In this document: positions 1 through 64,000 of the stretch, piece after piece | Layout: every line of letters begins with the position of its first letter | Position numbering within the stretch: the first letter of the stretch is position 1 | Assembly (NCBI GenBank): GCA_030427585.1 | Contig: JAUIBW010000015.1 | Location: 1 to 64,000 of the forward strand | DNA from: Bacteroidia bacterium | GTDB lineage: Bacteria > Bacteroidota > Bacteroidia > Flavobacteriales > Flavobacteriaceae | Length of the DNA stretch: 64,000 nucleotides | Reading direction: 5' to 3' | Program-made: the position numbers and the translations under genes | The notes under the pieces: generated by a model | What the model was told of the DNA's origin: nothing | The model's input: only the letters and a program-made list of their open reading frames with translations | Database searches by the model: none

Positions 1-29
1 GAAATAAAATAGCTTTCTTACTCGTATTT

Positions 30-63
30 AAACTGCCTGAATACAAATTCAGGCAGTTTTTTT
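30..63 (+). terminator. Rho-independent terminator of an upstream gene outside the window
   Basis: Inverted repeat AACTGCCTGAA-tacaaa-TTCAGGCAGTT followed by a T-run. Confidence 0.8.
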
Positions 64-259
64 ATGAAGTATAATGGCGAATGTATTATGCAGTCTGAGG
101 AGTTTTTCTAAAAGAATAGCTCTTTTTAGACACTTTCCTTATTTTTTTATTATCATTCTTTTAACATAAATAACGATTTTATAAGGGTCGTTTTATTTTT
201 TTACGTCTTTATTAACAAGAACTATTAAAAAACATTAACAAATAACCAAACTCAAACTT

Positions 260-2452
260 ATGAAATCAAGAAAACAAATAGTTGTTTTTCTCGCCCTCGT
301 CATGCTAACAACAGTACGATTCGGATTTGCTCAAGAAAAAGATTGTGGTGCAGAACCACCTAAAAACTACGATACTTTTATGCTTAAACGCCTTAAATCT
401 ATTACCGATAATGGTACTAAGGCTTTAGCAACACCTGTGTCATTACCAATACAACATCATGTCTCGCGTAATTCTAGCGGAGGTTCTCCTGCGGTATCCA
501 GTGCACAGATTCAAAATGTAATGGATGAACTAAATGCAACCTATGCTCCGATGAATATTTCATTTCACGAATATGCACCTACCAAATACATCGACAATAC
601 CAGTTGGAATAATTCTTTTAACAAAAGCAACGATAGTCAACTAGTACAATATGAAGTTGCTGAGGCTATCAATATTTTTTACTTTTCTGAAGTAACTTCG
701 GGGAGTTCTACCATCTGTGGATTTGCTAAATTTCCGGGAACCGGAAACCGGGCAGTATTAGATGCTTCCTGCTCGCAAAACGGCTCTACTTCTTCTCACG
801 AATTAGGACATTATTTTTCTATACTGCATACACACTCTACGTCTAATGGAAGAGAACTTGTAAAACGAACAAACTGCTCTTCTACAGGAGATTTTTTCTG
901 TGATACACCAGCAGATCCAAGACTTAGTGGTCTTGTTAATTCTAGCTGTAATTATACCGGAACCGCAACAGACGCTAATGGAGATCAATATCAACCCGAT
1001 GTAAACAATGTAATGTCTTACACACGTAAAAGTTGTCGTACCGGAGGATTCTCTAGCCAACAACAAAATGCAATTGTGGCATCATTAGAATCAGACAGAT
1101 CGTATTTAACAAGCCCAACAAACCCACCTACATGCACCACTATTAGTAATTTTCCGTATAGCGAAAGTTTTGAATCTGGATTAGGAGATTGGGCCAATGC
1201 CACGGGAGATGATATCGAATGGACAAGAGATTCTAATGGAACTCCTTCATCAGGAACAGGGCCTTCTACAGCGCAAAACGGTTCTTTCTACCTTTACACA
1301 GAGGCATCTACAAATGTAACTCCGGCCGGAAGTCCTAACAAAACAGCAATATTAAACAGCCCATGTATAGATTTAAGCCAGGCTAGCAATATGTCTCTAG
1401 AATTTGGATATCACATGTTAGGTAATGACATAGGAACCCTAGAAGTTTTGATAAGTACCAATGATGGAACATCTTATACCTCTTTATGGTCACAAAATGG
1501 TGATAAAGGAGACACCTGGAGTCAGGCAACTGTTGATCTTTCCGGATATTCTGGTGTGATCAAATTACAATTTAAAGGAACAACAGGAGCGAGCTGGAGA
1601 AGCGACATGGCAATTGACAATATCAAAATCAAGGAAACTACAACTAACCCTTCTTCATGTAATGGGATTACTAGCTTTCCGTATACCGAAAGTTTTGAAT
1701 CCGGAATTGGTGAATGGACACAAGAAACCGGTGATGATATAAACTGGACAGTTGATAGCAATGGCACACCATCATCTAGCACAGGACCTTCTTCTGCAAC
1801 TAACGGCAGTAATTATATCTTTACCGAAGCCTCTGGTAGTGGCAATGGATACCCTAATAAAGTAGCCTTATTAACAAGTCCTTGTATAGATTTAACCCAT
1901 GAATCAAATGCAGAACTTAGTTTTGATTATCACATGTACGGATCAAATATGGGTACTTTAGAAGTACGTCTATCTACCAATGATGGTGTAAACTGGACCA
2001 CCGCGTGGAGTAAAAATGGAAACCAGGGAAATAGCTGGAGTTCTCAAACCATAAATTTATCTGCATATAGTGGTTCTACAATAAAATTGCAGCTTAAAGG
2101 TACTACAGGATCTAATTACAGAAGTGATATGGCTATCGACAATTTAAAAATCACTTCGGGTGCTGCAGACAGTGATCTTATTGATAATGAAATTGGCACA
2201 ACAAATCAAAAGATAATGATCTATCCCAATCCTATCTCATCTGGTTCTTTATCGATCCAACGTTCTGGATTCTCAAAAAATGGAGAAAAAACACAAATTA
2301 CCATTACGGATTTTCTAGGAAAAACAATTGATATTGTTGATTCTAACAACGAAACTACAGCTTACGATGTTAGTAATCTAAGTAACGGTATTTATTTTAT
2401 CATCATTAATAACAAAGAAGGGCAAGTAACTCGAAAATTTATCAAAAGATAA
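260..2452 (+). CDS. Secreted zinc metalloprotease (M43/pappalysin-like) with two MAM-like domains and a T9SS type A C-terminal sorting domain
   Basis: Signal peptide; HELGHYFSILH zinc motif; Met-turn NNVMSY; two tandem FPYxESFESGxGxW...DMAIDNxKI repeats; C-terminal IMIYPNPISSGSLSI...GIYFIII...RKFIKR. Confidence 0.88.
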   Translation: MKSRKQIVVFLALVMLTTVRFGFAQEKDCGAEPPKNYDTFMLKRLKSITDNGTKALATPVSLPIQHHVSRNSSGGSPAVSSAQIQNVMDELNATYAPMNISFHEYAPTKYIDNTSWNNSFNKSNDSQLVQYEVAEAINIFYFSEVTSGSSTICGFAKFPGTGNRAVLDASCSQNGSTSSHELGHYFSILHTHSTSNGRELVKRTNCSSTGDFFCDTPADPRLSGLVNSSCNYTGTATDANGDQYQPDVNNVMSYTRKSCRTGGFSSQQQNAIVASLESDRSYLTSPTNPPTCTTISNFPYSESFESGLGDWANATGDDIEWTRDSNGTPSSGTGPSTAQNGSFYLYTEASTNVTPAGSPNKTAILNSPCIDLSQASNMSLEFGYHMLGNDIGTLEVLISTNDGTSYTSLWSQNGDKGDTWSQATVDLSGYSGVIKLQFKGTTGASWRSDMAIDNIKIKETTTNPSSCNGITSFPYTESFESGIGEWTQETGDDINWTVDSNGTPSSSTGPSSATNGSNYIFTEASGSGNGYPNKVALLTSPCIDLTHESNAELSFDYHMYGSNMGTLEVRLSTNDGVNWTTAWSKNGNQGNSWSSQTINLSAYSGSTIKLQLKGTTGSNYRSDMAIDNLKITSGAADSDLIDNEIGTTNQKIMIYPNPISSGSLSIQRSGFSKNGEKTQITITDFLGKTIDIVDSNNETTAYDVSNLSNGIYFIIINNKEGQVTRKFIKR

Positions 2453-2482
2453 GATTTGTTTAGTTTTTTTTGAATGTACCCC

Positions 2483-2516
2483 AAACTGCCTGAGATTTTT
2501 TTTCGGGCAGTTTTTA
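2483..2516 (+). terminator. Rho-independent terminator downstream of the metalloprotease
   Basis: AAACTGCC-tgagatttttttt-cgGGCAGTTTTT stem-loop with T-run. Confidence 0.75.
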
Positions 2517-2587
2517 TTACCAAAAATATCATCTGGAATTTGTTTTGTAAGTTTATAACACTATAAAACACATAATCACATCTAATT

Positions 2588-3916
2588 ATGAAAAACTTTT
2601 CAATTTTTGCTGCTACTGTACTCTTACTTATTTCATGCAAACAAAAAAATATAAAAAAAGATACTTCTACAGAGGATCAATCAATCGTTACAGAGGATCA
2701 ACTTATCACCAAAGCAAAAGAAATTCATAATAAAGTCATTACTCTGGATACCCACTGTGATATTAATGTGAAAAACTTTACTGATTCTATCAATTACACA
2801 CAGGATCTTAGTTCACAAATCACTTTACCAAAAATGAAAAAGGGTGGATTAGATGTTGCCTGGTTTATTGTTTATACAGGACAGGATTCCCTAACAACTA
2901 ACGGCTATGAAAAAGCGTATGAAATTGCCATGTCAAAATTTAAGGCAATCCATAAACTGGCAGAAGAAATTGCACCAGATCAAATTGAATTAGCCTTAAC
3001 ATCTGATGATGTACGTCGTATTCATAAAAAAGGAAAGAAAGTTGCTATGATTGGTATCGAAAACGGATACCCTGTAGGAACTGATATTAGTAATGTAAAA
3101 AAGTTTCATGACCTTGGTGCCAGATATATGTCACTTTCTCATAATGGGCATAGCCAGCTTTGTGATTCTAATACTGGTGAAGCAGATGGCATTTGGCTAC
3201 ATAATGGATTAAGTGATCTAGGGAAAGAAGTTATTGCAGAAATGAATAAAACAGGGATCATGATAGATGTTTCTCACCCCTCTAAAGAATCTATGCGACA
3301 AATGATCAAACTTACCAAAGCACCGATCATTGCATCGCACTCTTCTGCAAGAGCATTATGTGATCATAGTAGAAATTTGGATGACGAACAATTGCAATGG
3401 TTAAAAGAAAATGGTGGTGTGGTGCAAACCGTAGCTTTTACTTCATACCTAAATACCGAGAAGTTTGAAAAACGAAATGAAAAAGAAGTCGAAATAGCTA
3501 AGCAGATTGCTGATTCTATGGGGGTAACCTGGATAGATCGAAAAGAAATAACGAAGCTTGGCACCGAAGAAAAAGAAAAGTACTATGATTTTTATATGAA
3601 AATGCTAACTATCCGAAGGGAAAAAGTAAAAAAAATGAATGATCTTCCTCCCGCTGTAGATGTTGTAGATTTTGTGAATCATATAGATTATATGGTTGAC
3701 AAAATTGGTATTGATCATGTAGGAATTAGCTCTGATTTTGATGGTGGTGGTGGAATTGAAGGTTGGAGCGATGCTTCTGAAACATTTAATGTAACCCTAG
3801 AATTGGTAAAACGAGGATATACCGAAAAACAAATTGAAAAGTTATGGAGTGGAAATCTACTACGTGTTCTTGATGAAGTGCAGAAAGTAGCAAAAGAGCT
3901 AAATCAAGCAGGGTAA
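2588..3916 (+). CDS. Membrane dipeptidase (peptidase M19 family), lipoprotein
   Basis: Lipobox LLLISC; TLDTHCDI, MIGIENGYPVG, IDVSHPS, IASHSSARAL and HVGISSDFDGGGG are characteristic of renal-dipeptidase-like M19 enzymes. Confidence 0.9.
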   Translation: MKNFSIFAATVLLLISCKQKNIKKDTSTEDQSIVTEDQLITKAKEIHNKVITLDTHCDINVKNFTDSINYTQDLSSQITLPKMKKGGLDVAWFIVYTGQDSLTTNGYEKAYEIAMSKFKAIHKLAEEIAPDQIELALTSDDVRRIHKKGKKVAMIGIENGYPVGTDISNVKKFHDLGARYMSLSHNGHSQLCDSNTGEADGIWLHNGLSDLGKEVIAEMNKTGIMIDVSHPSKESMRQMIKLTKAPIIASHSSARALCDHSRNLDDEQLQWLKENGGVVQTVAFTSYLNTEKFEKRNEKEVEIAKQIADSMGVTWIDRKEITKLGTEEKEKYYDFYMKMLTIRREKVKKMNDLPPAVDVVDFVNHIDYMVDKIGIDHVGISSDFDGGGGIEGWSDASETFNVTLELVKRGYTEKQIEKLWSGNLLRVLDEVQKVAKELNQAG

Positions 3917-3918
3917 TA

Positions 3919-5046
3919 TTATTTTGAAATCTCCCCGATAATCGAAATGTAATCAGATCGGTTTGCTATAAAATCCCGTTTAGACACATCGATTATTTTT
4001 ACATTAAACTCTGGTTGTGATTTTATAAATTGCAAATACCCCTTATTGATCTTATCCAGATAATCTGCAGGGATTTTTTGCTCATAGTCCCTTCCCCTTT
4101 TTTTGATATTTTCTAAAAGACGGTCTGTATCTTGATATAAATACACATATAGTCCGGGTTTAGTCAAATTTCTATACATCAAGTCAAATACCTTTTTGTA
4201 CAGCATAAATTCTTCTGATTGCAAGGTGACCTTAGCAAAAATCAATGACTTAAATACATCATAATCACTCACTACAAAATCTTTAAACAAATCAAACTGG
4301 GCAATATCATCCTGCAAACGCTGATAACGATCTGCCAGAAAAGACATTTCGAGAGGAAAAGCATAACGTTCCATATCCTCATAAAACTTTGGTAAAAAAG
4401 GATTATCTGCAAAACGTTCCAGAATAAGTTTTGCGTTAAACTCTTGAGCTATTAGTTGTGCCAAGCTTGTCTTACCAGCCCCAATATTCCCTTCGACAGT
4501 GAGGAATTGAAAGCGGGACAAGGCATACTTTTCTTTTGGGTTAACTATTTTCTCACTAAGCAAAGTAACTTTTGAATCATCTGAAGTACTATCTAACAAT
4601 TGCTTTACGGTTTGCTTTAGTTTTGGATGTACCATTCCCCCTGCAATCTCTGCTAGTGGTTCTAATACAAATTTTCGATCCTGCATTGCAGGGTGAGGAA
4701 TTACCAAGTCTTTGGTTGCTATACTTCCTTCAGAAGAAAAAATAATATCCAGATCAATCGTTCTTGCCTCATATCCTTTGCCATCTGTTCTATTTCTACC
4801 CAGAGAATTTTCAATTTCTAATAGTATTGTTAACACTTCATTTTCAGAAAGAAAAGTACGTACTACAATACAAGCATTATAGAAATCATCACTATTAAAT
4901 CCCCACGCCGGAGTTTGATAGACACCAGAAATCGAAACCAGATCTCCTATCGATTCATATATTTCATTAATAGCATTCTGTAGAAAATCCATACGATTTC
5001 CTATATTACTTCCTAACGAAATATGTAACAAACGGGATGTTTTCAA
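3919..5046 (-). CDS. folK: Bifunctional 2-amino-4-hydroxy-6-hydroxymethyldihydropteridine diphosphokinase / deoxynucleoside kinase
   Basis: N-terminus HISLGSNIGNR...RTIDLDIIF...IPHPAMQDRKFVLEPLAEI is HPPK; C-terminus FLTVEGNIGAGKTSLAQLIAQEF...LERFADNPFL is a dNK-type P-loop kinase. Confidence 0.9.
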   Translation of the reverse strand: MKTSRLLHISLGSNIGNRMDFLQNAINEIYESIGDLVSISGVYQTPAWGFNSDDFYNACIVVRTFLSENEVLTILLEIENSLGRNRTDGKGYEARTIDLDIIFSSEGSIATKDLVIPHPAMQDRKFVLEPLAEIAGGMVHPKLKQTVKQLLDSTSDDSKVTLLSEKIVNPKEKYALSRFQFLTVEGNIGAGKTSLAQLIAQEFNAKLILERFADNPFLPKFYEDMERYAFPLEMSFLADRYQRLQDDIAQFDLFKDFVVSDYDVFKSLIFAKVTLQSEEFMLYKKVFDLMYRNLTKPGLYVYLYQDTDRLLENIKKRGRDYEQKIPADYLDKINKGYLQFIKSQPEFNVKIIDVSKRDFIANRSDYISIIGEISK

Positions 5047-5147
5047 GATTGGATTTTTTATATTCTGACCAGAACTCCTTATTTTTAGAACAAATTAAAC
5101 AAAACAAAATCACTTCGCCTTATTTTTAAGTAAACTATTATTTTATT

Positions 5148-5855
5148 TTGACAGAAACTCCTCTGAATTTAAAAAACAAACGTGTAGCCTATCGAATATA
5201 CCTGATACTTGGGGCGCTTTTCATTTCATCATTAGTAGTATCTAATCTTATTTTTCAAAAATTCTTTTATTGGGATTTTTTCGGAGTATATACTTTTGAA
5301 ATTTCTGTAGGAATCCTGCCATATCCTATTACTTTTTTGATAACCGATATAATTAGTGAACTATTTGGCAAGAGAAAAGCAAATCAAATTGTTACGGCTG
5401 GTATTTTTGCATCTTTTTTTTCATTACTCATTGTATATGCTTCATCTTCGGTTCCCGCTACGGCCTGGTCTCCTATAGATAATGACATATTCAATCAGGT
5501 TTTTGGCGCTACAGTAATCGCTGTATTTGCATCAATGATGGCTTATCTTTTTGCACAATATATTGATATCCAGATTTTTCATTTCTGGAAACGTGTCACA
5601 AAAGGAAAACATCTTTGGTTGCGAAATAATTTTTCTACTTTTTCTTCTCAATTTATAGATACTTTAACTGTTCTTGTATTGCTTTGTTCTGCTGGCATTA
5701 TAGATTGGGATCGTTTTGGAGTTTTATTACTCAATGGTTTTTTGTTTAAAATATTGGTCGCTGCATTAGACACCCCCATTTTATATTTATGTGTGTATGC
5801 CATAAGAAAACGATTTAGACTAAAACAAGGTGATGAATTAGCCCTCGAAATTTAA
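5148..5855 (+). CDS. Queuosine precursor transporter (YhhQ/VUT family)
   Basis: Multi-TM protein with FEISVGILPYPITFLITDIISELFGKRKANQIV; TTG start codon. Confidence 0.85.
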   Translation: MTETPLNLKNKRVAYRIYLILGALFISSLVVSNLIFQKFFYWDFFGVYTFEISVGILPYPITFLITDIISELFGKRKANQIVTAGIFASFFSLLIVYASSSVPATAWSPIDNDIFNQVFGATVIAVFASMMAYLFAQYIDIQIFHFWKRVTKGKHLWLRNNFSTFSSQFIDTLTVLVLLCSAGIIDWDRFGVLLLNGFLFKILVAALDTPILYLCVYAIRKRFRLKQGDELALEI

Positions 5856-5892
5856 AATCTAACAAATAGTTAACTTAAAAAAAGTAACATTG

Positions 5893-5900
5893 TATCTTTG
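5893..5900 (+). promoter_or_regulatory. Candidate Bacteroidota -7 promoter element (TAnnTTTG)
   Basis: TATCTTTG 33 nt upstream of the AsmA-family start. Confidence 0.4.
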
Positions 5901-5933
5901 TAAATCGTTACTTTATCTCAAAGTTGTTTTATC

Positions 5934-8561
5934 ATGAAAAAAGCCCTTAAAATTCTTGGTATTTTTTTACTACTATTTATCATAGGTATTATCTCGATTC
6001 CTTTTTTGTTTAAGGGAACTATCCAGGACAAAGTGCGCTACCTGGTAAATGAGCATGTACATGCCAAAGTAGACTTTGCAAATTTGGACATCAGTCTTAT
6101 CAGGAGTTTTCCACAAGCATCTGTGGTTATTGATGAGTTTTCTATTATTAACTTTGCCCCTTTTGAAGGAGATACTTTGGCGTATTCTAAAAAGATAGCT
6201 TTGGACATGTCTATCAAAGAATTATTTAAAAACGCTTCAGAACCTATTAGTGTTCAAAAAATAGTAATCGATGAAGCCAATATTGCAATCAAGACTGATT
6301 CATTAGGAAATTCTAATGTTGATATTGTTAGAAAACAAGAAGATGCTGCTGAAACTAGTCCAGAAGAAGAAACCGGTGCTTTTACCTTTGCTTTAGATCA
6401 TTATGAAATAAATGATAGTAAAATTTTATTTAAAGATGATATAAGTAAAACCATATTAGCAATGACCGATCTTAATCATAGTGGTGATGGATCGATCTCT
6501 GGGGAAAAGATAATCTTAGATACCAAAACGAATACTGAAGCCTCATTACATCTTGATGGCACCAAATACCTAAATAAAAACAAATTACAACTTGATGCCC
6601 AAATAGAATTGGATCTTGAGGATCAGCGTTATTCTTTCAAAGAAAACAAAGCCCTGGTCAATCGATTGCCTCTTGAATTTGCAGGATACGTTCAGTTATT
6701 CGAAAAATATACCGATGTAGATCTCAGTTTTAAAACCCCTTCATCTGATTTTAAGAATTTCCTTGCCGTTATTCCTGAAACTTATGTCAAAAACCTGGAT
6801 GGTGTACAAACTAGCGGGGATTTTTCCATTAACGGAACCATCAAAGGGAAATCTGATGATACCTATATCCCAAAAATGGATATTAAGATCGCATCAAGTA
6901 ATGCTTCTTTTAGATATCCTGATTTACCAAAAGGAGTTAAAAATATAAATATCGATACTCAGATTAAGAATGAAACCGGGTTGGCAGATGACACGTATAT
7001 AAATATTGACAATTTAACTTTCAAAATAGATCAGGATTCTTTTGCTGCCAAAGGAAGTCTACGGAACCTAACCAAAAATATGATTGTAGATATGATATTG
7101 AAAGGTACATTAAACCTGGCTAACCTAAATCAGGCATATCCTTTACAACTGGAAGAAAAAATAAATGGAATTGTTAATGCGGATGTCAAAACTCATTTTG
7201 ATATGCAATCTTTGGAAAAAGAGCAATATCAAAATATAAAAAGCTCTGGTACTGCTAGTATCTCCCAATTCATATATGCTTCTGCTGATACCCCGAATGA
7301 AATAAAAATTGAAAATGCTAATGTAAGTTTTACACCAGGAACCATTTCATTAGACAAAATGCAGGCCACTACAGGTAGGTCAGATCTTACCGCTACAGGT
7401 ACCATTCAAAACCTTATGGGGTTTTTATTTGCAAAGCAGGATCTAAAAGGAAATTTTGATGTAAACTCTAATATGTTTGCTGTAGATGATTTTATGGTAA
7501 GTGAACAAGAAGCCAAAGAAGAGGTAGCAAGCACAACAGAGGATGAAACTATGAGAATTCCTTCTTTCCTGGATGCCACGCTAAACTTTGATACCAAAAA
7601 AGTTTTCTATGATAATTTAGAATTACAGAATACAAAAGGAACGGTAAAAATAAAAGATGAAACTGCCTATTTAGAAAACGTAACTTCTAATATTTTTGAT
7701 GGAGGGATGGCCCTTAATGGTAATGTATCGACCAAGGCTAAAGTCCCTACTTTTAGTATGGCTTTGGATTTAAGTAAAATCGATATTGTAAAATCTTTTA
7801 ATAATTTAGAATTGATAAAAGGTTTAGCTCCTATCGCTAAAGCACTTACAGGTAATTTAACTACCAAAATTAACCTGAATGGCAACCTTAATGAAAACCT
7901 TATTCCTGTTTTAACTTCTTTAAAAGGTAAAGCACTTGCCGAGATTCTTAATGCCCAGGTATCTACAACTAAAACCCCATTTTTGGCCACATTAGACAAC
8001 CAGCTTAATTTTGTAGAAATTGATCAATTAAACTTAAAAGACATTAAAACTAACCTAAGTTTTGATGATGGAAAAATTAACGTAAAACCCTTTGAGTTTG
8101 ATGTTCAGGGGATAAAGATTACTGCCGGTGGAGATCATGGTTTTGACCAAAACATGAACTATACTATCAAACTAGATGTACCTGCTAAGTATCTGGGCAG
8201 TGAGGTTAGTAACCTGATCTCAAAACTTGATCCAAAGGAAGCAAATACCATGACCGTTGGATTACCAATTGGGCTTTCCGGTAACTTTAAAAACCCCAAG
8301 ATCAATTTAAATACAGATCTAGCCATAAAGCAACTTACACAACAAATAGTAAATAAACAGAAAGAAAAAGTAAAAGGTGAGATTATTGGTAAGGGCGAGA
8401 AAGTATTAACAGATCTATTAGGAAATTCTAAAAACCAAACTGATTCTTCTAACACAAGTACTAACAATACCGAAGAAACTTTAAAAAATACTGCGAAAAA
8501 TATTTTGGGAGGGTTTTTAGGTAAGAAAAAGAAGAAAGATTCTACGAAAGCAAAGAATTAA
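5934..8561 (+). CDS. AsmA family protein
   Basis: N-terminal TM segment, long beta-rich AsmA-like body, C-terminal FDDGKINVKPFEFDVQGIKITAGGDHGFDQNMNYTIKLDVP. Confidence 0.85.
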   Translation: MKKALKILGIFLLLFIIGIISIPFLFKGTIQDKVRYLVNEHVHAKVDFANLDISLIRSFPQASVVIDEFSIINFAPFEGDTLAYSKKIALDMSIKELFKNASEPISVQKIVIDEANIAIKTDSLGNSNVDIVRKQEDAAETSPEEETGAFTFALDHYEINDSKILFKDDISKTILAMTDLNHSGDGSISGEKIILDTKTNTEASLHLDGTKYLNKNKLQLDAQIELDLEDQRYSFKENKALVNRLPLEFAGYVQLFEKYTDVDLSFKTPSSDFKNFLAVIPETYVKNLDGVQTSGDFSINGTIKGKSDDTYIPKMDIKIASSNASFRYPDLPKGVKNINIDTQIKNETGLADDTYINIDNLTFKIDQDSFAAKGSLRNLTKNMIVDMILKGTLNLANLNQAYPLQLEEKINGIVNADVKTHFDMQSLEKEQYQNIKSSGTASISQFIYASADTPNEIKIENANVSFTPGTISLDKMQATTGRSDLTATGTIQNLMGFLFAKQDLKGNFDVNSNMFAVDDFMVSEQEAKEEVASTTEDETMRIPSFLDATLNFDTKKVFYDNLELQNTKGTVKIKDETAYLENVTSNIFDGGMALNGNVSTKAKVPTFSMALDLSKIDIVKSFNNLELIKGLAPIAKALTGNLTTKINLNGNLNENLIPVLTSLKGKALAEILNAQVSTTKTPFLATLDNQLNFVEIDQLNLKDIKTNLSFDDGKINVKPFEFDVQGIKITAGGDHGFDQNMNYTIKLDVPAKYLGSEVSNLISKLDPKEANTMTVGLPIGLSGNFKNPKINLNTDLAIKQLTQQIVNKQKEKVKGEIIGKGEKVLTDLLGNSKNQTDSSNTSTNNTEETLKNTAKNILGGFLGKKKKKDSTKAKN

Positions 8562-8647
8562 TAATACATAGAAAGGGGGTTTGTAAATATTTATCTAATA
8601 AATGGATATACGCTTTTCTAAATAAAAAATATTGATTAAGGTTATAT

Positions 8648-8726
8648 ATTGTTAAAGTTATTAACAATTTTCCTTGATAAAAGCATAGCAACAGGAGCAA
8701 TACACTTGTTAAAGACTCGTTAACAA
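8648..8726. repeat. Two inverted repeats ATTGTTAA-n5-TTAACAAT and TTGTTAA-n7-TTAACAA upstream of the secreted module
   Basis: Perfect 8-bp arms at 8648-8668 and 7-bp arms at 8706-8726. Confidence 0.5.
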
Positions 8727-8800
8727 TTTAGTAATCCTATACCTATAATATAAGTATATATATAGTTATAATTTTACTGTAAAACTAAATCCCCCTAGCT

Positions 8801-10069
8801 ATGAAATTGAAGAGTATTTCTATAATTATTTTTTATTCCCTTTCCTTTTTATCATTCTCGCAAACAGAAATTAATGATAATCAAATGAGTTGGATCAAAG
8901 GATGGACAAATTTTGACCCTAATCGAAGAGAGTACCCAGAACCCGAAGAAGTGCTTCCTAATATTATTGACAGTGACTCTTATTTAAAAAATGATGTAAC
9001 CTATCTAATGTCTGGAAATGTCTATGTAATTAATAATGCTACTTTAACCATACAAGAAGGAACTATAATCAGATGTGATGTCGAAAATACAGCAAGTCTG
9101 GTAATAACAAAAGGTTCTAAATTAATGGCAAATGGTTCAAAAGGGTTTCCTATTGTATTTACATCAAATAGACCCCAAAAATCTAGGAAAGCCGGAGATT
9201 GGGGTGGCATAGTAATTGCTGGATCAGGTACAATTAATTCGCCCGCTGGATCTAAAACTATAGAAGGGAATTTTTTACCTCAATATTCTTCGTACGGAGG
9301 GACACAAGAAAATGAATTAACAACCATGATGTCGTATGTTCGAATTGAATATGCAGGAAAAAAAATTAATCAGTCCAAAGAGTTAAATGGATTATCTCTT
9401 TATGCACTAGGAAGTAATTCGATTATAAACAACGTTATGATCAGTTATTCGGCAGATGATTCTTTCGAATGTTTTGGAGGTAACGTGAATATGTCTAATT
9501 TAATCTCCTACAAAGCAAAAGATGATGATTATGATTTTACATTAGGATACAATGGTGAATTAAGTAATATTCTTGCAATTAGACATCCATACATTAGCGA
9601 TATTAGTGGTTCTTATGCTATCGAAGCAGATGGATATGATAAAAAAGAAGGATTTATAGATCTAGAAGCATTATCAAACATACGTATCAAAAATGCAACT
9701 TTGGTAAACCTATCCGATCAAAGCAATTATCAATATACTACAGCTGCAATTTCATCTAAGAATTTAGCTAAACTTAATCTTACCGATATGCGTATATCTG
9801 GTTTTGCTAATGTTGTAAAATTTGATAAAACTTATAAATCTTATTCTGATCTTCAAAAGTATTTCTTATTAGAAAATAGTGTTTTTAATGTACATAGCAA
9901 ATCAGTCTTGACACAATATAGCACTACCATAAATACCGATCAATTGTTGAAATACAATATGTATACCAATCATTTTAAAAGTGCTGCCGATCTATTTACT
10001 GATCCATTTGATGAAAAAAAACCAATATTTACACTAAAGGATTCGGGAAATTATACTGTAATGCAGTAA
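8801..10069 (+). CDS. Secreted protein, probable right-handed beta-helix fold (module copy 1, gene A1)
   Basis: Signal peptide; repetitive LTIQEGTIIRCD...SKLMANGSKGFPIVFTSN...GDWGGIVIAGSG pattern; paralogous to 10981..12240. Confidence 0.7.
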   Translation: MKLKSISIIIFYSLSFLSFSQTEINDNQMSWIKGWTNFDPNRREYPEPEEVLPNIIDSDSYLKNDVTYLMSGNVYVINNATLTIQEGTIIRCDVENTASLVITKGSKLMANGSKGFPIVFTSNRPQKSRKAGDWGGIVIAGSGTINSPAGSKTIEGNFLPQYSSYGGTQENELTTMMSYVRIEYAGKKINQSKELNGLSLYALGSNSIINNVMISYSADDSFECFGGNVNMSNLISYKAKDDDYDFTLGYNGELSNILAIRHPYISDISGSYAIEADGYDKKEGFIDLEALSNIRIKNATLVNLSDQSNYQYTTAAISSKNLAKLNLTDMRISGFANVVKFDKTYKSYSDLQKYFLLENSVFNVHSKSVLTQYSTTINTDQLLKYNMYTNHFKSAADLFTDPFDEKKPIFTLKDSGNYTVMQ

Positions 10070-10102
10070 ATTTGAATATATGCACTTAAAATCATCATAA
10101 TA

Positions 10103-10540
10103 ATGAAATTATTTAGTACCACTTTCTTTGTATTCTTTATCATCAACCTTAATTATGCTCAAACAAGAAAGAATGTTTTTTTTGAGCAAAAGACATTAAC
10201 CAAAAAGTTTCACACTATAGATGAATTAGAAGACCTAAAAAAAGGTGAGCTTGTTAAATTGTATACAAATCGTATTAATGAAATAATAACTGTTCTACCT
10301 TATTTAGCTCTTACCAATGAAGCTGGTGTTAAATTGTCTGACATTGGTATTAAAGAAAGTTCTGACCATTTAAAATCACTGAACAAGCACCACACAATGA
10401 CTACCGATATGATCGAAAGTAATAAAAACTTAATTTCAGAATTTATTCCTTATGCAGATACAGAAAAGATCATCTGGGGTATTTTATATTTTGAAGAAGT
10501 AATTAAAAAAGTTAGAATAGGCACTAATGGAAATTTTTAA
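10103..10540 (+). CDS. Small secreted protein of unknown function (module copy 1, gene B1)
   Basis: Signal peptide (FFIINLNYAQ); paralogous to 12307..12747 throughout, with shared PYADTEKIIW...EEVIKK.RIG.NGNF. Confidence 0.7.
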   Translation: MKLFSTTFFVFFIINLNYAQTRKNVFFEQKTLTKKFHTIDELEDLKKGELVKLYTNRINEIITVLPYLALTNEAGVKLSDIGIKESSDHLKSLNKHHTMTTDMIESNKNLISEFIPYADTEKIIWGILYFEEVIKKVRIGTNGNF

Positions 10541-10766
10541 TAAGATATATTAGTAAATATTTCTATCCACATAATCAAGTCGCTAATTTTTACTTACAAA
10601 TTACACTCACTACACGTAGTATATCGTATTTTCCTGTTCCTAGACATCGTATTCAACAGAAAAACAACTTAAAAATAGTATCTAAAAGTAGGGGAAAACG
10701 CCCCTTTATAACAAAAAATGAATTCACCAAACAAAGTTTTTTAAAATTTATAAAAATATTATAAAC

Positions 10767-10803
10767 ATTTGTTAATTTTCTGAAAATCAAAAAATTAACA
10801 AAT
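10767..10803. repeat. 13-bp perfect inverted repeat in the intergenic region between module copies
   Basis: ATTTGTTAATTTT - 11 nt - AAAATTAACAAAT. Confidence 0.7.
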
Positions 10804-10980
10804 AAATATGTAGGAATTTTACTCATAAAATTTTATTAATTTAAGTTAAAATAACGACTAACGTACAAAGTCTACGGTAAACACGTAACCATTTTTGTTA
10901 AAACTCTTCTATCTTAGTAGTCCCAAAATTGAAAGAAAGAAATTTCTTCCAAATAAAGTTTAACCCCAAAATAAACTATT

Positions 10981-12240
10981 ATGAAAAAAAGATGTTTTCT
11001 ATTAACAGCTTTTATCCTATTACTAATTTCTAATCTAGCTATTGCACAAGATTTTAATGAAAATAATGACAGATGGGTCAAGGGATGGACAAATTTTACA
11101 CCTAATAAAACTGACTATCCAGAAGCTGAAGAGAAACTACCTAATATTATAATGGACCACACTTATTTAAGGAATGATATTGTGTATTCAATGTCTGGTG
11201 ATGTATATGTAACGAATGGTGCATCTTTAACTATTCAAGAAGGAACAATTATACGATGTGATCATGAAAACCCTGCAAACCTTATTATTTCTAAAGGTTC
11301 AAAATTGATTGCAGCAGGATCCAAAGCATACCCTATTGTTTTTACATCCAGCAAAGCTCCTAAATCCCGAAACAGTGGAGATTGGGGAGGTATAATTATT
11401 GCCGGGTCTGGAAAAGTAAATACAGTCTCGGGTAGTGGTATACTTGAAGGCGATTTCAACCCCCAATACTCTGTTTATGGAGGAAATGATATAAATGAAG
11501 AAACGACAATACTACGATTTATAAGAATCGAATTTTCTGGAAAAAATGGATCTAATGGATTATCTCTATATGGTTTAGGAACTTCTTCTATTGTAAAAGA
11601 TATTATGGTAAGTTATTCGGGCCAGGATTCTTTTAATATCCACGGAGGAAAAAACAACATTCAAAATCTGGTTTCTCTTAAAGCACAAGACGATGATTAT
11701 CACATTTCTGAAGGTTTTAGAGGAACAATCAAAAATGTTCTTGCTATAAGACATCCATACATTAACAGTCCTCAGGGATCATATGCTATCGAAATAGATG
11801 GATACAATACAGAACTTGGTTACATCAAACCAGATGCTATAACAGATATTACCATTGCTAATGCAACTCTTGTTAACTTATCTGACAAAACCAATTACCA
11901 ACATACCACTGCAGCTATTTCTACATCTAATTCGGCAATAACATACATACACAACTCTAAAATATCTGGTTTCTCTGATGTTGTTAAATTTGATAAATCA
12001 TATACATCTTTAGCCGTAATACAAAAAGCGTTTATGATGGACAATAGTTTTTTTAATATTCATGGTAAAGGAATAACTACAAGTAATACAGCAATTAACG
12101 GAGCTCTTGATATTTTAAAATACAATAGATTTACCGAAAACTTTGTTGGCGTTAATGATTTATTTAGTGATCCTAAAAGCTCTATTGTACCTAAGTTTCA
12201 GTTAAAAAAATCATTAAACAATTATATGGTGATGCAATAA
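10981..12240 (+). CDS. Secreted protein, probable right-handed beta-helix fold (module copy 2, gene A2)
   Basis: Paralog of 8801..10069: RWVKGWTNFTPNKTDYPEAEEKLPNII, LTIQEGTIIRCDHENPANLIISKGSKL, GDWGGIIIAGSG. Confidence 0.7.
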   Translation: MKKRCFLLTAFILLLISNLAIAQDFNENNDRWVKGWTNFTPNKTDYPEAEEKLPNIIMDHTYLRNDIVYSMSGDVYVTNGASLTIQEGTIIRCDHENPANLIISKGSKLIAAGSKAYPIVFTSSKAPKSRNSGDWGGIIIAGSGKVNTVSGSGILEGDFNPQYSVYGGNDINEETTILRFIRIEFSGKNGSNGLSLYGLGTSSIVKDIMVSYSGQDSFNIHGGKNNIQNLVSLKAQDDDYHISEGFRGTIKNVLAIRHPYINSPQGSYAIEIDGYNTELGYIKPDAITDITIANATLVNLSDKTNYQHTTAAISTSNSAITYIHNSKISGFSDVVKFDKSYTSLAVIQKAFMMDNSFFNIHGKGITTSNTAINGALDILKYNRFTENFVGVNDLFSDPKSSIVPKFQLKKSLNNYMVMQ

Positions 12241-12306
12241 TAAAAATAATTTGCTCTGATTTTACTATATAAAATCAATCAAAATCGTATATATATTACA
12301 AACACT

Positions 12307-12747
12307 ATGTCAAAAATATTAACAAGTTTAATCTTCTTTCTTGCAATAAGTACAATTTATGCGCAACAAGTAAATGAAGCCATATTCTTTACACAAAGGA
12401 GTCAGACTAATAAATTTCACACAATTAATGACCTTCAAGCCTTAAAGAAAGGCCAACTCGTAAAACTATATCAAGATCGGGTCGAGGAGATCATAACCAT
12501 ACTCCCGTTCTTATCACTTACCAACGAACCAGGTGTAAGACTAAGTGATATAGGTATTAAAGAAGATTCACGGCATTTAAAAATCCTTAGAAATAACAAA
12601 GAGTCTACACAAAAAAATTTAGAAGTTACCAAAGAAACTATCGAAGAATTAGTTCCCTATGCTGATACAGAAAAAATTATCTGGACAATCCTGTACTATG
12701 AAGAAGTCATTAAAAAAATGAGAATAGGAGTTAATGGGAATTTTTAA
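12307..12747 (+). CDS. Small secreted protein of unknown function (module copy 2, gene B2)
   Basis: Paralog of 10103..10540; signal peptide ending in IYAQQ. Confidence 0.7.
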   Translation: MSKILTSLIFFLAISTIYAQQVNEAIFFTQRSQTNKFHTINDLQALKKGQLVKLYQDRVEEIITILPFLSLTNEPGVRLSDIGIKEDSRHLKILRNNKESTQKNLEVTKETIEELVPYADTEKIIWTILYYEEVIKKMRIGVNGNF

Positions 12748-12791
12748 AAATTAAATTAGTAATGTGTTAAATTATTATATTTACTTAGGGT

Positions 12792-12822
12792 TAGAAGTGG
12801 CAATTGCCGCTTCTATTGTTTT
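12792..12822 (+). terminator. Probable terminator downstream of module copy 2
   Basis: TAGAAGTGGCAATTGCCGCTTCTA near-palindrome (one G-U) followed by TTGTTTTA. Confidence 0.5.
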
Positions 12823-12864
12823 ACTTAATTGTAAGATTACTTTATTTATGACTACTAAGGATTT

Positions 12865-13503
12865 ATGACACTATCTCTACTATATCTCTTATTAGGAATT
12901 ATTACTGCTGTAATAGGGGCACTTCCTCTGGGAGCAGTGAATCTGGCTGTTATTCATACCTCTGTAAAAGAAAACATTAAAAACGCTTCGCGCATAGCAT
13001 TGGCAGCAGGGATTGGTGAAGTTTTACTGGCTCTTTTTGCCTTGCATTGTAGTATCGAGTTATCCGATTTTTTTCGAGAAAATCAATGGATTCAAATTGT
13101 GTTCATTATACTTTTTTTCTCTATTGGCGTATATTTTTTAATTTTTAAGAATAAAATAAATACTAAATATAAATCCAAAAAATTAAAGGTATCAAAATCT
13201 AAATTCCTTACCGGTTTTTCTTTAGCAATATTAAACCCTCCTGTAATTATTTACTGGGTTTTAGCCATTTCACTAGTGAACAAATATATTTTTAAACTTA
13301 CAGTTCAAAACCCACTTACCTCTCTTTTCCTCTTCTTTCTTGGAATTTACTTAGGAAAAATAGGAACGTTATATTTTTACAGTCGATGGGGAAACAAAAT
13401 TGCACAACAACCGGGCGATTCAAAAGCTAAACTTTCTAAGATTATAGGAATAATCCTGGTTGTTATTTCTATTTTCCAAGGTATTAATTTTTTAGCTGAG
13501 TGA
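12865..13503 (+). CDS. LysE/RhtB family amino-acid exporter
   Basis: Multi-TM; GALPLGAVNLAVIHTSVKENIKNASRIALAAGIGEVLLALFAL typical of LysE N-terminus. Confidence 0.8.
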   Translation: MTLSLLYLLLGIITAVIGALPLGAVNLAVIHTSVKENIKNASRIALAAGIGEVLLALFALHCSIELSDFFRENQWIQIVFIILFFSIGVYFLIFKNKINTKYKSKKLKVSKSKFLTGFSLAILNPPVIIYWVLAISLVNKYIFKLTVQNPLTSLFLFFLGIYLGKIGTLYFYSRWGNKIAQQPGDSKAKLSKIIGIILVVISIFQGINFLAE

Positions 13504-13568
13504 AGTTAACTATACCAAAATACCATTTTTTAAACCATTTATACAAGTAATTATCTGTTAAGTGTCTT

Positions 13569-13576
13569 TATATTTG
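13569..13576 (+). promoter_or_regulatory. Candidate -7 promoter element (TAnnTTTG)
   Basis: TATATTTG 28 nt upstream of the decarboxylase GTG start. Confidence 0.35.
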
Positions 13577-13604
13577 CCAGCAATTCTGATAAAATTATAT
13601 TGCT

Positions 13605-15065
13605 GTGAATAAAGACGATTTCAATTCTAAGTTAAGCTTGCCAAAAGAAGAAATGCAACGCTATGGATATAAGATTATAGATTATATTGTGGACCATTTT
13701 GAGACTCAGAACTCAAAAAAACCCGTAACCATTGCTTCAAGAGAGGAAATGGATTCTTTATTAACAGAGGAACTTCCTGATCACCCCGCTCCTGCAAACG
13801 AAGTTTTGGATTTTGTAATGGATCATGTTATTCCGAACAGTAGTATTGTGTCTCATCCAAAATCATATTCTTTTGTACCTGGCCCAAGTAATTACATAAG
13901 TGCTATGGCCGATACTATTGCCACAGGTTTTAATATATTTTCTGGTGGCTGGGCAGCTTCTCCGGCAGCAGCAGAATTAGAAATAGTAGTTATGAACTGG
14001 TTACTTAAGATTTTTGAGTTTCCGACAAAAATGGGAGGAGGAATATTTACTAGTGGTGGTTCTATGGCTAATCTTACCGCATTGGTAACAGCCAGAAGGG
14101 TGAAATGTGGGGAAGATTTTTCTAAAGCAACCATTTACTTATCAGACCAAGCTCATTCTTCAAACATAAAAGCGATCAAAGTAATTGGCTTTAAAAAAGA
14201 ACAAATCAGACTTATTCCTACAGATCTAGAGTTTAAAGTTTCTTTAAACAAATTAAAAAATGTGATTGCCAAAGATCGTTTAGAAGGATTTCTACCGTTT
14301 TGCATAATAGCTTCTGCAGGAACTACTAATACAGGAACTGTAGATCCCCTGGATGAAATTGCAAATATCTGCCAGGAAGAAAATTTGTGGATGCATGTTG
14401 ATGGCGCATACGGAGGTGCAGCAATTTTGGCAAATAAAGGAAAAAAGCTTTTAAAAGGTATCGAACGAGCAGATTCTCTAACTGTAGATCCACACAAGTG
14501 GTTTTTTCAGCCTTATGAAATAGGTTGTCTATTGGTTAAAGATCATAATTGGTTAAGTGGTACATTTAGTGAGAAACCAGAATATCTAAGAGATATAGAA
14601 GGCAATGAATCTGAAATTAATTTTTACGATCACGGTATTCAATTAACTCGACGCTTTCGTGCTTTAAAGTTTTATATGTCATTAAAAACGTTTGGCCTCG
14701 AATCTTTTAGAAAAGCTATACAATACAATATAGATCTTGCAGAACAAACTGAAGCCCTTTTACGAAAAAGTACATATTGGGAAATTACATCGCCGGCTAC
14801 ATTAGCTATAATTAACTTTAGATATCATCCTATTGGCTATCAACTTTCTGAAGAAGAACTAGATCGTATCAATCAGAATATTTCTAAAAAAATAGTCGAT
14901 TCTAGAGAAGCAATACTGGTAACTACAGTTTTACAAGGTCAAATCGTACTTAGAATGTGCCTTATAAATCCAAGGACAACTATTGATGATATTAAAAGCA
15001 CATTACAACAATGTGAAATTTATGGAAAAGAAGAATTGGCTATAATTACAAAAGAACCATGCTAG
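13605..15065 (+). CDS. Pyridoxal-dependent decarboxylase (aromatic-L-amino-acid decarboxylase-like, group II)
   Basis: FTSGGSMANLTALVTAR, WMHVDGAYGGAAIL, SLTVDPHKWFFQPYEIGCLLVKD PLP-lysine motif; GTG start. Confidence 0.88.
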   Translation: MNKDDFNSKLSLPKEEMQRYGYKIIDYIVDHFETQNSKKPVTIASREEMDSLLTEELPDHPAPANEVLDFVMDHVIPNSSIVSHPKSYSFVPGPSNYISAMADTIATGFNIFSGGWAASPAAAELEIVVMNWLLKIFEFPTKMGGGIFTSGGSMANLTALVTARRVKCGEDFSKATIYLSDQAHSSNIKAIKVIGFKKEQIRLIPTDLEFKVSLNKLKNVIAKDRLEGFLPFCIIASAGTTNTGTVDPLDEIANICQEENLWMHVDGAYGGAAILANKGKKLLKGIERADSLTVDPHKWFFQPYEIGCLLVKDHNWLSGTFSEKPEYLRDIEGNESEINFYDHGIQLTRRFRALKFYMSLKTFGLESFRKAIQYNIDLAEQTEALLRKSTYWEITSPATLAIINFRYHPIGYQLSEEELDRINQNISKKIVDSREAILVTTVLQGQIVLRMCLINPRTTIDDIKSTLQQCEIYGKEELAIITKEPC

Positions 15066-15856
15066 GTTATTGTTAAACTAACCACATATCCTTCGTTATT
15101 TCTCACATTAAATACTGTATTATCTTCAAAAATAAGATATTGTCCTTTAATACCTTTTAGCACACCAGAATACTCTGGTGTTTTCTCTAGGTTAAGACTT
15201 TTTAAAGTACTAGGATACTGAAGTACAGGAAAACAGAGCTGAGTCTCTTTTCCATTTCCGACAAAATATTCTTTTACCTCATCTGGTATAAAATCTTTTA
15301 GTTTGTTTTTAAAAGAGACCAGATCTTCATCTGTTATTTCATTTTTAAGCATAGTACGCCAATTGGTTTTATCGGCCACCTTTTCTTTTAAAGCTACTTC
15401 GGTAATACCAGCCAAATATCGATTAGGGACTTCAACAATTTCTATAGCCTCATGAGCTCCCTGATCAATCCATCTTGTGGGTATCTGAGATTTTCTGGTT
15501 ACCCCTACCTTAACATTACTAGAATTAGCCAGATATACTATATGCGGCTGAAGTTGTGCCTTTTTTTCAAATTCTAAATCCCTATCCTCAATATCTAAGT
15601 GTGCAGTACTTAATTCTGGACGCATTACCCAATCTCCCACCTGAGGCTGATTGTAAAAGTCATCATAACAATATCCTTGTCTAAATATTTTTTTATTTTC
15701 ACCACAGGCAAGACACTGATATCCTACAAATTCTATTCGTACTTTTTTATCCAATAACTGATTCATATGAATAAAATCGGATTCGAAAACTAAATAATAC
15801 TGAATAGGATCATTAATTTCTGTTTGCATTTTTGTTAGTACCCCCTGATATTGCAT
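15062..15856 (-). CDS. DUF2797 domain-containing protein
   Basis: CLACGENKKIFRQGYCYDDFY Cys motif; HIVYLANSSNVKVGVTRKSQIPTRWIDQGA is characteristic of the family. Confidence 0.8.
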   Translation of the reverse strand: MQYQGVLTKMQTEINDPIQYYLVFESDFIHMNQLLDKKVRIEFVGYQCLACGENKKIFRQGYCYDDFYNQPQVGDWVMRPELSTAHLDIEDRDLEFEKKAQLQPHIVYLANSSNVKVGVTRKSQIPTRWIDQGAHEAIEIVEVPNRYLAGITEVALKEKVADKTNWRTMLKNEITDEDLVSFKNKLKDFIPDEVKEYFVGNGKETQLCFPVLQYPSTLKSLNLEKTPEYSGVLKGIKGQYLIFEDNTVFNVRNNEGYVVSLTIT

Positions 15857-16000
15857 AAAATTTCGTTATATAATAATCTAATAAGAAGAATGTGATTATT
15901 TTTATTATTTTAGTTTTTAATTGACAACAACAAAAATAATGTATCCCATTTCATATGAAGAGTTGGTGTACATTATTTCTGCCTAAATATACATTAAAAA

Positions 16001-17533
16001 ATGCCAATCCCATTAGTTAATTCTATAGCCAGCTGGTTCTTAAAAAAACGCTTCCATCAAATGGAGCTTTTTCTTAAGTATCCTAATGAGGTTCAGCTTG
16101 AGTTACTTCATGTGTTATTAGAAACAGCTAAGAATACAGAATTTGGGAAAAACTATGATTTTGCAACTATAAGTAATTATGAAACTTTTAAAGAAAGAGT
16201 GCCTATACGGTCTTACGAAGATTATGAATTGATAATCGAAAGAAGTCGTTTGGGCGAGCACAATATTTTTTGGCCCACTCCTATCAAATGGTTTGCAAAA
16301 TCCAGTGGTACCACCAGTTCTAAAAGTAAATTCATCCCAGTGAGTGAAGAATCACTAGAAGATTGTCATTTTGCAGCCGGAAAAGACCTCTTATGCATGT
16401 ATCTTAACAATAATGAGGAATCAAAACTCTTTACAGGAAAAAGCCTTAGATTGGGTGGTAGCAAAGAATTGTATAAAGAAAACGGAACTTCTTTTGGAGA
16501 TTTATCTGCAATAATTATAGATAATATGCCTTTTTGGGCAGAGTTTAGTTCTACCCCAAGTAACGAAGTATCATTAATGAGTGATTGGGAATACAAAATG
16601 AAGGCTATTGTTAATGAGACCATTCAGGAAAATGTAACTAGTTTAGCAGGCGTTCCTTCCTGGATGTTGGTTTTACTTAATCAAGTGCTTGAAGTTACAG
16701 GAAATGAAAGTGTTTTCGAAATCTGGAATAATCTTGAGGTATATTTTCATGGTGGGGTAAACTTTGAACCTTACAAAGATCAATACAGCAAAATTTTACC
16801 TAGAGGCTCTTTTAAATATTACGAAATATATAATGCTTCTGAAGGTTTCTTTGCTATCCAGGATCATAACAATTCTTCTGAGCTATTATTAATGTTAGAT
16901 TATGGAATCTTTTATGAGTTTATACCTATGGATACTTATGGTACTAAAACTGAAAAAGTGATTCCGTTAAGCGAAGTAGAGGTTGGAAAAAATTATGCCA
17001 TTATCATTACAACTAATGCTGGATTATGGCGCTATAAAATTGGAGATACTATTCGTTTTACTTCTATAAATCCATATAGAATCAAGGTATCAGGAAGAAC
17101 CAAACATCATATTAATGTTTTTGGAGAAGAACTTATCATCGAAAATGCAGAAGAAGCTCTTAGAAAAACCACCAAAATCACTAATAGTGAGATTGTCGAC
17201 TATACTGTAGCTCCAATTTTTATGAAAGGACGGGAAAAAGGTGCACATGAGTGGATTATCGAGTTTAAGAAACACCCCGAAGACATTAAAGAATTTACCC
17301 ATATTCTTGATCAAAATCTACAGCAAGTGAATAGTGATTATGAAGCAAAAAGATATAACAATACAACTCTTAACATTCTTCATATACGTATTGCAAGACA
17401 AAACCTATTCTATGATTGGTTAAAAAAGAACGATAAGCTGGGAGGGCAGCATAAAGTACCTAGGCTTTCTAATAAACGAACGTATATCAACGAACTAATT
17501 GCACTAAATAATGTGAGCTCTTATTCTCCTTGA
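16001..17533 (+). CDS. GH3 auxin-responsive promoter family protein (acyl-acid-amido synthetase-like)
   Basis: WFAKSSGTTSSKSKFIPVS, YNASEGFFAIQD, GLWRYKIGDTIRFTS, VSGRTKHHINVFGEEL motifs. Confidence 0.9.
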   Translation: MPIPLVNSIASWFLKKRFHQMELFLKYPNEVQLELLHVLLETAKNTEFGKNYDFATISNYETFKERVPIRSYEDYELIIERSRLGEHNIFWPTPIKWFAKSSGTTSSKSKFIPVSEESLEDCHFAAGKDLLCMYLNNNEESKLFTGKSLRLGGSKELYKENGTSFGDLSAIIIDNMPFWAEFSSTPSNEVSLMSDWEYKMKAIVNETIQENVTSLAGVPSWMLVLLNQVLEVTGNESVFEIWNNLEVYFHGGVNFEPYKDQYSKILPRGSFKYYEIYNASEGFFAIQDHNNSSELLLMLDYGIFYEFIPMDTYGTKTEKVIPLSEVEVGKNYAIIITTNAGLWRYKIGDTIRFTSINPYRIKVSGRTKHHINVFGEELIIENAEEALRKTTKITNSEIVDYTVAPIFMKGREKGAHEWIIEFKKHPEDIKEFTHILDQNLQQVNSDYEAKRYNNTTLNILHIRIARQNLFYDWLKKNDKLGGQHKVPRLSNKRTYINELIALNNVSSYSP

Positions 17534-17602
17534 TTAAGAAATAGTTAAGTCTTTCTAAATCGATCTTTTTTCTATAAAAACCATAAATAACAACATAAGC
17601 AG

Positions 17603-17633
17603 TTACGGTTAAACCGTAAAAAAACTATGTAAG
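17603..17633. promoter_or_regulatory. Palindromic motif TTACGGTTAAACCGTAAAAAAACTATGTAAG
   Basis: Near-identical to the element at 53937..53967; upstream of a small secreted protein. Confidence 0.5.
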
Positions 17634-17777
17634 AATTGTAGTTTTTAACAAAAAAATTAGTATTTCATCGTTCAAAAAAAGCGTTTGATCTAAAAAATAT
17701 CAAATCATTTTTTAGGCTCTTATTTTCATATTAAATTTGTCCTCAGATAGTTATTAAATATATCAAAGCCCCAAAAT

Positions 17778-18116
17778 ATGAAAACTACGATATCTTGCAT
17801 TACTTTATTACTGTTAACCATAGGAATTAACGCACAAGAAATCAAAATCGAAAATCATAGTACTAATGCCAATAAAACGGCTGATGTAACTCCAAAAGAG
17901 ACTACTACTAATGTTTCTTCTTCTACAAGGGCTTTAAAAACAAAAAACACACTAGAAGAAGATACTTGCTATAGTGAAATTTCTAAAGCAGCATTTTACG
18001 AGGCTTTAATTCGCCAAAATGGTTTAGAAATATACCTTAACAATAGTGATATTGTATTAAAAAATACGGAAGATATCATTACCAACAATAAGGATCGAAT
18101 ATCATATACAGAATAA
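17778..18116 (+). CDS. Small secreted hypothetical protein
   Basis: Signal peptide MKTTISCITLLLLTIGINAQ; own 5' region and downstream terminator. Confidence 0.6.
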   Translation: MKTTISCITLLLLTIGINAQEIKIENHSTNANKTADVTPKETTTNVSSSTRALKTKNTLEEDTCYSEISKAAFYEALIRQNGLEIYLNNSDIVLKNTEDIITNNKDRISYTE

Positions 18117-18143
18117 ATAGATTATCAACTAATCAACCAACAA

Positions 18144-18180
18144 AAAACACCTTTATAAAATTTATAAAGGTGTTTTTTTA
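18144..18180. terminator. Terminator, possibly bidirectional, between convergent genes
   Basis: AAAAACACCTTTATAAA-TTTATAAAGGTGTTTTTTT. Confidence 0.8.
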
Positions 18181-18202
18181 TATAAAGCTTTTTTCTTTTA
18201 CT

Positions 18203-19435
18203 TTAAGAAACCGCCTTAAGCTTTTTAATTGTAGATTTATTTAGCTTCTTTTCTGCATAGTCCTTAGTCACCCTAAACTCTGTTTCTTCACTTTCTGGCA
18301 GTTCGTACATCGCATCTGTTAAAATTGCTTCGCAAAGTGATCTAAGGCCTCTTGCTCCCAATCTATATTCAAGAGCTTTTTCTACGATATACTCTAATGC
18401 ACCATCAGTAATCGAGAAACCAATATTATCCATTTCAAACAACTTCTTATATTGCTTTATTATAGCGTTTTTAGGAACCGTTAAAATAGACCTAAGGGTT
18501 TCTTCATCCAAAGGGTTCATATAAGAAAGTACAGGAAGTCTACCTATAATCTCAGGAATCAATCCAAAATCTTTTAAATCCCTAGGAATGATATACTGTA
18601 AAAGGTTATCTTTCTCTATAGCATCTTCACTTTTAGAGGCACTATATCCAACAGCTTGCATATTTAATCGTTTCTGGATCATTTTTTCGATCCCATCAAA
18701 AGCACCACCTGCAATAAAAAGAATATTTTCGGTATTTACTTCAATAAATTTTTGATCCGGATGCTTACGACCCCCTTTTGGCGGAACATTTACTACAGTA
18801 CCTTCAAGTAACTTAAGTAAAGCTTGTTGCACTCCTTCTCCAGAGACATCTCTGGTAATACTAGGATTATCACTTTTACGAGCTATTTTATCAATCTCAT
18901 CAATAAATACAATACCACGTTGTGCTTTCTCAAGATTATAATCTGCAGCCTGAAGCAATCGTGTAAGAATACTTTCTACATCTTCACCCACATAACCGGC
19001 TTCGGTAAGTACAGTTGCATCTACAATAGCTAATGGAACGTTAAGCATTTTGGCAATGGTCTTAGCCATCAATGTTTTTCCAGTACCTGTCTGCCCTACC
19101 ATAATGATATTACTCTTTTGAATCTCAATATCATCTTCTGTTTGTGGTTGTAATAAGCGTTTGTAATGATTATATACTGCTACAGACATTACTTTTTTTG
19201 TAAACTCCTGTCCTATTATATACTCATCCAAAAACTTTTTGATAGCCATAGGCTTTCGTAACATTAATTCGTTACTAAGCTCACCTGTTTCTTCATCTTT
19301 GGCTTCTTCCACCACAATTCCATGTGCCTGAACAATACATCGATCACAAATATGGGCATCTAACCCTGCAATAAGCAAATTGGTTTCAGGCTTCTTTCTT
19401 CCACAAAAAGAGCATTCTAAATCTTCCTTAGCCAT
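18203..19435 (-). CDS. clpX: ATP-dependent Clp protease ATP-binding subunit ClpX
   Basis: N-terminal zinc finger [10 protein letters not shown]...[20 protein letters not shown]; full-length homology. Confidence 0.98.
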
Positions 19436-19530
19436 AGTTATTTATTTTCATTTTCATAAAAACTTTTCTTGTTTTTGTATACACATACAAGTATAAGGGA
19501 AAAATCCCCTAACTAACAAGAAAAATCGCA

Positions 19531-20205
19531 TCATTCTCTAGTCAAAATCTCATCAATCATTCCATACTCTAGAGCTTTATCTGCTTTCATCCAATAATCT
19601 CTATCACTATCCTCATAAACTTTATCGTAGGTTTGTCCGGAGTGTTTGGCAATAATTTTATATAATTCTTCTTTTAATATCAAAATCTCACGTGCAGTAA
19701 TTTCTATATCACTTGCTTGTCCTTGGGCACCTCCTAACGGTTGATGTATCATAACACGACTATGAGGCAATCCAGAACGTTTTCCTTTTTGTCCTGCACA
19801 TAATAATACAGCTCCCATAGATGCAGCCATACCTGTACATATAGTAGCTACATCTGGTTTGATAAATTGCATTGTGTCATAAATGCCAAGACCTGCATAA
19901 ACACTTCCTCCCGGAGAATTGATATAAATCTGAATATCTTTAGAAGAATCTACACTTTCGAGAAATAATAATTGGGCCTGAACAATATTAGCAACCTGAT
20001 CATTAATCCCGGTTCCTAAAAATATAATACGATCCATCATTAATCTCGAAAAAACATCAAAAATAGCAATGTTCATTTGACGTTCTTCTATGATATTAGG
20101 AGTCATCCCGGTTGGATACATACTACTAATGATCTGGTTATAATAATTGCTATTAATACCATGATGCGTAGTAGCGTATTTTTCGAATTCTTTTCCGTAA
20201 TCCAT
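19531..20205 (-). CDS. clpP: ATP-dependent Clp protease proteolytic subunit ClpP
   Basis: [14 protein letters not shown] catalytic Ser, [19 protein letters not shown] catalytic His. Confidence 0.98.
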
Positions 20206-20232
20206 ATTTCTTTTTCTGAAATTTTTATTGAT

Positions 20233-20268
20233 AAAAAAGGCGTTAACCTAAAGATAGTTTAACGCCCT
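20233..20268 (-). terminator. Terminator downstream of tig
   Basis: Minus strand: AGGGCGTTAAACTATCTTTAGGTTAACGCCTTTTTTA. Confidence 0.65.
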
Positions 20269-20306
20269 AAATATAAGTATAATTCCTTAGTAAATTACAA
20301 CATTAA

Positions 20307-21629
20307 TTATTTGTAAACTTCTTTTATGAATTCATCAAAACTAACCTCTTTTACCTTTAGCTTTGCATTTTCTTTATAATAATTAAGTAGCTTTTTACTC
20401 ATCAATTGCTCAGAGATTCTTTTAACCTCTTCCTGATTGGATAATATTCTTGCTGCAATATCCTCTAGTTCTTTATCTTCTGGAGAATTTTGCCCAAATT
20501 GAGCCATCTGTCCTTTGATTAACTCTTTTGCAAAATCTTTCAATTCTTCAAAAGTTACCTGAAGATTATTATCATTAATTATTTTACCTTCGATTAATTG
20601 ATAACGTAACCCTTTTTCACTTTTTTCAAATTCATCCTTCGCTTCATCTTCTGTCAAAGGTTTCTCTCCAGTTGCTCTAATCCATTTCTTCAAAAACTCA
20701 TTAGGGAGATCAAATTTAGTATTCTCTAAAACGCTTTCTGTAATATCATTAAGCAATTGTTGTTCTGACTGTTGCTCGAATTGACGTTCGGCATCTTCTT
20801 TTATTTTTTCTTTCAGATCAGTAACCGATTTTATAACACCCGCACCATATAGTTTATCGAATAACTCCTGATCTAAATCTGCAAGTTCCTGGGTATTTAT
20901 TTCTGAAACCGTAAAAGTTACTTCTATATTAAGATCATGCGCTTCATCATGACTTATTTTTAAAGCACTTATCAAATCATGATCATCTGCAAATAATCCT
21001 TTTGTCTTTAACTTGATAACATCACCTACTTTTGCTCCTATAAATTTATCAAGGTTCTTTTTACCTTTAATTTTATCTAAAGAAACAGTAAATGTATTAT
21101 CAATTTCTTTTTCTTCATTCACAAAAGAACCAGCTACCAAATCATCATTCTCTACAACATCTTTGGATATAAGCTTGCCATATTGTTTCTGAATGGTTTT
21201 AATCTGATTATCGATCATCTCATCATTTGCTACAATTTTGTAGTGAGTGATCGCTTTTTTGCCATTAAGTTTTATTTCAAATTTTGGTGCTAATCCAAGT
21301 TCAAATTCGAAAGAGTAATCATCAGTATCCCAGTCAAAGTTTTCCTGTTCCTTTGGTAATGGGTTTCCTAATACATCAAGTTTTTCTTCTGTAAGATATT
21401 TATTTAATGCATCTTGTAACAGTTTATTTACTTCATCTACCAAAACTGCTTTTCCATATTGTTTTTTAACAAGTCCCATAGGAACGTGACCTTTTCTAAA
21501 ACCAGGAATATTAGCATTTTTACGATAATCACTAAGGATTTTTTCGACCTTATCATTATAGTCTTCTTTAGCGATATCTACCGTTAACACTGCATTTAAT
21601 TCGTCTAATTGCTCTTTTGAAATATTCAT
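20307..21629 (-). CDS. tig: Trigger factor
   Basis: GFRKGHVPMGLVKKQYGKAVLVDEVNKLL ribosome-binding motif; location upstream of clpP-clpX. Confidence 0.95.
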   Translation of the reverse strand: MNISKEQLDELNAVLTVDIAKEDYNDKVEKILSDYRKNANIPGFRKGHVPMGLVKKQYGKAVLVDEVNKLLQDALNKYLTEEKLDVLGNPLPKEQENFDWDTDDYSFEFELGLAPKFEIKLNGKKAITHYKIVANDEMIDNQIKTIQKQYGKLISKDVVENDDLVAGSFVNEEKEIDNTFTVSLDKIKGKKNLDKFIGAKVGDVIKLKTKGLFADDHDLISALKISHDEAHDLNIEVTFTVSEINTQELADLDQELFDKLYGAGVIKSVTDLKEKIKEDAERQFEQQSEQQLLNDITESVLENTKFDLPNEFLKKWIRATGEKPLTEDEAKDEFEKSEKGLRYQLIEGKIINDNNLQVTFEELKDFAKELIKGQMAQFGQNSPEDKELEDIAARILSNQEEVKRISEQLMSKKLLNYYKENAKLKVKEVSFDEFIKEVYK

Positions 21630-21725
21630 TATCTCTACGTTTACTACTAAAATTTGGCTTGCAAAAGTAATACTTTTTTAGATCACAACAAACTTTTAAC
21701 TCCTTGAAAAACAGTAAGCGTTACA

Positions 21726-22073
21726 TTAATTTTTGTCTTTCTTCAAAATAGAATGTAGTATTGATTGAAACACAGATAACAAGACACTAAAGATCAGCGC
21801 CCACAACCATCCATTTACACTAAAACCAGCAATAAAATAATCTGCCAATAAAATAATTGCAGCATTAATAACTAAAAGGAACAATCCCAAAGTAAGTATT
21901 GTAGCTGGCAATGTTAAAATAATCAGTAAAGGCTTTATAATTGTATTCAAAATTGCCAAAACAACGGCAACTATTAATGCACTAACATAATTATCGACTC
22001 CAACTCCCGGTAGGATTTTAGCTAAAAGAAGCACTGCTAATGCATTTAAAATAATTTTAAGAATAAGATTCAT
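21726..22073 (-). CDS. Small 4-TM membrane protein (phage holin superfamily IV-like domain)
   Basis: ILNTIIKPLLIILTLPATILTLGLFLLVINAAIILLADYFIAGF. Confidence 0.8.
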   Translation of the reverse strand: MNLILKIILNALAVLLLAKILPGVGVDNYVSALIVAVVLAILNTIIKPLLIILTLPATILTLGLFLLVINAAIILLADYFIAGFSVNGWLWALIFSVLLSVFQSILHSILKKDKN

Positions 22074-22104
22074 ACTTCAAATATAAGCTTTATCTCATTC
22101 AATA

Positions 22105-22137
22105 AAAAAGCCTGCTGAAAAAAACAACAGGCTTTTA
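22105..22137 (-). terminator. Terminator downstream of the SGNH/GDSL lipoprotein gene
   Basis: Minus strand: AAAAGCCTGTTGTTTTTTTCAGCAGGCTTTTTTA. Confidence 0.75.
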
Positions 22138-22162
22138 CCTAAACATTGTCTAGTATATTTTC

Positions 22163-23752
22163 TTAATTAACATCATTACTTAGGGTAACTGTGCCATAAT
22201 CTGCAGGATTAACCCTTGGCAAGTTGGCTCCATAAGTAGCTTTAATAGCATCTAATACCCCGTTGGTTATCAAAGCATGAGCTCTTGGTGTTGGGTGTAC
22301 TCCATCTAATGAGAACCCTCCTCCTCTTACAAATTCTGATGTAATGATTCCTCCATCAATAGGAATACCTCCGTTTGCAGCTTGTGCCAAATCGGCTGCT
22401 GCGTCATAAAATGCTAATCCTTTGGCTGTAGCAAGACCTGCAATAGTAGCATTAAATCCTGTACGAGCATTTTCTATAGCTGTTTGTTCTGCAGGTATTA
22501 ACACATACTTATCTTCTAAAGGAAAACTAACACCATTAACCGCTAATTGCCCTGCTTCTTCTTGAGATAAGCCTAAACCAACCAATTCTGCAAACCTAGC
22601 CTCATTAACTTTTCCGATAATACTTGAACTGGTAAGTACTAACAAATCTTCTGCTGTTGCTTGTCTTGCCTGACCATATTGTGCACCAAAAAGTGCTGCT
22701 TTTAATGCTCCAAATGTAGGCGTTAAAGCAGCAGTCAATTGAGCTGTTTTATCTTCAAGTGATTCATCTTTAATTACCACAGCACTTGGCCCAGTAGTAG
22801 AAAATTCTATCGCTCTTTCTGGAACACCAATACCAGCAAACGCAAGATTTAACCCTGCATAGGTTGCATTAAGCGTAGGTATTTGTGGCCCAAAATCTGG
22901 ATTCAAAGGACTTAATGGTGCATAAGGAACCGTTGTAAAAAATGGTATAGAAGTTACACTTGGTAAGTTTAACAATACTCCTTTAGCTCCGTTTGCAGTA
23001 AGTGCATCAATTAATTGACTATAAACACCTGCAAACACAGTAGTATTTGTAATATCATTTGGACCATATGTAGATGGGTCAGGGTTAGGCACTTCATTAT
23101 GATCTGCTCCTACACCACCAGAAGTAGCATAGCTAAGGATATCATTATTTCCGATCCATAAACTAAAAAACGTAGGGTTTTGGGCTACAGCATCTCCTAC
23201 AACCGTTGCTGTTGTAGAAGAAGCAAATCTTGCAAAATAAGGATTTGCAGAACCACTTGACACTCCTGCTACATTACCATATCCTGGTGCAGCCAAATGA
23301 AAACTTTTTGCTCCGGGAACTCCCATATTATTGAAAGAACTGGCTAGATTATTTGTGAAGTCAGTTGAAGGTACTGCTCCTGTATATGTTGCTGGACCAA
23401 CCGGCTTACCATCTGCATCAAATACCAATACAAATCTCGGAGGGAAGGTAACCGGATCATTACTAAACCCTCCTGTATTATCCGACATTAATGGTTGCGT
23501 AAAATCGCCACCGCCTGCAAATGCAAATTGTTTAGATAGTATATTAGGATACGAATTTTCTTGTCCTGTTATATATAATGCTCCATCTGCAAAACCTGCT
23601 GTAAGCGAGTTCCCTAATGCTACATAGTTACTAAAATCAGCTTCTCCACTTGTATACGTTCCTGCTTCATCAATCGGATTATCAAATTCTGGTTCACATG
23701 CTATTATTCCTAATGCAAGAATCACTAAGTATTTTATATTTTTCCTCATCAT
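22163..23752 (-). CDS. SGNH/GDSL hydrolase family lipoprotein
   Basis: Lipobox LGIIAC; ALGNSLTAGFADG block I; WIGNNDIL block III; DGVHPTPRAHALI block V. Confidence 0.88.
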   Translation of the reverse strand: MMRKNIKYLVILALGIIACEPEFDNPIDEAGTYTSGEADFSNYVALGNSLTAGFADGALYITGQENSYPNILSKQFAFAGGGDFTQPLMSDNTGGFSNDPVTFPPRFVLVFDADGKPVGPATYTGAVPSTDFTNNLASSFNNMGVPGAKSFHLAAPGYGNVAGVSSGSANPYFARFASSTTATVVGDAVAQNPTFFSLWIGNNDILSYATSGGVGADHNEVPNPDPSTYGPNDITNTTVFAGVYSQLIDALTANGAKGVLLNLPSVTSIPFFTTVPYAPLSPLNPDFGPQIPTLNATYAGLNLAFAGIGVPERAIEFSTTGPSAVVIKDESLEDKTAQLTAALTPTFGALKAALFGAQYGQARQATAEDLLVLTSSSIIGKVNEARFAELVGLGLSQEEAGQLAVNGVSFPLEDKYVLIPAEQTAIENARTGFNATIAGLATAKGLAFYDAAADLAQAANGGIPIDGGIITSEFVRGGGFSLDGVHPTPRAHALITNGVLDAIKATYGANLPRVNPADYGTVTLSNDVN

Positions 23753-23757
23753 CTTTA

Positions 23758-25005
23758 TTACATTTTATAAGTTAAACCAAGTCCAGGAGCAAATGCGCTG
23801 GATTTATATGTCCCTCCAAAAGATTCTTTACCACCTGTTGAGTTTGTACCAAAATCATAAGACGCATCTACCTCTTCAAATCTCAAGTAAAAGAATGAAG
23901 CATCAATAGCTAACTTAGGTGTTACGGCAAAACTTAAACCACCAGTAAATCCATCAGAGTCATTACGAGGAGTTTCTGGAGCAAAATAACCTGATTGCAC
24001 AGGAGTTTCATCACGATAATATCCTGCTCTTAAGGTAATTTTATCGGTTGCCTGATACTGCAATCCAAGTCGGTATACCGAAGAATTTTTATAATTACGT
24101 GGGTTTACCGAACTAGAACCATTACCAAAAGTAAGATCCAACGACTTGTATACATCCCAGAATTGTCTATTATAATCAAATGCAAATACCCATTTCTTAT
24201 ATTCGTATGAAAGTCCTAAAGTAAGTTCTGCTGGCAATGGCAGCTCTGCATTAAAGGTTGTAGTTCCATTAGCTGGTGCGGCAGGAGAATTTGGAAAATT
24301 CGAAAAAGTAGCTTCTCCTCCTTCAACTTCCATAATAATCTCACTACGGTAGTTAAACCCAATATGAAAATTTTCAGCAGGATTAAACATGGCGCCTATA
24401 CTCCATCCCCAGTTAGTTACTCCAGAATCTTCTACGGTAATATTAGAGCGATTACCTTCTAGATCGGTAGTTGTTCTACTGGCATTACGATTAAAGTTTA
24501 CCGAACCAGTAACATAAATAGGTCCTCCCCCAATACTAAATTGGTCAGAAATCTTAAACGATACCACTGGTTGTATATAGATTGCTGCCAATTCAATATT
24601 ATTCACCAAATGAGAACCAGACCAGTTTGTAGGCCATTCTACTTCACTACCAAAAGGAGTATATACTCCTAAACCAATAGACATCCAGTCATTTACTTTA
24701 TAAGAACCATATAAATTAAGAGGAGTTCCTACAGAACTGTCTGTTTCTGAAGAAGTACCAAATTCTTTATTTTGATATATTACATCTGTAAAAACCCCAC
24801 TTACACCAACACTTACGTTTAACTTATTTTCTAAATACACAAGGCCCGCAGGATTAAAGAATACCAACTCGGCACTATTCACCACTGCTACTCCGGTATG
24901 CCCCATTGCAATCGCTCTTTGCCCTTGCACACTAACTCTATATCCGCCTGCATACGTAACCAAAGTTACCGAGACGAACAGAATAAATAATAAAAGTTTT
25001 CTCAT
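23758..25005 (-). CDS. OmpP1/FadL/TodX family outer membrane transporter
   Basis: Signal peptide; GYRVSVQGQRAIAMGHTGVAVVNSAELVFFNPAGLVYLENKL typical FadL N-terminus; beta-barrel pattern. Confidence 0.88.
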   Translation of the reverse strand: MRKLLLFILFVSVTLVTYAGGYRVSVQGQRAIAMGHTGVAVVNSAELVFFNPAGLVYLENKLNVSVGVSGVFTDVIYQNKEFGTSSETDSSVGTPLNLYGSYKVNDWMSIGLGVYTPFGSEVEWPTNWSGSHLVNNIELAAIYIQPVVSFKISDQFSIGGGPIYVTGSVNFNRNASRTTTDLEGNRSNITVEDSGVTNWGWSIGAMFNPAENFHIGFNYRSEIIMEVEGGEATFSNFPNSPAAPANGTTTFNAELPLPAELTLGLSYEYKKWVFAFDYNRQFWDVYKSLDLTFGNGSSSVNPRNYKNSSVYRLGLQYQATDKITLRAGYYRDETPVQSGYFAPETPRNDSDGFTGGLSFAVTPKLAIDASFFYLRFEEVDASYDFGTNSTGGKESFGGTYKSSAFAPGLGLTYKM

Positions 25006-25286
25006 AATTAATCTAGTATTGTTTGTTATGTTAGAATGAACTTGTCTACTTTTTGTTTGTGAGTGAAAAATTTTGGCAGTTAATCTAGAATAAAAGGTTT
25101 TCTATGGGTGTCACCAAGCCAAATTATGGTAAAGACACAAGAGCTTAGAGGCCAAAATGTAAAATTCGTAGGTAAACAAAAAGTTTAGATAAGTTCTATA
25201 TTAAAATTTGATTTTCCAAATTTAATAGAAAATACTAATTATCCAACGAATTCATTAAAATATTATGCATACATAGCATTTTTTCT

Positions 25287-26054
25287 CTATTTTTTGATAA
25301 ATTCTAACACCTCTTGTAAAAAAATCGTTGGGTTTTCGGCATGTAACCAATGACCTGCATTTGAAATTTCCTTGATTATTGAATTAGGGAATTGTTTTTT
25401 TATTCTGGTTTCATCTTCATTCAAAATATAATTAGATCTTTCGCCTTTAAGAAAAAGAGTATACCCAGAATAACTATATTGCTTTGGTAACTCTACTCCT
25501 ATTTCGTGAGCATTTTTCATCAATACTTCTAAATTCATTCGTAATCCGAGAACTCCTTTTTCTTTCCAATACAGGTTTTTAAGAAGAAACATTCTTACAC
25601 CTGTATCGGGCACGTACGTACTTAACTCATGATCCACCTCTCCTCTGGATTTTAAAATTTCAAAATCCAAAGCACTTAACCCATCCAAAATATCCTGATG
25701 ATGTAGTGGATAATATTTTGGCCCTATATCTGCTATAATTAGATGATCAATCAAGTTAGGGTATTTTGACGCGAAAAGCATTACAGTCTTTCCTCCCATA
25801 GAGTGTCCCAAAATATTACAATGTTGTAAACGATGTTCTTCACAGTACATCGCTAAATCATCTGCAAGTATACCATAACTAAACTCATCACTATGAGGGC
25901 TTCTACCATGGTTTCGTTGGTCTACCAAATGAACCTGGAATCCTTGTTCAGAGATTTTCTTTCCGAGTGTCTTCCAATTATCCCCCATTCCTAAAAATCC
26001 ATGAAGGATTATAAAAGGCTGCCCTTCACCAAAAACATTTGCATATAACTTCAT
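25287..26054 (-). CDS. Alpha/beta fold hydrolase (YbfF-like)
   Basis: ILHGFLGMGDNWKTLG, DQRNHGRSPHS, ILGHSMGGKTVM, GHWLHAENP. Confidence 0.88.
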   Translation of the reverse strand: MKLYANVFGEGQPFIILHGFLGMGDNWKTLGKKISEQGFQVHLVDQRNHGRSPHSDEFSYGILADDLAMYCEEHRLQHCNILGHSMGGKTVMLFASKYPNLIDHLIIADIGPKYYPLHHQDILDGLSALDFEILKSRGEVDHELSTYVPDTGVRMFLLKNLYWKEKGVLGLRMNLEVLMKNAHEIGVELPKQYSYSGYTLFLKGERSNYILNEDETRIKKQFPNSIIKEISNAGHWLHAENPTIFLQEVLEFIKK

Positions 26055-26063
26055 ATCTACCGT

Positions 26064-26777
26064 TTATTTTAGTCGATGTAAATACATGTTAACTACATTC
26101 TCTAATCCAAGGTATATAGACTCACTTATTAAAGCATGCCCAATAGAAACTTCAAGAAGCCCAGGAATATTTTCTTTAAAAAACTTAATATTATCTAAAG
26201 AGAGATCATGTCCTGCATTTATTCCAATCCCAAGATCAATTGCCTGCTGAGCACAAGCCGTATAGGGCTGTATCCCTTTCAAATTTCCTTTTGCATATTC
26301 TGAAGCAAATTCTTCGGTATATAATTCAATTCTATCTGCTCCAGTACTTACAGCACCTTCTATCATCTCAGAAACAGGATCTACAAATATTGAGGTTCTA
26401 ATATCATTACGCTTAAACTCAGATATTACTTCTTTCAAAAAACTTTTATGTTTTTTTGTATCCCAACCTGCATTACTCGTTATAGCATCTTCTGCATCAG
26501 GCACCAAAGTAACCTGCGTTGGTTTAACAGCCAATACCAACTCTATAAATTTAGGAATAGGATTTCCTTCTATATTATACTCTGTATATACAATTGGTTT
26601 CAGATCATATGCGTCCTGATATCGTATATGTCTTTCATCTGGTCTTGGATGTATGGTAATTCCTTCTCCTCCAAAATGCTGAATATCGGTCGCTACTTGT
26701 ATTAAATTAGGAGTATTCCCCCCTCTTGAATTACGTAAAGTTGCAATTTTATTAACGTTAACACTTAATTTTGTCAT
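26064..26777 (-). CDS. pdxJ: Pyridoxine 5'-phosphate synthase
   Basis: LSVNVNKIATLRNSRGGNTPN, GITIHPRPDERHI, TLVPDAEDAITSNAGWD, INAGHDLSLDN, SIGHALISESI. Confidence 0.96.
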   Translation of the reverse strand: MTKLSVNVNKIATLRNSRGGNTPNLIQVATDIQHFGGEGITIHPRPDERHIRYQDAYDLKPIVYTEYNIEGNPIPKFIELVLAVKPTQVTLVPDAEDAITSNAGWDTKKHKSFLKEVISEFKRNDIRTSIFVDPVSEMIEGAVSTGADRIELYTEEFASEYAKGNLKGIQPYTACAQQAIDLGIGINAGHDLSLDNIKFFKENIPGLLEVSIGHALISESIYLGLENVVNMYLHRLK

Positions 26778-26878
26778 GGTTTTTGATGTCTTTTACTAAA
26801 AAAGCAAAAATACAAAGTTGAGAACGCCTTGATTGTATATTTTTTGATTATTTTGCATAATATAGCCCCTCAAAAGTT

Positions 26879-27535
26879 ATGAAAACGAATTTATACATAG
26901 TTAATGAAATAGAACCTCTTAATGTATCTGTCAAAGTTACTGAGGCACAACTGCTATTCAATGAACTTACCTATACTCATTTTCCTGTTATAAAACAGAA
27001 TATATATTTAGGATGCGTTTCTGAAGCAGATATTCGATGTTTCGAAACCGATAAAACTTTAGAAGCCTATCAATATGCCCTTGAAGGGTTTTATGTAAGA
27101 AAAGGTGATAACTGGTTAGATATTCTAGAATCTTTCGCACAGAATAATTCTAATATTATGCCAGTACTTGATGACAATAATAGTTATTTAGGTTTTTTTG
27201 AACTTGGTGATATTATGAACCTTTTTAATGAAACCCCATTTCTTAGTGAGCATGGTAATATTTTAATAGTAGAAAAAGGAGTTCTGGATTATTCTTTTAG
27301 TGAAATTTCGCAAATTGTAGAATCAAACAATGCCAAAGTATTAGGGTTATTTATATCGAATATGGAAAATGATGTCGCCCAAATAACATTAAAAATTAGT
27401 GATACCGACATTAATAATATTGTACAAACATTTAGAAGATATAGTTATAATATTGTTTCAAAACATCAGGAAGATACATTTTTGACAAATCTTAAAGAAA
27501 GATCCCAGTATTTAGCAAAATACCTTAATATATAG
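26879..27535 (+). CDS. CBS domain-containing protein
   Basis: Tandem CBS-like repeats followed by a C-terminal ACT-like region; directly upstream of nadK. Confidence 0.75.
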   Translation: MKTNLYIVNEIEPLNVSVKVTEAQLLFNELTYTHFPVIKQNIYLGCVSEADIRCFETDKTLEAYQYALEGFYVRKGDNWLDILESFAQNNSNIMPVLDDNNSYLGFFELGDIMNLFNETPFLSEHGNILIVEKGVLDYSFSEISQIVESNNAKVLGLFISNMENDVAQITLKISDTDINNIVQTFRRYSYNIVSKHQEDTFLTNLKERSQYLAKYLNI

Positions 27536-27576
27536 AACAGGTCACCTAATCTAATACTAACACAAATCAAATTATA

Positions 27577-28461
27577 ATGAAGATCGGTATATACGGGCAG
27601 TTCTATCATAAAAATTCAGGAATCTATATTCAACAACTATTAGAGACTCTTGATAAAAATGGTGTAGAAGTTGTAATTGAGAAAAATTTTCTCGAATTGA
27701 TAAATCTTCATGATGAAATAGATAAAACATATTCTCATTTTAGTACTTTTGAAGAACTGGATACGTCATATGATCTTTTTTTTAGTATCGGGGGAGACGG
27801 CACTATTCTTAAAACGATCACCTATGTTCGAGATTTAGGAATCCCTATTGCTGGGATCAACACCGGAAGATTAGGTTTTTTGGCTACCATTCAAAAAGAA
27901 GAAATTAAAGATACCATAGCACTCATCCTTGATAAGAAATTTTATATTTCTTCAAGAAGTCTCTTAACAGTAGAAACTTTACCTGCCACAGAAGAATTTG
28001 GTGTATTGAATTTTGCAATGAATGAGATCGCAGTAAGCCGAAGAAATACAACCTCTATGATTACTGTACATACTACTCTTAACAATGAGTTTCTTACTTC
28101 ATATTGGGCTGATGGTTTAATTGTTTCTACTCCTACCGGGTCTACAGGATACTCCTTAAGTTGTGGTGGCCCAGTAATGATGCCTGATGCAGAAAGTATG
28201 GTACTCACTCCTATTGCTCCGCATAATCTTAATGTAAGACCTCTTGTTATACCTGATAATCAAGAAATCAAATTACAGGTCTCGGGAAGAGAAGACGCTT
28301 ATTTAATTTCTTTAGACTCAAGAATACACACACTACCCAATGAAGCTACAGTAATTATTAAAAAAGCTCCGTTCAAAATTAATATGGTAGTTCTGCAAGA
28401 TGAAAGCTTTCTAAAAACGTTGCGTAAAAAGATGCTTTGGGGGGAAGATAAACGCAATTGA
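27577..28461 (+). CDS. nadK: NAD kinase
   Basis: FFSIGGDGTILKTI, GINTGRLGFLATI, ADGLIVSTPTGSTGYSLSCGGP. Confidence 0.97.
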   Translation: MKIGIYGQFYHKNSGIYIQQLLETLDKNGVEVVIEKNFLELINLHDEIDKTYSHFSTFEELDTSYDLFFSIGGDGTILKTITYVRDLGIPIAGINTGRLGFLATIQKEEIKDTIALILDKKFYISSRSLLTVETLPATEEFGVLNFAMNEIAVSRRNTTSMITVHTTLNNEFLTSYWADGLIVSTPTGSTGYSLSCGGPVMMPDAESMVLTPIAPHNLNVRPLVIPDNQEIKLQVSGREDAYLISLDSRIHTLPNEATVIIKKAPFKINMVVLQDESFLKTLRKKMLWGEDKRN

Positions 28462-28514
28462 ACAATAAAATGTGCTAAAAAGTGTTTTTTATTCATACTA
28501 TTTTACTCAAATTC

Positions 28515-28543
28515 TTGTGTACTAAAGTTAATTGTTATATTTG
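28515..28543 (+). promoter_or_regulatory. Candidate Bacteroidota promoter (TTG - 18 nt - TATATTTG)
   Basis: Matches the -33 TTG / -7 TAnnTTTG consensus; 17 nt upstream of the next ATG. Confidence 0.5.
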
Positions 28544-28560
28544 CAAACTTTTGAAAATCT

Positions 28561-29238
28561 ATGAGATACTTAGCATCACTTATAATTGTTGTATTTTTTG
28601 TACAACCAATCGCATCACAAACTTACGAAGTAGGTTTGATGGCTGGAGGAGCTAACTATATAGGAGATGTAGGATCTACATACTACATTTCGCCTAATAA
28701 TGTTGCTTTTGGAGCCATAGGAAAATGGAACCGAAGCAAACGACATGCTTTTAGAGCTTCATTTTTGTATGCCAAACTCAATGCCAATGACAACAAAGGG
28801 GATGATAGAAGAAAACAAAGAGGGCTAAGTTTTAGCAATTCTGTAAAAGAAATATCCCTAGGAATGGAATTTAATTTCTGGGATTGGTATCTTTACGACG
28901 GAGACCCTCAATTTACCCCTTATCTATATACAGGAATTACTACATTCAATTATGGTGCATTAGCTGTTGATGCGAATAATCAAATCAATGCATATGCAGA
29001 TAAATGGAGTTTCGCAATCCCTATGGTTTTAGGGATTAAAAAAACATTAGGCAGAAAATTTGTATTAGGTGCAGAAATAGGTGCCAGATACACATTTACG
29101 GATAATCTTGATGGCAGTAATCCTGATGATAGATATGGAACAGGATTTGGTAATTTAAATAACAATGACTGGTATATATTTACAGGTATAACAATATCGT
29201 ATACCTGGGGTAGAATACCATGTTTTTGTGCTTTCTAA
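28561..29238 (+). CDS. DUF6089-like outer membrane beta-barrel protein
   Basis: Signal peptide; YEVGLMAGGANYIGDVG; NADK-DUF6089-uppS-bamA gene order. Confidence 0.75.
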   Translation: MRYLASLIIVVFFVQPIASQTYEVGLMAGGANYIGDVGSTYYISPNNVAFGAIGKWNRSKRHAFRASFLYAKLNANDNKGDDRRKQRGLSFSNSVKEISLGMEFNFWDWYLYDGDPQFTPYLYTGITTFNYGALAVDANNQINAYADKWSFAIPMVLGIKKTLGRKFVLGAEIGARYTFTDNLDGSNPDDRYGTGFGNLNNNDWYIFTGITISYTWGRIPCFCAF

Positions 29239-29240
29239 AA

Positions 29241-29978
29241 ATGATTGATAAAAAACAATTAAACTCTAATATCCCACAGCACGTTGCCATTATTATGGAT
29301 GGTAATGGACGATGGGCTAAAAAGAAAGGTTTATTTAGAGCCGTTGGTCACGAAAACGGAACTAAAGCCGTTAAAGAAGCTGTAGAAAGCAGTGCCGAAA
29401 TAGGCGTTAAATATCTTACACTATATGCTTTTTCTACAGAAAACTGGAATAGACCAAAACTTGAAGTAGAAACCTTAATGAAACTTTTGGTAAGTTCTTT
29501 AAAAAAGGAAATCAAAACACTTAAGGATAATAATATTAAACTTAATGCTATTGGAAATTTGCAGTCGCTTCCCGATAAAGCAAGAGTAGAACTTTTAGAA
29601 GTTATTGAAAAGACCAAATCCAACACACATATGACGCTTACTCTGGCCTTAAGCTATGGAAGCAGAGAAGAGCTCGTAAAAACTATCAAAGAAATAAGTA
29701 TTAAAGTTAAAAATGGTGTAATTTCGCCACATCTTATAAATGAATCAGTCATTAATGAGCATTTGTATACAAAAGACCTGCCCGATGTGGACTTATTGAT
29801 ACGTACCAGTGGGGAACAACGTATTAGTAATTTTTTACTATGGCAAATTGCGTATGCAGAATTATATTTTACAGAAATTTTATGGCCAGACTTTAAAAAA
29901 GCCGATTTATTTGAGGCCATATACAATTATCAAAAAAGAGAAAGAAGATTTGGAAAAACTAGTGAGCAGCTCAGTTAA
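29241..29978 (+). CDS. uppS: Isoprenyl (undecaprenyl diphosphate) transferase
   Basis: HVAIIMDGNGRWAKKKGL, YAFSTENWNRPK, DLLIRTSGEQRISNFLLWQIAYAELYF. Start placed at ATG 29241 rather than ORF-track 29220. Confidence 0.95.
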   Translation: MIDKKQLNSNIPQHVAIIMDGNGRWAKKKGLFRAVGHENGTKAVKEAVESSAEIGVKYLTLYAFSTENWNRPKLEVETLMKLLVSSLKKEIKTLKDNNIKLNAIGNLQSLPDKARVELLEVIEKTKSNTHMTLTLALSYGSREELVKTIKEISIKVKNGVISPHLINESVINEHLYTKDLPDVDLLIRTSGEQRISNFLLWQIAYAELYFTEILWPDFKKADLFEAIYNYQKRERRFGKTSEQLS

Positions 29979-29982
29979 AGAA

Positions 29983-32613
29983 ATGACAAAAAAACTACTT
30001 ATTACGTATTTTACGTTACTCGCCTTATTAATATCAACATCACTTTCTGCACAAAATTTACCTGGTGCTAACGGGAAAGAGTACATTATTGGAGATATTA
30101 AAGTTACCGGGATTACCAGTTACAATGAAAATACAGTAATTACTTTTACTGGTCTTAGAAAAGGAGAACGTATTTTTCTTCCGGGAGATCGAATAAGTAA
30201 AGTCATCAAGAAATTATGGGATCTCGAATTATTTAGTGATATTAACTTTTACATTAGTAATGTAGAAGGAGACGTTGCCGATCTCGAAATTAATATACAA
30301 GAAGTACCTGAGTTAAACGAAGTTCGTATTCAAGGAATTAAAAAGCGTAAATCCGAAGAGTTAATTAAAGATAATGGATTAACCAAAGGCGCAAAGGTTA
30401 CAGAAAATCTTATAACTACAACTCGTAACTTTATTACTAATAAGTATAAAAAAGACGGGTTTCTAAACTCCAAAGTTGTTATTAACACAATCCCTGTTAA
30501 AGATACAGTTGCAAGCAATAAGGTAAATATGGTTGTACTGATCGACAAAGGAGACCGGGTTAAAGTTGATAAAATTAATATAGAAGGAAACGAACAGCTT
30601 TCTGATGCTAAGGTGCGCAGAGCAATGAAAAACACCAAACGCAAGAAGTTTTTAAGATTCTGGAAACGATCAAAGTATATTCGAGCAGATTATGAAGAGG
30701 ATAAAGATAATATCATTACAAAATATAAAGAAAAAGGATATCGAGATGCGCGTATCACTTCAGATAGTTTGATTATTGAAGATGACAATAGTGTATCGCT
30801 TAATCTTAATCTTGAAGAAGGTAATAAGTATTATTTCGGTAATATTACATTTCTAGGTAATAGTGTATATACTGACCGAGAATTAGCCCGGCAACTTGTC
30901 ATTAAAAAAGGAGATGTATATAATGGTGTTCTTTTAGAAAAGCAAATTGCTGATAATAGTAAGCCTGATGCAAATGATCTTACCAACTTATATCAAAACA
31001 ACGGATATTTATTTTCTTCTATTGATGCCGTAGAAACAAAAGTATATAATGATACTCTTGATTTTGAAATCAGAATACGTGAAGGAAAACTTACCTATTT
31101 TGACCACATTACCGTTACCGGAAATGACAAAACAAATGATCATGTAATTTATAGAACACTTAGAACCAGACCTGGCCAACGTTATAGTAAAGATCTTGTG
31201 GTACGAACCGTTCGTGAATTGGGACAGTTAGGATTTTTCGACCCAGAACAACTAGAACCACAATTTAAAAATGCAAATCCTCAAGCAGGAACCATTGACA
31301 TTAACTATCCTGTGGTAGAAAAAGGATCTAGCCAAATAGAACTTCAAGGTGGTTTTGGAGGAGGTGGCTTTGTAGGAACTCTGGGGTTAGCTTTTAGCAA
31401 CTTTTCAATACGTAACATTTTTAATAAAGAATCTTACAGTCCTCTACCCATGGGGGATGGTCAAACGCTTAGAATTAGAGCTCAGGCCAGTAGATTCTTT
31501 CAAACCTATAGTCTTTCTTTTGTAGAACCATGGTTAGGAGGAAAAAGACCATATCAACTCTCTACATCGTTCTCTCATACGATCCAGTTCTTGCTTAATA
31601 ACAGAACACGTCGAGTAGATAGAGATAGTAAATTTCTTATTACTGGTGGATCAATAGGAATAGCTAAAAGATTAAATTGGCCGGATAATTACTTTACATT
31701 GTCTCAAGCTATCAGTGTAAGGCACTATAATCTTAAAAACTACAATACACGATTATTTACTTTTGGTAATGGGTCTTCTAATGATCTATCCTATACTATT
31801 GGAATCAATAGAAACAATACTACTGTAAACCCTATTTTCCCAACAGGAGGATCAGAATTTAATCTTGTTGCCAAACTTTCTGTACCCTACTCTCTTTTTG
31901 ACGGAGTAGATTACGGCGAATTAGCTGATCGTAGAGATGCCTTAGAAGAAGAAAGAAGCAATCTAGACAACAGTAATCCGAGAGATCTTGTAAGAAACGC
32001 TGAAATAGGTACAGAGATTGGAGAAATTGATCAGGAACGTTTTAAATGGCTAGAATACTATAAGTTAAAATTTGATGGTACCTGGTATACAAGTTTAGTC
32101 AATATCGGGAAAAAACCTTTGGTTCTAAAGACAAAAGCCGAGTACGGTTTTTTAGGTGCGTATAATAACAAAAGAGGTAATATTCCTTTTGAACGTTTTT
32201 TCCTAGGAGGAGATGGATTGGGGGCTACAAGTCTTGATGGTCGTGAAGTTGTTTCGTTAAGAGGGTACCCAAATCAATCTATTACTCCACAAAGTAGAAC
32301 TAACAATCAAGATTTTGATGCCGATGGGGCAACAATTTATAACAAATATTCGTTAGAGCTTCGTTATCCTATAACACTAAAACCTGCGGCGTCAATATAT
32401 GTGTTGGGATTTTTGGAAGGTGGAGCCTCTTATGATAGCTTTAAAAGTTTTAATCCCTTCCAATTAAGTCGTTCAACTGGTGCAGGTTTACGTATCTTTA
32501 TGCCAGCATTTGGGTTATTAGGTATAGATTTTGGGTATGGTTTTGATCCTATTCCGGGAACAAATCAGGCTAATGGATGGGAAACCCATTTTATTATAGG
32601 ACAACAATTTTAG
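29983..32613 (+). CDS. bamA: Outer membrane protein assembly factor BamA
   Basis: Signal peptide MTKKLLITYFTLLALLISTSLSAQ at 29983; POTRA repeats; C-terminal GLRIFMPAFGLLGIDFGYGFDP barrel. Confidence 0.93.
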   Translation: MTKKLLITYFTLLALLISTSLSAQNLPGANGKEYIIGDIKVTGITSYNENTVITFTGLRKGERIFLPGDRISKVIKKLWDLELFSDINFYISNVEGDVADLEINIQEVPELNEVRIQGIKKRKSEELIKDNGLTKGAKVTENLITTTRNFITNKYKKDGFLNSKVVINTIPVKDTVASNKVNMVVLIDKGDRVKVDKINIEGNEQLSDAKVRRAMKNTKRKKFLRFWKRSKYIRADYEEDKDNIITKYKEKGYRDARITSDSLIIEDDNSVSLNLNLEEGNKYYFGNITFLGNSVYTDRELARQLVIKKGDVYNGVLLEKQIADNSKPDANDLTNLYQNNGYLFSSIDAVETKVYNDTLDFEIRIREGKLTYFDHITVTGNDKTNDHVIYRTLRTRPGQRYSKDLVVRTVRELGQLGFFDPEQLEPQFKNANPQAGTIDINYPVVEKGSSQIELQGGFGGGGFVGTLGLAFSNFSIRNIFNKESYSPLPMGDGQTLRIRAQASRFFQTYSLSFVEPWLGGKRPYQLSTSFSHTIQFLLNNRTRRVDRDSKFLITGGSIGIAKRLNWPDNYFTLSQAISVRHYNLKNYNTRLFTFGNGSSNDLSYTIGINRNNTTVNPIFPTGGSEFNLVAKLSVPYSLFDGVDYGELADRRDALEEERSNLDNSNPRDLVRNAEIGTEIGEIDQERFKWLEYYKLKFDGTWYTSLVNIGKKPLVLKTKAEYGFLGAYNNKRGNIPFERFFLGGDGLGATSLDGREVVSLRGYPNQSITPQSRTNNQDFDADGATIYNKYSLELRYPITLKPAASIYVLGFLEGGASYDSFKSFNPFQLSRSTGAGLRIFMPAFGLLGIDFGYGFDPIPGTNQANGWETHFIIGQQF

Positions 32614-32648
32614 TTTTGGCACGATTATTTCTATATACACACAAAGTT

Positions 32649-33506
32649 ATGAAAACAAAGGGTCTTTTACTAGTTGCAACAGTCAGTTGGCTATTTTTCA
32701 CAAATGCAGTACATGCACAGAAAGGTATTAGGATTGGCTATATTGATATGAGTTATATTCTGGAAAATGTTCCAGAATACAATGAAGCTTCTTCTGAACT
32801 TGAAACCAAAGTACAAAAATGGAAAGTTGAAATAGAAGCAGAACTTAAAGAAGTTGAAGAAATGCGCAAAGACCTTAATAATGAAAGAGTCTTGTTAACC
32901 AAAGAACTAATTGAAGAAAGAGAAGAAGATATCTTTTTTAAGGAAAAAGAGATATTAGAGTATCAACAAAAACGATTTGGCCCAAATGGAGATCTTTTCA
33001 TTCAAAAAAAGAGATTGGTTCAGCCTGTACAAGATCAGGTTTTTGTAGCAGTTCAAGAGATTGCCAAAAACAAAAAATATGATTTTGTTTTTGATAAATC
33101 AGCAGATTTGGTAATGTTATATTCTGCAGATCGATTTGATATAAGTGATCAGGTATTACTTAGAATAAATAGAGCTTCAAAAAGAAAACAGCTCAACAGT
33201 AAGAAAGATAAAAAAGCCTTGGAAAGAGCTGAAAAAAGAAATGCAGAACAAGAAGCTGAAGTGTCTGACAGAGAACGTGAAGCTCAAAAAAGATTATCAG
33301 AAAGAGAACAACTTCTCGCAGAACGTAAAGCAGAAAGAGACTCTATAAGAGCTGCCAAAAAGAAAGAGTTCGAAGAAAGAAGAGCTCGATTATTAGAATT
33401 GCAAAAAAGAAAGAAAGACTCTATTAAAGCTTTAAAAGCTCAAAAAGAAAATCTAAAAAATAATGACTCATCGTCTGATGCTGATAGTAGAAAAGACAAT
33501 GATTAA
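32649..33506 (+). CDS. OmpH/Skp family periplasmic chaperone with extended charged C-terminus
   Basis: Signal peptide from ATG 32649; IGYIDMSYILENVPEYNEA...LVQPVQDQVFVAVQEIAKNKKYDFVFDKSADLVMLYS. Confidence 0.9.
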   Translation: MKTKGLLLVATVSWLFFTNAVHAQKGIRIGYIDMSYILENVPEYNEASSELETKVQKWKVEIEAELKEVEEMRKDLNNERVLLTKELIEEREEDIFFKEKEILEYQQKRFGPNGDLFIQKKRLVQPVQDQVFVAVQEIAKNKKYDFVFDKSADLVMLYSADRFDISDQVLLRINRASKRKQLNSKKDKKALERAEKRNAEQEAEVSDREREAQKRLSEREQLLAERKAERDSIRAAKKKEFEERRARLLELQKRKKDSIKALKAQKENLKNNDSSSDADSRKDND

Positions 33507-33551
33507 ATAATTAATTTATAAATTTATAACACCCTTTAATAATACTTACAA

Positions 33552-34061
33552 ATGAAACAATTTAGAACATTATTAGTAGCTATTGCAATTACCATAGGAA
33601 GCTCAAGTTTTATGAATGCTCAATCAAAAGTAGCACATATTGCATCACAGGAGCTTGTAGAAGCAATGCCTGCTTTTAAAGCTGCAAAAAGTGAGATCGA
33701 AAAATTAAATAAGACTTATGATGCGGAAATCAGAAATATGGTGTTAGAGTTACAAAACACTATTAAAAAATATTCTCAGGAAGCTGAAACTAAGACAGAT
33801 GAAGAGAATTTAAAAAGACAGCAAGAAGTACAAGCTACAGAAAAAAGTATTAATGATTATAGAACAAATGCACTTCAGGATCTTCAGAAAAAAGAAATCG
33901 AATTAATGAAGCCTATCTATGAGCAAGCACGTACATCTATCCAAAAGGTGGCAAGAGCACAAGGTTTTCAATACGTATTAGATTCTACTACAGGTACCGG
34001 AGTAATTATGGCTGATGGTAAAAACCTAATGGCAGATGTAAAAAAAGATTTAGGTATATAA
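33552..34061 (+). CDS. OmpH/Skp family periplasmic chaperone
   Basis: Signal peptide; VAHIASQELVEAMPAFKAAKSEIEKL; VARAQGFQYVLDSTTGTGVI. Confidence 0.9.
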   Translation: MKQFRTLLVAIAITIGSSSFMNAQSKVAHIASQELVEAMPAFKAAKSEIEKLNKTYDAEIRNMVLELQNTIKKYSQEAETKTDEENLKRQQEVQATEKSINDYRTNALQDLQKKEIELMKPIYEQARTSIQKVARAQGFQYVLDSTTGTGVIMADGKNLMADVKKDLGI

Positions 34062-34091
34062 CAATTCTACTTTAGCTTTAACAAAATTAAA

Positions 34092-34123
34092 AACAGTGAG
34101 AAGTTTTCTCACTGTTTTTTTAT
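34092..34123 (+). terminator. Rho-independent terminator after the ompH pair
   Basis: AAACAGTGAGAAGTTTTCTCACTGTTTTTTT. Confidence 0.85.
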
Positions 34124-34135
34124 TTTTGAATAAAT

Positions 34136-34143
34136 TACATTTG
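34136..34143 (+). promoter_or_regulatory. Candidate -7 promoter element for murI
   Basis: TACATTTG ending 5 nt before the murI ATG. Confidence 0.4.
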
Positions 34144-34148
34144 CACTA

Positions 34149-34937
34149 ATGCAACATCAACCAATAGGCATATTTGATTCGGGTGTCGGAGGAACTTCTA
34201 TCTGGAAAGAAATCATCTCCTTACTACCATATGAGAGCACCATTTTTTTGGCAGATAGCAAATACGCACCATATGGCAAACGCAGTAAAGAAGAAATCAC
34301 CCGTCTAAGCATTAAAAACACAGAAAAACTACTCAGTTTTAATTGTAAAATTATTGTAGTTGCCTGCAATACAGCTACTACAAATGCAATTAAAGCATTG
34401 CGGTCTTCTTATGATATTCCGATTATCGGTATTGAACCTGCCATAAAACCTGCAGCTATACACACCCAAACAAAAAAAGTTGGAGTTCTCGCTACCAAAG
34501 GCACATTATCCAGTGAGCTATTTGCTCAAACCTCTGACCTATATGCGCAAAATATTGAAGTTATTGAGGTCATTGGAACAGGACTGGTCGAACTTATAGA
34601 AGCAGGAAAAATAGAATCCGAAGAAATGTATCAACTACTTCTCTCCTATATCACCCCAATGCTCAAAAAAAATATGGATTATCTTGTTCTGGGATGCACA
34701 CACTACCCATACCTAATTCCTGTTTTAAAGAAAATACTACCAAAACATGTATCTGTTATTGATTCTGGAGAAGCTGTTGCACGACAAACCAAAGCTGTAT
34801 TGATCGCAAATCATCTCTTAAACCCAGGTTCTGAAATAGGTAAACATACTTTATATACTAATGGGAATATATCTGTGGTACAGGAAATACTTAAATCAAG
34901 TACTATTGACCATACCATAAAACAATTACACTTTTAA
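34149..34937 (+). CDS. murI: Glutamate racemase
   Basis: IGIFDSGVGGTSIWKEI, DSKYAPYG, VVACNTATTNAI, LVLGCTHYPYL. Confidence 0.96.
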   Translation: MQHQPIGIFDSGVGGTSIWKEIISLLPYESTIFLADSKYAPYGKRSKEEITRLSIKNTEKLLSFNCKIIVVACNTATTNAIKALRSSYDIPIIGIEPAIKPAAIHTQTKKVGVLATKGTLSSELFAQTSDLYAQNIEVIEVIGTGLVELIEAGKIESEEMYQLLLSYITPMLKKNMDYLVLGCTHYPYLIPVLKKILPKHVSVIDSGEAVARQTKAVLIANHLLNPGSEIGKHTLYTNGNISVVQEILKSSTIDHTIKQLHF

Positions 34938-34951
34938 ACCTTTATTCTAAA

Positions 34952-35509
34952 ATGAAAAAACTAGAAATGTCAATTTATACTAAAAACATATATAACGTAT
35001 CAATTATATTTTTATTAGCTATGTTTTTAAGTTGTAACACTTCCAAAAAGCAACATATACCTGTACAGGTAATCTATCAAGATCAGGAGACAGAATCTTA
35101 TAATGAACAAGCAATTATAACTGGCGAATGGCATCTAGATTCTATTACCCATACGAACAAGAAAAAAAAAGAAGGTGACACACAATTTCCTTTTGTAACA
35201 ACGATCTGGTCTTTTTCTAACAAAGAAACATATACCGTAGTAAAACAAGAAGAAGATTTAAAACTATCACTGGATAGCCTTAAATCAAATATTACGGCTC
35301 ATTCCCCAAAACATAAATTAAACGGAAAATATAAGCAAAAAGGAGATCTTCTTATCACATCTATTTTGGGAGGAAAAACCGAATATAAAATCAAAGAAAA
35401 ATCAGATTCATTATTAGTATTAGAATCTCAAAGATATCAAGTTCCTCCCATTAAAGAAGAAGACAAAGACAAGGTTACAAATCATTACTTTTCTACTGTT
35501 AAAAAATAA
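34952..35509 (+). CDS. Hypothetical lipoprotein, lipocalin-like
   Basis: Lipobox MFLSC; ITGEWHLDSI...GKYKQKGDLLIT lipocalin-like pattern. Confidence 0.6.
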   Translation: MKKLEMSIYTKNIYNVSIIFLLAMFLSCNTSKKQHIPVQVIYQDQETESYNEQAIITGEWHLDSITHTNKKKKEGDTQFPFVTTIWSFSNKETYTVVKQEEDLKLSLDSLKSNITAHSPKHKLNGKYKQKGDLLITSILGGKTEYKIKEKSDSLLVLESQRYQVPPIKEEDKDKVTNHYFSTVKK

Positions 35510-35525
35510 TTCAAACACAAAACAA

Positions 35526-35576
35526 TGAAGCGATTTAAACTTTTTTGCCAGAATCAAAAAAGCTTAAATCACTTCA
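35526..35576 (-). terminator. Long hairpin downstream of the RiPP-like precursor, probable terminator on the minus strand
   Basis: 22-nt arms, 7-nt loop; two non-Watson-Crick positions are G-U wobbles only in the minus-strand transcript; followed by TTGTTTTGTGTTT. Confidence 0.7.
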
Positions 35577-35592
35577 ATAACTAATACATCTT

Positions 35593-35811
35593 CTAACAGT
35601 AAATAGGGCCACTAATTCCACCACCATTACCCGTGCCTCCACCGGTACCTCCACAATCATTAGTATAGCACGTCTGACCAGGGTTATTACCTTGTCCTGC
35701 ACAACTGTGTAACGACGGGTTAGCTGTTCCTCCTTTGATGGATTTAGAGGCTAGATTAGAAATTTTGATTTTCTCTAGAGATAGTTTTTTTAACAATTCT
35801 CTTTTTTTCAT
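35593..35811 (-). CDS. GG-leader RiPP-like (putative class I lanthipeptide-type) precursor peptide
   Basis: 72 aa: MKKRELLKKLSLEKIKISNLASKSIKGG leader of the Bacteroidota GG-leader type, then TANPSLHSCAGQGNNPGQTCYTNDCGGTGGGTGNGGGISGPIYC core with 4 Cys. Confidence 0.72.
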   Translation of the reverse strand: MKKRELLKKLSLEKIKISNLASKSIKGGTANPSLHSCAGQGNNPGQTCYTNDCGGTGGGTGNGGGISGPIYC

Positions 35812-35926
35812 AATTTTAAGTTTTTGTAGTTAATAATACCAGATATTACAAATTACAACAACTAACACTTGTTTTTTTGACGTATTTTAACACAAAAAAT
35901 CAAAATATCATAATTATCAGACAAGG

Positions 35927-36658
35927 TTATTTAAAATAATTCAATAGCGTTCCTTTTTTAGAAGAGGACACTGCTAGCTCTTTTCCTGAAGAAAGTACAA
36001 TACTACCCCCTTTACCCTTTCGGTATCGTGTTATTTTACTCACATTTACCAAATAGCTTTTATGAGTTCTCACAAACCCATGAGGATTTAGGGATTCTTC
36101 AAAATATTTTAGCGTTTTACTTACTAACTTCTGGCCTCTATTCAGGTAAATTTTCGTGTAGTTGTCATCAGCTTCACAATACAAAATATCAGAAATCTGT
36201 AGAACCTCGAAACCATCTTGTTGCGGAATAGTGATTTTACCTTCGACTGTAGTTACCTTAGGAACTAAAACAGTATCCAAAAGAGCAGCTTCCCGTTGCT
36301 TGATATAACTTACATGATCAACAGCTTTGATAAGGTTATCAATTGCAATAGGTTTTAATAAGTAATAAGTTGCCTGAGCATTTAGAGCGTCTACCGCATA
36401 ATGATCATAGGCAGTTACAAAGACAATTTCGAATGTACGATCAGGAACTTGCTCTAATAAATCAAATGCATTTCCATAAGGCATTTCTACATCTAGAAAC
36501 AACATATCAGGAGTGTGGGATTCTAGCAAGTTCAATGTTTCTTTTACATTGGCTGCTTCTCCCAAAATGGCAACCGACGGGCAATACTTACCTAAATAAT
36601 TTCTAAGTATGGCTCGGCTATTAGTTTCATCATCTACTATGATCGCGGTTAAGTTCAT
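35927..36658 (-). CDS. LytTR family DNA-binding response regulator
   Basis: REC domain (AIIVDDETNSR, MLFLDVEMP, FVTAYDHYAVDAL) plus LytTR domain (ILYCEADDNYTKIYL, FVRTHKSYLVNVSKI). Confidence 0.95.
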   Translation of the reverse strand: MNLTAIIVDDETNSRAILRNYLGKYCPSVAILGEAANVKETLNLLESHTPDMLFLDVEMPYGNAFDLLEQVPDRTFEIVFVTAYDHYAVDALNAQATYYLLKPIAIDNLIKAVDHVSYIKQREAALLDTVLVPKVTTVEGKITIPQQDGFEVLQISDILYCEADDNYTKIYLNRGQKLVSKTLKYFEESLNPHGFVRTHKSYLVNVSKITRYRKGKGGSIVLSSGKELAVSSSKKGTLLNYFK

Positions 36659-38872
36659 TTACTTGTCTTTCTTAAGAATTAATTTTACCTGTGTTCCTTC
36701 TGTGTTATCTTCAAGATCCGATATAAACACATCAATCTTATCTTTATACATTTTATTAAGGATGGCAATTCTCTTTTTAATATTACCCATCCCTCTGGAT
36801 TTTTGAAGTTTTTGATTTTGCGTTTTCAGTTCTTTAGATTTTTTACGTCCAATTCCATTATCGGTAATTGTAATTTCTATACTCTCTGATGTTGCTTTTT
36901 GAAAACATATCGATAGTAGTCCTTTTTCAGTTTTATATCGTAGTCCATGCCATACTGCATTTTCTACATATGGCTGCAATAACATAGGAGGAATCATATA
37001 TTCATTAATATCTATTTCTGGATCAACCTCAACCGTATACTCAAATTTATCCTGAAACCTAAAATGTTCTAACTGCACATATAATCTTAAGAGTTCTATC
37101 TCCTTTTCTAGAGGAATAAAATCTTCTTCACTATTCTCTAAAACAGCTCTCATTAATAACGAAAAGTCGGTAAGATATCGATTTGCAGTTCTTTCATCAC
37201 TTGTTGCAATAAATGTATTCACAGAGTTTAAAGCATTAAAAATAAAATGTGGATTCATTTGAGAACGTAGTGATTTTAATGCCAAAATATTATTTGCATA
37301 TCGTTGTTGCTTCATATTACGATACATCAAATACCCAGCAAGAAGTAACAAAACCATTAACCCGATTAAAAAATAGATTACAATTTGTTGTCGTATACTT
37401 TGTTGGTTTGCTATTTCTTGTGAAGCAAATGCCAATTCATATCTTGCTTCATTTAACTCCCTATCTTTTTCTAATGTAGTAATTCTATTTGCCCTCTGCG
37501 CTAGTTCTCTGCTAAAACGAGCTGCCTGTGATATCTCCTGATCTTTTTGAATATACAACTTGTCTATGATTACCTCATACTCTTTGAAAGCATCTGAGGC
37601 CTTTTCTAACTCTCCTTTTTCTCGATAGACTTCACCAAGTTTTCGGGTAGCATCTTTTTGAACAATAAGGTCATTTTTTGATTCTGCCTCTTTAATACTT
37701 TCTTCTAAATATGGTATGGCTTCGTCATACGCTTCTTGGGCTGCAAAAGCGCTGGCAATTTTATAATTTTGCACCTGCGTAGTTAGCGAGTTGTCTTTCT
37801 CTGCCTGTGGGCCTTCATTCTCACTACTCTCTTCAATCTCTTCGATATCCTCGAGTGCTTCTTTTCTTAATTGTATCTCTTTGCCATAGCTATTACTCTT
37901 ATTATAAAAGTCTGCTGCAACAGATCGTTGTCTTGCTGATGTTTTTTTATCTTTTTGTTGTGCCAGTTGCACTGAATTATCCAAATACTCCTCAGCATCC
38001 CTAATATTCCCTTCTTGCTGTAATACCTCGGCTAGCTTAGAGTTTAATAAAATCACTTTGTCGTCTATTTTTTTTCTCTGACTAATTGCAAGTGCTTTAT
38101 TGTAATTAGTAATAGCATCAGGATAGTGTTGTAACCCTTTATAACTATCTCCCAGACCTTCATAAACAATAGCTTTTTGAATATTACTCAATCTGGATTG
38201 CTGTAATTCATCAAAAGTATTTAGAGCCGCCTGGTAATTTTTTCCTTCTAGTTGGGCATTAGCCAATTTAATTTTTACATCTGTATTATACTTATTTTTA
38301 AGACTTAGAAGGTAGTTGCTCTCTGCAAGATCTGGTTGTTTCCAATACTCATAAATATCAGCTAACGACTCAAACAATTCAGCCTTTTTATCGTCTGATG
38401 AAGGATCATCATCTCGTATTGTTTCTAGAGCATTAGTAATATATTCTATACTTGTAGCTGCATCCTTTTTTAAGAAGCTTTTTGCTGCTCTAAGGTTTTC
38501 CTGATACCTCAACTCTCCTTTTTGTTTTGAAACCGAAGGTGATTTAGCCTCTTGTGGATTATCCTGTACTTCAATATCAATTCTTTGACCATCTTTAATC
38601 GTATATCGTATCGTATTAAAACTATCATGAGTAATTACAAGTTCATCTCCAACCCGGGCTTCAATCCTAAAATCACCAAAAACATCAGTTGTAATAGTTC
38701 CTTTTCCCAGTACAGTCACATCGACATCTCTAATTCCCTTTCGGGTATTCTTCTCCTTCACAGAACCTTTAATACTCATTGATTCTGGTCGCTTTGCCTT
38801 AGCATTTTCTTGCCCCAAAACCAATATAGGAAGGAAGCAAAGAAATACTATTATCAAACCAATCTTCTTCAT
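36659..38872 (-). CDS. Sensor histidine kinase (LytS/His_kinase PF06580 type) with N-terminal carboxypeptidase-regulatory-like domain and TPR repeats
   Basis: Signal peptide; MSIKGSVKEKNTRKGIRDVDVTVLGKGTITTDVFGDFRIEA; TPR region; TM VIYFLIGLMVLLLLAGYLMY; LRSQMNPHFIFNALNSVNTFI; ITDNGIGRKKS. Confidence 0.93.
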   Translation of the reverse strand: MKKIGLIIVFLCFLPILVLGQENAKAKRPESMSIKGSVKEKNTRKGIRDVDVTVLGKGTITTDVFGDFRIEARVGDELVITHDSFNTIRYTIKDGQRIDIEVQDNPQEAKSPSVSKQKGELRYQENLRAAKSFLKKDAATSIEYITNALETIRDDDPSSDDKKAELFESLADIYEYWKQPDLAESNYLLSLKNKYNTDVKIKLANAQLEGKNYQAALNTFDELQQSRLSNIQKAIVYEGLGDSYKGLQHYPDAITNYNKALAISQRKKIDDKVILLNSKLAEVLQQEGNIRDAEEYLDNSVQLAQQKDKKTSARQRSVAADFYNKSNSYGKEIQLRKEALEDIEEIEESSENEGPQAEKDNSLTTQVQNYKIASAFAAQEAYDEAIPYLEESIKEAESKNDLIVQKDATRKLGEVYREKGELEKASDAFKEYEVIIDKLYIQKDQEISQAARFSRELAQRANRITTLEKDRELNEARYELAFASQEIANQQSIRQQIVIYFLIGLMVLLLLAGYLMYRNMKQQRYANNILALKSLRSQMNPHFIFNALNSVNTFIATSDERTANRYLTDFSLLMRAVLENSEEDFIPLEKEIELLRLYVQLEHFRFQDKFEYTVEVDPEIDINEYMIPPMLLQPYVENAVWHGLRYKTEKGLLSICFQKATSESIEITITDNGIGRKKSKELKTQNQKLQKSRGMGNIKKRIAILNKMYKDKIDVFISDLEDNTEGTQVKLILKKDK

Positions 38873-38979
38873 TATATACTATTAAAACAAGGTAAACTTA
38901 ATTCATTTAAGTCGGATAATAAAATTCGGATCTCGTGATTATATTGTTTTACAGTAGGTTTTTAGGATAAAAAAGAAAC

Positions 38980-39030
38980 TTCCCTAATCAAGAAAGTAAG
39001 TTCCCTCATTTATATGAACTAATCCCTCAT
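38980..39030. promoter_or_regulatory. Three 9-bp direct repeats at 21-bp period (candidate LytTR regulator binding array)
   Basis: TTCCCTAAT (38980), TTCCCTCAT (39001), ATCCCTCAT (39022), each separated by 12 bp. Confidence 0.6.
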
Positions 39031-39089
39031 TATAGATTTTTAATCAAAAAAGTTAACTATAGTTTTATCCAAAATTAAAAAAGGAAACT

Positions 39090-40262
39090 ATGAAGACATT
39101 TTTTACATGGAGTATATTATGTTTATTTGTTACTATTTCTTGTAACGCAAATAATAAACCGAACTCCGATCTCGCATTCCAAAAAGAAAAAAATCACCTA
39201 ATACAAACTACCAAAACTGATCCAAATACACGTAACATACAAGTGGCTTTATTATTAGACACCAGCAATAGTATGGATGGGCTTATTGACCAGGCTAAAG
39301 CTCAACTATGGGAAATCGTAAATGAACTTTCTTATGCGAAATGTGGTCATAACAAAATAAAGCTCGAAATAGCACTATACGAATATGGTAATGATGGTTT
39401 ACCACCTCAAGAAGGGTTTATTAGACAGGTCTTACCATTCTCTGATGACTTAGATGAAATATCCAAAGAACTTTTTGCACTTACAACTAATGGAGGAAAC
39501 GAATATTGTGGTAAAGTGATCAATACCTCAATTAACCAATTAGGTTGGAAAAAAAATAATGATCATTTAAAACTAATCTTTATAGCCGGCAACGAACCCT
39601 TTACCCAAGGGCCGGTTGATTATAAAGATGCTGCAGCAGATGCGTTAGAAAAAGATATAACCATTAACACCATTTTTTGTGGTAACTACAGACAAGGCAT
39701 CGAAACGATGTGGAAACACGGAGCCGATATCACAACCGGAGAATATAGTGCAATTGATCATAATCGTGAAACCGTACACATTGCAACACCATATGATGAT
39801 ATTATTCTTAAGCTTAATCATAAACTAAATGGTACATATATCTATTATGGTCACCAAGGTGCTCAAAAAAGACAATTGCAAGCCGAACAGGATAGTAATG
39901 CAAGGTCTTACAGTTCTGCTAATGCTGTAAGTCGAACTGTTAGTAAGAGCTCTGGTTTCTATAAAAACAAAAGTTGGGATCTAATCGATGCAGCCGAGGA
40001 CGAAGCTTTTGAAATCGAAAAAGTAGCAAAAGATGAATTGCCAAAAGAGCTTAAAGGAAAATCTAAAGCCGAGTTAAAGCAATATATTGCAGAAAAAAGT
40101 AAAGCTCGTAAAGGGATACAACAAAAAATTAAAGAGTTAAATAAAAAGCGTGTGTTGTATATCAAAGAAAATAGTAAAAAAGATGACACAAACCTGGAAA
40201 CTGCTTTACTAAATGCTATCAAAAAGCAAGGAAGAAAAAAATCTTTCTCCTGGGAAGAATAA
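39090..40262 (+). CDS. VWA domain-containing lipoprotein
   Basis: Lipobox LFVTISC; VALLLDTSNSMDGLIDQAKAQLWEIV MIDAS motif. Confidence 0.85.
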   Translation: MKTFFTWSILCLFVTISCNANNKPNSDLAFQKEKNHLIQTTKTDPNTRNIQVALLLDTSNSMDGLIDQAKAQLWEIVNELSYAKCGHNKIKLEIALYEYGNDGLPPQEGFIRQVLPFSDDLDEISKELFALTTNGGNEYCGKVINTSINQLGWKKNNDHLKLIFIAGNEPFTQGPVDYKDAAADALEKDITINTIFCGNYRQGIETMWKHGADITTGEYSAIDHNRETVHIATPYDDIILKLNHKLNGTYIYYGHQGAQKRQLQAEQDSNARSYSSANAVSRTVSKSSGFYKNKSWDLIDAAEDEAFEIEKVAKDELPKELKGKSKAELKQYIAEKSKARKGIQQKIKELNKKRVLYIKENSKKDDTNLETALLNAIKKQGRKKSFSWEE

Positions 40263-40299
40263 ATCATAAAAAAATCTATTCAAAAAAATAAAACTTAAA

Positions 40300-40812
40300 A
40301 TGAAAAAGGTCACAAAAATAATTATACTAATTCTAATACCTATGTCTATGCAGGCGCAACAACAAAATAAGTTATCAAAATCAAATGTTGATTATGATTC
40401 TTTTCTGGAGATATCTGAAGAAATTTTAGAATATAGAAAAGAACGATTAATCCCTCTGGAAACTTTTCTACAATATATGACAGATCAGAATACTATTTTA
40501 TTAGATACTCGCTCTGAAAGTGCTTACCAACAAAAACACCTTAAAGGGGCAACACACATTAATTTTTCTGATTTTACAGAAGGGAAACTGGCAAAAAAAA
40601 TACCTTCTAAAAAGACTCGTATTTTGATTTATTGTAATAACAATATCGATGGAGATCCTATTAATTTTGCTTCCAAAATGGCTCCTCTAGCATTAAACAT
40701 TCCAACATTTATAAATCTCTACGGATATGGTTATAAAAATGTATATGAACTATCTTCCTTGGTTCCTATAAAAGATCAAAGGCTACAATTTGATGGTTCC
40801 TTTTCCAAATAA
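40300..40812 (+). CDS. Secreted rhodanese-like domain protein
   Basis: Signal peptide; ILLDTRSESAYQQKHLKGATHINFSDF; RILIYCNNNIDGDP active-site Cys loop. Confidence 0.85.
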   Translation: MKKVTKIIILILIPMSMQAQQQNKLSKSNVDYDSFLEISEEILEYRKERLIPLETFLQYMTDQNTILLDTRSESAYQQKHLKGATHINFSDFTEGKLAKKIPSKKTRILIYCNNNIDGDPINFASKMAPLALNIPTFINLYGYGYKNVYELSSLVPIKDQRLQFDGSFSK

Positions 40813-40817
40813 AAATA

Positions 40818-40847
40818 TAAATGCCTGCAAATTTGCAGGCATTTATA
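40818..40847. terminator. Palindromic hairpin between convergent genes
   Basis: ATAAATGCCTGCAAATTTGCAGGCATTTAT perfect palindrome. Confidence 0.6.
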
Positions 40848-40878
40848 CTATTTCCTAAGTAATATTTCTGTACTGTGA

Positions 40879-41901
40879 TTAGTTTTTAGAATTAACAGCA
40901 GGGCAATTACAATCCCATCTTTCTTTACGTTTTCCAAAATCATACCCTAGAGTAATTTGATGAAAACCTCCATTACTAAGCACTACCGAATTTAATTGAT
41001 AACTATAGGTATACCCCGCCATCCACTTTTTATAATTAACTCCCAAAAATGGAGTTATGTATTGCAATTGTTGACTCTCTATAGAAGTACCATCCTGAGA
41101 AAATTCTGCTCCATCTAAGCTACGTCTGTAAGATATTCCTCCCCATAAAGTACTGGTACTAAATTCCCGATATACTTTTAAATTAGCATCAATGGTACTT
41201 TCTTGAGTTTCATCTGTGGCTTGATACATAATAGATGGCTCTAAACTCCACGGAGTAGCACCAATACCAAATAAATACCCTAAAGAAAAGATATATCTAC
41301 GTTGATTATTAGATTCTCGTATCGGGGTATCATTATCAAAAATATCACGAACAGTTGGCAATAGATTTTTAACAGTAATATGTGCATACCATTCTAAATA
41401 GTTATAAGATAATCCCACATCAACATTGTAATATACATCTTTTTGTACCCTATCCAGAATTACAGGATCTGGATCAAAAGGATCATCAAGTCCTCTTAAA
41501 TCTACATTAGATTGTATCAAACCAGCACTAAGACCAAAAGATAACATATTTAAATCTGTTCTATCTCTCGAAAACAAAAGATGATAAGCATATGTTAAAT
41601 ACAGTCCTGTTTGAGAAAACCTACCATTTTCATCTCTATATACAATCCCTCCCAAACCAGATTTCTCGCCAGTTCTAAAATTAATATTTAAAGTCTGTAG
41701 ATTAGGTGCATTATTCACATCAAACCATTGCTTTCTAGCAGTAAGCCTAATTTTATTAGCATTTGAGGCACCAGCCATTGCAGGATGTATCAAGTACAAA
41801 TTATCAGAGAGATAATCAGAATATACAGGGATTCCTTCTTGCGAAAAAACAAATGGAGATACCAGTACTAATACTACTACATAGAATGTTTTTAAGTTCA
41901 T
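40879..41901 (-). CDS. PorP/SprF family type IX secretion system membrane protein
   Basis: Signal peptide MNLKTFYVVVLVLVSPFVFSQ; PVYSDYLSDNLYLIHPAMAGASNANKIRLTARKQWFDVNNAPNLQTL. Start placed at 41901 (ORF track 41946). Confidence 0.92.
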   Translation of the reverse strand: MNLKTFYVVVLVLVSPFVFSQEGIPVYSDYLSDNLYLIHPAMAGASNANKIRLTARKQWFDVNNAPNLQTLNINFRTGEKSGLGGIVYRDENGRFSQTGLYLTYAYHLLFSRDRTDLNMLSFGLSAGLIQSNVDLRGLDDPFDPDPVILDRVQKDVYYNVDVGLSYNYLEWYAHITVKNLLPTVRDIFDNDTPIRESNNQRRYIFSLGYLFGIGATPWSLEPSIMYQATDETQESTIDANLKVYREFSTSTLWGGISYRRSLDGAEFSQDGTSIESQQLQYITPFLGVNYKKWMAGYTYSYQLNSVVLSNGGFHQITLGYDFGKRKERWDCNCPAVNSKN

Positions 41902-42215
41902 TTGAGCACTATTATTTAGGGGCCAATATAGAATTTGTGAATTCAATGTAAACTATTAAAAACAGTTTATATTGTGAGGCTTCACCTTATTTTTTTAAAT
42001 AAATCATTGTATTTCAATTGCTCCAAAGATATAAATTTTTGTCAGAATACAAGATCTATACTTTTTGAGGTTAAGATGAGTTAAAGAATACACTCCACAC
42101 TTAGTAGCTATTTTTAACTAATTTACACACAGTTAGAAATTAATTCCTAATCATTATACCTTTTGTGCAAACATAGCTGCATCCCCATGATAAGTCAATA
42201 TTCAATTTAGATTTT

Positions 42216-42245
42216 GTGATGAATCACTAAGTATTAGTGATGAAT
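42216..42245. repeat. GTGATGAAT direct repeat at 21-bp period, overlapping an ATCACTA-n5-TAGTGAT inverted repeat
   Basis: GTGATGAAT at 42216 and 42237; ATCACTAAGTATTAGTGAT nested between. Confidence 0.55.
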
Positions 42246-42406
42246 TTTTTGGCTGATAATTTTATTCTTCTTTATGTCTCTACAATTATTACCTCATTCA
42301 ACAACAAAAGCCAAAATTATGTACTATATCTGTTTGCATGTATTCAATAATTAGTTAAAAATTGTTAGCATTACGCACACATTACTAATATCGTGCTGCT
42401 TTTTAG

Positions 42407-42414
42407 TAGATTTG
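42407..42414 (+). promoter_or_regulatory. Candidate -7 promoter element (TAnnTTTG)
   Basis: TAGATTTG 14 nt upstream of the NifU-like ATG. Confidence 0.4.
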
Positions 42415-42428
42415 CAAAAAAATAGCGC

Positions 42429-43340
42429 ATGGAAAAGAGTTTTGAAATAAAAATAGAATCTACTTCAAATCCAGGTATTGTTAAATTTGAAGCCAATTAT
42501 TTTCTAACCCAGCATACCAGTTATGAATTTGAGAATATAGATCAGGCCAAAAATGCTCCTCTTGCACAACAATTATTTTATCTACCATTTGTAAAAAGGG
42601 TATTTATTGCACAAAATTTTGTGGCTATAGATAAGTATGATATTGTAGAATGGCAAGATGTGCAAGAAGAAGTTGCACAACAGATCAAAAATTATCTCAA
42701 TAGTGGCCAACCCATCATCATTGAAACTGAAGCTGAAACCACAAAAAAAGTTCCTATTACTATTTATGCAGAGAGTACACCTAACCCTGCTGTATTAAAA
42801 TTTGTTGCTAATAAAAAATTAGTCACTGCAGGGCACGAATTTAAAAATATTGATGATGCCAGCGAAGCACCCTTGGTGCAAGAGTTATTTCATTTTCCGT
42901 TTGTTAAAGAAGTATACATTGATGAAAATTATATTTCTATAGGGAAATATGATATGGCAGATTGGAATGATATTACTACAGAAATTAGAGATTTTATACG
43001 CACTTACCTAGAACAAGGTAAAGAAGTTTTGACTGCAAATGCTGCCGTGACAAAAGAAGAAGTAAAAAAACAATCTGATTTAGATTTTGAAAATCTTGAT
43101 GATGTCTCAAAAGATATCGTAAGTATTATTGATGAATATATTAAACCCGCTGTTGCTAGTGATGGAGGTAACATATTATTTGATTCTTATGATCCGAAGA
43201 GCAAAGGAGTAAAAGTAATTTTACAAGGAGCTTGCAGTGGATGCCCGTCTTCTACTTTTACATTAAAAAACGGAATCGAAAATATGTTAAAAGAGATGTT
43301 AAAAGATAAAGTAGAATATGTAGAAGCTATAAATGGTTAA
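42429..43340 (+). CDS. NifU family Fe-S scaffold protein with two tandem Nfu_N domains
   Basis: Two NPGIVKFEAN / NPAVLKFVAN...FPFVKEVYIDENYISIGKYD repeats; C-terminal LQGACSGCPSSTFTLKNGIE. Confidence 0.93.
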   Translation: MEKSFEIKIESTSNPGIVKFEANYFLTQHTSYEFENIDQAKNAPLAQQLFYLPFVKRVFIAQNFVAIDKYDIVEWQDVQEEVAQQIKNYLNSGQPIIIETEAETTKKVPITIYAESTPNPAVLKFVANKKLVTAGHEFKNIDDASEAPLVQELFHFPFVKEVYIDENYISIGKYDMADWNDITTEIRDFIRTYLEQGKEVLTANAAVTKEEVKKQSDLDFENLDDVSKDIVSIIDEYIKPAVASDGGNILFDSYDPKSKGVKVILQGACSGCPSSTFTLKNGIENMLKEMLKDKVEYVEAING

Positions 43341-43568
43341 TATTTATGTATAAACAATCTAAAACATGGTTTTTTATCTATTCAATACGTACTAAATTAT
43401 CCATATACTAGTACCAAAACATCAAAACATACATTTTTTAATACATTTCAAACTATTGATCATAGATAATTTATAAAACCGACATATATTAGCCACATAA
43501 GAGAAGTAAAAAATAGTTTTTAGATTTTGAATGATAAATAAGTCATTCAAAAATAAATTATTGAGATA

Positions 43569-44402
43569 ATGTATGACAAAAATAAGCATAACAATGTCCA
43601 GCATTTTATAAATAACGCTCTCGATAATTTAGAGTTATTTAAAGGGTCATTTACATCTCATCAATTTAAACCCCACTTTCATGAAAGTTATACTATAATT
43701 TTTATGGATTATGGTATTGGTGATTATTCTAACGATTCCTCTAATTTTATTTTATCTACTGGTTCAATTCTTGTTTTCAATCCTTATGAAGTACATACCG
43801 GAAAGCCTGTAAAAAATTCTCCATGGAATTTTCTTACAATGTATGTTCCTATTGGGATTATGAAAAAAGCTATGGGTACCTTAAATTCGCCTATAGAACT
43901 ACCTGTTTTCAAGGAAAATATTATAACTAACAAGGTATTATTTAAAAAAGGAAAAGCTGTATTCCCAAATCTGATATATAATCAACATAATCCTAAATCT
44001 GAATATTTACTTATGGATTTTCTTAAAGAACTGATCCAAAGGTACGCACATACCGAAATAAATAATGAGCCAATTTCAGAAAAATTTATTGTAGCAAAAC
44101 AAATTAAAGAATATTTACACAGCCATTATCTCGAAGAAGTTTCTATTCATGATCTTTCTAACTTAACAGGTATTTCAGAATACGGGTTGATCAAATCCTT
44201 TAAACAGCATTATCAACTTCCTCCACATCAGTATCTAGTGAATCTCAGAATAGAAAAAGCTAAAAAACTACTCACCGAAAGGCTATCTGCAACAGAAGTT
44301 GCCTACCAATCTGGTTTTTTTGACCAAAGTCATTTTACCCGACATTTTAAAAAAATAATAGGCATTACCCCTAAACAATTTGCCAATAAGGTAATTATTT
44401 AA
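43569..44402 (+). CDS. AraC family transcriptional regulator
   Basis: N-terminal cupin-like (FKPHFHESYTI), C-terminal double HTH (SIHDLSNLTGISEYGLIKSFKQHY...VAYQSGFFDQSHFTRHFKKIIGITPKQF). Confidence 0.93.
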   Translation: MYDKNKHNNVQHFINNALDNLELFKGSFTSHQFKPHFHESYTIIFMDYGIGDYSNDSSNFILSTGSILVFNPYEVHTGKPVKNSPWNFLTMYVPIGIMKKAMGTLNSPIELPVFKENIITNKVLFKKGKAVFPNLIYNQHNPKSEYLLMDFLKELIQRYAHTEINNEPISEKFIVAKQIKEYLHSHYLEEVSIHDLSNLTGISEYGLIKSFKQHYQLPPHQYLVNLRIEKAKKLLTERLSATEVAYQSGFFDQSHFTRHFKKIIGITPKQFANKVII

Positions 44403-44612
44403 GCCACCTTCTTACAGACTACAAAAAGTCATTTTATTTTATAAAATCAGTACAAATATTCGGTTGCAATTTTGTACTATTTTTTCAATTTTATTCTTCA
44501 CAATTTGCATCAGTTAATTTTTGATTCGTAAAAATTCTATACATCAAAAAAAAAAAGACAATAACCAAAATCCGATGTACAATATTGGATGTAATATGTT
44601 AAAAAAGAAAAT

Positions 44613-45893
44613 ATGGTACAAGATATTCAGGACAATGAGATAAAAAATCTTATCGCAGAAGAAACAAAACGCCAGGAATACGGAATAGAGCTAATTGCTT
44701 CGGAAAACTTTACATCTAAACAGGTTATGGCCGCTATGGGTTCTTCTCTAACCAATAAATATGCAGAAGGCCTTCCTGGAAAACGATATTATGGGGGTTG
44801 TGAAGTAGTTGATAAGGTAGAGACACTTGCAATTGATAGAGCCGCAAAACTTTTCGGAGCAGAATGGGTAAACGTACAACCGCATTCTGGAGCACAAGCA
44901 AATGCTGCAGTAATGCTAGGTTGCCTTAATCCCGGTGATAAAATATTAGGTTTTGATCTGTCACACGGAGGTCATCTTACACATGGGTCACCGGTTAACT
45001 TTTCTGGTAAACTTTATCAGCCTAGTTTTTATGGAGTAGAAAAAGAAACAGGTCTCATCAATTGGGATACTGTAGCAGAAACAGCAGAAAGAGAAAAACC
45101 TAAACTAATTGTTTGTGGAGCATCTGCCTATAGTCGTGACTGGGATTATGAAAAACTAAGAGCTATTGCAGATCAGGTAGGTGCCTTATTATTGGCAGAC
45201 ATCTCTCATCCGGCAGGATTAATTGCCAAAGGTTTATTAAATGATCCTTTAAAACATTGTCATATTGTAACTACCACAACACATAAAACATTAAGAGGAC
45301 CTAGAGGTGGTATGATTATGATGGGGCAAGATTTTGAAAATCCATGGGGCCATGCCACCAAAAAAGGAGTAACTAAAATGATGTCTAATATTTTGGATAT
45401 GGCTGTTTTTCCTGGAACTCAAGGAGGGCCATTAGAGCATGTAATCGCAGCAAAAGCAGTAGCATTTGGCGAAGCACTTACCGATGATTATAAAGTATAT
45501 GTAGAACAAGTGGCAAAAAATGCCAAAGCGATGTGTGCTGCCTTAATAGAAAGAGGATATGATATTATCTCTAATGGCACAGATAATCACATGGCACTTA
45601 TTGACCTGCGATCAAAAGACATCACAGGAAAATTAGCAGAAAATACATTGATAAAAGCAGATATCACCATTAACAAGAACATGGTACCTTTTGATGATAA
45701 ATCACCATTTGTAACATCTGGTATGCGATTAGGAACATCGGCTATTACAACCAGAGGAATGAAAGAAGATGACATGTATACCATGGTTGGTTTTATAGAT
45801 GAAGTATTGGCAAGTCACGATAATGATGCTAAGATTTCGTCTATAAAAACAGAAGTAAATAACTGGATGAACAATTTTCCATTGTATAAATAA
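44613..45893 (+). CDS. glyA: Serine hydroxymethyltransferase
   Basis: [53 protein letters not shown]. Confidence 0.98.
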
Positions 45894-46008
45894 AAACAGT
45901 CTAGCAGATAGTTATATTATGAAATGAGCCATATAAACCAAGTTTGTATGTATCGAAAATTTTGAATGGTAAATTCCATCTGACTGTTAAAAAACAATAA
46001 AAAAACAG

Positions 46009-48912
46009 ATGAAAGATCTAAGTACACTTAAACAAGAATTCCTACCCAGACATATAGGTCCTGGTAAAAAGGAAATTGATCAAATGCTAAACGTGATTGG
46101 TGTTTCGTCATTAACACAGTTAATCGATGAAACGGTTCCAAAAAATATTCGTTCTGCAAAACCATTAACATTACCACCAGCCCAAACAGAACTGGAGTTT
46201 CTTACAAGCTTCAAATCTATGATGGAAAACAATAAAGTATTCCGCTCATTTATAGGAATGGGATATCACGATTGTATTGTACCACCCGTTATTCAACGAA
46301 ATATTCTTGAGAACCCGGCCTGGTATACAGCTTACACACCATATCAAGCAGAGATTGCACAAGGTAGATTAGAAGCCTTGATCAACTATCAAACCATGAT
46401 AACCGATCTTACCGGAATGGAGCTTGCCAATGCTTCTCTTTTGGATGAAGCTACAGCTGCAGCAGAAGCTATGACGCTGCTATATCGCGTAAAAAGTAGA
46501 GCAAAAAAACAAGCCAGTACATTCTTTATTGATAAAAAAACATTTCCGCACACTATAGAGCTTATCATAGGCCGTGCAGAACCTATTGGAATTAATGTGG
46601 TTGTTGGAGATATCGCCCAACTTGATATGTCAGACCCTAACCTTTTCGGGCTTCTTATACAATATCCTGATAGTGATGGAGCAATCACTGATCCAACACC
46701 ATATATTACTGAAGCTCAAAAGCATGAAGTAAAAATTGCTATAGCATCAGATCTAATGGCATTAACACATATTACTGCACCAGGTGAAATGGGAGTAGAT
46801 GTAGTTGTTGGTACTTCGCAAAGATTTGGAGTACCTCTGGGGTATGGAGGACCACACGCCGCTTATTTTGCTACAAAAGAAGGATATAAACGTCATATTC
46901 CAGGTAGAATTATTGGAGTAACAGAAGATAGTCATGGCCGCCCTGCATATCGAATGGCATTACAAACGAGAGAGCAACACATTAAACGGGAAAAAGCTAC
47001 TTCTAATATCTGTACTGCACAGGTATTACTTGCTGTAATGGCAGGGATGTACGCCGTCTATCACGGAAAAGATGGTATATCTCAGATCGCCAACAAAATC
47101 CATTTATCAACGGTTAAGCTTAATCAGGAATTAGAGAAACTTGGATACACACAAACCAATATTCACTTTTTTGATACTTTAAAAATAGAAGTAGAAGACA
47201 AAGAAAGTATCAAAAAAATAGCACTGGATAAAGAAATCAATTTTAGGTATTTTGATGACAATCATATAGGGATATCACTGCACGAAAAAACAACATTAAC
47301 AGATCTACAAGATATCATCGAAATCTTCGCTACAGCAAAAGGTAAAATGGTAAGCATAACAGATTGGAAAATTAATGCAACCGCAATCCCTGCTTCTTTG
47401 CAAAGAAAATCTTCTTATTTAGAACACCCTGTATTTAATTCTTATCAGGCAGAACACGAAATGCTTAGATATCTAAAAAGATTAGAAAATAAAGATCTTT
47501 CATTAGTGCATTCTATGATTGCTTTAGGTTCGTGTACTATGAAACTTAATGCTACAACAGAGATGATGCCTTTATCTTGGGGTGAGCTTGCCAATATTCA
47601 TCCTTTTGTTCCCATAAATCAAGCAAAAGGGTACCATCAAATGTTCGAATATTTGGCCTCGTGGCTGGCAGAAATTACCGGTCTATATACTACCTCTCTA
47701 CAACCAAACAGTGGAGCTCAGGGAGAACTTGCAGGTTTAATGGTTATAAAAGCATATTATGCAGATAAAAACCAAACGTATAGAAACATAACTCTTATCC
47801 CCTCCTCTGCACATGGTACCAACCCAGCAACAGCAGCTATGGCAGGGCAACAAGTAGTTATTGTATCCTGTAAAGAAAATGGAGATATCGATATCGATGA
47901 CTTACGGGCTAAAGCCGAAAAATATAAAGATAATTTAATGGCATTAATGGTTACCTACCCATCTACTCACGGTGTTTTTGAAAAAAACATCAAAGAAGCT
48001 TGTGAGATTATTCATGATAATGGAGGAAAAGTATATCTGGATGGAGCAAACCTAAACGCTCAATTAGGACTAACCAGCCCAGGAATTATCGGCGGAGATG
48101 TATGCCATCTTAATCTTCATAAAACCTTTTGTATCCCACATGGTGGTGGTGGACCAGGAATGGGACCTATTGCCGTAAGTAAAGAACTTGCTCCATTTAT
48201 ACCCGGCAATGCCGTAGTAAAAAATGCAGGAGGAGAAAAGGCTATAGCAGCTATCTCTGCAGCACCCTGGGGTAGCGCAAGTATTCTTTCTATTTCTTAT
48301 GCATATATTGCATTAATGGGTGGCGAAGGATTAACCTCTGCGACAAAAATGGCAATTCTAAACGCTAACTACATAAAAGAAAAGCTTGTTGATCATTATC
48401 CTATCCTATTTACTGGAGAAAAAGGGCGCAATGCCCATGAGCTTATTATCGATTGCAGAGCATTTAAAGAAGAAGACATTACCGTAACTGATATTGCAAA
48501 AAGACTTATGGATTACGGATTTCATGCACCAACCGTATCATTTCCTGTTGCAGGAACTATAATGATAGAACCTACAGAAAGTGAAACCATAGAAGAATTA
48601 GATCGTTTTATTGATGCTATGATTAGTATCAGAAATGAAATAAAAGAAATAGCAAACGGAACCGCTTCTAGAGAGCAAAATGTATTAAAAAACGCTCCTC
48701 ATACCATGGAGTTTATCGCCCAAGATAATTGGGATATGCCCTATTCTCGAACCAAAGCAGCTTTTCCGCTACCACATATAAAAAGTAATAAATTCTGGCC
48801 TAGTGTAGGTCGTGTAAATGATGCTCATGGAGACCGAAATTTAATGTGTAGTTGTCTACCTGTTTCGGCTTTTGAAGAAGATACAAAGAATACAGAAATA
48901 ACTATAAACTAA
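46009..48912 (+). CDS. gcvP: Glycine dehydrogenase (aminomethyl-transferring), P protein
   Basis: [41 protein letters not shown]-lysine motif. Confidence 0.98.
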
Positions 48913-48913
48913 T

Positions 48914-50008
48914 ATGGAAACAGAACTAATAAGTATAGCTCTCGAAGCTAAGCACCAGGAATTGGGAGCAAAAATGGTCCCATTTGCAGGATATTTAATG
49001 CCTCTTCAATATACCTCTGTAGTACAGGAGCATAAAACCGTAAGAGAAGGTGTTGGTATATTTGACGTATCCCATATGGGTGAATTTATCCTTAGAGGAC
49101 CTAAAGCGTTAGATTTAATTCAGAAAATAAGTAGTAATGACGTCACTAAATTAAATATTGGAAGTGCACAGTATTCTTGTATGCCTAATGATAAAGGTGG
49201 TGTTGTAGATGATCTTATTATCTATAAACTAGGTGACGAAGAATATCTTTTGGTAGTTAATGCCTCTAATATTGAGAAGGACTGGAACTGGATAAAAAGT
49301 CATAATACAGATAATGTAGAGATGATTGATCGTTCTAATGAAATATCACTTTTTGCCGTACAAGGACCACTCGCAAGCCGGGTTTTACAAAAACTTACAA
49401 AAGTAACACTTGCTGATATTCCATACTACACTTTTGTTATAGGTGAAATAGGAGGAATACAAGATGTAATCATTTCTGCTACAGGATATACCGGTGCAGG
49501 AGGTTTTGAGCTTTATGTTCCTAATTCTGGAGCAGAACAGCTTTGGGATGCAATTCTCGAAACCGGAAAAGAAGACAACATTCAACCTATCGGACTTGGT
49601 GCCAGAGATACATTACGATTAGAAATGGGATTCTGTTTGTATGGAAATGATATTGATGATACGACCTCTCCATTAGAAGCGGGATTAGGCTGGATTACAA
49701 AATTCACCAAACCTTTTATTAACTCTGAAGCTTTACAAAAACAAAAAGCAGAGGGAATTACTCGAAGATTAGTTGGTTTTGAAATGATAGAAAAAGGTAT
49801 CCCAAGAGCTGGATATACAATATATAATGAAAATGATGAACGTATCGGAAAAGTAACTTCTGGAAGTCAATCACCAATATTAGAAAAAGGAATAGGACTT
49901 GGGTATGTAACTATTCCCCACGCTAAAGCAGATAGTACCATTTTTATCGAAATTCGAAATAAGCGCATCAAAGCAATAGTTAAAAAAACACCTTTTATAA
50001 AAAAATAA
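48914..50008 (+). CDS. gcvT: Aminomethyltransferase, T protein
   Basis: [60 protein letters not shown]. Confidence 0.98.
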
Positions 50009-50012
50009 AACT

Positions 50013-50396
50013 ATGAACATTCCAGAAGAATTAAAATATAGTAAAGATCACGAATGGATCAGAGTAGAGAACAATATTGCTCATATAGGCATTACAGATT
50101 TTGCGCAAAGTGAATTAGGAGATATCGTTTATGTAGAACTCGAATCTTTGGATGAAGAACTTAATGAAGGAGAAGTAATGGGATCTATTGAAGCAGTTAA
50201 AACCGTTTCTGATATTTTTATGCCAGTTTCGGGTACTGTTATTGAAATTAATGAAGAGCTGGAGTCAAATCCGGAAATGGTAAATTCTGATCCCTATACC
50301 GATGGTTGGCTTGCTAAAATAGAAATCTCTAATCCAGATGAGATTAACGATCTATTAGATGCTAATGCGTATAAAAAATTAATAGGAGCAGAATAA
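50013..50396 (+). CDS. gcvH: Glycine cleavage system H protein
   Basis: [51 protein letters not shown] lipoylation site. Confidence 0.98.
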
Positions 50397-50564
50397 CAGT
50401 TATTCTTCAAAAAACAAGATGATTTTACACCAACATGCTTTTTAACGATAAATTCATAATTATATCGAGAAATCTAGGAAAAGAATATATGTTATTTTTT
50501 CTATAAAGCAACGGTTTGTTGTATCTTAGATATTCTTATATTTTTTAATTTAAAAACTCACAAC

Positions 50565-50765
50565 ATGGCGATTATTAAAGTTATCGAAGTATTAGCAAAT
50601 TCTGAAAAAAGCTGGGAAGATGCTACTAGAAATGCTGTAAAACAAGCTAGTAAATCTGTAAAAAACATTAGATCTGCTTATGTTGCAGATCAAAGTGTTG
50701 TGGTTAAAGACGATGATGTAACAGAATTTAGAGTGAACTTAAAAATCTCTTTTGAAGTAAAATAA
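50565..50765 (+). CDS. Dodecin family protein
   Basis: 66 aa; [37 protein letters not shown]. Confidence 0.93.
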
Positions 50766-50785
50766 CAAGTTGTATTACTTCTTTA

Positions 50786-50820
50786 TAAAAAGCATCCTGA
50801 TGTATTCGGGATGCTTTTTA
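50786..50820 (+). terminator. Rho-independent terminator after dodecin
   Basis: TAAAAAGCATCC-tgatgtattc-GGGATGCTTTTTA. Confidence 0.8.
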
Positions 50821-50850
50821 TATTTTTATGCATTACTAAAATCGACTCTG

Positions 50851-52956
50851 GTGAAATATTTATGTATCATTACATTATCACTATTATTCACGACATGCAC
50901 AAGTCAAAATAAACCACCTATGGAACAACATGCTTATACTAATGATCTTATTCATGAAACCAGTCCATATCTCTTGCAACATGCACACAATCCTGTAAAT
51001 TGGAAGCCCTGGGGAGAAGAAGCTCTACAAGAAGCCAAAAAAGAAAACAAGCTTATTATTGTAAGTATAGGATACGCAGCTTGCCATTGGTGTCATGTTA
51101 TGGAGCATGAAAGCTTTGAAGATCCTAAGGTAGCAGAAATTATGAATGCGAACTATGTAAACATTAAAGTAGATCGTGAAGAACGCCCAGATATAGACCA
51201 GGTATATATGAGCGCAGTACAATTAATGACTGGTAGTGGTGGCTGGCCTCTTAATATGGTTGTATTACCTGACGGAAGGCCTGTTTGGGGAGGTACCTAT
51301 TTTCCTAAAGGAAATTGGGTTGATGCCTTAAAACAAATTGCAAATTTATATGAAAAACAACCCGATAAGCTCATAGAATATGCCGAAAAACTAGAACAAG
51401 GAATTAAAGCTATAGATCTTATCGAAGTAAATACCAGTGCTATTAATTTTGACAAAGAATTTATAGCAGCTTCTGTAAAAGAATGGAGTTCTCATTTTGA
51501 TCATCAAAAAGGAGGTACAAAACGAGTTCCTAAATTTATGATGCCCAATAATTATCATTTCCTTCTTCGGTATGCCTATCAAACTAAAGATGAAACACTA
51601 CTAAAATTTGTAAAAAACACCTTGACAAAAATGTCATATGGTGGCGTATATGATCATGTTGGAGGAGGGTTTGCGCGATACTCTACAGATGGAAAATGGC
51701 ATGTCCCCCACTTCGAGAAAATGTTATATGACAATGCTCAATTAGTAAGTCTGTATTCTGATGCTTTTTTAGTTACCAAAGATTCCTGGTTTAAAGATGT
51801 GGTGTATGAAACTTTAGATTTTGTAGCAAGAGAGCTTACTAATAAAGAAGGCGCTTTTTATTCGTCTTTAGATGCAGATAGTAACACTTTGGATGGAGAG
51901 CTAGAAGAAGGTGCTTTTTATGTATGGACCAAAAAAGAATTAAAAAAAATAGTACCTGATCATGACTATCCCCTTTTTACTGATTATTATAATATAAATT
52001 CGTACGGTTTCTGGGAAAAAGGAAACTATGTTTTAATTAGAAAGGATGCCCATCAAAAATTTTGTAGTGATCATAACATTGATAGTGAAGTCTTGATTAA
52101 AAAGATTGCTCAATGGAAACAAATTTTACTCCACGAACGTGAAAAACGCTCTCGACCACGATTAGATGATAAAACCTTAACCTCCTGGAATGCTTTAATG
52201 TTAAAAGGCTATTTGGATGCTTACAGGGTTTTTGGCGAGAAAAGGTTTTTGGATGCTGCGATAAAAAATGCAAATTTCATCAAGACCACTCAATTAAAAA
52301 ATGATACATCTTTATTTCATAATTACAAAAATGACAAAAGTACCATTAATGGATATTTAGAAGATTATGCACTAGTCATTGAAGCCTTCATTGCCTTATA
52401 TCAAAACACATTTGATCCAGAATGGTTAAAGATATCAGAACAACTTACACAATATACTTTACACCACTTTTTTAGTAAAAACAAAAACATATTCTACTTT
52501 ACTTCTGATCAAGACCCAAAACTTATTACACGTACTATAGAATACAGTGATAATGTAATCCCTGCATCTAATTCGATCATGGCTAAAAACTTATTTCTAC
52601 TATCTCATTATTTTAATCGTCCTAACTACAAAAAAATAAGTCAAAAAATGCTACATAATATTAAACCACAAATCAAATCTTATGCATCGGGATATTCTAA
52701 TTGGTTAGATCTTATGCTCAATTTTTCTTTTGACTTTTATGAATTGGTTATAATAGGTAAAGAAGCAAAAATTAAATTAAAAGAAGTAAGTCAAACTTAT
52801 ATTCCAAATAAATTAATAGCGGGAGGTACATCAGATTCTGATACCGCCTTATTAAAAAACAGATTTGTTAAAGACAAAACTTTGTTTTATTTATGTGTAA
52901 ATAATTCATGTAAATATCCAATTGAAGAATTTAAAGACATTTTACCTTTAGAATAA
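50851..52956 (+). CDS. Thioredoxin domain-containing protein (DUF255/YyaL/SPATA20 family), probable lipoprotein
   Basis: [52 protein letters not shown] start at 50851 gives the lipobox peptide [16 protein letters not shown]. Confidence 0.88.
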
Positions 52957-53080
52957 GTACCTTTAGGAAAAACCTATAAGATATTCAACTGAAACCAATA
53001 TTTCAATTTTAATTTGTATTGGCGTGGTTTTTGAATCAAATAAATATAATATTTCAATACCAATCCAAAATTTACTTATC

Positions 53081-53788
53081 ATGAAAAAAATGATCTTATT
53101 TTTTATAGTTTCCATGTTTGCATTTGCAGTGAATGCTCAAATAGGAACTGCTCATGGGGAGTTTTTAACTCCTTTATTCCAAACACACAAGGATATTAAA
53201 AACCCTAAAAACTCAAATAATATTCAAGGTAAAACAAAAGGGTCTCCATATGAAAATGAAAAGTTTGAATTAGGCGAAATCGTACATATGAGTTCTAAAC
53301 AAAAAATTAAAAAACTATTTTTGCGATATAATGTATTTGACGATCAAATAGAAGTAAGCAAGACTTCAGAAGTTTCTGAATTACATGGTCTTCTTAAGAG
53401 CGAACACATATATGCCCGTATTAATAATAAAGAATATCATTATAAGAAGTACAAAGATTTAAAAAATCAAACTAAGAAAGGATATTTAATCAAACTTAGA
53501 AGTAATACTAAAATCAGTTTATACAAATTACTTGAAAAAAAATATACCAAAGCCAAAATTGCAAATACTTCATACCATAAAAATACTCCTGCAAAGTTCA
53601 CCGATCAACATACCTATTATTTAGAAATAAACGAACAACTATTCCTTGTTAGTTCAAATAAAAAGAAAACTGTAAGTATCTTTCCTGAAAACCAAAAAGA
53701 AGTAAAAGATTTTATTAAGAAGGAAAGTTTAAATTTAAAGAAAGAAAAGGACTTGGTTAAACTAGTAAATTTCTATGGCACATTATAA
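53081..53788 (+). CDS. Secreted hypothetical protein (paralog of 54116..54823)
   Basis: Signal peptide MKKMILFFIVSMFAFAVNAQ; C-terminal VKDFIKKESLNLKKEKDLVKLVNFY matches the next protein. Confidence 0.65.
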   Translation: MKKMILFFIVSMFAFAVNAQIGTAHGEFLTPLFQTHKDIKNPKNSNNIQGKTKGSPYENEKFELGEIVHMSSKQKIKKLFLRYNVFDDQIEVSKTSEVSELHGLLKSEHIYARINNKEYHYKKYKDLKNQTKKGYLIKLRSNTKISLYKLLEKKYTKAKIANTSYHKNTPAKFTDQHTYYLEINEQLFLVSSNKKKTVSIFPENQKEVKDFIKKESLNLKKEKDLVKLVNFYGTL

Positions 53789-53936
53789 TATTTTTTTAAG
53801 TAATGTGACAAAAAGCGCTTAATCACTTTTTATTTTTCGCTATCTTAAAAATGTTAAAAAAACAGTATTTTATAGATTTTTTCACCCTATTAAACTGTAA
53901 ATAAATATTTTAAACGTAGTCTAAATCCTACATTAA

Positions 53937-53967
53937 TTACGGTTTTTCCGTAAAATACCTATGTGAA
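53937..53967. promoter_or_regulatory. Palindromic motif TTACGGTTTTTCCGTAAAATACCTATGTGAA
   Basis: Near-identical to 17603..17633; about 180 nt upstream of an ATG in both cases. Confidence 0.5.
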
Positions 53968-54115
53968 TTATCTATTAAAAACGCAATTTTATTCCTAATA
54001 ATTTAACGCTTTATGTGTTTGAATTATGAAATTCGTAAAAATTTGATCAAAAAAACATATTAATTGTATTTAAATTCTTATTTCTTTAAGTTTATTACAC
54101 CTAAATCGAAAAACT

Positions 54116-54823
54116 ATGAGAAGAATATTACTTTTTTTATGCTTAATAGCATCGTCTGCATTATTTGCACAATTACCCAAAAATTTACTTACACCTACCA
54201 CCAGAGTTTCTTTATATGATGATTACGATGGTAGTATTTATATGAAGAGTCGTTATAAAGAATCGAGTGTTATTGATGAGAAATCAGGAACTTTTGATGC
54301 TAAACTTAAGTATAACATTTATTCTGATGCTCTAGAATATAACTCGCAATCCAAATTATATGAAGTGGCTAAACGCCCAACGATTCATGCTCGAATCGAT
54401 GGTGATTATTTCTATTACTGTGAATTCAAAAATCAACGAGGAAGTAATAGAGATGGTTATTATGTATTAGTAGAATTAACCGATAGATATCGTATTTATA
54501 AGAAATTTACATTAAAGATAAAAGATCCCGAAAAAACAGGTCCGATAATAAGTGGCCCTTCTGATCCAGGAACACTTAGAATGATTACTTCATATTACCT
54601 TGAAGAATCAGGTGTTATCATGGAATTACCAATGAACAAAAAAGAAATGCTTGCTGCATTTAATGATAAAGAAAACGAATTAAAAGATTATATAAAAAAA
54701 GAAAGAATTCGTTTGAAAAAAGAAGAAGATTTAATTCGACTTGTAGCTAGATATAATGCTCTAAAAAGCTCTGATTCTAACCTGTCACGAAGTCTTTTAA
54801 GTAATACGGATCGAGGTAACTAA
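54116..54823 (+). CDS. Secreted hypothetical protein (paralog of 53081..53788)
   Basis: Signal peptide; ELKDYIKKERIRLKKEEDLIRLVARYNAL C-terminal conservation. Confidence 0.65.
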   Translation: MRRILLFLCLIASSALFAQLPKNLLTPTTRVSLYDDYDGSIYMKSRYKESSVIDEKSGTFDAKLKYNIYSDALEYNSQSKLYEVAKRPTIHARIDGDYFYYCEFKNQRGSNRDGYYVLVELTDRYRIYKKFTLKIKDPEKTGPIISGPSDPGTLRMITSYYLEESGVIMELPMNKKEMLAAFNDKENELKDYIKKERIRLKKEEDLIRLVARYNALKSSDSNLSRSLLSNTDRGN

Positions 54824-55439
54824 CATCTTCAAAATCTTTTTTCAAAAATTTAGGATAACTTAACATTGCCATCTCATTTGCAGATGGCAATTTGTTTTGT
54901 ATAAATACGGCATTAGCATCACTGCAAATAGTCGAAAACTTTTCTACACCATTTCCTATAAAATATACTTTTTTCTCTCGTAAATATGTTTCAAAAGAAG
55001 TGTCGGTAAGAATTTCTGCCTCTGTTTTTCTTATTTCTTCATATGTATTTGTAAAAACGGCAGAATACACTTCCATTCTTCGAGCATCTAGCATAGGAAC
55101 AATATAACTATCTTTTTCTTGTGATATCTGCAATGCTAATGAGTGCAGAGTGGGCACAGCTATTAATGGGATATCTAATGCATAGCATAACCCTTTTGCT
55201 GCCGATACTCCTATTCTTAATCCTGTATACGAACCGGGGCCTTTACTAATCGAAATCGCAGAGAGATCTTTAGGTACCAACCCGGCTTCCTTAATAACTT
55301 TATCAATAAAATTGTGCAACCGTTCTGCATGAGAATATGTACTATCATAATCCTCTTCTAATTCAATTACCTTTTTGTCATTAGCCAAAGCTACAGAACA
55401 ATTCGTTGTTGAAGTTTCTATGCAAAGGATATAAGCCAT
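54777..55439 (-). CDS. tsaB: tRNA threonylcarbamoyladenosine biosynthesis protein TsaB
   Basis: ILCIETSTTNCSVALAND; AISISKGPGSYTGLRIGVSAAKGLCYALDIPLIAVPTLHSLA. Confidence 0.95.
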   Translation of the reverse strand: MAYILCIETSTTNCSVALANDKKVIELEEDYDSTYSHAERLHNFIDKVIKEAGLVPKDLSAISISKGPGSYTGLRIGVSAAKGLCYALDIPLIAVPTLHSLALQISQEKDSYIVPMLDARRMEVYSAVFTNTYEEIRKTEAEILTDTSFETYLREKKVYFIGNGVEKFSTICSDANAVFIQNKLPSANEMAMLSYPKFLKKDFEDVSYLDPYYLKDFVTG

Positions 55440-55550
55440 CTATCAAAAATTTAGGCAAAGATAATTTAATTAGACATATCCATGATCAAATGTTTTATTG
55501 AAGTTTTAATTCATAGAATTTTTATAAGTGTCTAAAACTACTACTGGTTT

Positions 55551-56828
55551 TTATTTGGTAGATTTTTTCTCTTTCTCGGTAGTTACTTTATCTCCAGTCT
55601 TAAGTATTTTGGTAACCACATTATAAGGCCCTGTTATAACCTCATCTCCTTCCTTCAATCCACTGGTTATCTCAATATTACTATCATCCTGAATACCCGT
55701 TTTTATCACTCTTAATTTGGCCGTTTCGCCATTCTTAACGAATACGCATTCGAATTTTTTATCGGTGTCTGATGATATCTCATCCTTAGAAGGAAGCTCT
55801 TTTACATCAGAAGTATCATTTTTAATTACGATAGAACTTATAGGAACACCTATTACATCCTTTCTTTTATCCGTAATAATATCGACGGTTGCAGTCATAC
55901 CAGGCCTAAACGGAGAATAGTTTTCGGGTTTACCTTCTAGTAAATCGGCATATGACTCCTCCAAAATTCTAACTTTCACTCTAAAATTAGTTACTTGGTC
56001 TGCGCTTACAGCATTTTCGGCAGAATTAGCGATTTCTGTAACTATTCCTTTAAATTGTTTCTTTAGATAAGCATCTACTTCGACAATAGTAGAATCTGCA
56101 ATTGAAACTTTAACGATATCATTTTCATTTACATCTACCTCTACTTCCATGTTACTAAGATCGGCAACACGTACAATCTCTGTACCCGCCATTTGTTGGG
56201 TACCTACTACTCTTTCTCCCAATTCTACGGATAGCTTAGAAATTGTACCTGTCATAGGAGCATAAATTGTAGTTCTACTTAGGTTATCTTTGGCTTCATT
56301 AACAGTTGCCTGAGCACTTCTTACATTATAATATGCTGATTGCTTAGCTGCTTCTGCTCCTTCGTATGCAGAGATTGCTCTATCCCACTCTGCTTTAGAA
56401 ATCACTCCTTTGTCAAACAACGCTTTATTTCGGTCATAGCTTAGTTTTGATTCTTTTAAACTAGCCTCGGCTTGTCGTAATCCGGCTCTTACATTTTCTA
56501 ATGCTGCCTGGGATCTGTTTAATCCAGATTGAATAATATCGGGGTTTATACGAACCAAAAGATCTCCTTTTTGAACTTGTTGTCCCTCTTTGATCGGTAA
56601 GTCAATGATCTCTCCTGATACTTCTGAAGAAAGTTTAACCTCTACTTCGGGCTGTATTTTACCAGTAGCCGAAACGGTTTCTACAATATCAATTTTGTCA
56701 ATTTTGGTAACTGATACTTCTCTAAAGTTTCCACTTTCACCAAACCATCCTGCTTTCTTACCATAAACAAGTAGTACAATTATAACGACAATTATACCTA
56801 AAATGAAGAGTAATTTTTTTTTATTCAT
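55551..56828 (-). CDS. Efflux periplasmic adaptor subunit (HlyD/MacA family)
   Basis: VSATGKIQPEVEVKLSSEVSGEIIDLPIKEGQQVQKGDLLVRI; FRPGMTATVDI; GLKEGDEVITG. Confidence 0.9.
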   Translation of the reverse strand: MNKKKLLFILGIIVVIIVLLVYGKKAGWFGESGNFREVSVTKIDKIDIVETVSATGKIQPEVEVKLSSEVSGEIIDLPIKEGQQVQKGDLLVRINPDIIQSGLNRSQAALENVRAGLRQAEASLKESKLSYDRNKALFDKGVISKAEWDRAISAYEGAEAAKQSAYYNVRSAQATVNEAKDNLSRTTIYAPMTGTISKLSVELGERVVGTQQMAGTEIVRVADLSNMEVEVDVNENDIVKVSIADSTIVEVDAYLKKQFKGIVTEIANSAENAVSADQVTNFRVKVRILEESYADLLEGKPENYSPFRPGMTATVDIITDKRKDVIGVPISSIVIKNDTSDVKELPSKDEISSDTDKKFECVFVKNGETAKLRVIKTGIQDDSNIEITSGLKEGDEVITGPYNVVTKILKTGDKVTTEKEKKSTK

Positions 56829-56906
56829 GACTCACTTTAACGTTAATTCTATGAAAATACAATCTTTTTCTAAATAGAGTAGTCAAAAAAATTGAATGCT
56901 ACTATT

Positions 56907-58355
56907 CTATAATTTTATATCAGCAATCTTTATTCCGAAATACAGCTCTAACACTTTTAATTTAAAAATGAAATCAAACTTATTTTGTACTTCCTGGCTT
57001 TGCGCATTTTCTAATCTAAATTTTGATTGGCTAAAATCAAAGGCGTTAGTTAGCCCTACATCATAACGATCTTTTGCATATTCATATGCTCTTTCTTGAG
57101 CTTTTACAGAAACTTGAGCAGCTTCGTATGCTTCTGCAGCTCCTTTTGCATCGAGGTACGCCTGATATACATTGCTATCCAAATCCAATTCTGCTTGCTC
57201 TAATTGAAATTCTGTACGCTTTACATTAACCTTACTTCTTTTTACAGCATTCCTTGCAGAAAATCCATTAAAAATCGGTACCTGAAGAGATAATCCATAA
57301 GAAATACCATCATTAGTATATAACTGATCAATAAATGGTGCAGCGTCCTGTTCTACAAGAAGTAAATTAGGAGTCTGTGCAACAACATTCTGCCCTGTTG
57401 CTTCTACAATACCAATATTCTGAGTTAATACAGGATTATTCTCATCCAAAACACGTGCAAAAGATTTAGCTCCTGATTCTCTGGTATTATAATTAAAAGA
57501 ACCGCTTAACGTAGGGTAATATGCTCCTCTGGCAATTTCAAGGTCTTTTTCTGCTATAAGTTTATTCTGTTCTGCAATCTGCACTTCATATCTTGATTCT
57601 CTAGCTTGTGCAATTACCTGATCAATAGGTTTTTCTAACATTTCTGATCCTGGAACTAAATACTCTTGTTCTGCAATATCAAAATCTTCATAATTTTTAA
57701 TTAGTAATCGCTGTGCTAATCCAATTAATGCAATCTGTACTGCATTTTCTGCTTGTACAATTCTTGTTAATTCATCTGCAGAAGTTGCTTCAATTTCGAG
57801 AAGATCTCCTTGAGGTAATACTCCTGCTTCTACCAGATCTTTAGTACGTTGTAATTGCTCTAATGTGATCTCGTGTTGTTTCTCTACCACTTTTAAAGAT
57901 TCCTTGTTTAAAAGTACTTGCAGATAACTATTTGCTACAAATAATGCAATATCATCTTTAGACTTACCCAAATTATATTGACTAAGTAGTTTATTAAGTT
58001 TAGCTCTTTGAAATCTTTTTATATTTCTTAAACCACTAAATATGGTTACTCCTGCACTAACACCATAATTAGAACTTCTAAATGTCTGTGTTTTATTTTC
58101 GTTAGTAATAGGATCTGTAGATAAACCAGAACTCCAAAAATTAGAAGCAGATGCATTTAATGATGGTAGAAAATTTCCTATGGCATCAATTCTATCAATT
58201 TCTGTTGCCTCTACATCTAATGCAGATTGTTTTATTGCAATATTATTTTCTAAAGCATATTCTACACACTCGCGTAATGTCCATTTCTTTTCTTGCGCCT
58301 GAATTTCTAGCACTCCAAAGAAAGTAATGCATAAAATTAAAATTCTAATTCTCAT
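56907..58355 (-). CDS. TolC family outer membrane protein
   Basis: WTLRECVEYALENNIAIKQS; YDVGLTNAFDFSQSKFRLENAQ. Start placed at ATG 58355 giving signal peptide MRIRILILCITFFGVLEIQAQ. Confidence 0.92.
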   Translation of the reverse strand: MRIRILILCITFFGVLEIQAQEKKWTLRECVEYALENNIAIKQSALDVEATEIDRIDAIGNFLPSLNASASNFWSSGLSTDPITNENKTQTFRSSNYGVSAGVTIFSGLRNIKRFQRAKLNKLLSQYNLGKSKDDIALFVANSYLQVLLNKESLKVVEKQHEITLEQLQRTKDLVEAGVLPQGDLLEIEATSADELTRIVQAENAVQIALIGLAQRLLIKNYEDFDIAEQEYLVPGSEMLEKPIDQVIAQARESRYEVQIAEQNKLIAEKDLEIARGAYYPTLSGSFNYNTRESGAKSFARVLDENNPVLTQNIGIVEATGQNVVAQTPNLLLVEQDAAPFIDQLYTNDGISYGLSLQVPIFNGFSARNAVKRSKVNVKRTEFQLEQAELDLDSNVYQAYLDAKGAAEAYEAAQVSVKAQERAYEYAKDRYDVGLTNAFDFSQSKFRLENAQSQEVQNKFDFIFKLKVLELYFGIKIADIKL

Positions 58356-58526
58356 AAGTTTAAAATCTATAGTGTCCTTTTGTGATGAGAACTTGCCTAA
58401 ATTTTTTACTATTATTTTCATACTATGGTATAGGTATATATTTGATTGATGTTGTTACAGATTATTTAAAAAATATTTTTAATTATCTAACCACTATCAA
58501 AAATATTGTTTTAAAACATACTGGCT

Positions 58527-59645
58527 TTACTCTTTTTCATCTTCTTTTTTAATGGGCTCTGTTTTATTCCAAACTTTAATATCATCTTCTTCTGTTATTC
58601 CTGATAGAATTTCAACATTAATACCATCAGAAATACCAATTTCAACATCTCTTCTTTCAAATTTTTGGTCTCCAATTTGTACTTCTACATAAGGGTCTTC
58701 TGTTTTTTTATCAAATTGCAAAAGTGCTTCTTTTATAGCTAGAATATCATTTTTTGTTTCTAAAACAATTGAAGCATTTGCGCTATATCCTGCTCTTATA
58801 AAATATGATTTATCCAGAAAGACTTCACCTTCAATTTTAAACTGAACAGCACCTTGTTCTTCATCTCCTTTTGGTGCGATAAATTTTAGTTTTGCATCAA
58901 ATTCTTTATCTCGTATAGCTCCAAGACTAACTTTTAAAGGCATATCAATTTTTAGCTTATTTACCTCTGCTTCATCTACTTTTCCTTCAAAAATCATTTT
59001 GTTCAAATCTGCAATCGTAGCAATTGTGGTCCCGTCATTAAAGTTATTACTTTCTATCACCTGATCACCTTCTTTAACAGGAATTTCAAGGATGGTTCCT
59101 GATACCGTTGCACGTATATTAGTATTAGCTGTAGAAGAACCTCCTGCAGAGCCTAAACGTATGATCTGAAGATCACTCTGCGCATTCGAAAGATCTTGTC
59201 TTGCCTGATTATATCTTAGGTCTATATTATTAAAATCCTGACTAGAGATTACTCCTTTATCAAAAAGCGCCTTATTTCTATCATATTCTACCTTAGAGTT
59301 ATTTAAAACAATTTGTGCATTTTTAACACGCCCTCTTGCACTATTTAACGATTGTTCGTTAGGTACTACTTTTACTTTAGCTATTAAATCTCCTGTTTTT
59401 ATTGCTGCTCCTTCTTCTACATAAATCTTTTCTATAATTCCTGAAATTTGAGGTTTGATTGCTACTTCATCCTCTGGAACTACCTTTCCTGTCGCTACTG
59501 TTTTTTCTTCAATAGAAGTTTTAAATGCTTTTTCTGTTGTAAATACAATCGGTGATTTACTGTTAGAGTCTATAAGGTACTTACCTGAAAAACCTAGTAA
59601 GGCCACGAAAATTACAACTAATAAAATTTTAAAAAACTTTTTCAT
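58527..59645 (-). CDS. Efflux periplasmic adaptor subunit (HlyD/MacA family)
   Basis: VATGKVVPEDEVAIKPQISGIIEKIYVEEGAAIKTGDLIAKV; FIRAGYSANASIVLE. Confidence 0.9.
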   Translation of the reverse strand: MKKFFKILLVVIFVALLGFSGKYLIDSNSKSPIVFTTEKAFKTSIEEKTVATGKVVPEDEVAIKPQISGIIEKIYVEEGAAIKTGDLIAKVKVVPNEQSLNSARGRVKNAQIVLNNSKVEYDRNKALFDKGVISSQDFNNIDLRYNQARQDLSNAQSDLQIIRLGSAGGSSTANTNIRATVSGTILEIPVKEGDQVIESNNFNDGTTIATIADLNKMIFEGKVDEAEVNKLKIDMPLKVSLGAIRDKEFDAKLKFIAPKGDEEQGAVQFKIEGEVFLDKSYFIRAGYSANASIVLETKNDILAIKEALLQFDKKTEDPYVEVQIGDQKFERRDVEIGISDGINVEILSGITEEDDIKVWNKTEPIKKEDEKE

Positions 59646-59675
59646 TTGGATTGATGATTATTCTGGTTATTTATT

Positions 59676-60938
59676 TTATTCTTCTCTTAATGCTTCAATT
59701 GGTTTTATACTTACGGCTTTTTGTGCTGGGATAAGCCCTATTATTGTTCCTAATAAGACTATAGACAATAATGCTCCTGTTACTGCAAAGAAATCGACTG
59801 TAGGATTTAAAATGGGTATATCATCATTATTACCTATTGCGGTATTGATACCCCAAAGTAACAATGTACCAAAAATAAAACCTAATAATCCCGCTAAAAA
59901 CGTAAGCAATACAGATTCTAGCATGATTTGTCCTCTTACTTCTGCTGGTGTTGCTCCCAATGCTCTACGCACTCCAATCTCTCTGGTACGTTCTTTAACT
60001 GTAATTAACAGAACATTACCTATCGCTATTACTCCTGCAATAAGGGTAGCGATCCCTACAATATAGGTTATCAAACGCATGCCAGATAGAAATCCGTTAA
60101 CTTTTGCTACTTCTTCACCTAAATTAAAACTTCCAAAAGCCTGCGTATCATCTGGATGTACATTATGTATTCTTTTAAGTGTAGTTTTTATAGTAGCTTC
60201 TGTATTTACAATATTCTTATCTGGTTTGGCAGTGATCACCATCCAGGATATATTTTTACCTTGGTTAAAAATGGTTTGAAATGTTGTGAATGGCAGAAAA
60301 ATAGAATCGTCTCCTTCAAATCCAGATTGAGTGGGTTTATATACTCCTATTACCTTGAAATAAATCCCGTTTATTCTTACAAAATCTCCTATTGCTTCTT
60401 CATCTTTATCATAAAATTGCTTATAAATATCTTCGCCAATAACACAGACTTTACGTTCGTATTTTATATCTTCTTCATTAATAAATCTTCCTCCGTCAAA
60501 TATTTTTTTCTTCGATACTTTATCTATAGTTGGATAATCCCCAAATACCTTAAATGCACCTGATTTAGAACCTTTTACAAACTGCCCTGGTGGTGTTCCC
60601 CATTGTCCTGTAACGTTACGTGGAGCGATATACTCTATATCATCAACCTGAGATTCTAATGTTTCGACATCATCCAATGTAAGTTGCATTCGTCTCCCTC
60701 TCTTAAAACCTTCGTTAGGTATACTGGTTTGTTGCCCCCAAACAAACATCGTGTTGGTTGCAAAATCATTAAATTGACTTCTAAAACTATTATCCAGTCC
60801 CTTAGCCATTCCTAAAAGAAACACAAATAAAAACACTCCCCAAGTCACCCCGATAACCGTAATTATGGTTCTTATTTTATTCTTACGAATAGCTCCATAA
60901 ATTTCTTGCCAGGTATCTCTTTCAAATATAAATTTCAT
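59676..60938 (-). CDS. ABC transporter permease (MacB/FtsX family)
   Basis: N-terminal MacB_PCD; KERTREIGVRRALGATPAEVRGQIMLESVLLTFLAG; C-terminal KAVSIKPIEALREE. Confidence 0.93.
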   Translation of the reverse strand: MKFIFERDTWQEIYGAIRKNKIRTIITVIGVTWGVFLFVFLLGMAKGLDNSFRSQFNDFATNTMFVWGQQTSIPNEGFKRGRRMQLTLDDVETLESQVDDIEYIAPRNVTGQWGTPPGQFVKGSKSGAFKVFGDYPTIDKVSKKKIFDGGRFINEEDIKYERKVCVIGEDIYKQFYDKDEEAIGDFVRINGIYFKVIGVYKPTQSGFEGDDSIFLPFTTFQTIFNQGKNISWMVITAKPDKNIVNTEATIKTTLKRIHNVHPDDTQAFGSFNLGEEVAKVNGFLSGMRLITYIVGIATLIAGVIAIGNVLLITVKERTREIGVRRALGATPAEVRGQIMLESVLLTFLAGLLGFIFGTLLLWGINTAIGNNDDIPILNPTVDFFAVTGALLSIVLLGTIIGLIPAQKAVSIKPIEALREE

Positions 60939-60955
60939 GCCAATTCGATTTTTAG

Positions 60956-62185
60956 TTATTCATCTCTCAACGCAATTATAGGTTTTATTTTTGCTGCTCT
61001 TCTTGCCGGAATATACCCTGCCAAAAGTCCAAAAAATATCAATACCAATGTGGCCGTCATAATAATACCTGTATCAACCTTAGGATTAAGAATAAAAAAC
61101 TCTTCCAGATTATTACCTATAAGTTTTAATGCAAGAATCCCTAAAATTAAACCAAGATATCCCGCGACAGATGTTATTAAAACCGATTCTTGAAGCACCA
61201 TAGCTATGATTGATCTTGGTGACGCTCCCAGTGCTTTTCTAATTCCTAATTCTTTGGTACGTTCTTTAACACTAAACGTCATGATATTACCAATACCAAT
61301 AACTCCAGAGATTAAGGTTCCTATACCTACAACAAATATGATCATATAAATACCTCCAAGAATAACCATGGTTTCTTTTATATCTTCGGCAAAACTTCGT
61401 ACTCTGATTGCACTTTGATCATCTGGTGCTACTTTAAATTTTTCTTTAAGATCTTCTTCAATTTTTTTAGAAAATGCGATAGCCTGTTCGGTACTCATAG
61501 CCATATTATAGGATAAGTTTATCTGATCAATATGGTCATTATTTCCATAAAGCAACTGAACGGTTTTATATGGCATATAGATTATTCGTTCTTCATTATC
61601 ACCACCACTATCCTGAAAAACTCCTATTATTTTATAAGCAATCCCATCTACGTTTAGCATTTTACCTAAGGCCTTTTCATTTTTAAAAAGATCTTTTTCT
61701 ACTAGTCTTCCAATAACAATATTCTTGGTACGCTCGTTAATATCTGATTCATTAAGATATCGCCCGTTCATCATTATGGTTTTCTCAAGATATTGATGAT
61801 CGGGATGTACAGCTCTTATACTATAGCTACCAGATTCTTTCTTGTATTTTGCAGAACCGTTTCTATATATTCTTGGGGTAGCGAACTCAACTTTACCTGT
61901 ATAATTGCTTTTTATAAATTCGAAATCTTCATTTTTAAACTGAATTCTTCTATTTTCCTGAAAACCTTTGTATGCTTTTGATGTGTTCCCGCCACGAATG
62001 AATATAATATTTTGGGCATCATCTACAAAACTGCTCAAAAAACTATTGAGAAGGCCATTACCCAACCCTAATAAAATTGTAAAGATCAGGATTCCTAAAG
62101 CCACAGTAAATCCCGAAAGGAATGTACGTAACTTATTTTTTCCTATAGCTTCAAATATTTCACCCCATCTATCTCTATCAAACAT
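60956..62185 (-). CDS. ABC transporter permease (MacB/FtsX family)
   Basis: KERTKELGIRKALGASPRSIIAMVLQESVLITSVAGYLG; RRAAKIKPIIALRDE. Confidence 0.93.
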   Translation of the reverse strand: MFDRDRWGEIFEAIGKNKLRTFLSGFTVALGILIFTILLGLGNGLLNSFLSSFVDDAQNIIFIRGGNTSKAYKGFQENRRIQFKNEDFEFIKSNYTGKVEFATPRIYRNGSAKYKKESGSYSIRAVHPDHQYLEKTIMMNGRYLNESDINERTKNIVIGRLVEKDLFKNEKALGKMLNVDGIAYKIIGVFQDSGGDNEERIIYMPYKTVQLLYGNNDHIDQINLSYNMAMSTEQAIAFSKKIEEDLKEKFKVAPDDQSAIRVRSFAEDIKETMVILGGIYMIIFVVGIGTLISGVIGIGNIMTFSVKERTKELGIRKALGASPRSIIAMVLQESVLITSVAGYLGLILGILALKLIGNNLEEFFILNPKVDTGIIMTATLVLIFFGLLAGYIPARRAAKIKPIIALRDE

Positions 62186-62879
62186 ATTGAGATGCTCTAA
62201 CTTGTTCTACTTCTTTATCTTCTACAATAACACCATCTTTAAGGTGTACTATGCGTTTGCACATATCAGCAATATCTGGCTCGTGAGTTACTACTAATAT
62301 GGTTTTACCTTCATCATTAATATTCTGGATGATATCCATTACTTCATAAGAAGTCTTACTATCCAGAGCTCCTGTGGGTTCATCGGCCAATAATACTTTA
62401 GGATCTGCGGCTAATGCTCTGGCAATTGCTACGCGTTGTTTTTGTCCTCCAGAAAGCTCACTTGGTAAATGTGTTGCCCATTCTCCCAATCCAACTTTAC
62501 CAAGATATTCCATGGCTTTATCAATTCTTTCTTTTCGTTTTTTACGTTGATAATATAACGGAAGGGCAACATTTTCTAGAGCCGTCTTGTAATTAATTAA
62601 ATTGAAAGATTGAAAAACAAATCCCAAGAATTTGTTACGATACTGTGCTGCTTTGGTTTCATTTAATCCTTTGATAGGAACTTCATCCAGGAAATAACTT
62701 CCACTATCTGCTTCATCCAACATTCCTAAGATGTTTAACAATGTAGATTTTCCAGAACCCGAAGATCCCATTATAGCGACCAACTCGCCTTCTTTCACAC
62801 TAAAATCTATTCCTTTAAGTACATGAAGCGAATTGCTTCCCATTTGGTAAGATTTATGTAAGTCTTTTATTTCAATCAT
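62178..62879 (-). CDS. ABC transporter ATP-binding protein (LolD/MacB type)
   Basis: Walker A GSSGSGKSTLLNILG; signature LSGGQKQRVAIARALA; Walker B VLLADEPTGALDS. Confidence 0.96.
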   Translation of the reverse strand: MIEIKDLHKSYQMGSNSLHVLKGIDFSVKEGELVAIMGSSGSGKSTLLNILGMLDEADSGSYFLDEVPIKGLNETKAAQYRNKFLGFVFQSFNLINYKTALENVALPLYYQRKKRKERIDKAMEYLGKVGLGEWATHLPSELSGGQKQRVAIARALAADPKVLLADEPTGALDSKTSYEVMDIIQNINDEGKTILVVTHEPDIADMCKRIVHLKDGVIVEDKEVEQVRASQYV

Positions 62880-63088
62880 AATACTGGATTAAGATTTGTA
62901 AGGCAAAATACCTTGATAAAACTGAGACCCACTAGCCTAAAAATACGGTACAGTATTTAGATCAATCTTACAGTTTTCCCCTGAAGATTTATTGATTGGT
63001 TAGCGTCGTCTTGTTACATAAGACTAACTACATAGTATTTTTGTTACATCTTTTCTTGTTATGAAAATGTTAAAAAATTAAGAACTCT

Positions 63089-63331
63089 TTAATCAAGGCT
63101 TTTTGTAGTTGCCGATTTTCTTTTATTTCTATAAATAATATACCCCACAACCCCAATTAAAACATATGGTATAATCATAAGGTATACAATTCCATTATTA
63201 ATTCCCTTTGCTGCCTCTTGCCCTTCTTCGTTCTCTAAAACCGCTCTACACATTGCACATTGAGCTTCTACCGGGATAGTAAATACCAAAAAAAGAGTTA
63301 ATATGTAAAAGGTTTTTATTCGCATACACAT
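63089..63331 (-). CDS. Small membrane protein with N-terminal CAMC motif
   Basis: Signal peptide, QCAMCRAVLENEEG, one C-terminal TM; next to DUF420. Confidence 0.65.
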   Translation of the reverse strand: MCMRIKTFYILTLFLVFTIPVEAQCAMCRAVLENEEGQEAAKGINNGIVYLMIIPYVLIGVVGYIIYRNKRKSATTKSLD

Positions 63332-63340
63332 GTATTCAAA

Positions 63341-63889
63341 CTAAACATAATATGGTGATATCATAAAATACACAATCACACCTGTAATAGCCACATACAA
63401 CCAAATCGGAAATGTAATTCTCGCAATTTTTTTATGCCTATCAAATCGTTTTGCCAGTGCTCTTACATAAGTAATCAATACAAAAGGAATAACTACAACA
63501 GAGAGGATTATATGCGTAATCAAAATAAAATAATATATGTATCGTATCATTCCTTCTCCTCCAAATCGAGTAGAATCACTTGTCATATGATATGCGATAT
63601 ACATAAGTAAAAATAATACCGAACATAAAATAGCTGTTTTCATGAGTTTCTCATGCAATGCAATATTCTTATTTTTTATTGCCCATAAAGCGGCTACTAA
63701 AATCACAGCGGTTAAACCATTAATTGTTGCATATATGGGTGGCAAAAAAGTAAGAGGTTGCACATCAATTCCAAGCCTTCTAAGGTTAACTCCAAACAAT
63801 GCTGCTACTGCAAGAGGGATAAGAATCGATAAAATTACAATCCATTTATTGTATTTTTTTTCTACATCTGATTGACTATTGTTACTCAT
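63341..63889 (-). CDS. DUF420 domain-containing membrane protein
   Basis: LPPIYATINGLTAVILVAALWAIKNKNIALHEKLMKTAILCSVLFLLMYIAYH. Confidence 0.9.
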   Translation of the reverse strand: MSNNSQSDVEKKYNKWIVILSILIPLAVAALFGVNLRRLGIDVQPLTFLPPIYATINGLTAVILVAALWAIKNKNIALHEKLMKTAILCSVLFLLMYIAYHMTSDSTRFGGEGMIRYIYYFILITHIILSVVVIPFVLITYVRALAKRFDRHKKIARITFPIWLYVAITGVIVYFMISPYYV

Positions 63890-64000
63890 TCTTATTTAAT
63901 AGTTTCTTTATATCTTCTAATAAAATTGTTATTTGCTCTTCTTCCCCGTTTTCATCTACTTTTTCCTTCACGTCAATTGTTCCTCTATAGTAAATAATTG
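63882..64000 (-). CDS. SCO family protein, C-terminal fragment truncated by window edge
   Basis: Translation ...YYRGTIDVKEKVDENGEEEQITILLEDIKKLLNKNE*; overlaps the DUF420 start as ATGAGTAA. Confidence 0.6.
   Translation of the reverse strand, partial: IIYYRGTIDVKEKVDENGEEEQITILLEDIKKLLNKNE

Follow-up and report, generated by a model that had tools for sequence, protein, structure and literature searches.

Does a 72-aa open reading frame that stands beside no modification enzyme encode the precursor of a lanthipeptide, and which enzymes could act on it? The question is raised by an ORF at positions 35593–35811 of the window (the whole stretch of DNA analysed, 64,000 nucleotides of a Flavobacteriaceae genome). 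An earlier note, made from the sequence of the window, had read it as an orphan GG-leader precursor resembling those of class I lanthipeptides.

The precursor gene and its conservation

The sequence of the ORF is as quoted in the earlier note; the strand, absent there, is minus, with the ATG at 35811 and the stop at 35593. The division of the product made at that time also stands. The leader of 28 aa, MKKRELLKKLSLEKIKISNLASKSIKGG (35728–35811, minus strand), ends in G27-G28 and fits the pattern LxLxKx5L with residues L10, L12, K14 and L20, while the core of 44 aa, TANPSLHSC..TC.T..CGG..SGPIYC (35596–35727, minus strand), contains four Cys and eight Ser/Thr residues. This ORF is the sole match to LxLxKx5L followed by GG among the small ORFs of the window, and an order-2 Markov null produced one such match in 60 simulated windows. 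These results, together with the orthologues and the dN and dS values given below, confirm that the lanA-like ORF is a real gene and not a chance reading frame.

The gene for a LytTR response regulator (35927–36658, minus strand, identified by Pfam) lies upstream on the same strand, with 115 intergenic bases (35812–35926) between its stop and the precursor ATG; it is paired with a TPR/His_kinase sensor gene (36659–38872, minus strand, also identified by Pfam). On the 3′ side there is a terminator-like hairpin (35528–35574, minus strand, found by consensus scan only), followed by a convergent 185-aa ORF (34952–35509) with no match in Pfam and then by murI. The ∼60 bases 5′ of the precursor ATG are well kept in most copies at the regulator site. 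The flavobacterial promoter element TTG-N-TAnnTTTG was found upstream of neither the window ORF nor its orthologues, and the sigma-70-like sites upstream of the ORF were close to the shuffled expectation; the gene may be transcribed either from its own promoter or by read-through from the regulator.

The closest relatives of the regulator are those of Aquimarina atlantica, A. megaterium, Aquimarina sp. Aq78 and A. macrocephali. In these four, as well as in A. aquimarini Aq135 and A. longa, an orthologue of the precursor gene is situated between the regulator and murI; most other Aquimarina examined have none there. A genus-wide profile search put the carriers at 11 of 70 genomes, the window genome included, and the three carriers that it added have the same regulator–murI synteny. 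Outside the window genome, homologues are thus present in 10 other Aquimarina genomes, at the regulator–murI site in nine and elsewhere in one. Beyond the known carriers, 398 genomes of the order gave one further match, a weak one in the leader region.

Pairwise comparisons of the orthologues gave dN of 0.00–0.13 and dS of 0.20–1.77. With dN well below dS, the protein is under strong purifying selection, and the constraint on the core is about the same as that on the leader. Across the 11 aligned homologues the leader residues L10, L12, K14 and L20 are invariant, as are all the core cysteines (C37, C48, C53 and C72) and the core residues S33, S36, T47, T50 and S67. Variation in length is found in the Gly-rich linker; the most distant homologue varies elsewhere in the core too.

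The gap between the LytTR gene and murI (34952–35926 in the window; the same gap in L046–L091) is itself variable across Aquimarina. It is nearly empty in many of them and holds the precursor gene in some, and in L048, L062 and L064 it is occupied by an ORF of ∼230 aa whose start resembles a signal peptide. From this pattern the gap looks like a site of gene gain.

Modification and export genes in the same genome

The earlier note saw no maturation machinery in the window, and for LanB, LanC and the C39 exporter this proved correct: none of the three has a match on the contig that holds the window (C23), and all are located on other contigs. For radical SAM enzymes, also said to be missing, the statement was covered only as far as the TIGR04148 maturase, which has no match in the genome. 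The genome-wide search proposed in the note for dehydratase, cyclase and C39 ABC genes found all three: LanB (PF04738) twice, as split dehydratases, on contigs C50 and C37; LanC (PF05147) twice, on contigs C56 and C37; and C39-peptidase ABC exporters three times, on contigs C56, C50 and C37. Maturation, if it occurs, would necessarily be in trans, as had been foreseen, and LanB, LanC and C39 genes are available in the same genome.

The C50 locus has a split LanB (LanB_N and LanB_C, the latter PF14028, identified by Pfam), divergent from a HlyD gene and a C39 ABC exporter, and the C56 locus combines LanC and GG-leader peptides with HlyD and a C39 ABC exporter. The reading frame of the C50 LanB_N is open, with a TTG start common to the relatives checked. 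The zinc ligands (Cys; Cys-His) of the LanC proteins of this genome are intact, a feature that distinguishes them from the LanC-like proteins of Bacteroidales (PMC10352776). It should be mentioned that the C50 LanB_N gene (L033:10793–13090) lacks an ATG close to its true start, the TTG being codon 5 of the open frame, and that ATG-only gene calls shorten its product by about 90 aa.

Several more peptide loci were observed in this genome. A grasp-with-spasm cluster (TIGR04192, TIGR04193) on contig C37 (L031:6625–13031) includes a GG-leader precursor and a C39 ABC exporter, and a trailing 446-aa ORF resembles the membrane-fusion partner of that exporter. Additional GG-leader peptides (MKKKNIKNLKLKKETIVKL...GGG; MKKKQLKKLKLNKNTISKF...KGG), with no adjoining LanB or LanC, are encoded at L038:4739–5448 and L039:5847–6020, and these loci also encode two Cys-rich peptides whose leader is of another kind and ends in GA/GS. 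Finally, at least five loci (L033:14066–18013, L034:12248–14323, L035:5704–7704, L036:4756–6780 and L031:3102–5136) carry a Cys-containing small peptide with a GG/GA leader beside a protein of ∼570 aa, of the same type at each locus. In the two of these proteins that were tested, TPR repeats are combined with an AraC-type HTH (Pfam HTH_18); the ∼570-aa proteins are possible peptide-linked regulators.

Assignment of the precursor and its alternatives

The ORF has the features by which GG-type LanAs of Bacteroidetes are recognized, i.e. an LxLxKx5L leader with GG and a core with Cys and Ser/Thr residues capable of ring formation. The search against GG-leader models suggested in the earlier note did return a match, to NCBIfam NF038153 (lant_leader_L1a), at a score (11.2 bits) below the cut-off of 22. 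The homologue in genome G332 (see below) scored 17.8 bits, and even precursors inside LanBC clusters (20.7 and 21.2 bits) were likewise below 22. The precursor ORF had no match to TIGR04149 (rSAM-modified GG RiPP) and none in Pfam. The assignment to lanthipeptides is provisional, since the defining rings are predicted from sequence and the curated leader model scored below its cut-off.

That the core belongs to a family of lanthipeptides is supported most strongly by gene adjacency in one relative, uncultured Aquimarina sp. isolate 513 (genome G332, which includes L078). Here the homologue, MRKPKSLSNLSLKKSTISKLTSTSIKGG followed by NPSLHSCVHQQGGPTCLTDNCGGGNGGDTGGGGISGPIYC (L177:1498–1704), is away from the regulator site, codirectional with a 404-aa LanC gene and immediately 5′ of it. 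Its leader is identical to that of the window precursor at 16 of 28 positions (manual count), the core is better conserved, and both cores begin at the GG. The same genome has a stand-alone LanB_N/LanB_C pair (L223). G332 is the one genome of 11 in which an enzyme gene adjoins the homologue; no enzyme gene is adjacent in the other 10. This homologue with the same core supports the class I lanthipeptide-like reading of the earlier note.

Precursors with similar leaders also occur in other genomes inside complete LanB_C/LanB_N/LanC clusters (L169 and L167), and L169 has two precursor genes with the leader ...KLSLSKKKISNL...GG. In two carriers, G303 and G304, LanB and LanC are each present as a single gene, and the two genes are on separate contigs, so maturation there would be in trans. 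A separate observation concerns L157:7980–13776 (A. megaterium, contig C4 of G302), where eight near-identical small precursors flank a LanC gene on both sides; the locus also holds grasp-with-spasm ATP-grasp and SPASM enzymes, an unusual mixture of LanC and graspetide genes.

We think that the product of the ORF is probably an orphan precursor of a class I lanthipeptide; enzymes acting in trans would dehydrate and cyclise it, and export would be through a C39 ABC transporter. The LxLxKx5L stretch of the leader would recruit a split LanB encoded at a remote locus, whose glutamylation (Lant_dehydr_N) and elimination (Lant_dehydr_C) subunits, encoded together, would dehydrate Ser/Thr residues of the core. 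LanC, encoded at a third locus, would then link the conserved Cys to these dehydrated positions as (methyl)lanthionine rings. Cleavage after the GG and export of the core would fall to a C39-peptidase ABC transporter working with its partner HlyD. We infer the recognition in trans, the ring formation and the choice of LanB, LanC and exporter.

The association of the precursor with particular enzymes was assessed in 44 genomes, eight precursor carriers among them. In the LanB tree all eight carriers have a LanB in one clade of 21 sequences, and 18 of the 21 have no LanC in their own cluster (the G315 LanB at 484041 was scored as stand-alone, the nearby LanC belonging with a second LanB). Members of the clade occur in 20 of the 44 genomes. 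Its apparent association with the precursor is weak, since 12 of the 44 have the clade and lack the precursor and since seven of the eight carriers represent one inheritance; the nominal probability of 0.0007 for eight of eight is to be read with this shared descent, i.e. with at most two events. The LanC partner is less certain than the LanB candidate: where the precursor gene is at the regulator site, all seven carriers have a common LanC type, similar to that of contig C56 (68–96% identical), and the LanC adjoining the G332 homologue belongs to a different subtype.

The main rival is a GG-leader peptide secreted without modification, cut after the GG by a C39 exporter and having a core with two disulphides. 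The main site without an adjoining enzyme gene, the four conserved Cys, which permit two disulphides, and the genome's three C39 ABC exporters would all agree with such a peptide. Still, we consider it unlikely: export of an unmodified product, offered as the alternative in the earlier note, is disfavoured against modification by the homologue beside LanC in G332, the leader has a LanB-type motif and five core Ser/Thr residues are invariant, even though conservation is just as high at other residues of the core.

Modification by grasp-with-spasm (ATP-grasp/SPASM) or radical SAM enzymes in place of LanB and LanC is very improbable. A grasp-with-spasm pair does lie near the C39 exporter of contig C37, and one sister leader of the genome has a match to TIGR04149, but a TIGR04148 radical SAM match is missing from the genome, the core is nearly devoid of acidic residues for ester or amide cross-links and the sole enzyme found beside any homologue is LanC.

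There is equally little reason to regard the product as a peptide that signals to the TPR histidine kinase and LytTR regulator encoded beside it, by analogy with the three-component systems of Gram-positive bacteria; this reading concerns role and would be compatible with modification. Although the gene is immediately 3′ of the LytTR regulator on the same strand in 10 genomes, many Aquimarina have the pair without the peptide, and the G332 homologue adjoins LanC and not the pair. The synteny comparison shows the regulator retained in Aquimarina with and without the precursor, and we take it, like the sensor paired with it, as context, apparently outside the precursor system. Coevolution of the precursor with the pair was rejected, given that the pair persists where the peptide is absent.

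Relation to known lanthipeptide systems

As a candidate lanthipeptide precursor, the peptide belongs to a known class, and its unusual feature is the distributed layout of the putative LanA, LanB and LanC genes. In the literature searched, with partial coverage, we came across no class I lanthipeptide system described as dispersed. Genome mining seeks precursors beside enzymes, and stand-alone precursor genes are easily overlooked. If maturation in trans is true, LanA, LanB and LanC of a class I system have become separated in Aquimarina, and the genus offers a chance to test how well a LanB/LanC pair tolerates remote substrates.

In a number of Bacteroidetes class I LanAs, LxLxKx5L takes the place of FxLD; many of these leaders end in GG, and a C39 protease is often present in the cluster (Walker et al. 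2020, PMC7268733). The window precursor is similar to them in leader motif, GG, C39 exporters and split LanB, and differs in having no LanB or LanC nearby and in a leader below the NCBIfam model. Split LanBs, as in pinensin, were treated within clusters (PMC7268733), whereas here precursor, LanB and LanC are dispersed, a distinction drawn from description and not from sequence. The lanthipeptides of Chryseobacterium and Runella, shown experimentally by production in E. coli (PMC9993889), are likewise class I products of Bacteroidota, but their clusters carry their own enzymes.

The prochlorosins and synechococsins (ProcM/SyncM) resemble the window precursor in being encoded by genes scattered over the genome, some of them individual, with a remote enzyme: a broadly tolerant class II enzyme modifies the prochlorosin precursors (PMC10783134). 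They have LanM and Nif11-type leaders, as opposed to LanB plus LanC and a short GG leader here. Were several precursors scattered round the chromosome all served by one stand-alone split LanB and one stand-alone LanC, the class I system would be fully distributed, a counterpart of the prochlorosin arrangement; we put this forward tentatively, as the less probable state of affairs. If it is true, the core has been frozen by selection, which would suggest a conserved role, e.g. signalling, and not that of an arms-race antibiotic. Prochlorosin cores vary, while the core of the window precursor is conserved.

Follow-up and report, generated by a model that had tools for sequence, protein, structure and literature searches.

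What purpose is served by three short direct repeats lying between two divergently transcribed operons, one encoding a histidine kinase and a LytTR response regulator and the other a VWA-domain lipoprotein-like protein? We asked whether the repeats form an operator, which protein would read it, and which promoters it would control. The analysis started from a stretch of DNA of 64,000 nucleotides, hereafter the window, in which the relevant features are:

38980..38988, plus strand: operator repeat copy 3, kinase-proximal, TTCCCTAAT, kept in the Aquimarina alignment
39001..39009, plus strand: operator repeat copy 2, TTCCCTCAT, kept in the Aquimarina alignment
39022..39030, plus strand: operator repeat copy 1, proximal to the VWA promoter, ATCCCTCAT(T), kept in the Aquimarina alignment
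35927..36658, minus strand: response regulator with receiver (PF00072) and LytTR (PF04397) domains by Pfam, the presumed array binder
36659..38872, minus strand: histidine kinase with signal peptide, CarboxypepD_reg-like domain, TPRs and PF06580 His_kinase domain by Pfam
39090..40262, plus strand: VWA-domain lipoprotein-like gene, putative target (gene call, Pfam)
40300..40812, plus strand: rhodanese-domain gene, putative target, probably in the same operon as the VWA gene (gene call, Pfam)

A three-copy repeat array beside a LytTR two-component system

The 9-bp repeats that the initial annotation had placed at 38980, 39001 and 39022 start at exactly these positions on the plus strand, with two 12-bp gaps between them and a period of 21 bp, and our gene calls and Pfam matches agree with its placement of the array in the divergent intergenic region between the kinase-LytTR operon and the VWA gene. 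On the plus strand of the window this is the sole three-copy 9-mer array of such identity at period 21, and a scan of the window at ten other periods returned 0-2 matches. The functional unit is slightly longer than 9 bp, reading TTYMCTCATT followed by AAA, so that the consensus of a pair is TTYMCTCATT-N11-TTYMCTCATT. When the window was scored with a matrix built from unlinked target sites alone (described below), the three copies received per-position p values of 9e-5, 2e-5 and 1.4e-4.

The regulator contains both a receiver and a LytTR domain (Pfam E-values of 4e-19 for PF00072 and 6e-22 for PF04397), and the PF06580 match of its partner (3.9e-24) identifies a LytS/His_kinase-type kinase. 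Pfam reported no 5TMR-LYT domain in the kinase, whose sensor part consists of TPRs and a CarboxypepD_reg-like domain, the latter a match below the curated Pfam cut-off; the signal peptide and membrane segment were read from the sequence. As a histidine kinase and a receiver domain are present, the pair falls outside the definition of a LytTR regulatory system (LRS), in which the partner of the LytTR regulator is an inhibitory membrane protein and a histidine kinase is absent.

Conservation of the array

The named relatives of the window belong to Aquimarina, and in 28 Aquimarina genomes the gene arrangement around the array is maintained, with all three repeats holding the exact 21-bp phase while their spacers diverge. 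Across 21 non-redundant Aquimarina orthologues, the repeat columns carry 1.40, 1.48 and 1.49 bits, against 0.51, 0.48 and 0.62 bits per column for the spacers and flank (0.48-0.51 for the 12-bp spacers), and the autocorrelation of conservation is maximal at lag 21 (0.73). Only one Aquimarina sequence (L020) has an indel inside the array, of 1 bp. An equivalent array occurs in other genera, where the consensus is nearer to TTTACTCATT. The initial annotation had named loss of the 21-bp phasing in orthologous loci as an outcome that would overturn its reading; the phase is kept in these Aquimarina loci, and the reading therefore passes that test. Short repeats are common by chance, and AT-rich intergenic DNA might be expected to produce some. 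However, the conservation in Aquimarina refutes a chance origin, against which the fixed promoter geometry described next and the scores from the unlinked-site matrix also speak, and we assign it practically no probability.

Geometry at the VWA-rhodanese promoter

Two further elements, both in conserved columns, separate copy 1 from the VWA gene:

39037..39041, plus strand: T-run, probable -33 element of the VWA promoter
39060..39066, plus strand: -7 box TAGTTTT (TAnnTTT), a flavobacterial sigma-A box, of the VWA-rhodanese promoter

The distance from the start of copy 1 to the -7 box is 38 bp in 27 of the 28 orthologues under a strict pattern; the 28th has TAATTTC in the same place when inspected by eye. 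The repeats lie directly upstream of the T-rich -33 element, and a T-run also occupies offsets 15-18 of the target-site consensus. TAnnTTTG is the flavobacterial sigma-A -7 box and is located at -12 to -5 (PMC9723704), from which it follows that the repeats occupy the intervals of about -50 to -42, -71 to -63 and -92 to -84. This geometry is the standard one of a LytTR activator. The direction of regulation is unreadable from sequence, which leaves room for a regulator that represses its target promoters instead of activating them; however, in arrays with the 38-bp spacing the repeats are placed upstream of -33, clear of the -7 box and the start, and a position upstream of -33/-35 and off the -7 box is the usual one for LytTR activators (PMC6193735, PMC4227749). 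We therefore regard repression as unlikely.

Unlinked sites and a candidate regulon

The initial annotation had proposed a local operator, for autoregulation and/or control of the VWA-rhodanese pair. That much is supported, yet it overlooked a multi-gene regulon, as the motif recurs upstream of unlinked genes in the window's own genome, in relatives and in other genera. The clear sites in the own genome lie upstream of the following:

Contig C15: alpha-2-macroglobulin-like (A2M) gene, three copies
Contig C37: SIMPL-domain gene
Contig C56: YfbK-like VWA gene with CarboxypepD_reg and Plug domains
Contig C50: non-coding transcript

Further candidate targets, from relatives and other genera, are VIT, DUF4139, TPR-Plug, CarboxypepD_reg, DUF6146, transglutaminase-like and TonB genes, and most of the distant sites have two copies. 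Comparing the C-terminal sequence encoded at TCS (two-component system) loci with the Aquimarina SIMPL target, we observed that in some genera the SIMPL gene lies just upstream of the VWA gene in the TCS locus, while in Aquimarina it is unlinked.

The promoter distance is shared by these sites. Among 69 arrays chosen by motif alone from TCS-positive genomes (one, G296, being from a draft scored TCS-negative that is probably incomplete), 48 have a TAnnTTT -7 box exactly 38 bp from the start of the promoter-proximal repeat and no other offset exceeds 7, whereas none of 7 arrays selected in the same way from TCS-negative genomes has the box at 38 bp. The combined operator-promoter pattern matches 9 times in the own genome and 4-7 times in each of eight other TCS-positive Aquimarina, against 0-1 matches for the reversed-pattern control in each of these nine genomes, and 0, 0, 1 and 0 times in four Aquimarina genomes without a full-length kinase match. 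Not every match is real, and one with three mismatches (on contig C19) looks like chance.

Two other sites in the own genome deserve mention. Identical operator-promoter copies are found at C42:35-100 and C43:73162-73227, one of them at a contig end, which suggests a repeated element carrying a regulon-like site. A further site at C56:255873-255938 is followed by sequence that matches a site in another genome (G004:C1:665266, L169), downstream of which there is no clear gene, only short reading frames.

Co-occurrence of the array with the kinase

The own genome has 34 LytTR domains and several regulators could share the same geometry; the array might be read by some other DNA-binding protein, such as another LytTR regulator from among the 34, with the adjacent regulator a bystander. 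Of 351 genomes of the family, 180 contain a kinase orthologue at a cut-off of E <= 1e-90. Strict motif pairs are present in 115 of the 180 kinase-positive genomes (206 sites, against 15 for the reversed control), and in 12 of the 171 kinase-negative ones (12 sites; reversed control 6), a difference with a Fisher p of 3e-31, although the genomes are not phylogenetically independent and the counts include loci orthologous to each other. Because relatedness inflates this test, we compared genera that offer one TCS-positive and one TCS-negative genome: the TCS-positive genome is favoured in 12, the other in one, and 5 are ties (p 0.003, tallied by hand), and the one genus against is represented by G296, a draft that is 82% complete. 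G296 has a good site, and in so incomplete a draft the TCS may merely be missing from the assembly. We stress that the strict pair pattern is stringent and tuned to few genera, leaving 65 of the 180 TCS-positive genomes without a strict pair, and that some of the loci later counted had served to refine it, a concern that the reversed control and the promoter-distance test lessen but do not remove.

Loss of the TCS has a visible counterpart. The A2M target is retained in many TCS-negative species, and there its array is mostly absent or decayed (p 0.002); the clear exception is G211, which lacks the TCS and keeps a good A2M array. The motif matches that we inspected in six other TCS-negative genomes, all from outside Aquimarina (G058, G079, G081, G089, G295 and G394), resemble microsatellites or chance occurrences without the 38-bp geometry, and we rejected them. 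Three VWA-positive, TCS-negative genomes have zero sites; we considered a tie of the motif to the VWA gene instead of the TCS, and VWA-less and TCS-less genomes rule this out.

The presence of the array thus follows this particular kinase orthologue across the family, the array persists beside the kinase in VWA-less genomes, and of the 34 LytTR loci in the own genome the window locus alone has an array within 10 kb. All three observations count against a binder encoded elsewhere, which we consider improbable, although some other regulator that accompanies the TCS from genome to genome could in principle read the array.

A probable second role at the kinase promoter

On the other side of the array, the minus strand carries the elements of the kinase-LytTR promoter:

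38894..38900, minus strand: -7 box TAAGTTT, conserved in 28 Aquimarina
38915..38925, minus strand: conserved element GATAATAAAAT in the -33 region, upstream of the -7 box (Aquimarina alignment)

An element resembling GATAATAAAAT lies upstream of the kinase -7 box in other genera too. The region as a whole (38890-38925) is unusually conserved as GGTAAACTTAATCCATTT...GGGATAATAAAAT in 28 genomes, beyond what the -7 and -33 boxes would need.

The array might serve the VWA-rhodanese promoter alone, with an independent kinase promoter whose spacing reflects no more than the packing of promoters. The repeats are oriented towards the VWA gene, the 38-bp geometry matches that of the one-sided distant targets, and in Aquimarina the kinase -7 box is about 80 bp from the nearest repeat, but we consider this reading less likely than not. 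Against it, the 55 bp between the array and the kinase promoter have zero indels in 28 species despite low sequence conservation. Each of the 15 Aquimarina loci tested has the kinase -7 box 122 bp from copy 1, whereas in 21 loci of other genera the distance is 112 bp (except two at 111 bp and one without), a difference of one whole helical turn. The third copy is nearly confined to the divergent locus: among TCS-VWA loci, 100% of those from Aquimarina and 71% of those from other genera have it, compared with 9% of distant targets. Finally, the array remains next to the kinase in four VWA-less genomes, where it points towards no gene; two others (G191 and G304) keep the TCS with no array beside it. 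From the constant distance to the kinase promoter and the retention of the array in VWA-less genomes, we infer that the array probably also controls the kinase-regulator operon, a role less certain than that at the VWA promoter. In the VWA-less genomes represented by L234-L237, PorP/SprF-like and NifU-like genes continue to flank the TCS, as at 40879-43340 in the window.

A candidate small RNA in Aquimarina

The transcript on contig C50 (C50:7147-7462, L252) is one of a set of Aquimarina loci (L246-L268) encoding a candidate small RNA, and in 23 of 23 loci it is preceded by a two-copy array that has its -7 box at 38 bp. It terminates in a 14-bp hairpin, 7 pairs of which show compensatory changes, and then a U-run; a search against Rfam gave nothing significant. 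An RNA model matched widely, but the non-Aquimarina matches that we inspected lack the array and represent a general 3'-end element; we therefore rejected the small RNA as a family-wide regulon member and claim it as a candidate target for Aquimarina only. This element (L277-L305) consists of a conserved TTTTTAGGTTGGTTAGTTG, then a GC-rich hairpin and a T-run, is independent of the array, and apparently lies at gene 3' ends across Flavobacteriaceae; it also forms the end of the Aquimarina small RNA.

Comparison with known LytTR operators

The classical LytTR consensus is [TA][AC][CA]GTTN[AG][TG], and we agree with the initial annotation that the repeat, which we read as TTYMCTCATT, departs from it. 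That consensus is not defining, since LytTR sites have no common sequence (PMC4847170). Documented sites consist of 9-bp repeats separated by 12 bp and located 4-11 bp upstream of -35 (PMC6193735). A LytTR-type operator is recognized by at least two direct repeats of 9-11 bp, a spacer of 11-13 bp or period of about 21 bp, and a position just upstream of -35/-33; the array has three repeats, spacers of 12 bp, and 38 bp from repeat start to -7 box.

The sites of HdrR/BrsR and other LytTR regulatory systems of Streptococcus mutans share with the array the 9-bp direct repeats, the 12-bp gap, a location just upstream of -35 (4-11 bp) and an off-consensus sequence, and these systems combine autoregulation with unlinked targets, as we propose here (PMC6193735). 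However, HdrR/BrsR systems pair a regulator with a membrane inhibitor, whereas here a receiver-LytTR regulator is paired with a histidine kinase, and there are three copies at a divergent locus with Bacteroidota sigma-A promoters. AgrA of Staphylococcus aureus is likewise a two-component LytTR activator with direct repeats upstream of divergent promoters, agr P2/P3, but each promoter there has its own repeats, of unrelated sequence, whereas one array is apparently common to both here (PMC4227749). YpdB, from a LytS/LytTR-type pair of Escherichia coli, binds repeats of similar length and spacing at PyhjX; its motif GGCATTTCAT occurs in two copies, whereas the present motif is found at many target promoters (PMC4847170). 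Within Bacteroidota, repeats predicted for an LRS-like operon of Bacteroides precede a Bacteroidetes-type promoter by about 11 bp, but are 11 bp long with an 11-bp gap, have a TCCGG... sequence and belong to a transmembrane LytTR regulator (PMC6193735, Table 3). Our searches of the open-access literature turned up no LytTR operator or regulon described from flavobacteria, and those on BAM or envelope stress gave no match to this regulon. The operator geometry is ordinary for LytTR, while the repeat sequence appears to be new and the family-wide regulon undescribed.

Proposed mechanism and significance

Taken together, the phasing, the arrays in other genera, the co-occurrence with the TCS and the fixed distance to the VWA promoter bear out the original proposal of a LytTR operator, and both halves of its suggested function gain support, control of VWA-rhodanese from the promoter geometry and autoregulation from the kinase distance and the retention in VWA-less genomes. 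The array is very probably the operator of the adjacent LytTR regulator, which would activate VWA-rhodanese and a dispersed regulon, with autoregulation suggested. What the computation shows is conservation, phasing, promoter geometry, a regulon and co-occurrence with the TCS; the identity of the binding protein, activation over repression, autoregulation and the signal are inferences.

In the proposed mechanism, the TPR/CarboxypepD_reg-sensor kinase would phosphorylate the LytTR regulator (35927-36658), whose phosphorylated monomers would bind head-to-tail to the 9-10-bp repeats at 21-bp spacing; as 21 bp corresponds to two helical turns, all repeats would face the same side of the helix. From its position at about -50 to -42, just upstream of -33, the copy nearest the promoter would activate sigma-A transcription of VWA-rhodanese. 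A two-copy site would activate the dispersed regulon of YfbK/VWA, VIT, alpha-2-macroglobulin-like, SIMPL and CarboxypepD_reg/Plug proteins and a TonB protein, and in Aquimarina the candidate small RNA as well. At the divergent locus, the third copy and the fixed helical phase to the kinase promoter would allow the array to control its own operon too.

More speculatively, and with considerable doubt, this may be an undescribed envelope-homeostasis regulon of Flavobacteriaceae, driving a small RNA too in Aquimarina, whose kinase may sense the very assemblies that it regulates. The latter idea comes from the N-terminal CarboxypepD_reg-like domain of the kinase, which is homologous to domains in many of the targets, among them fusions of CarboxypepD_reg and TonB-Plug with VWA, VIT, YfbK or DUF4139 parts; the targets also include a TonB protein. 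Bacteroidota can have many LytTR regulators, as the 34 in this genome illustrate, and for one of them we supply a motif at a constant distance from the promoter, a named candidate regulator, a target list that spans many genera and a natural loss experiment. The regulon, testable in cultivable strains, would for the first time place widespread but uncharacterised surface proteins in a functional context, including YfbK-like VWA, VIT and SIMPL proteins and CarboxypepD_reg-Plug fusions.
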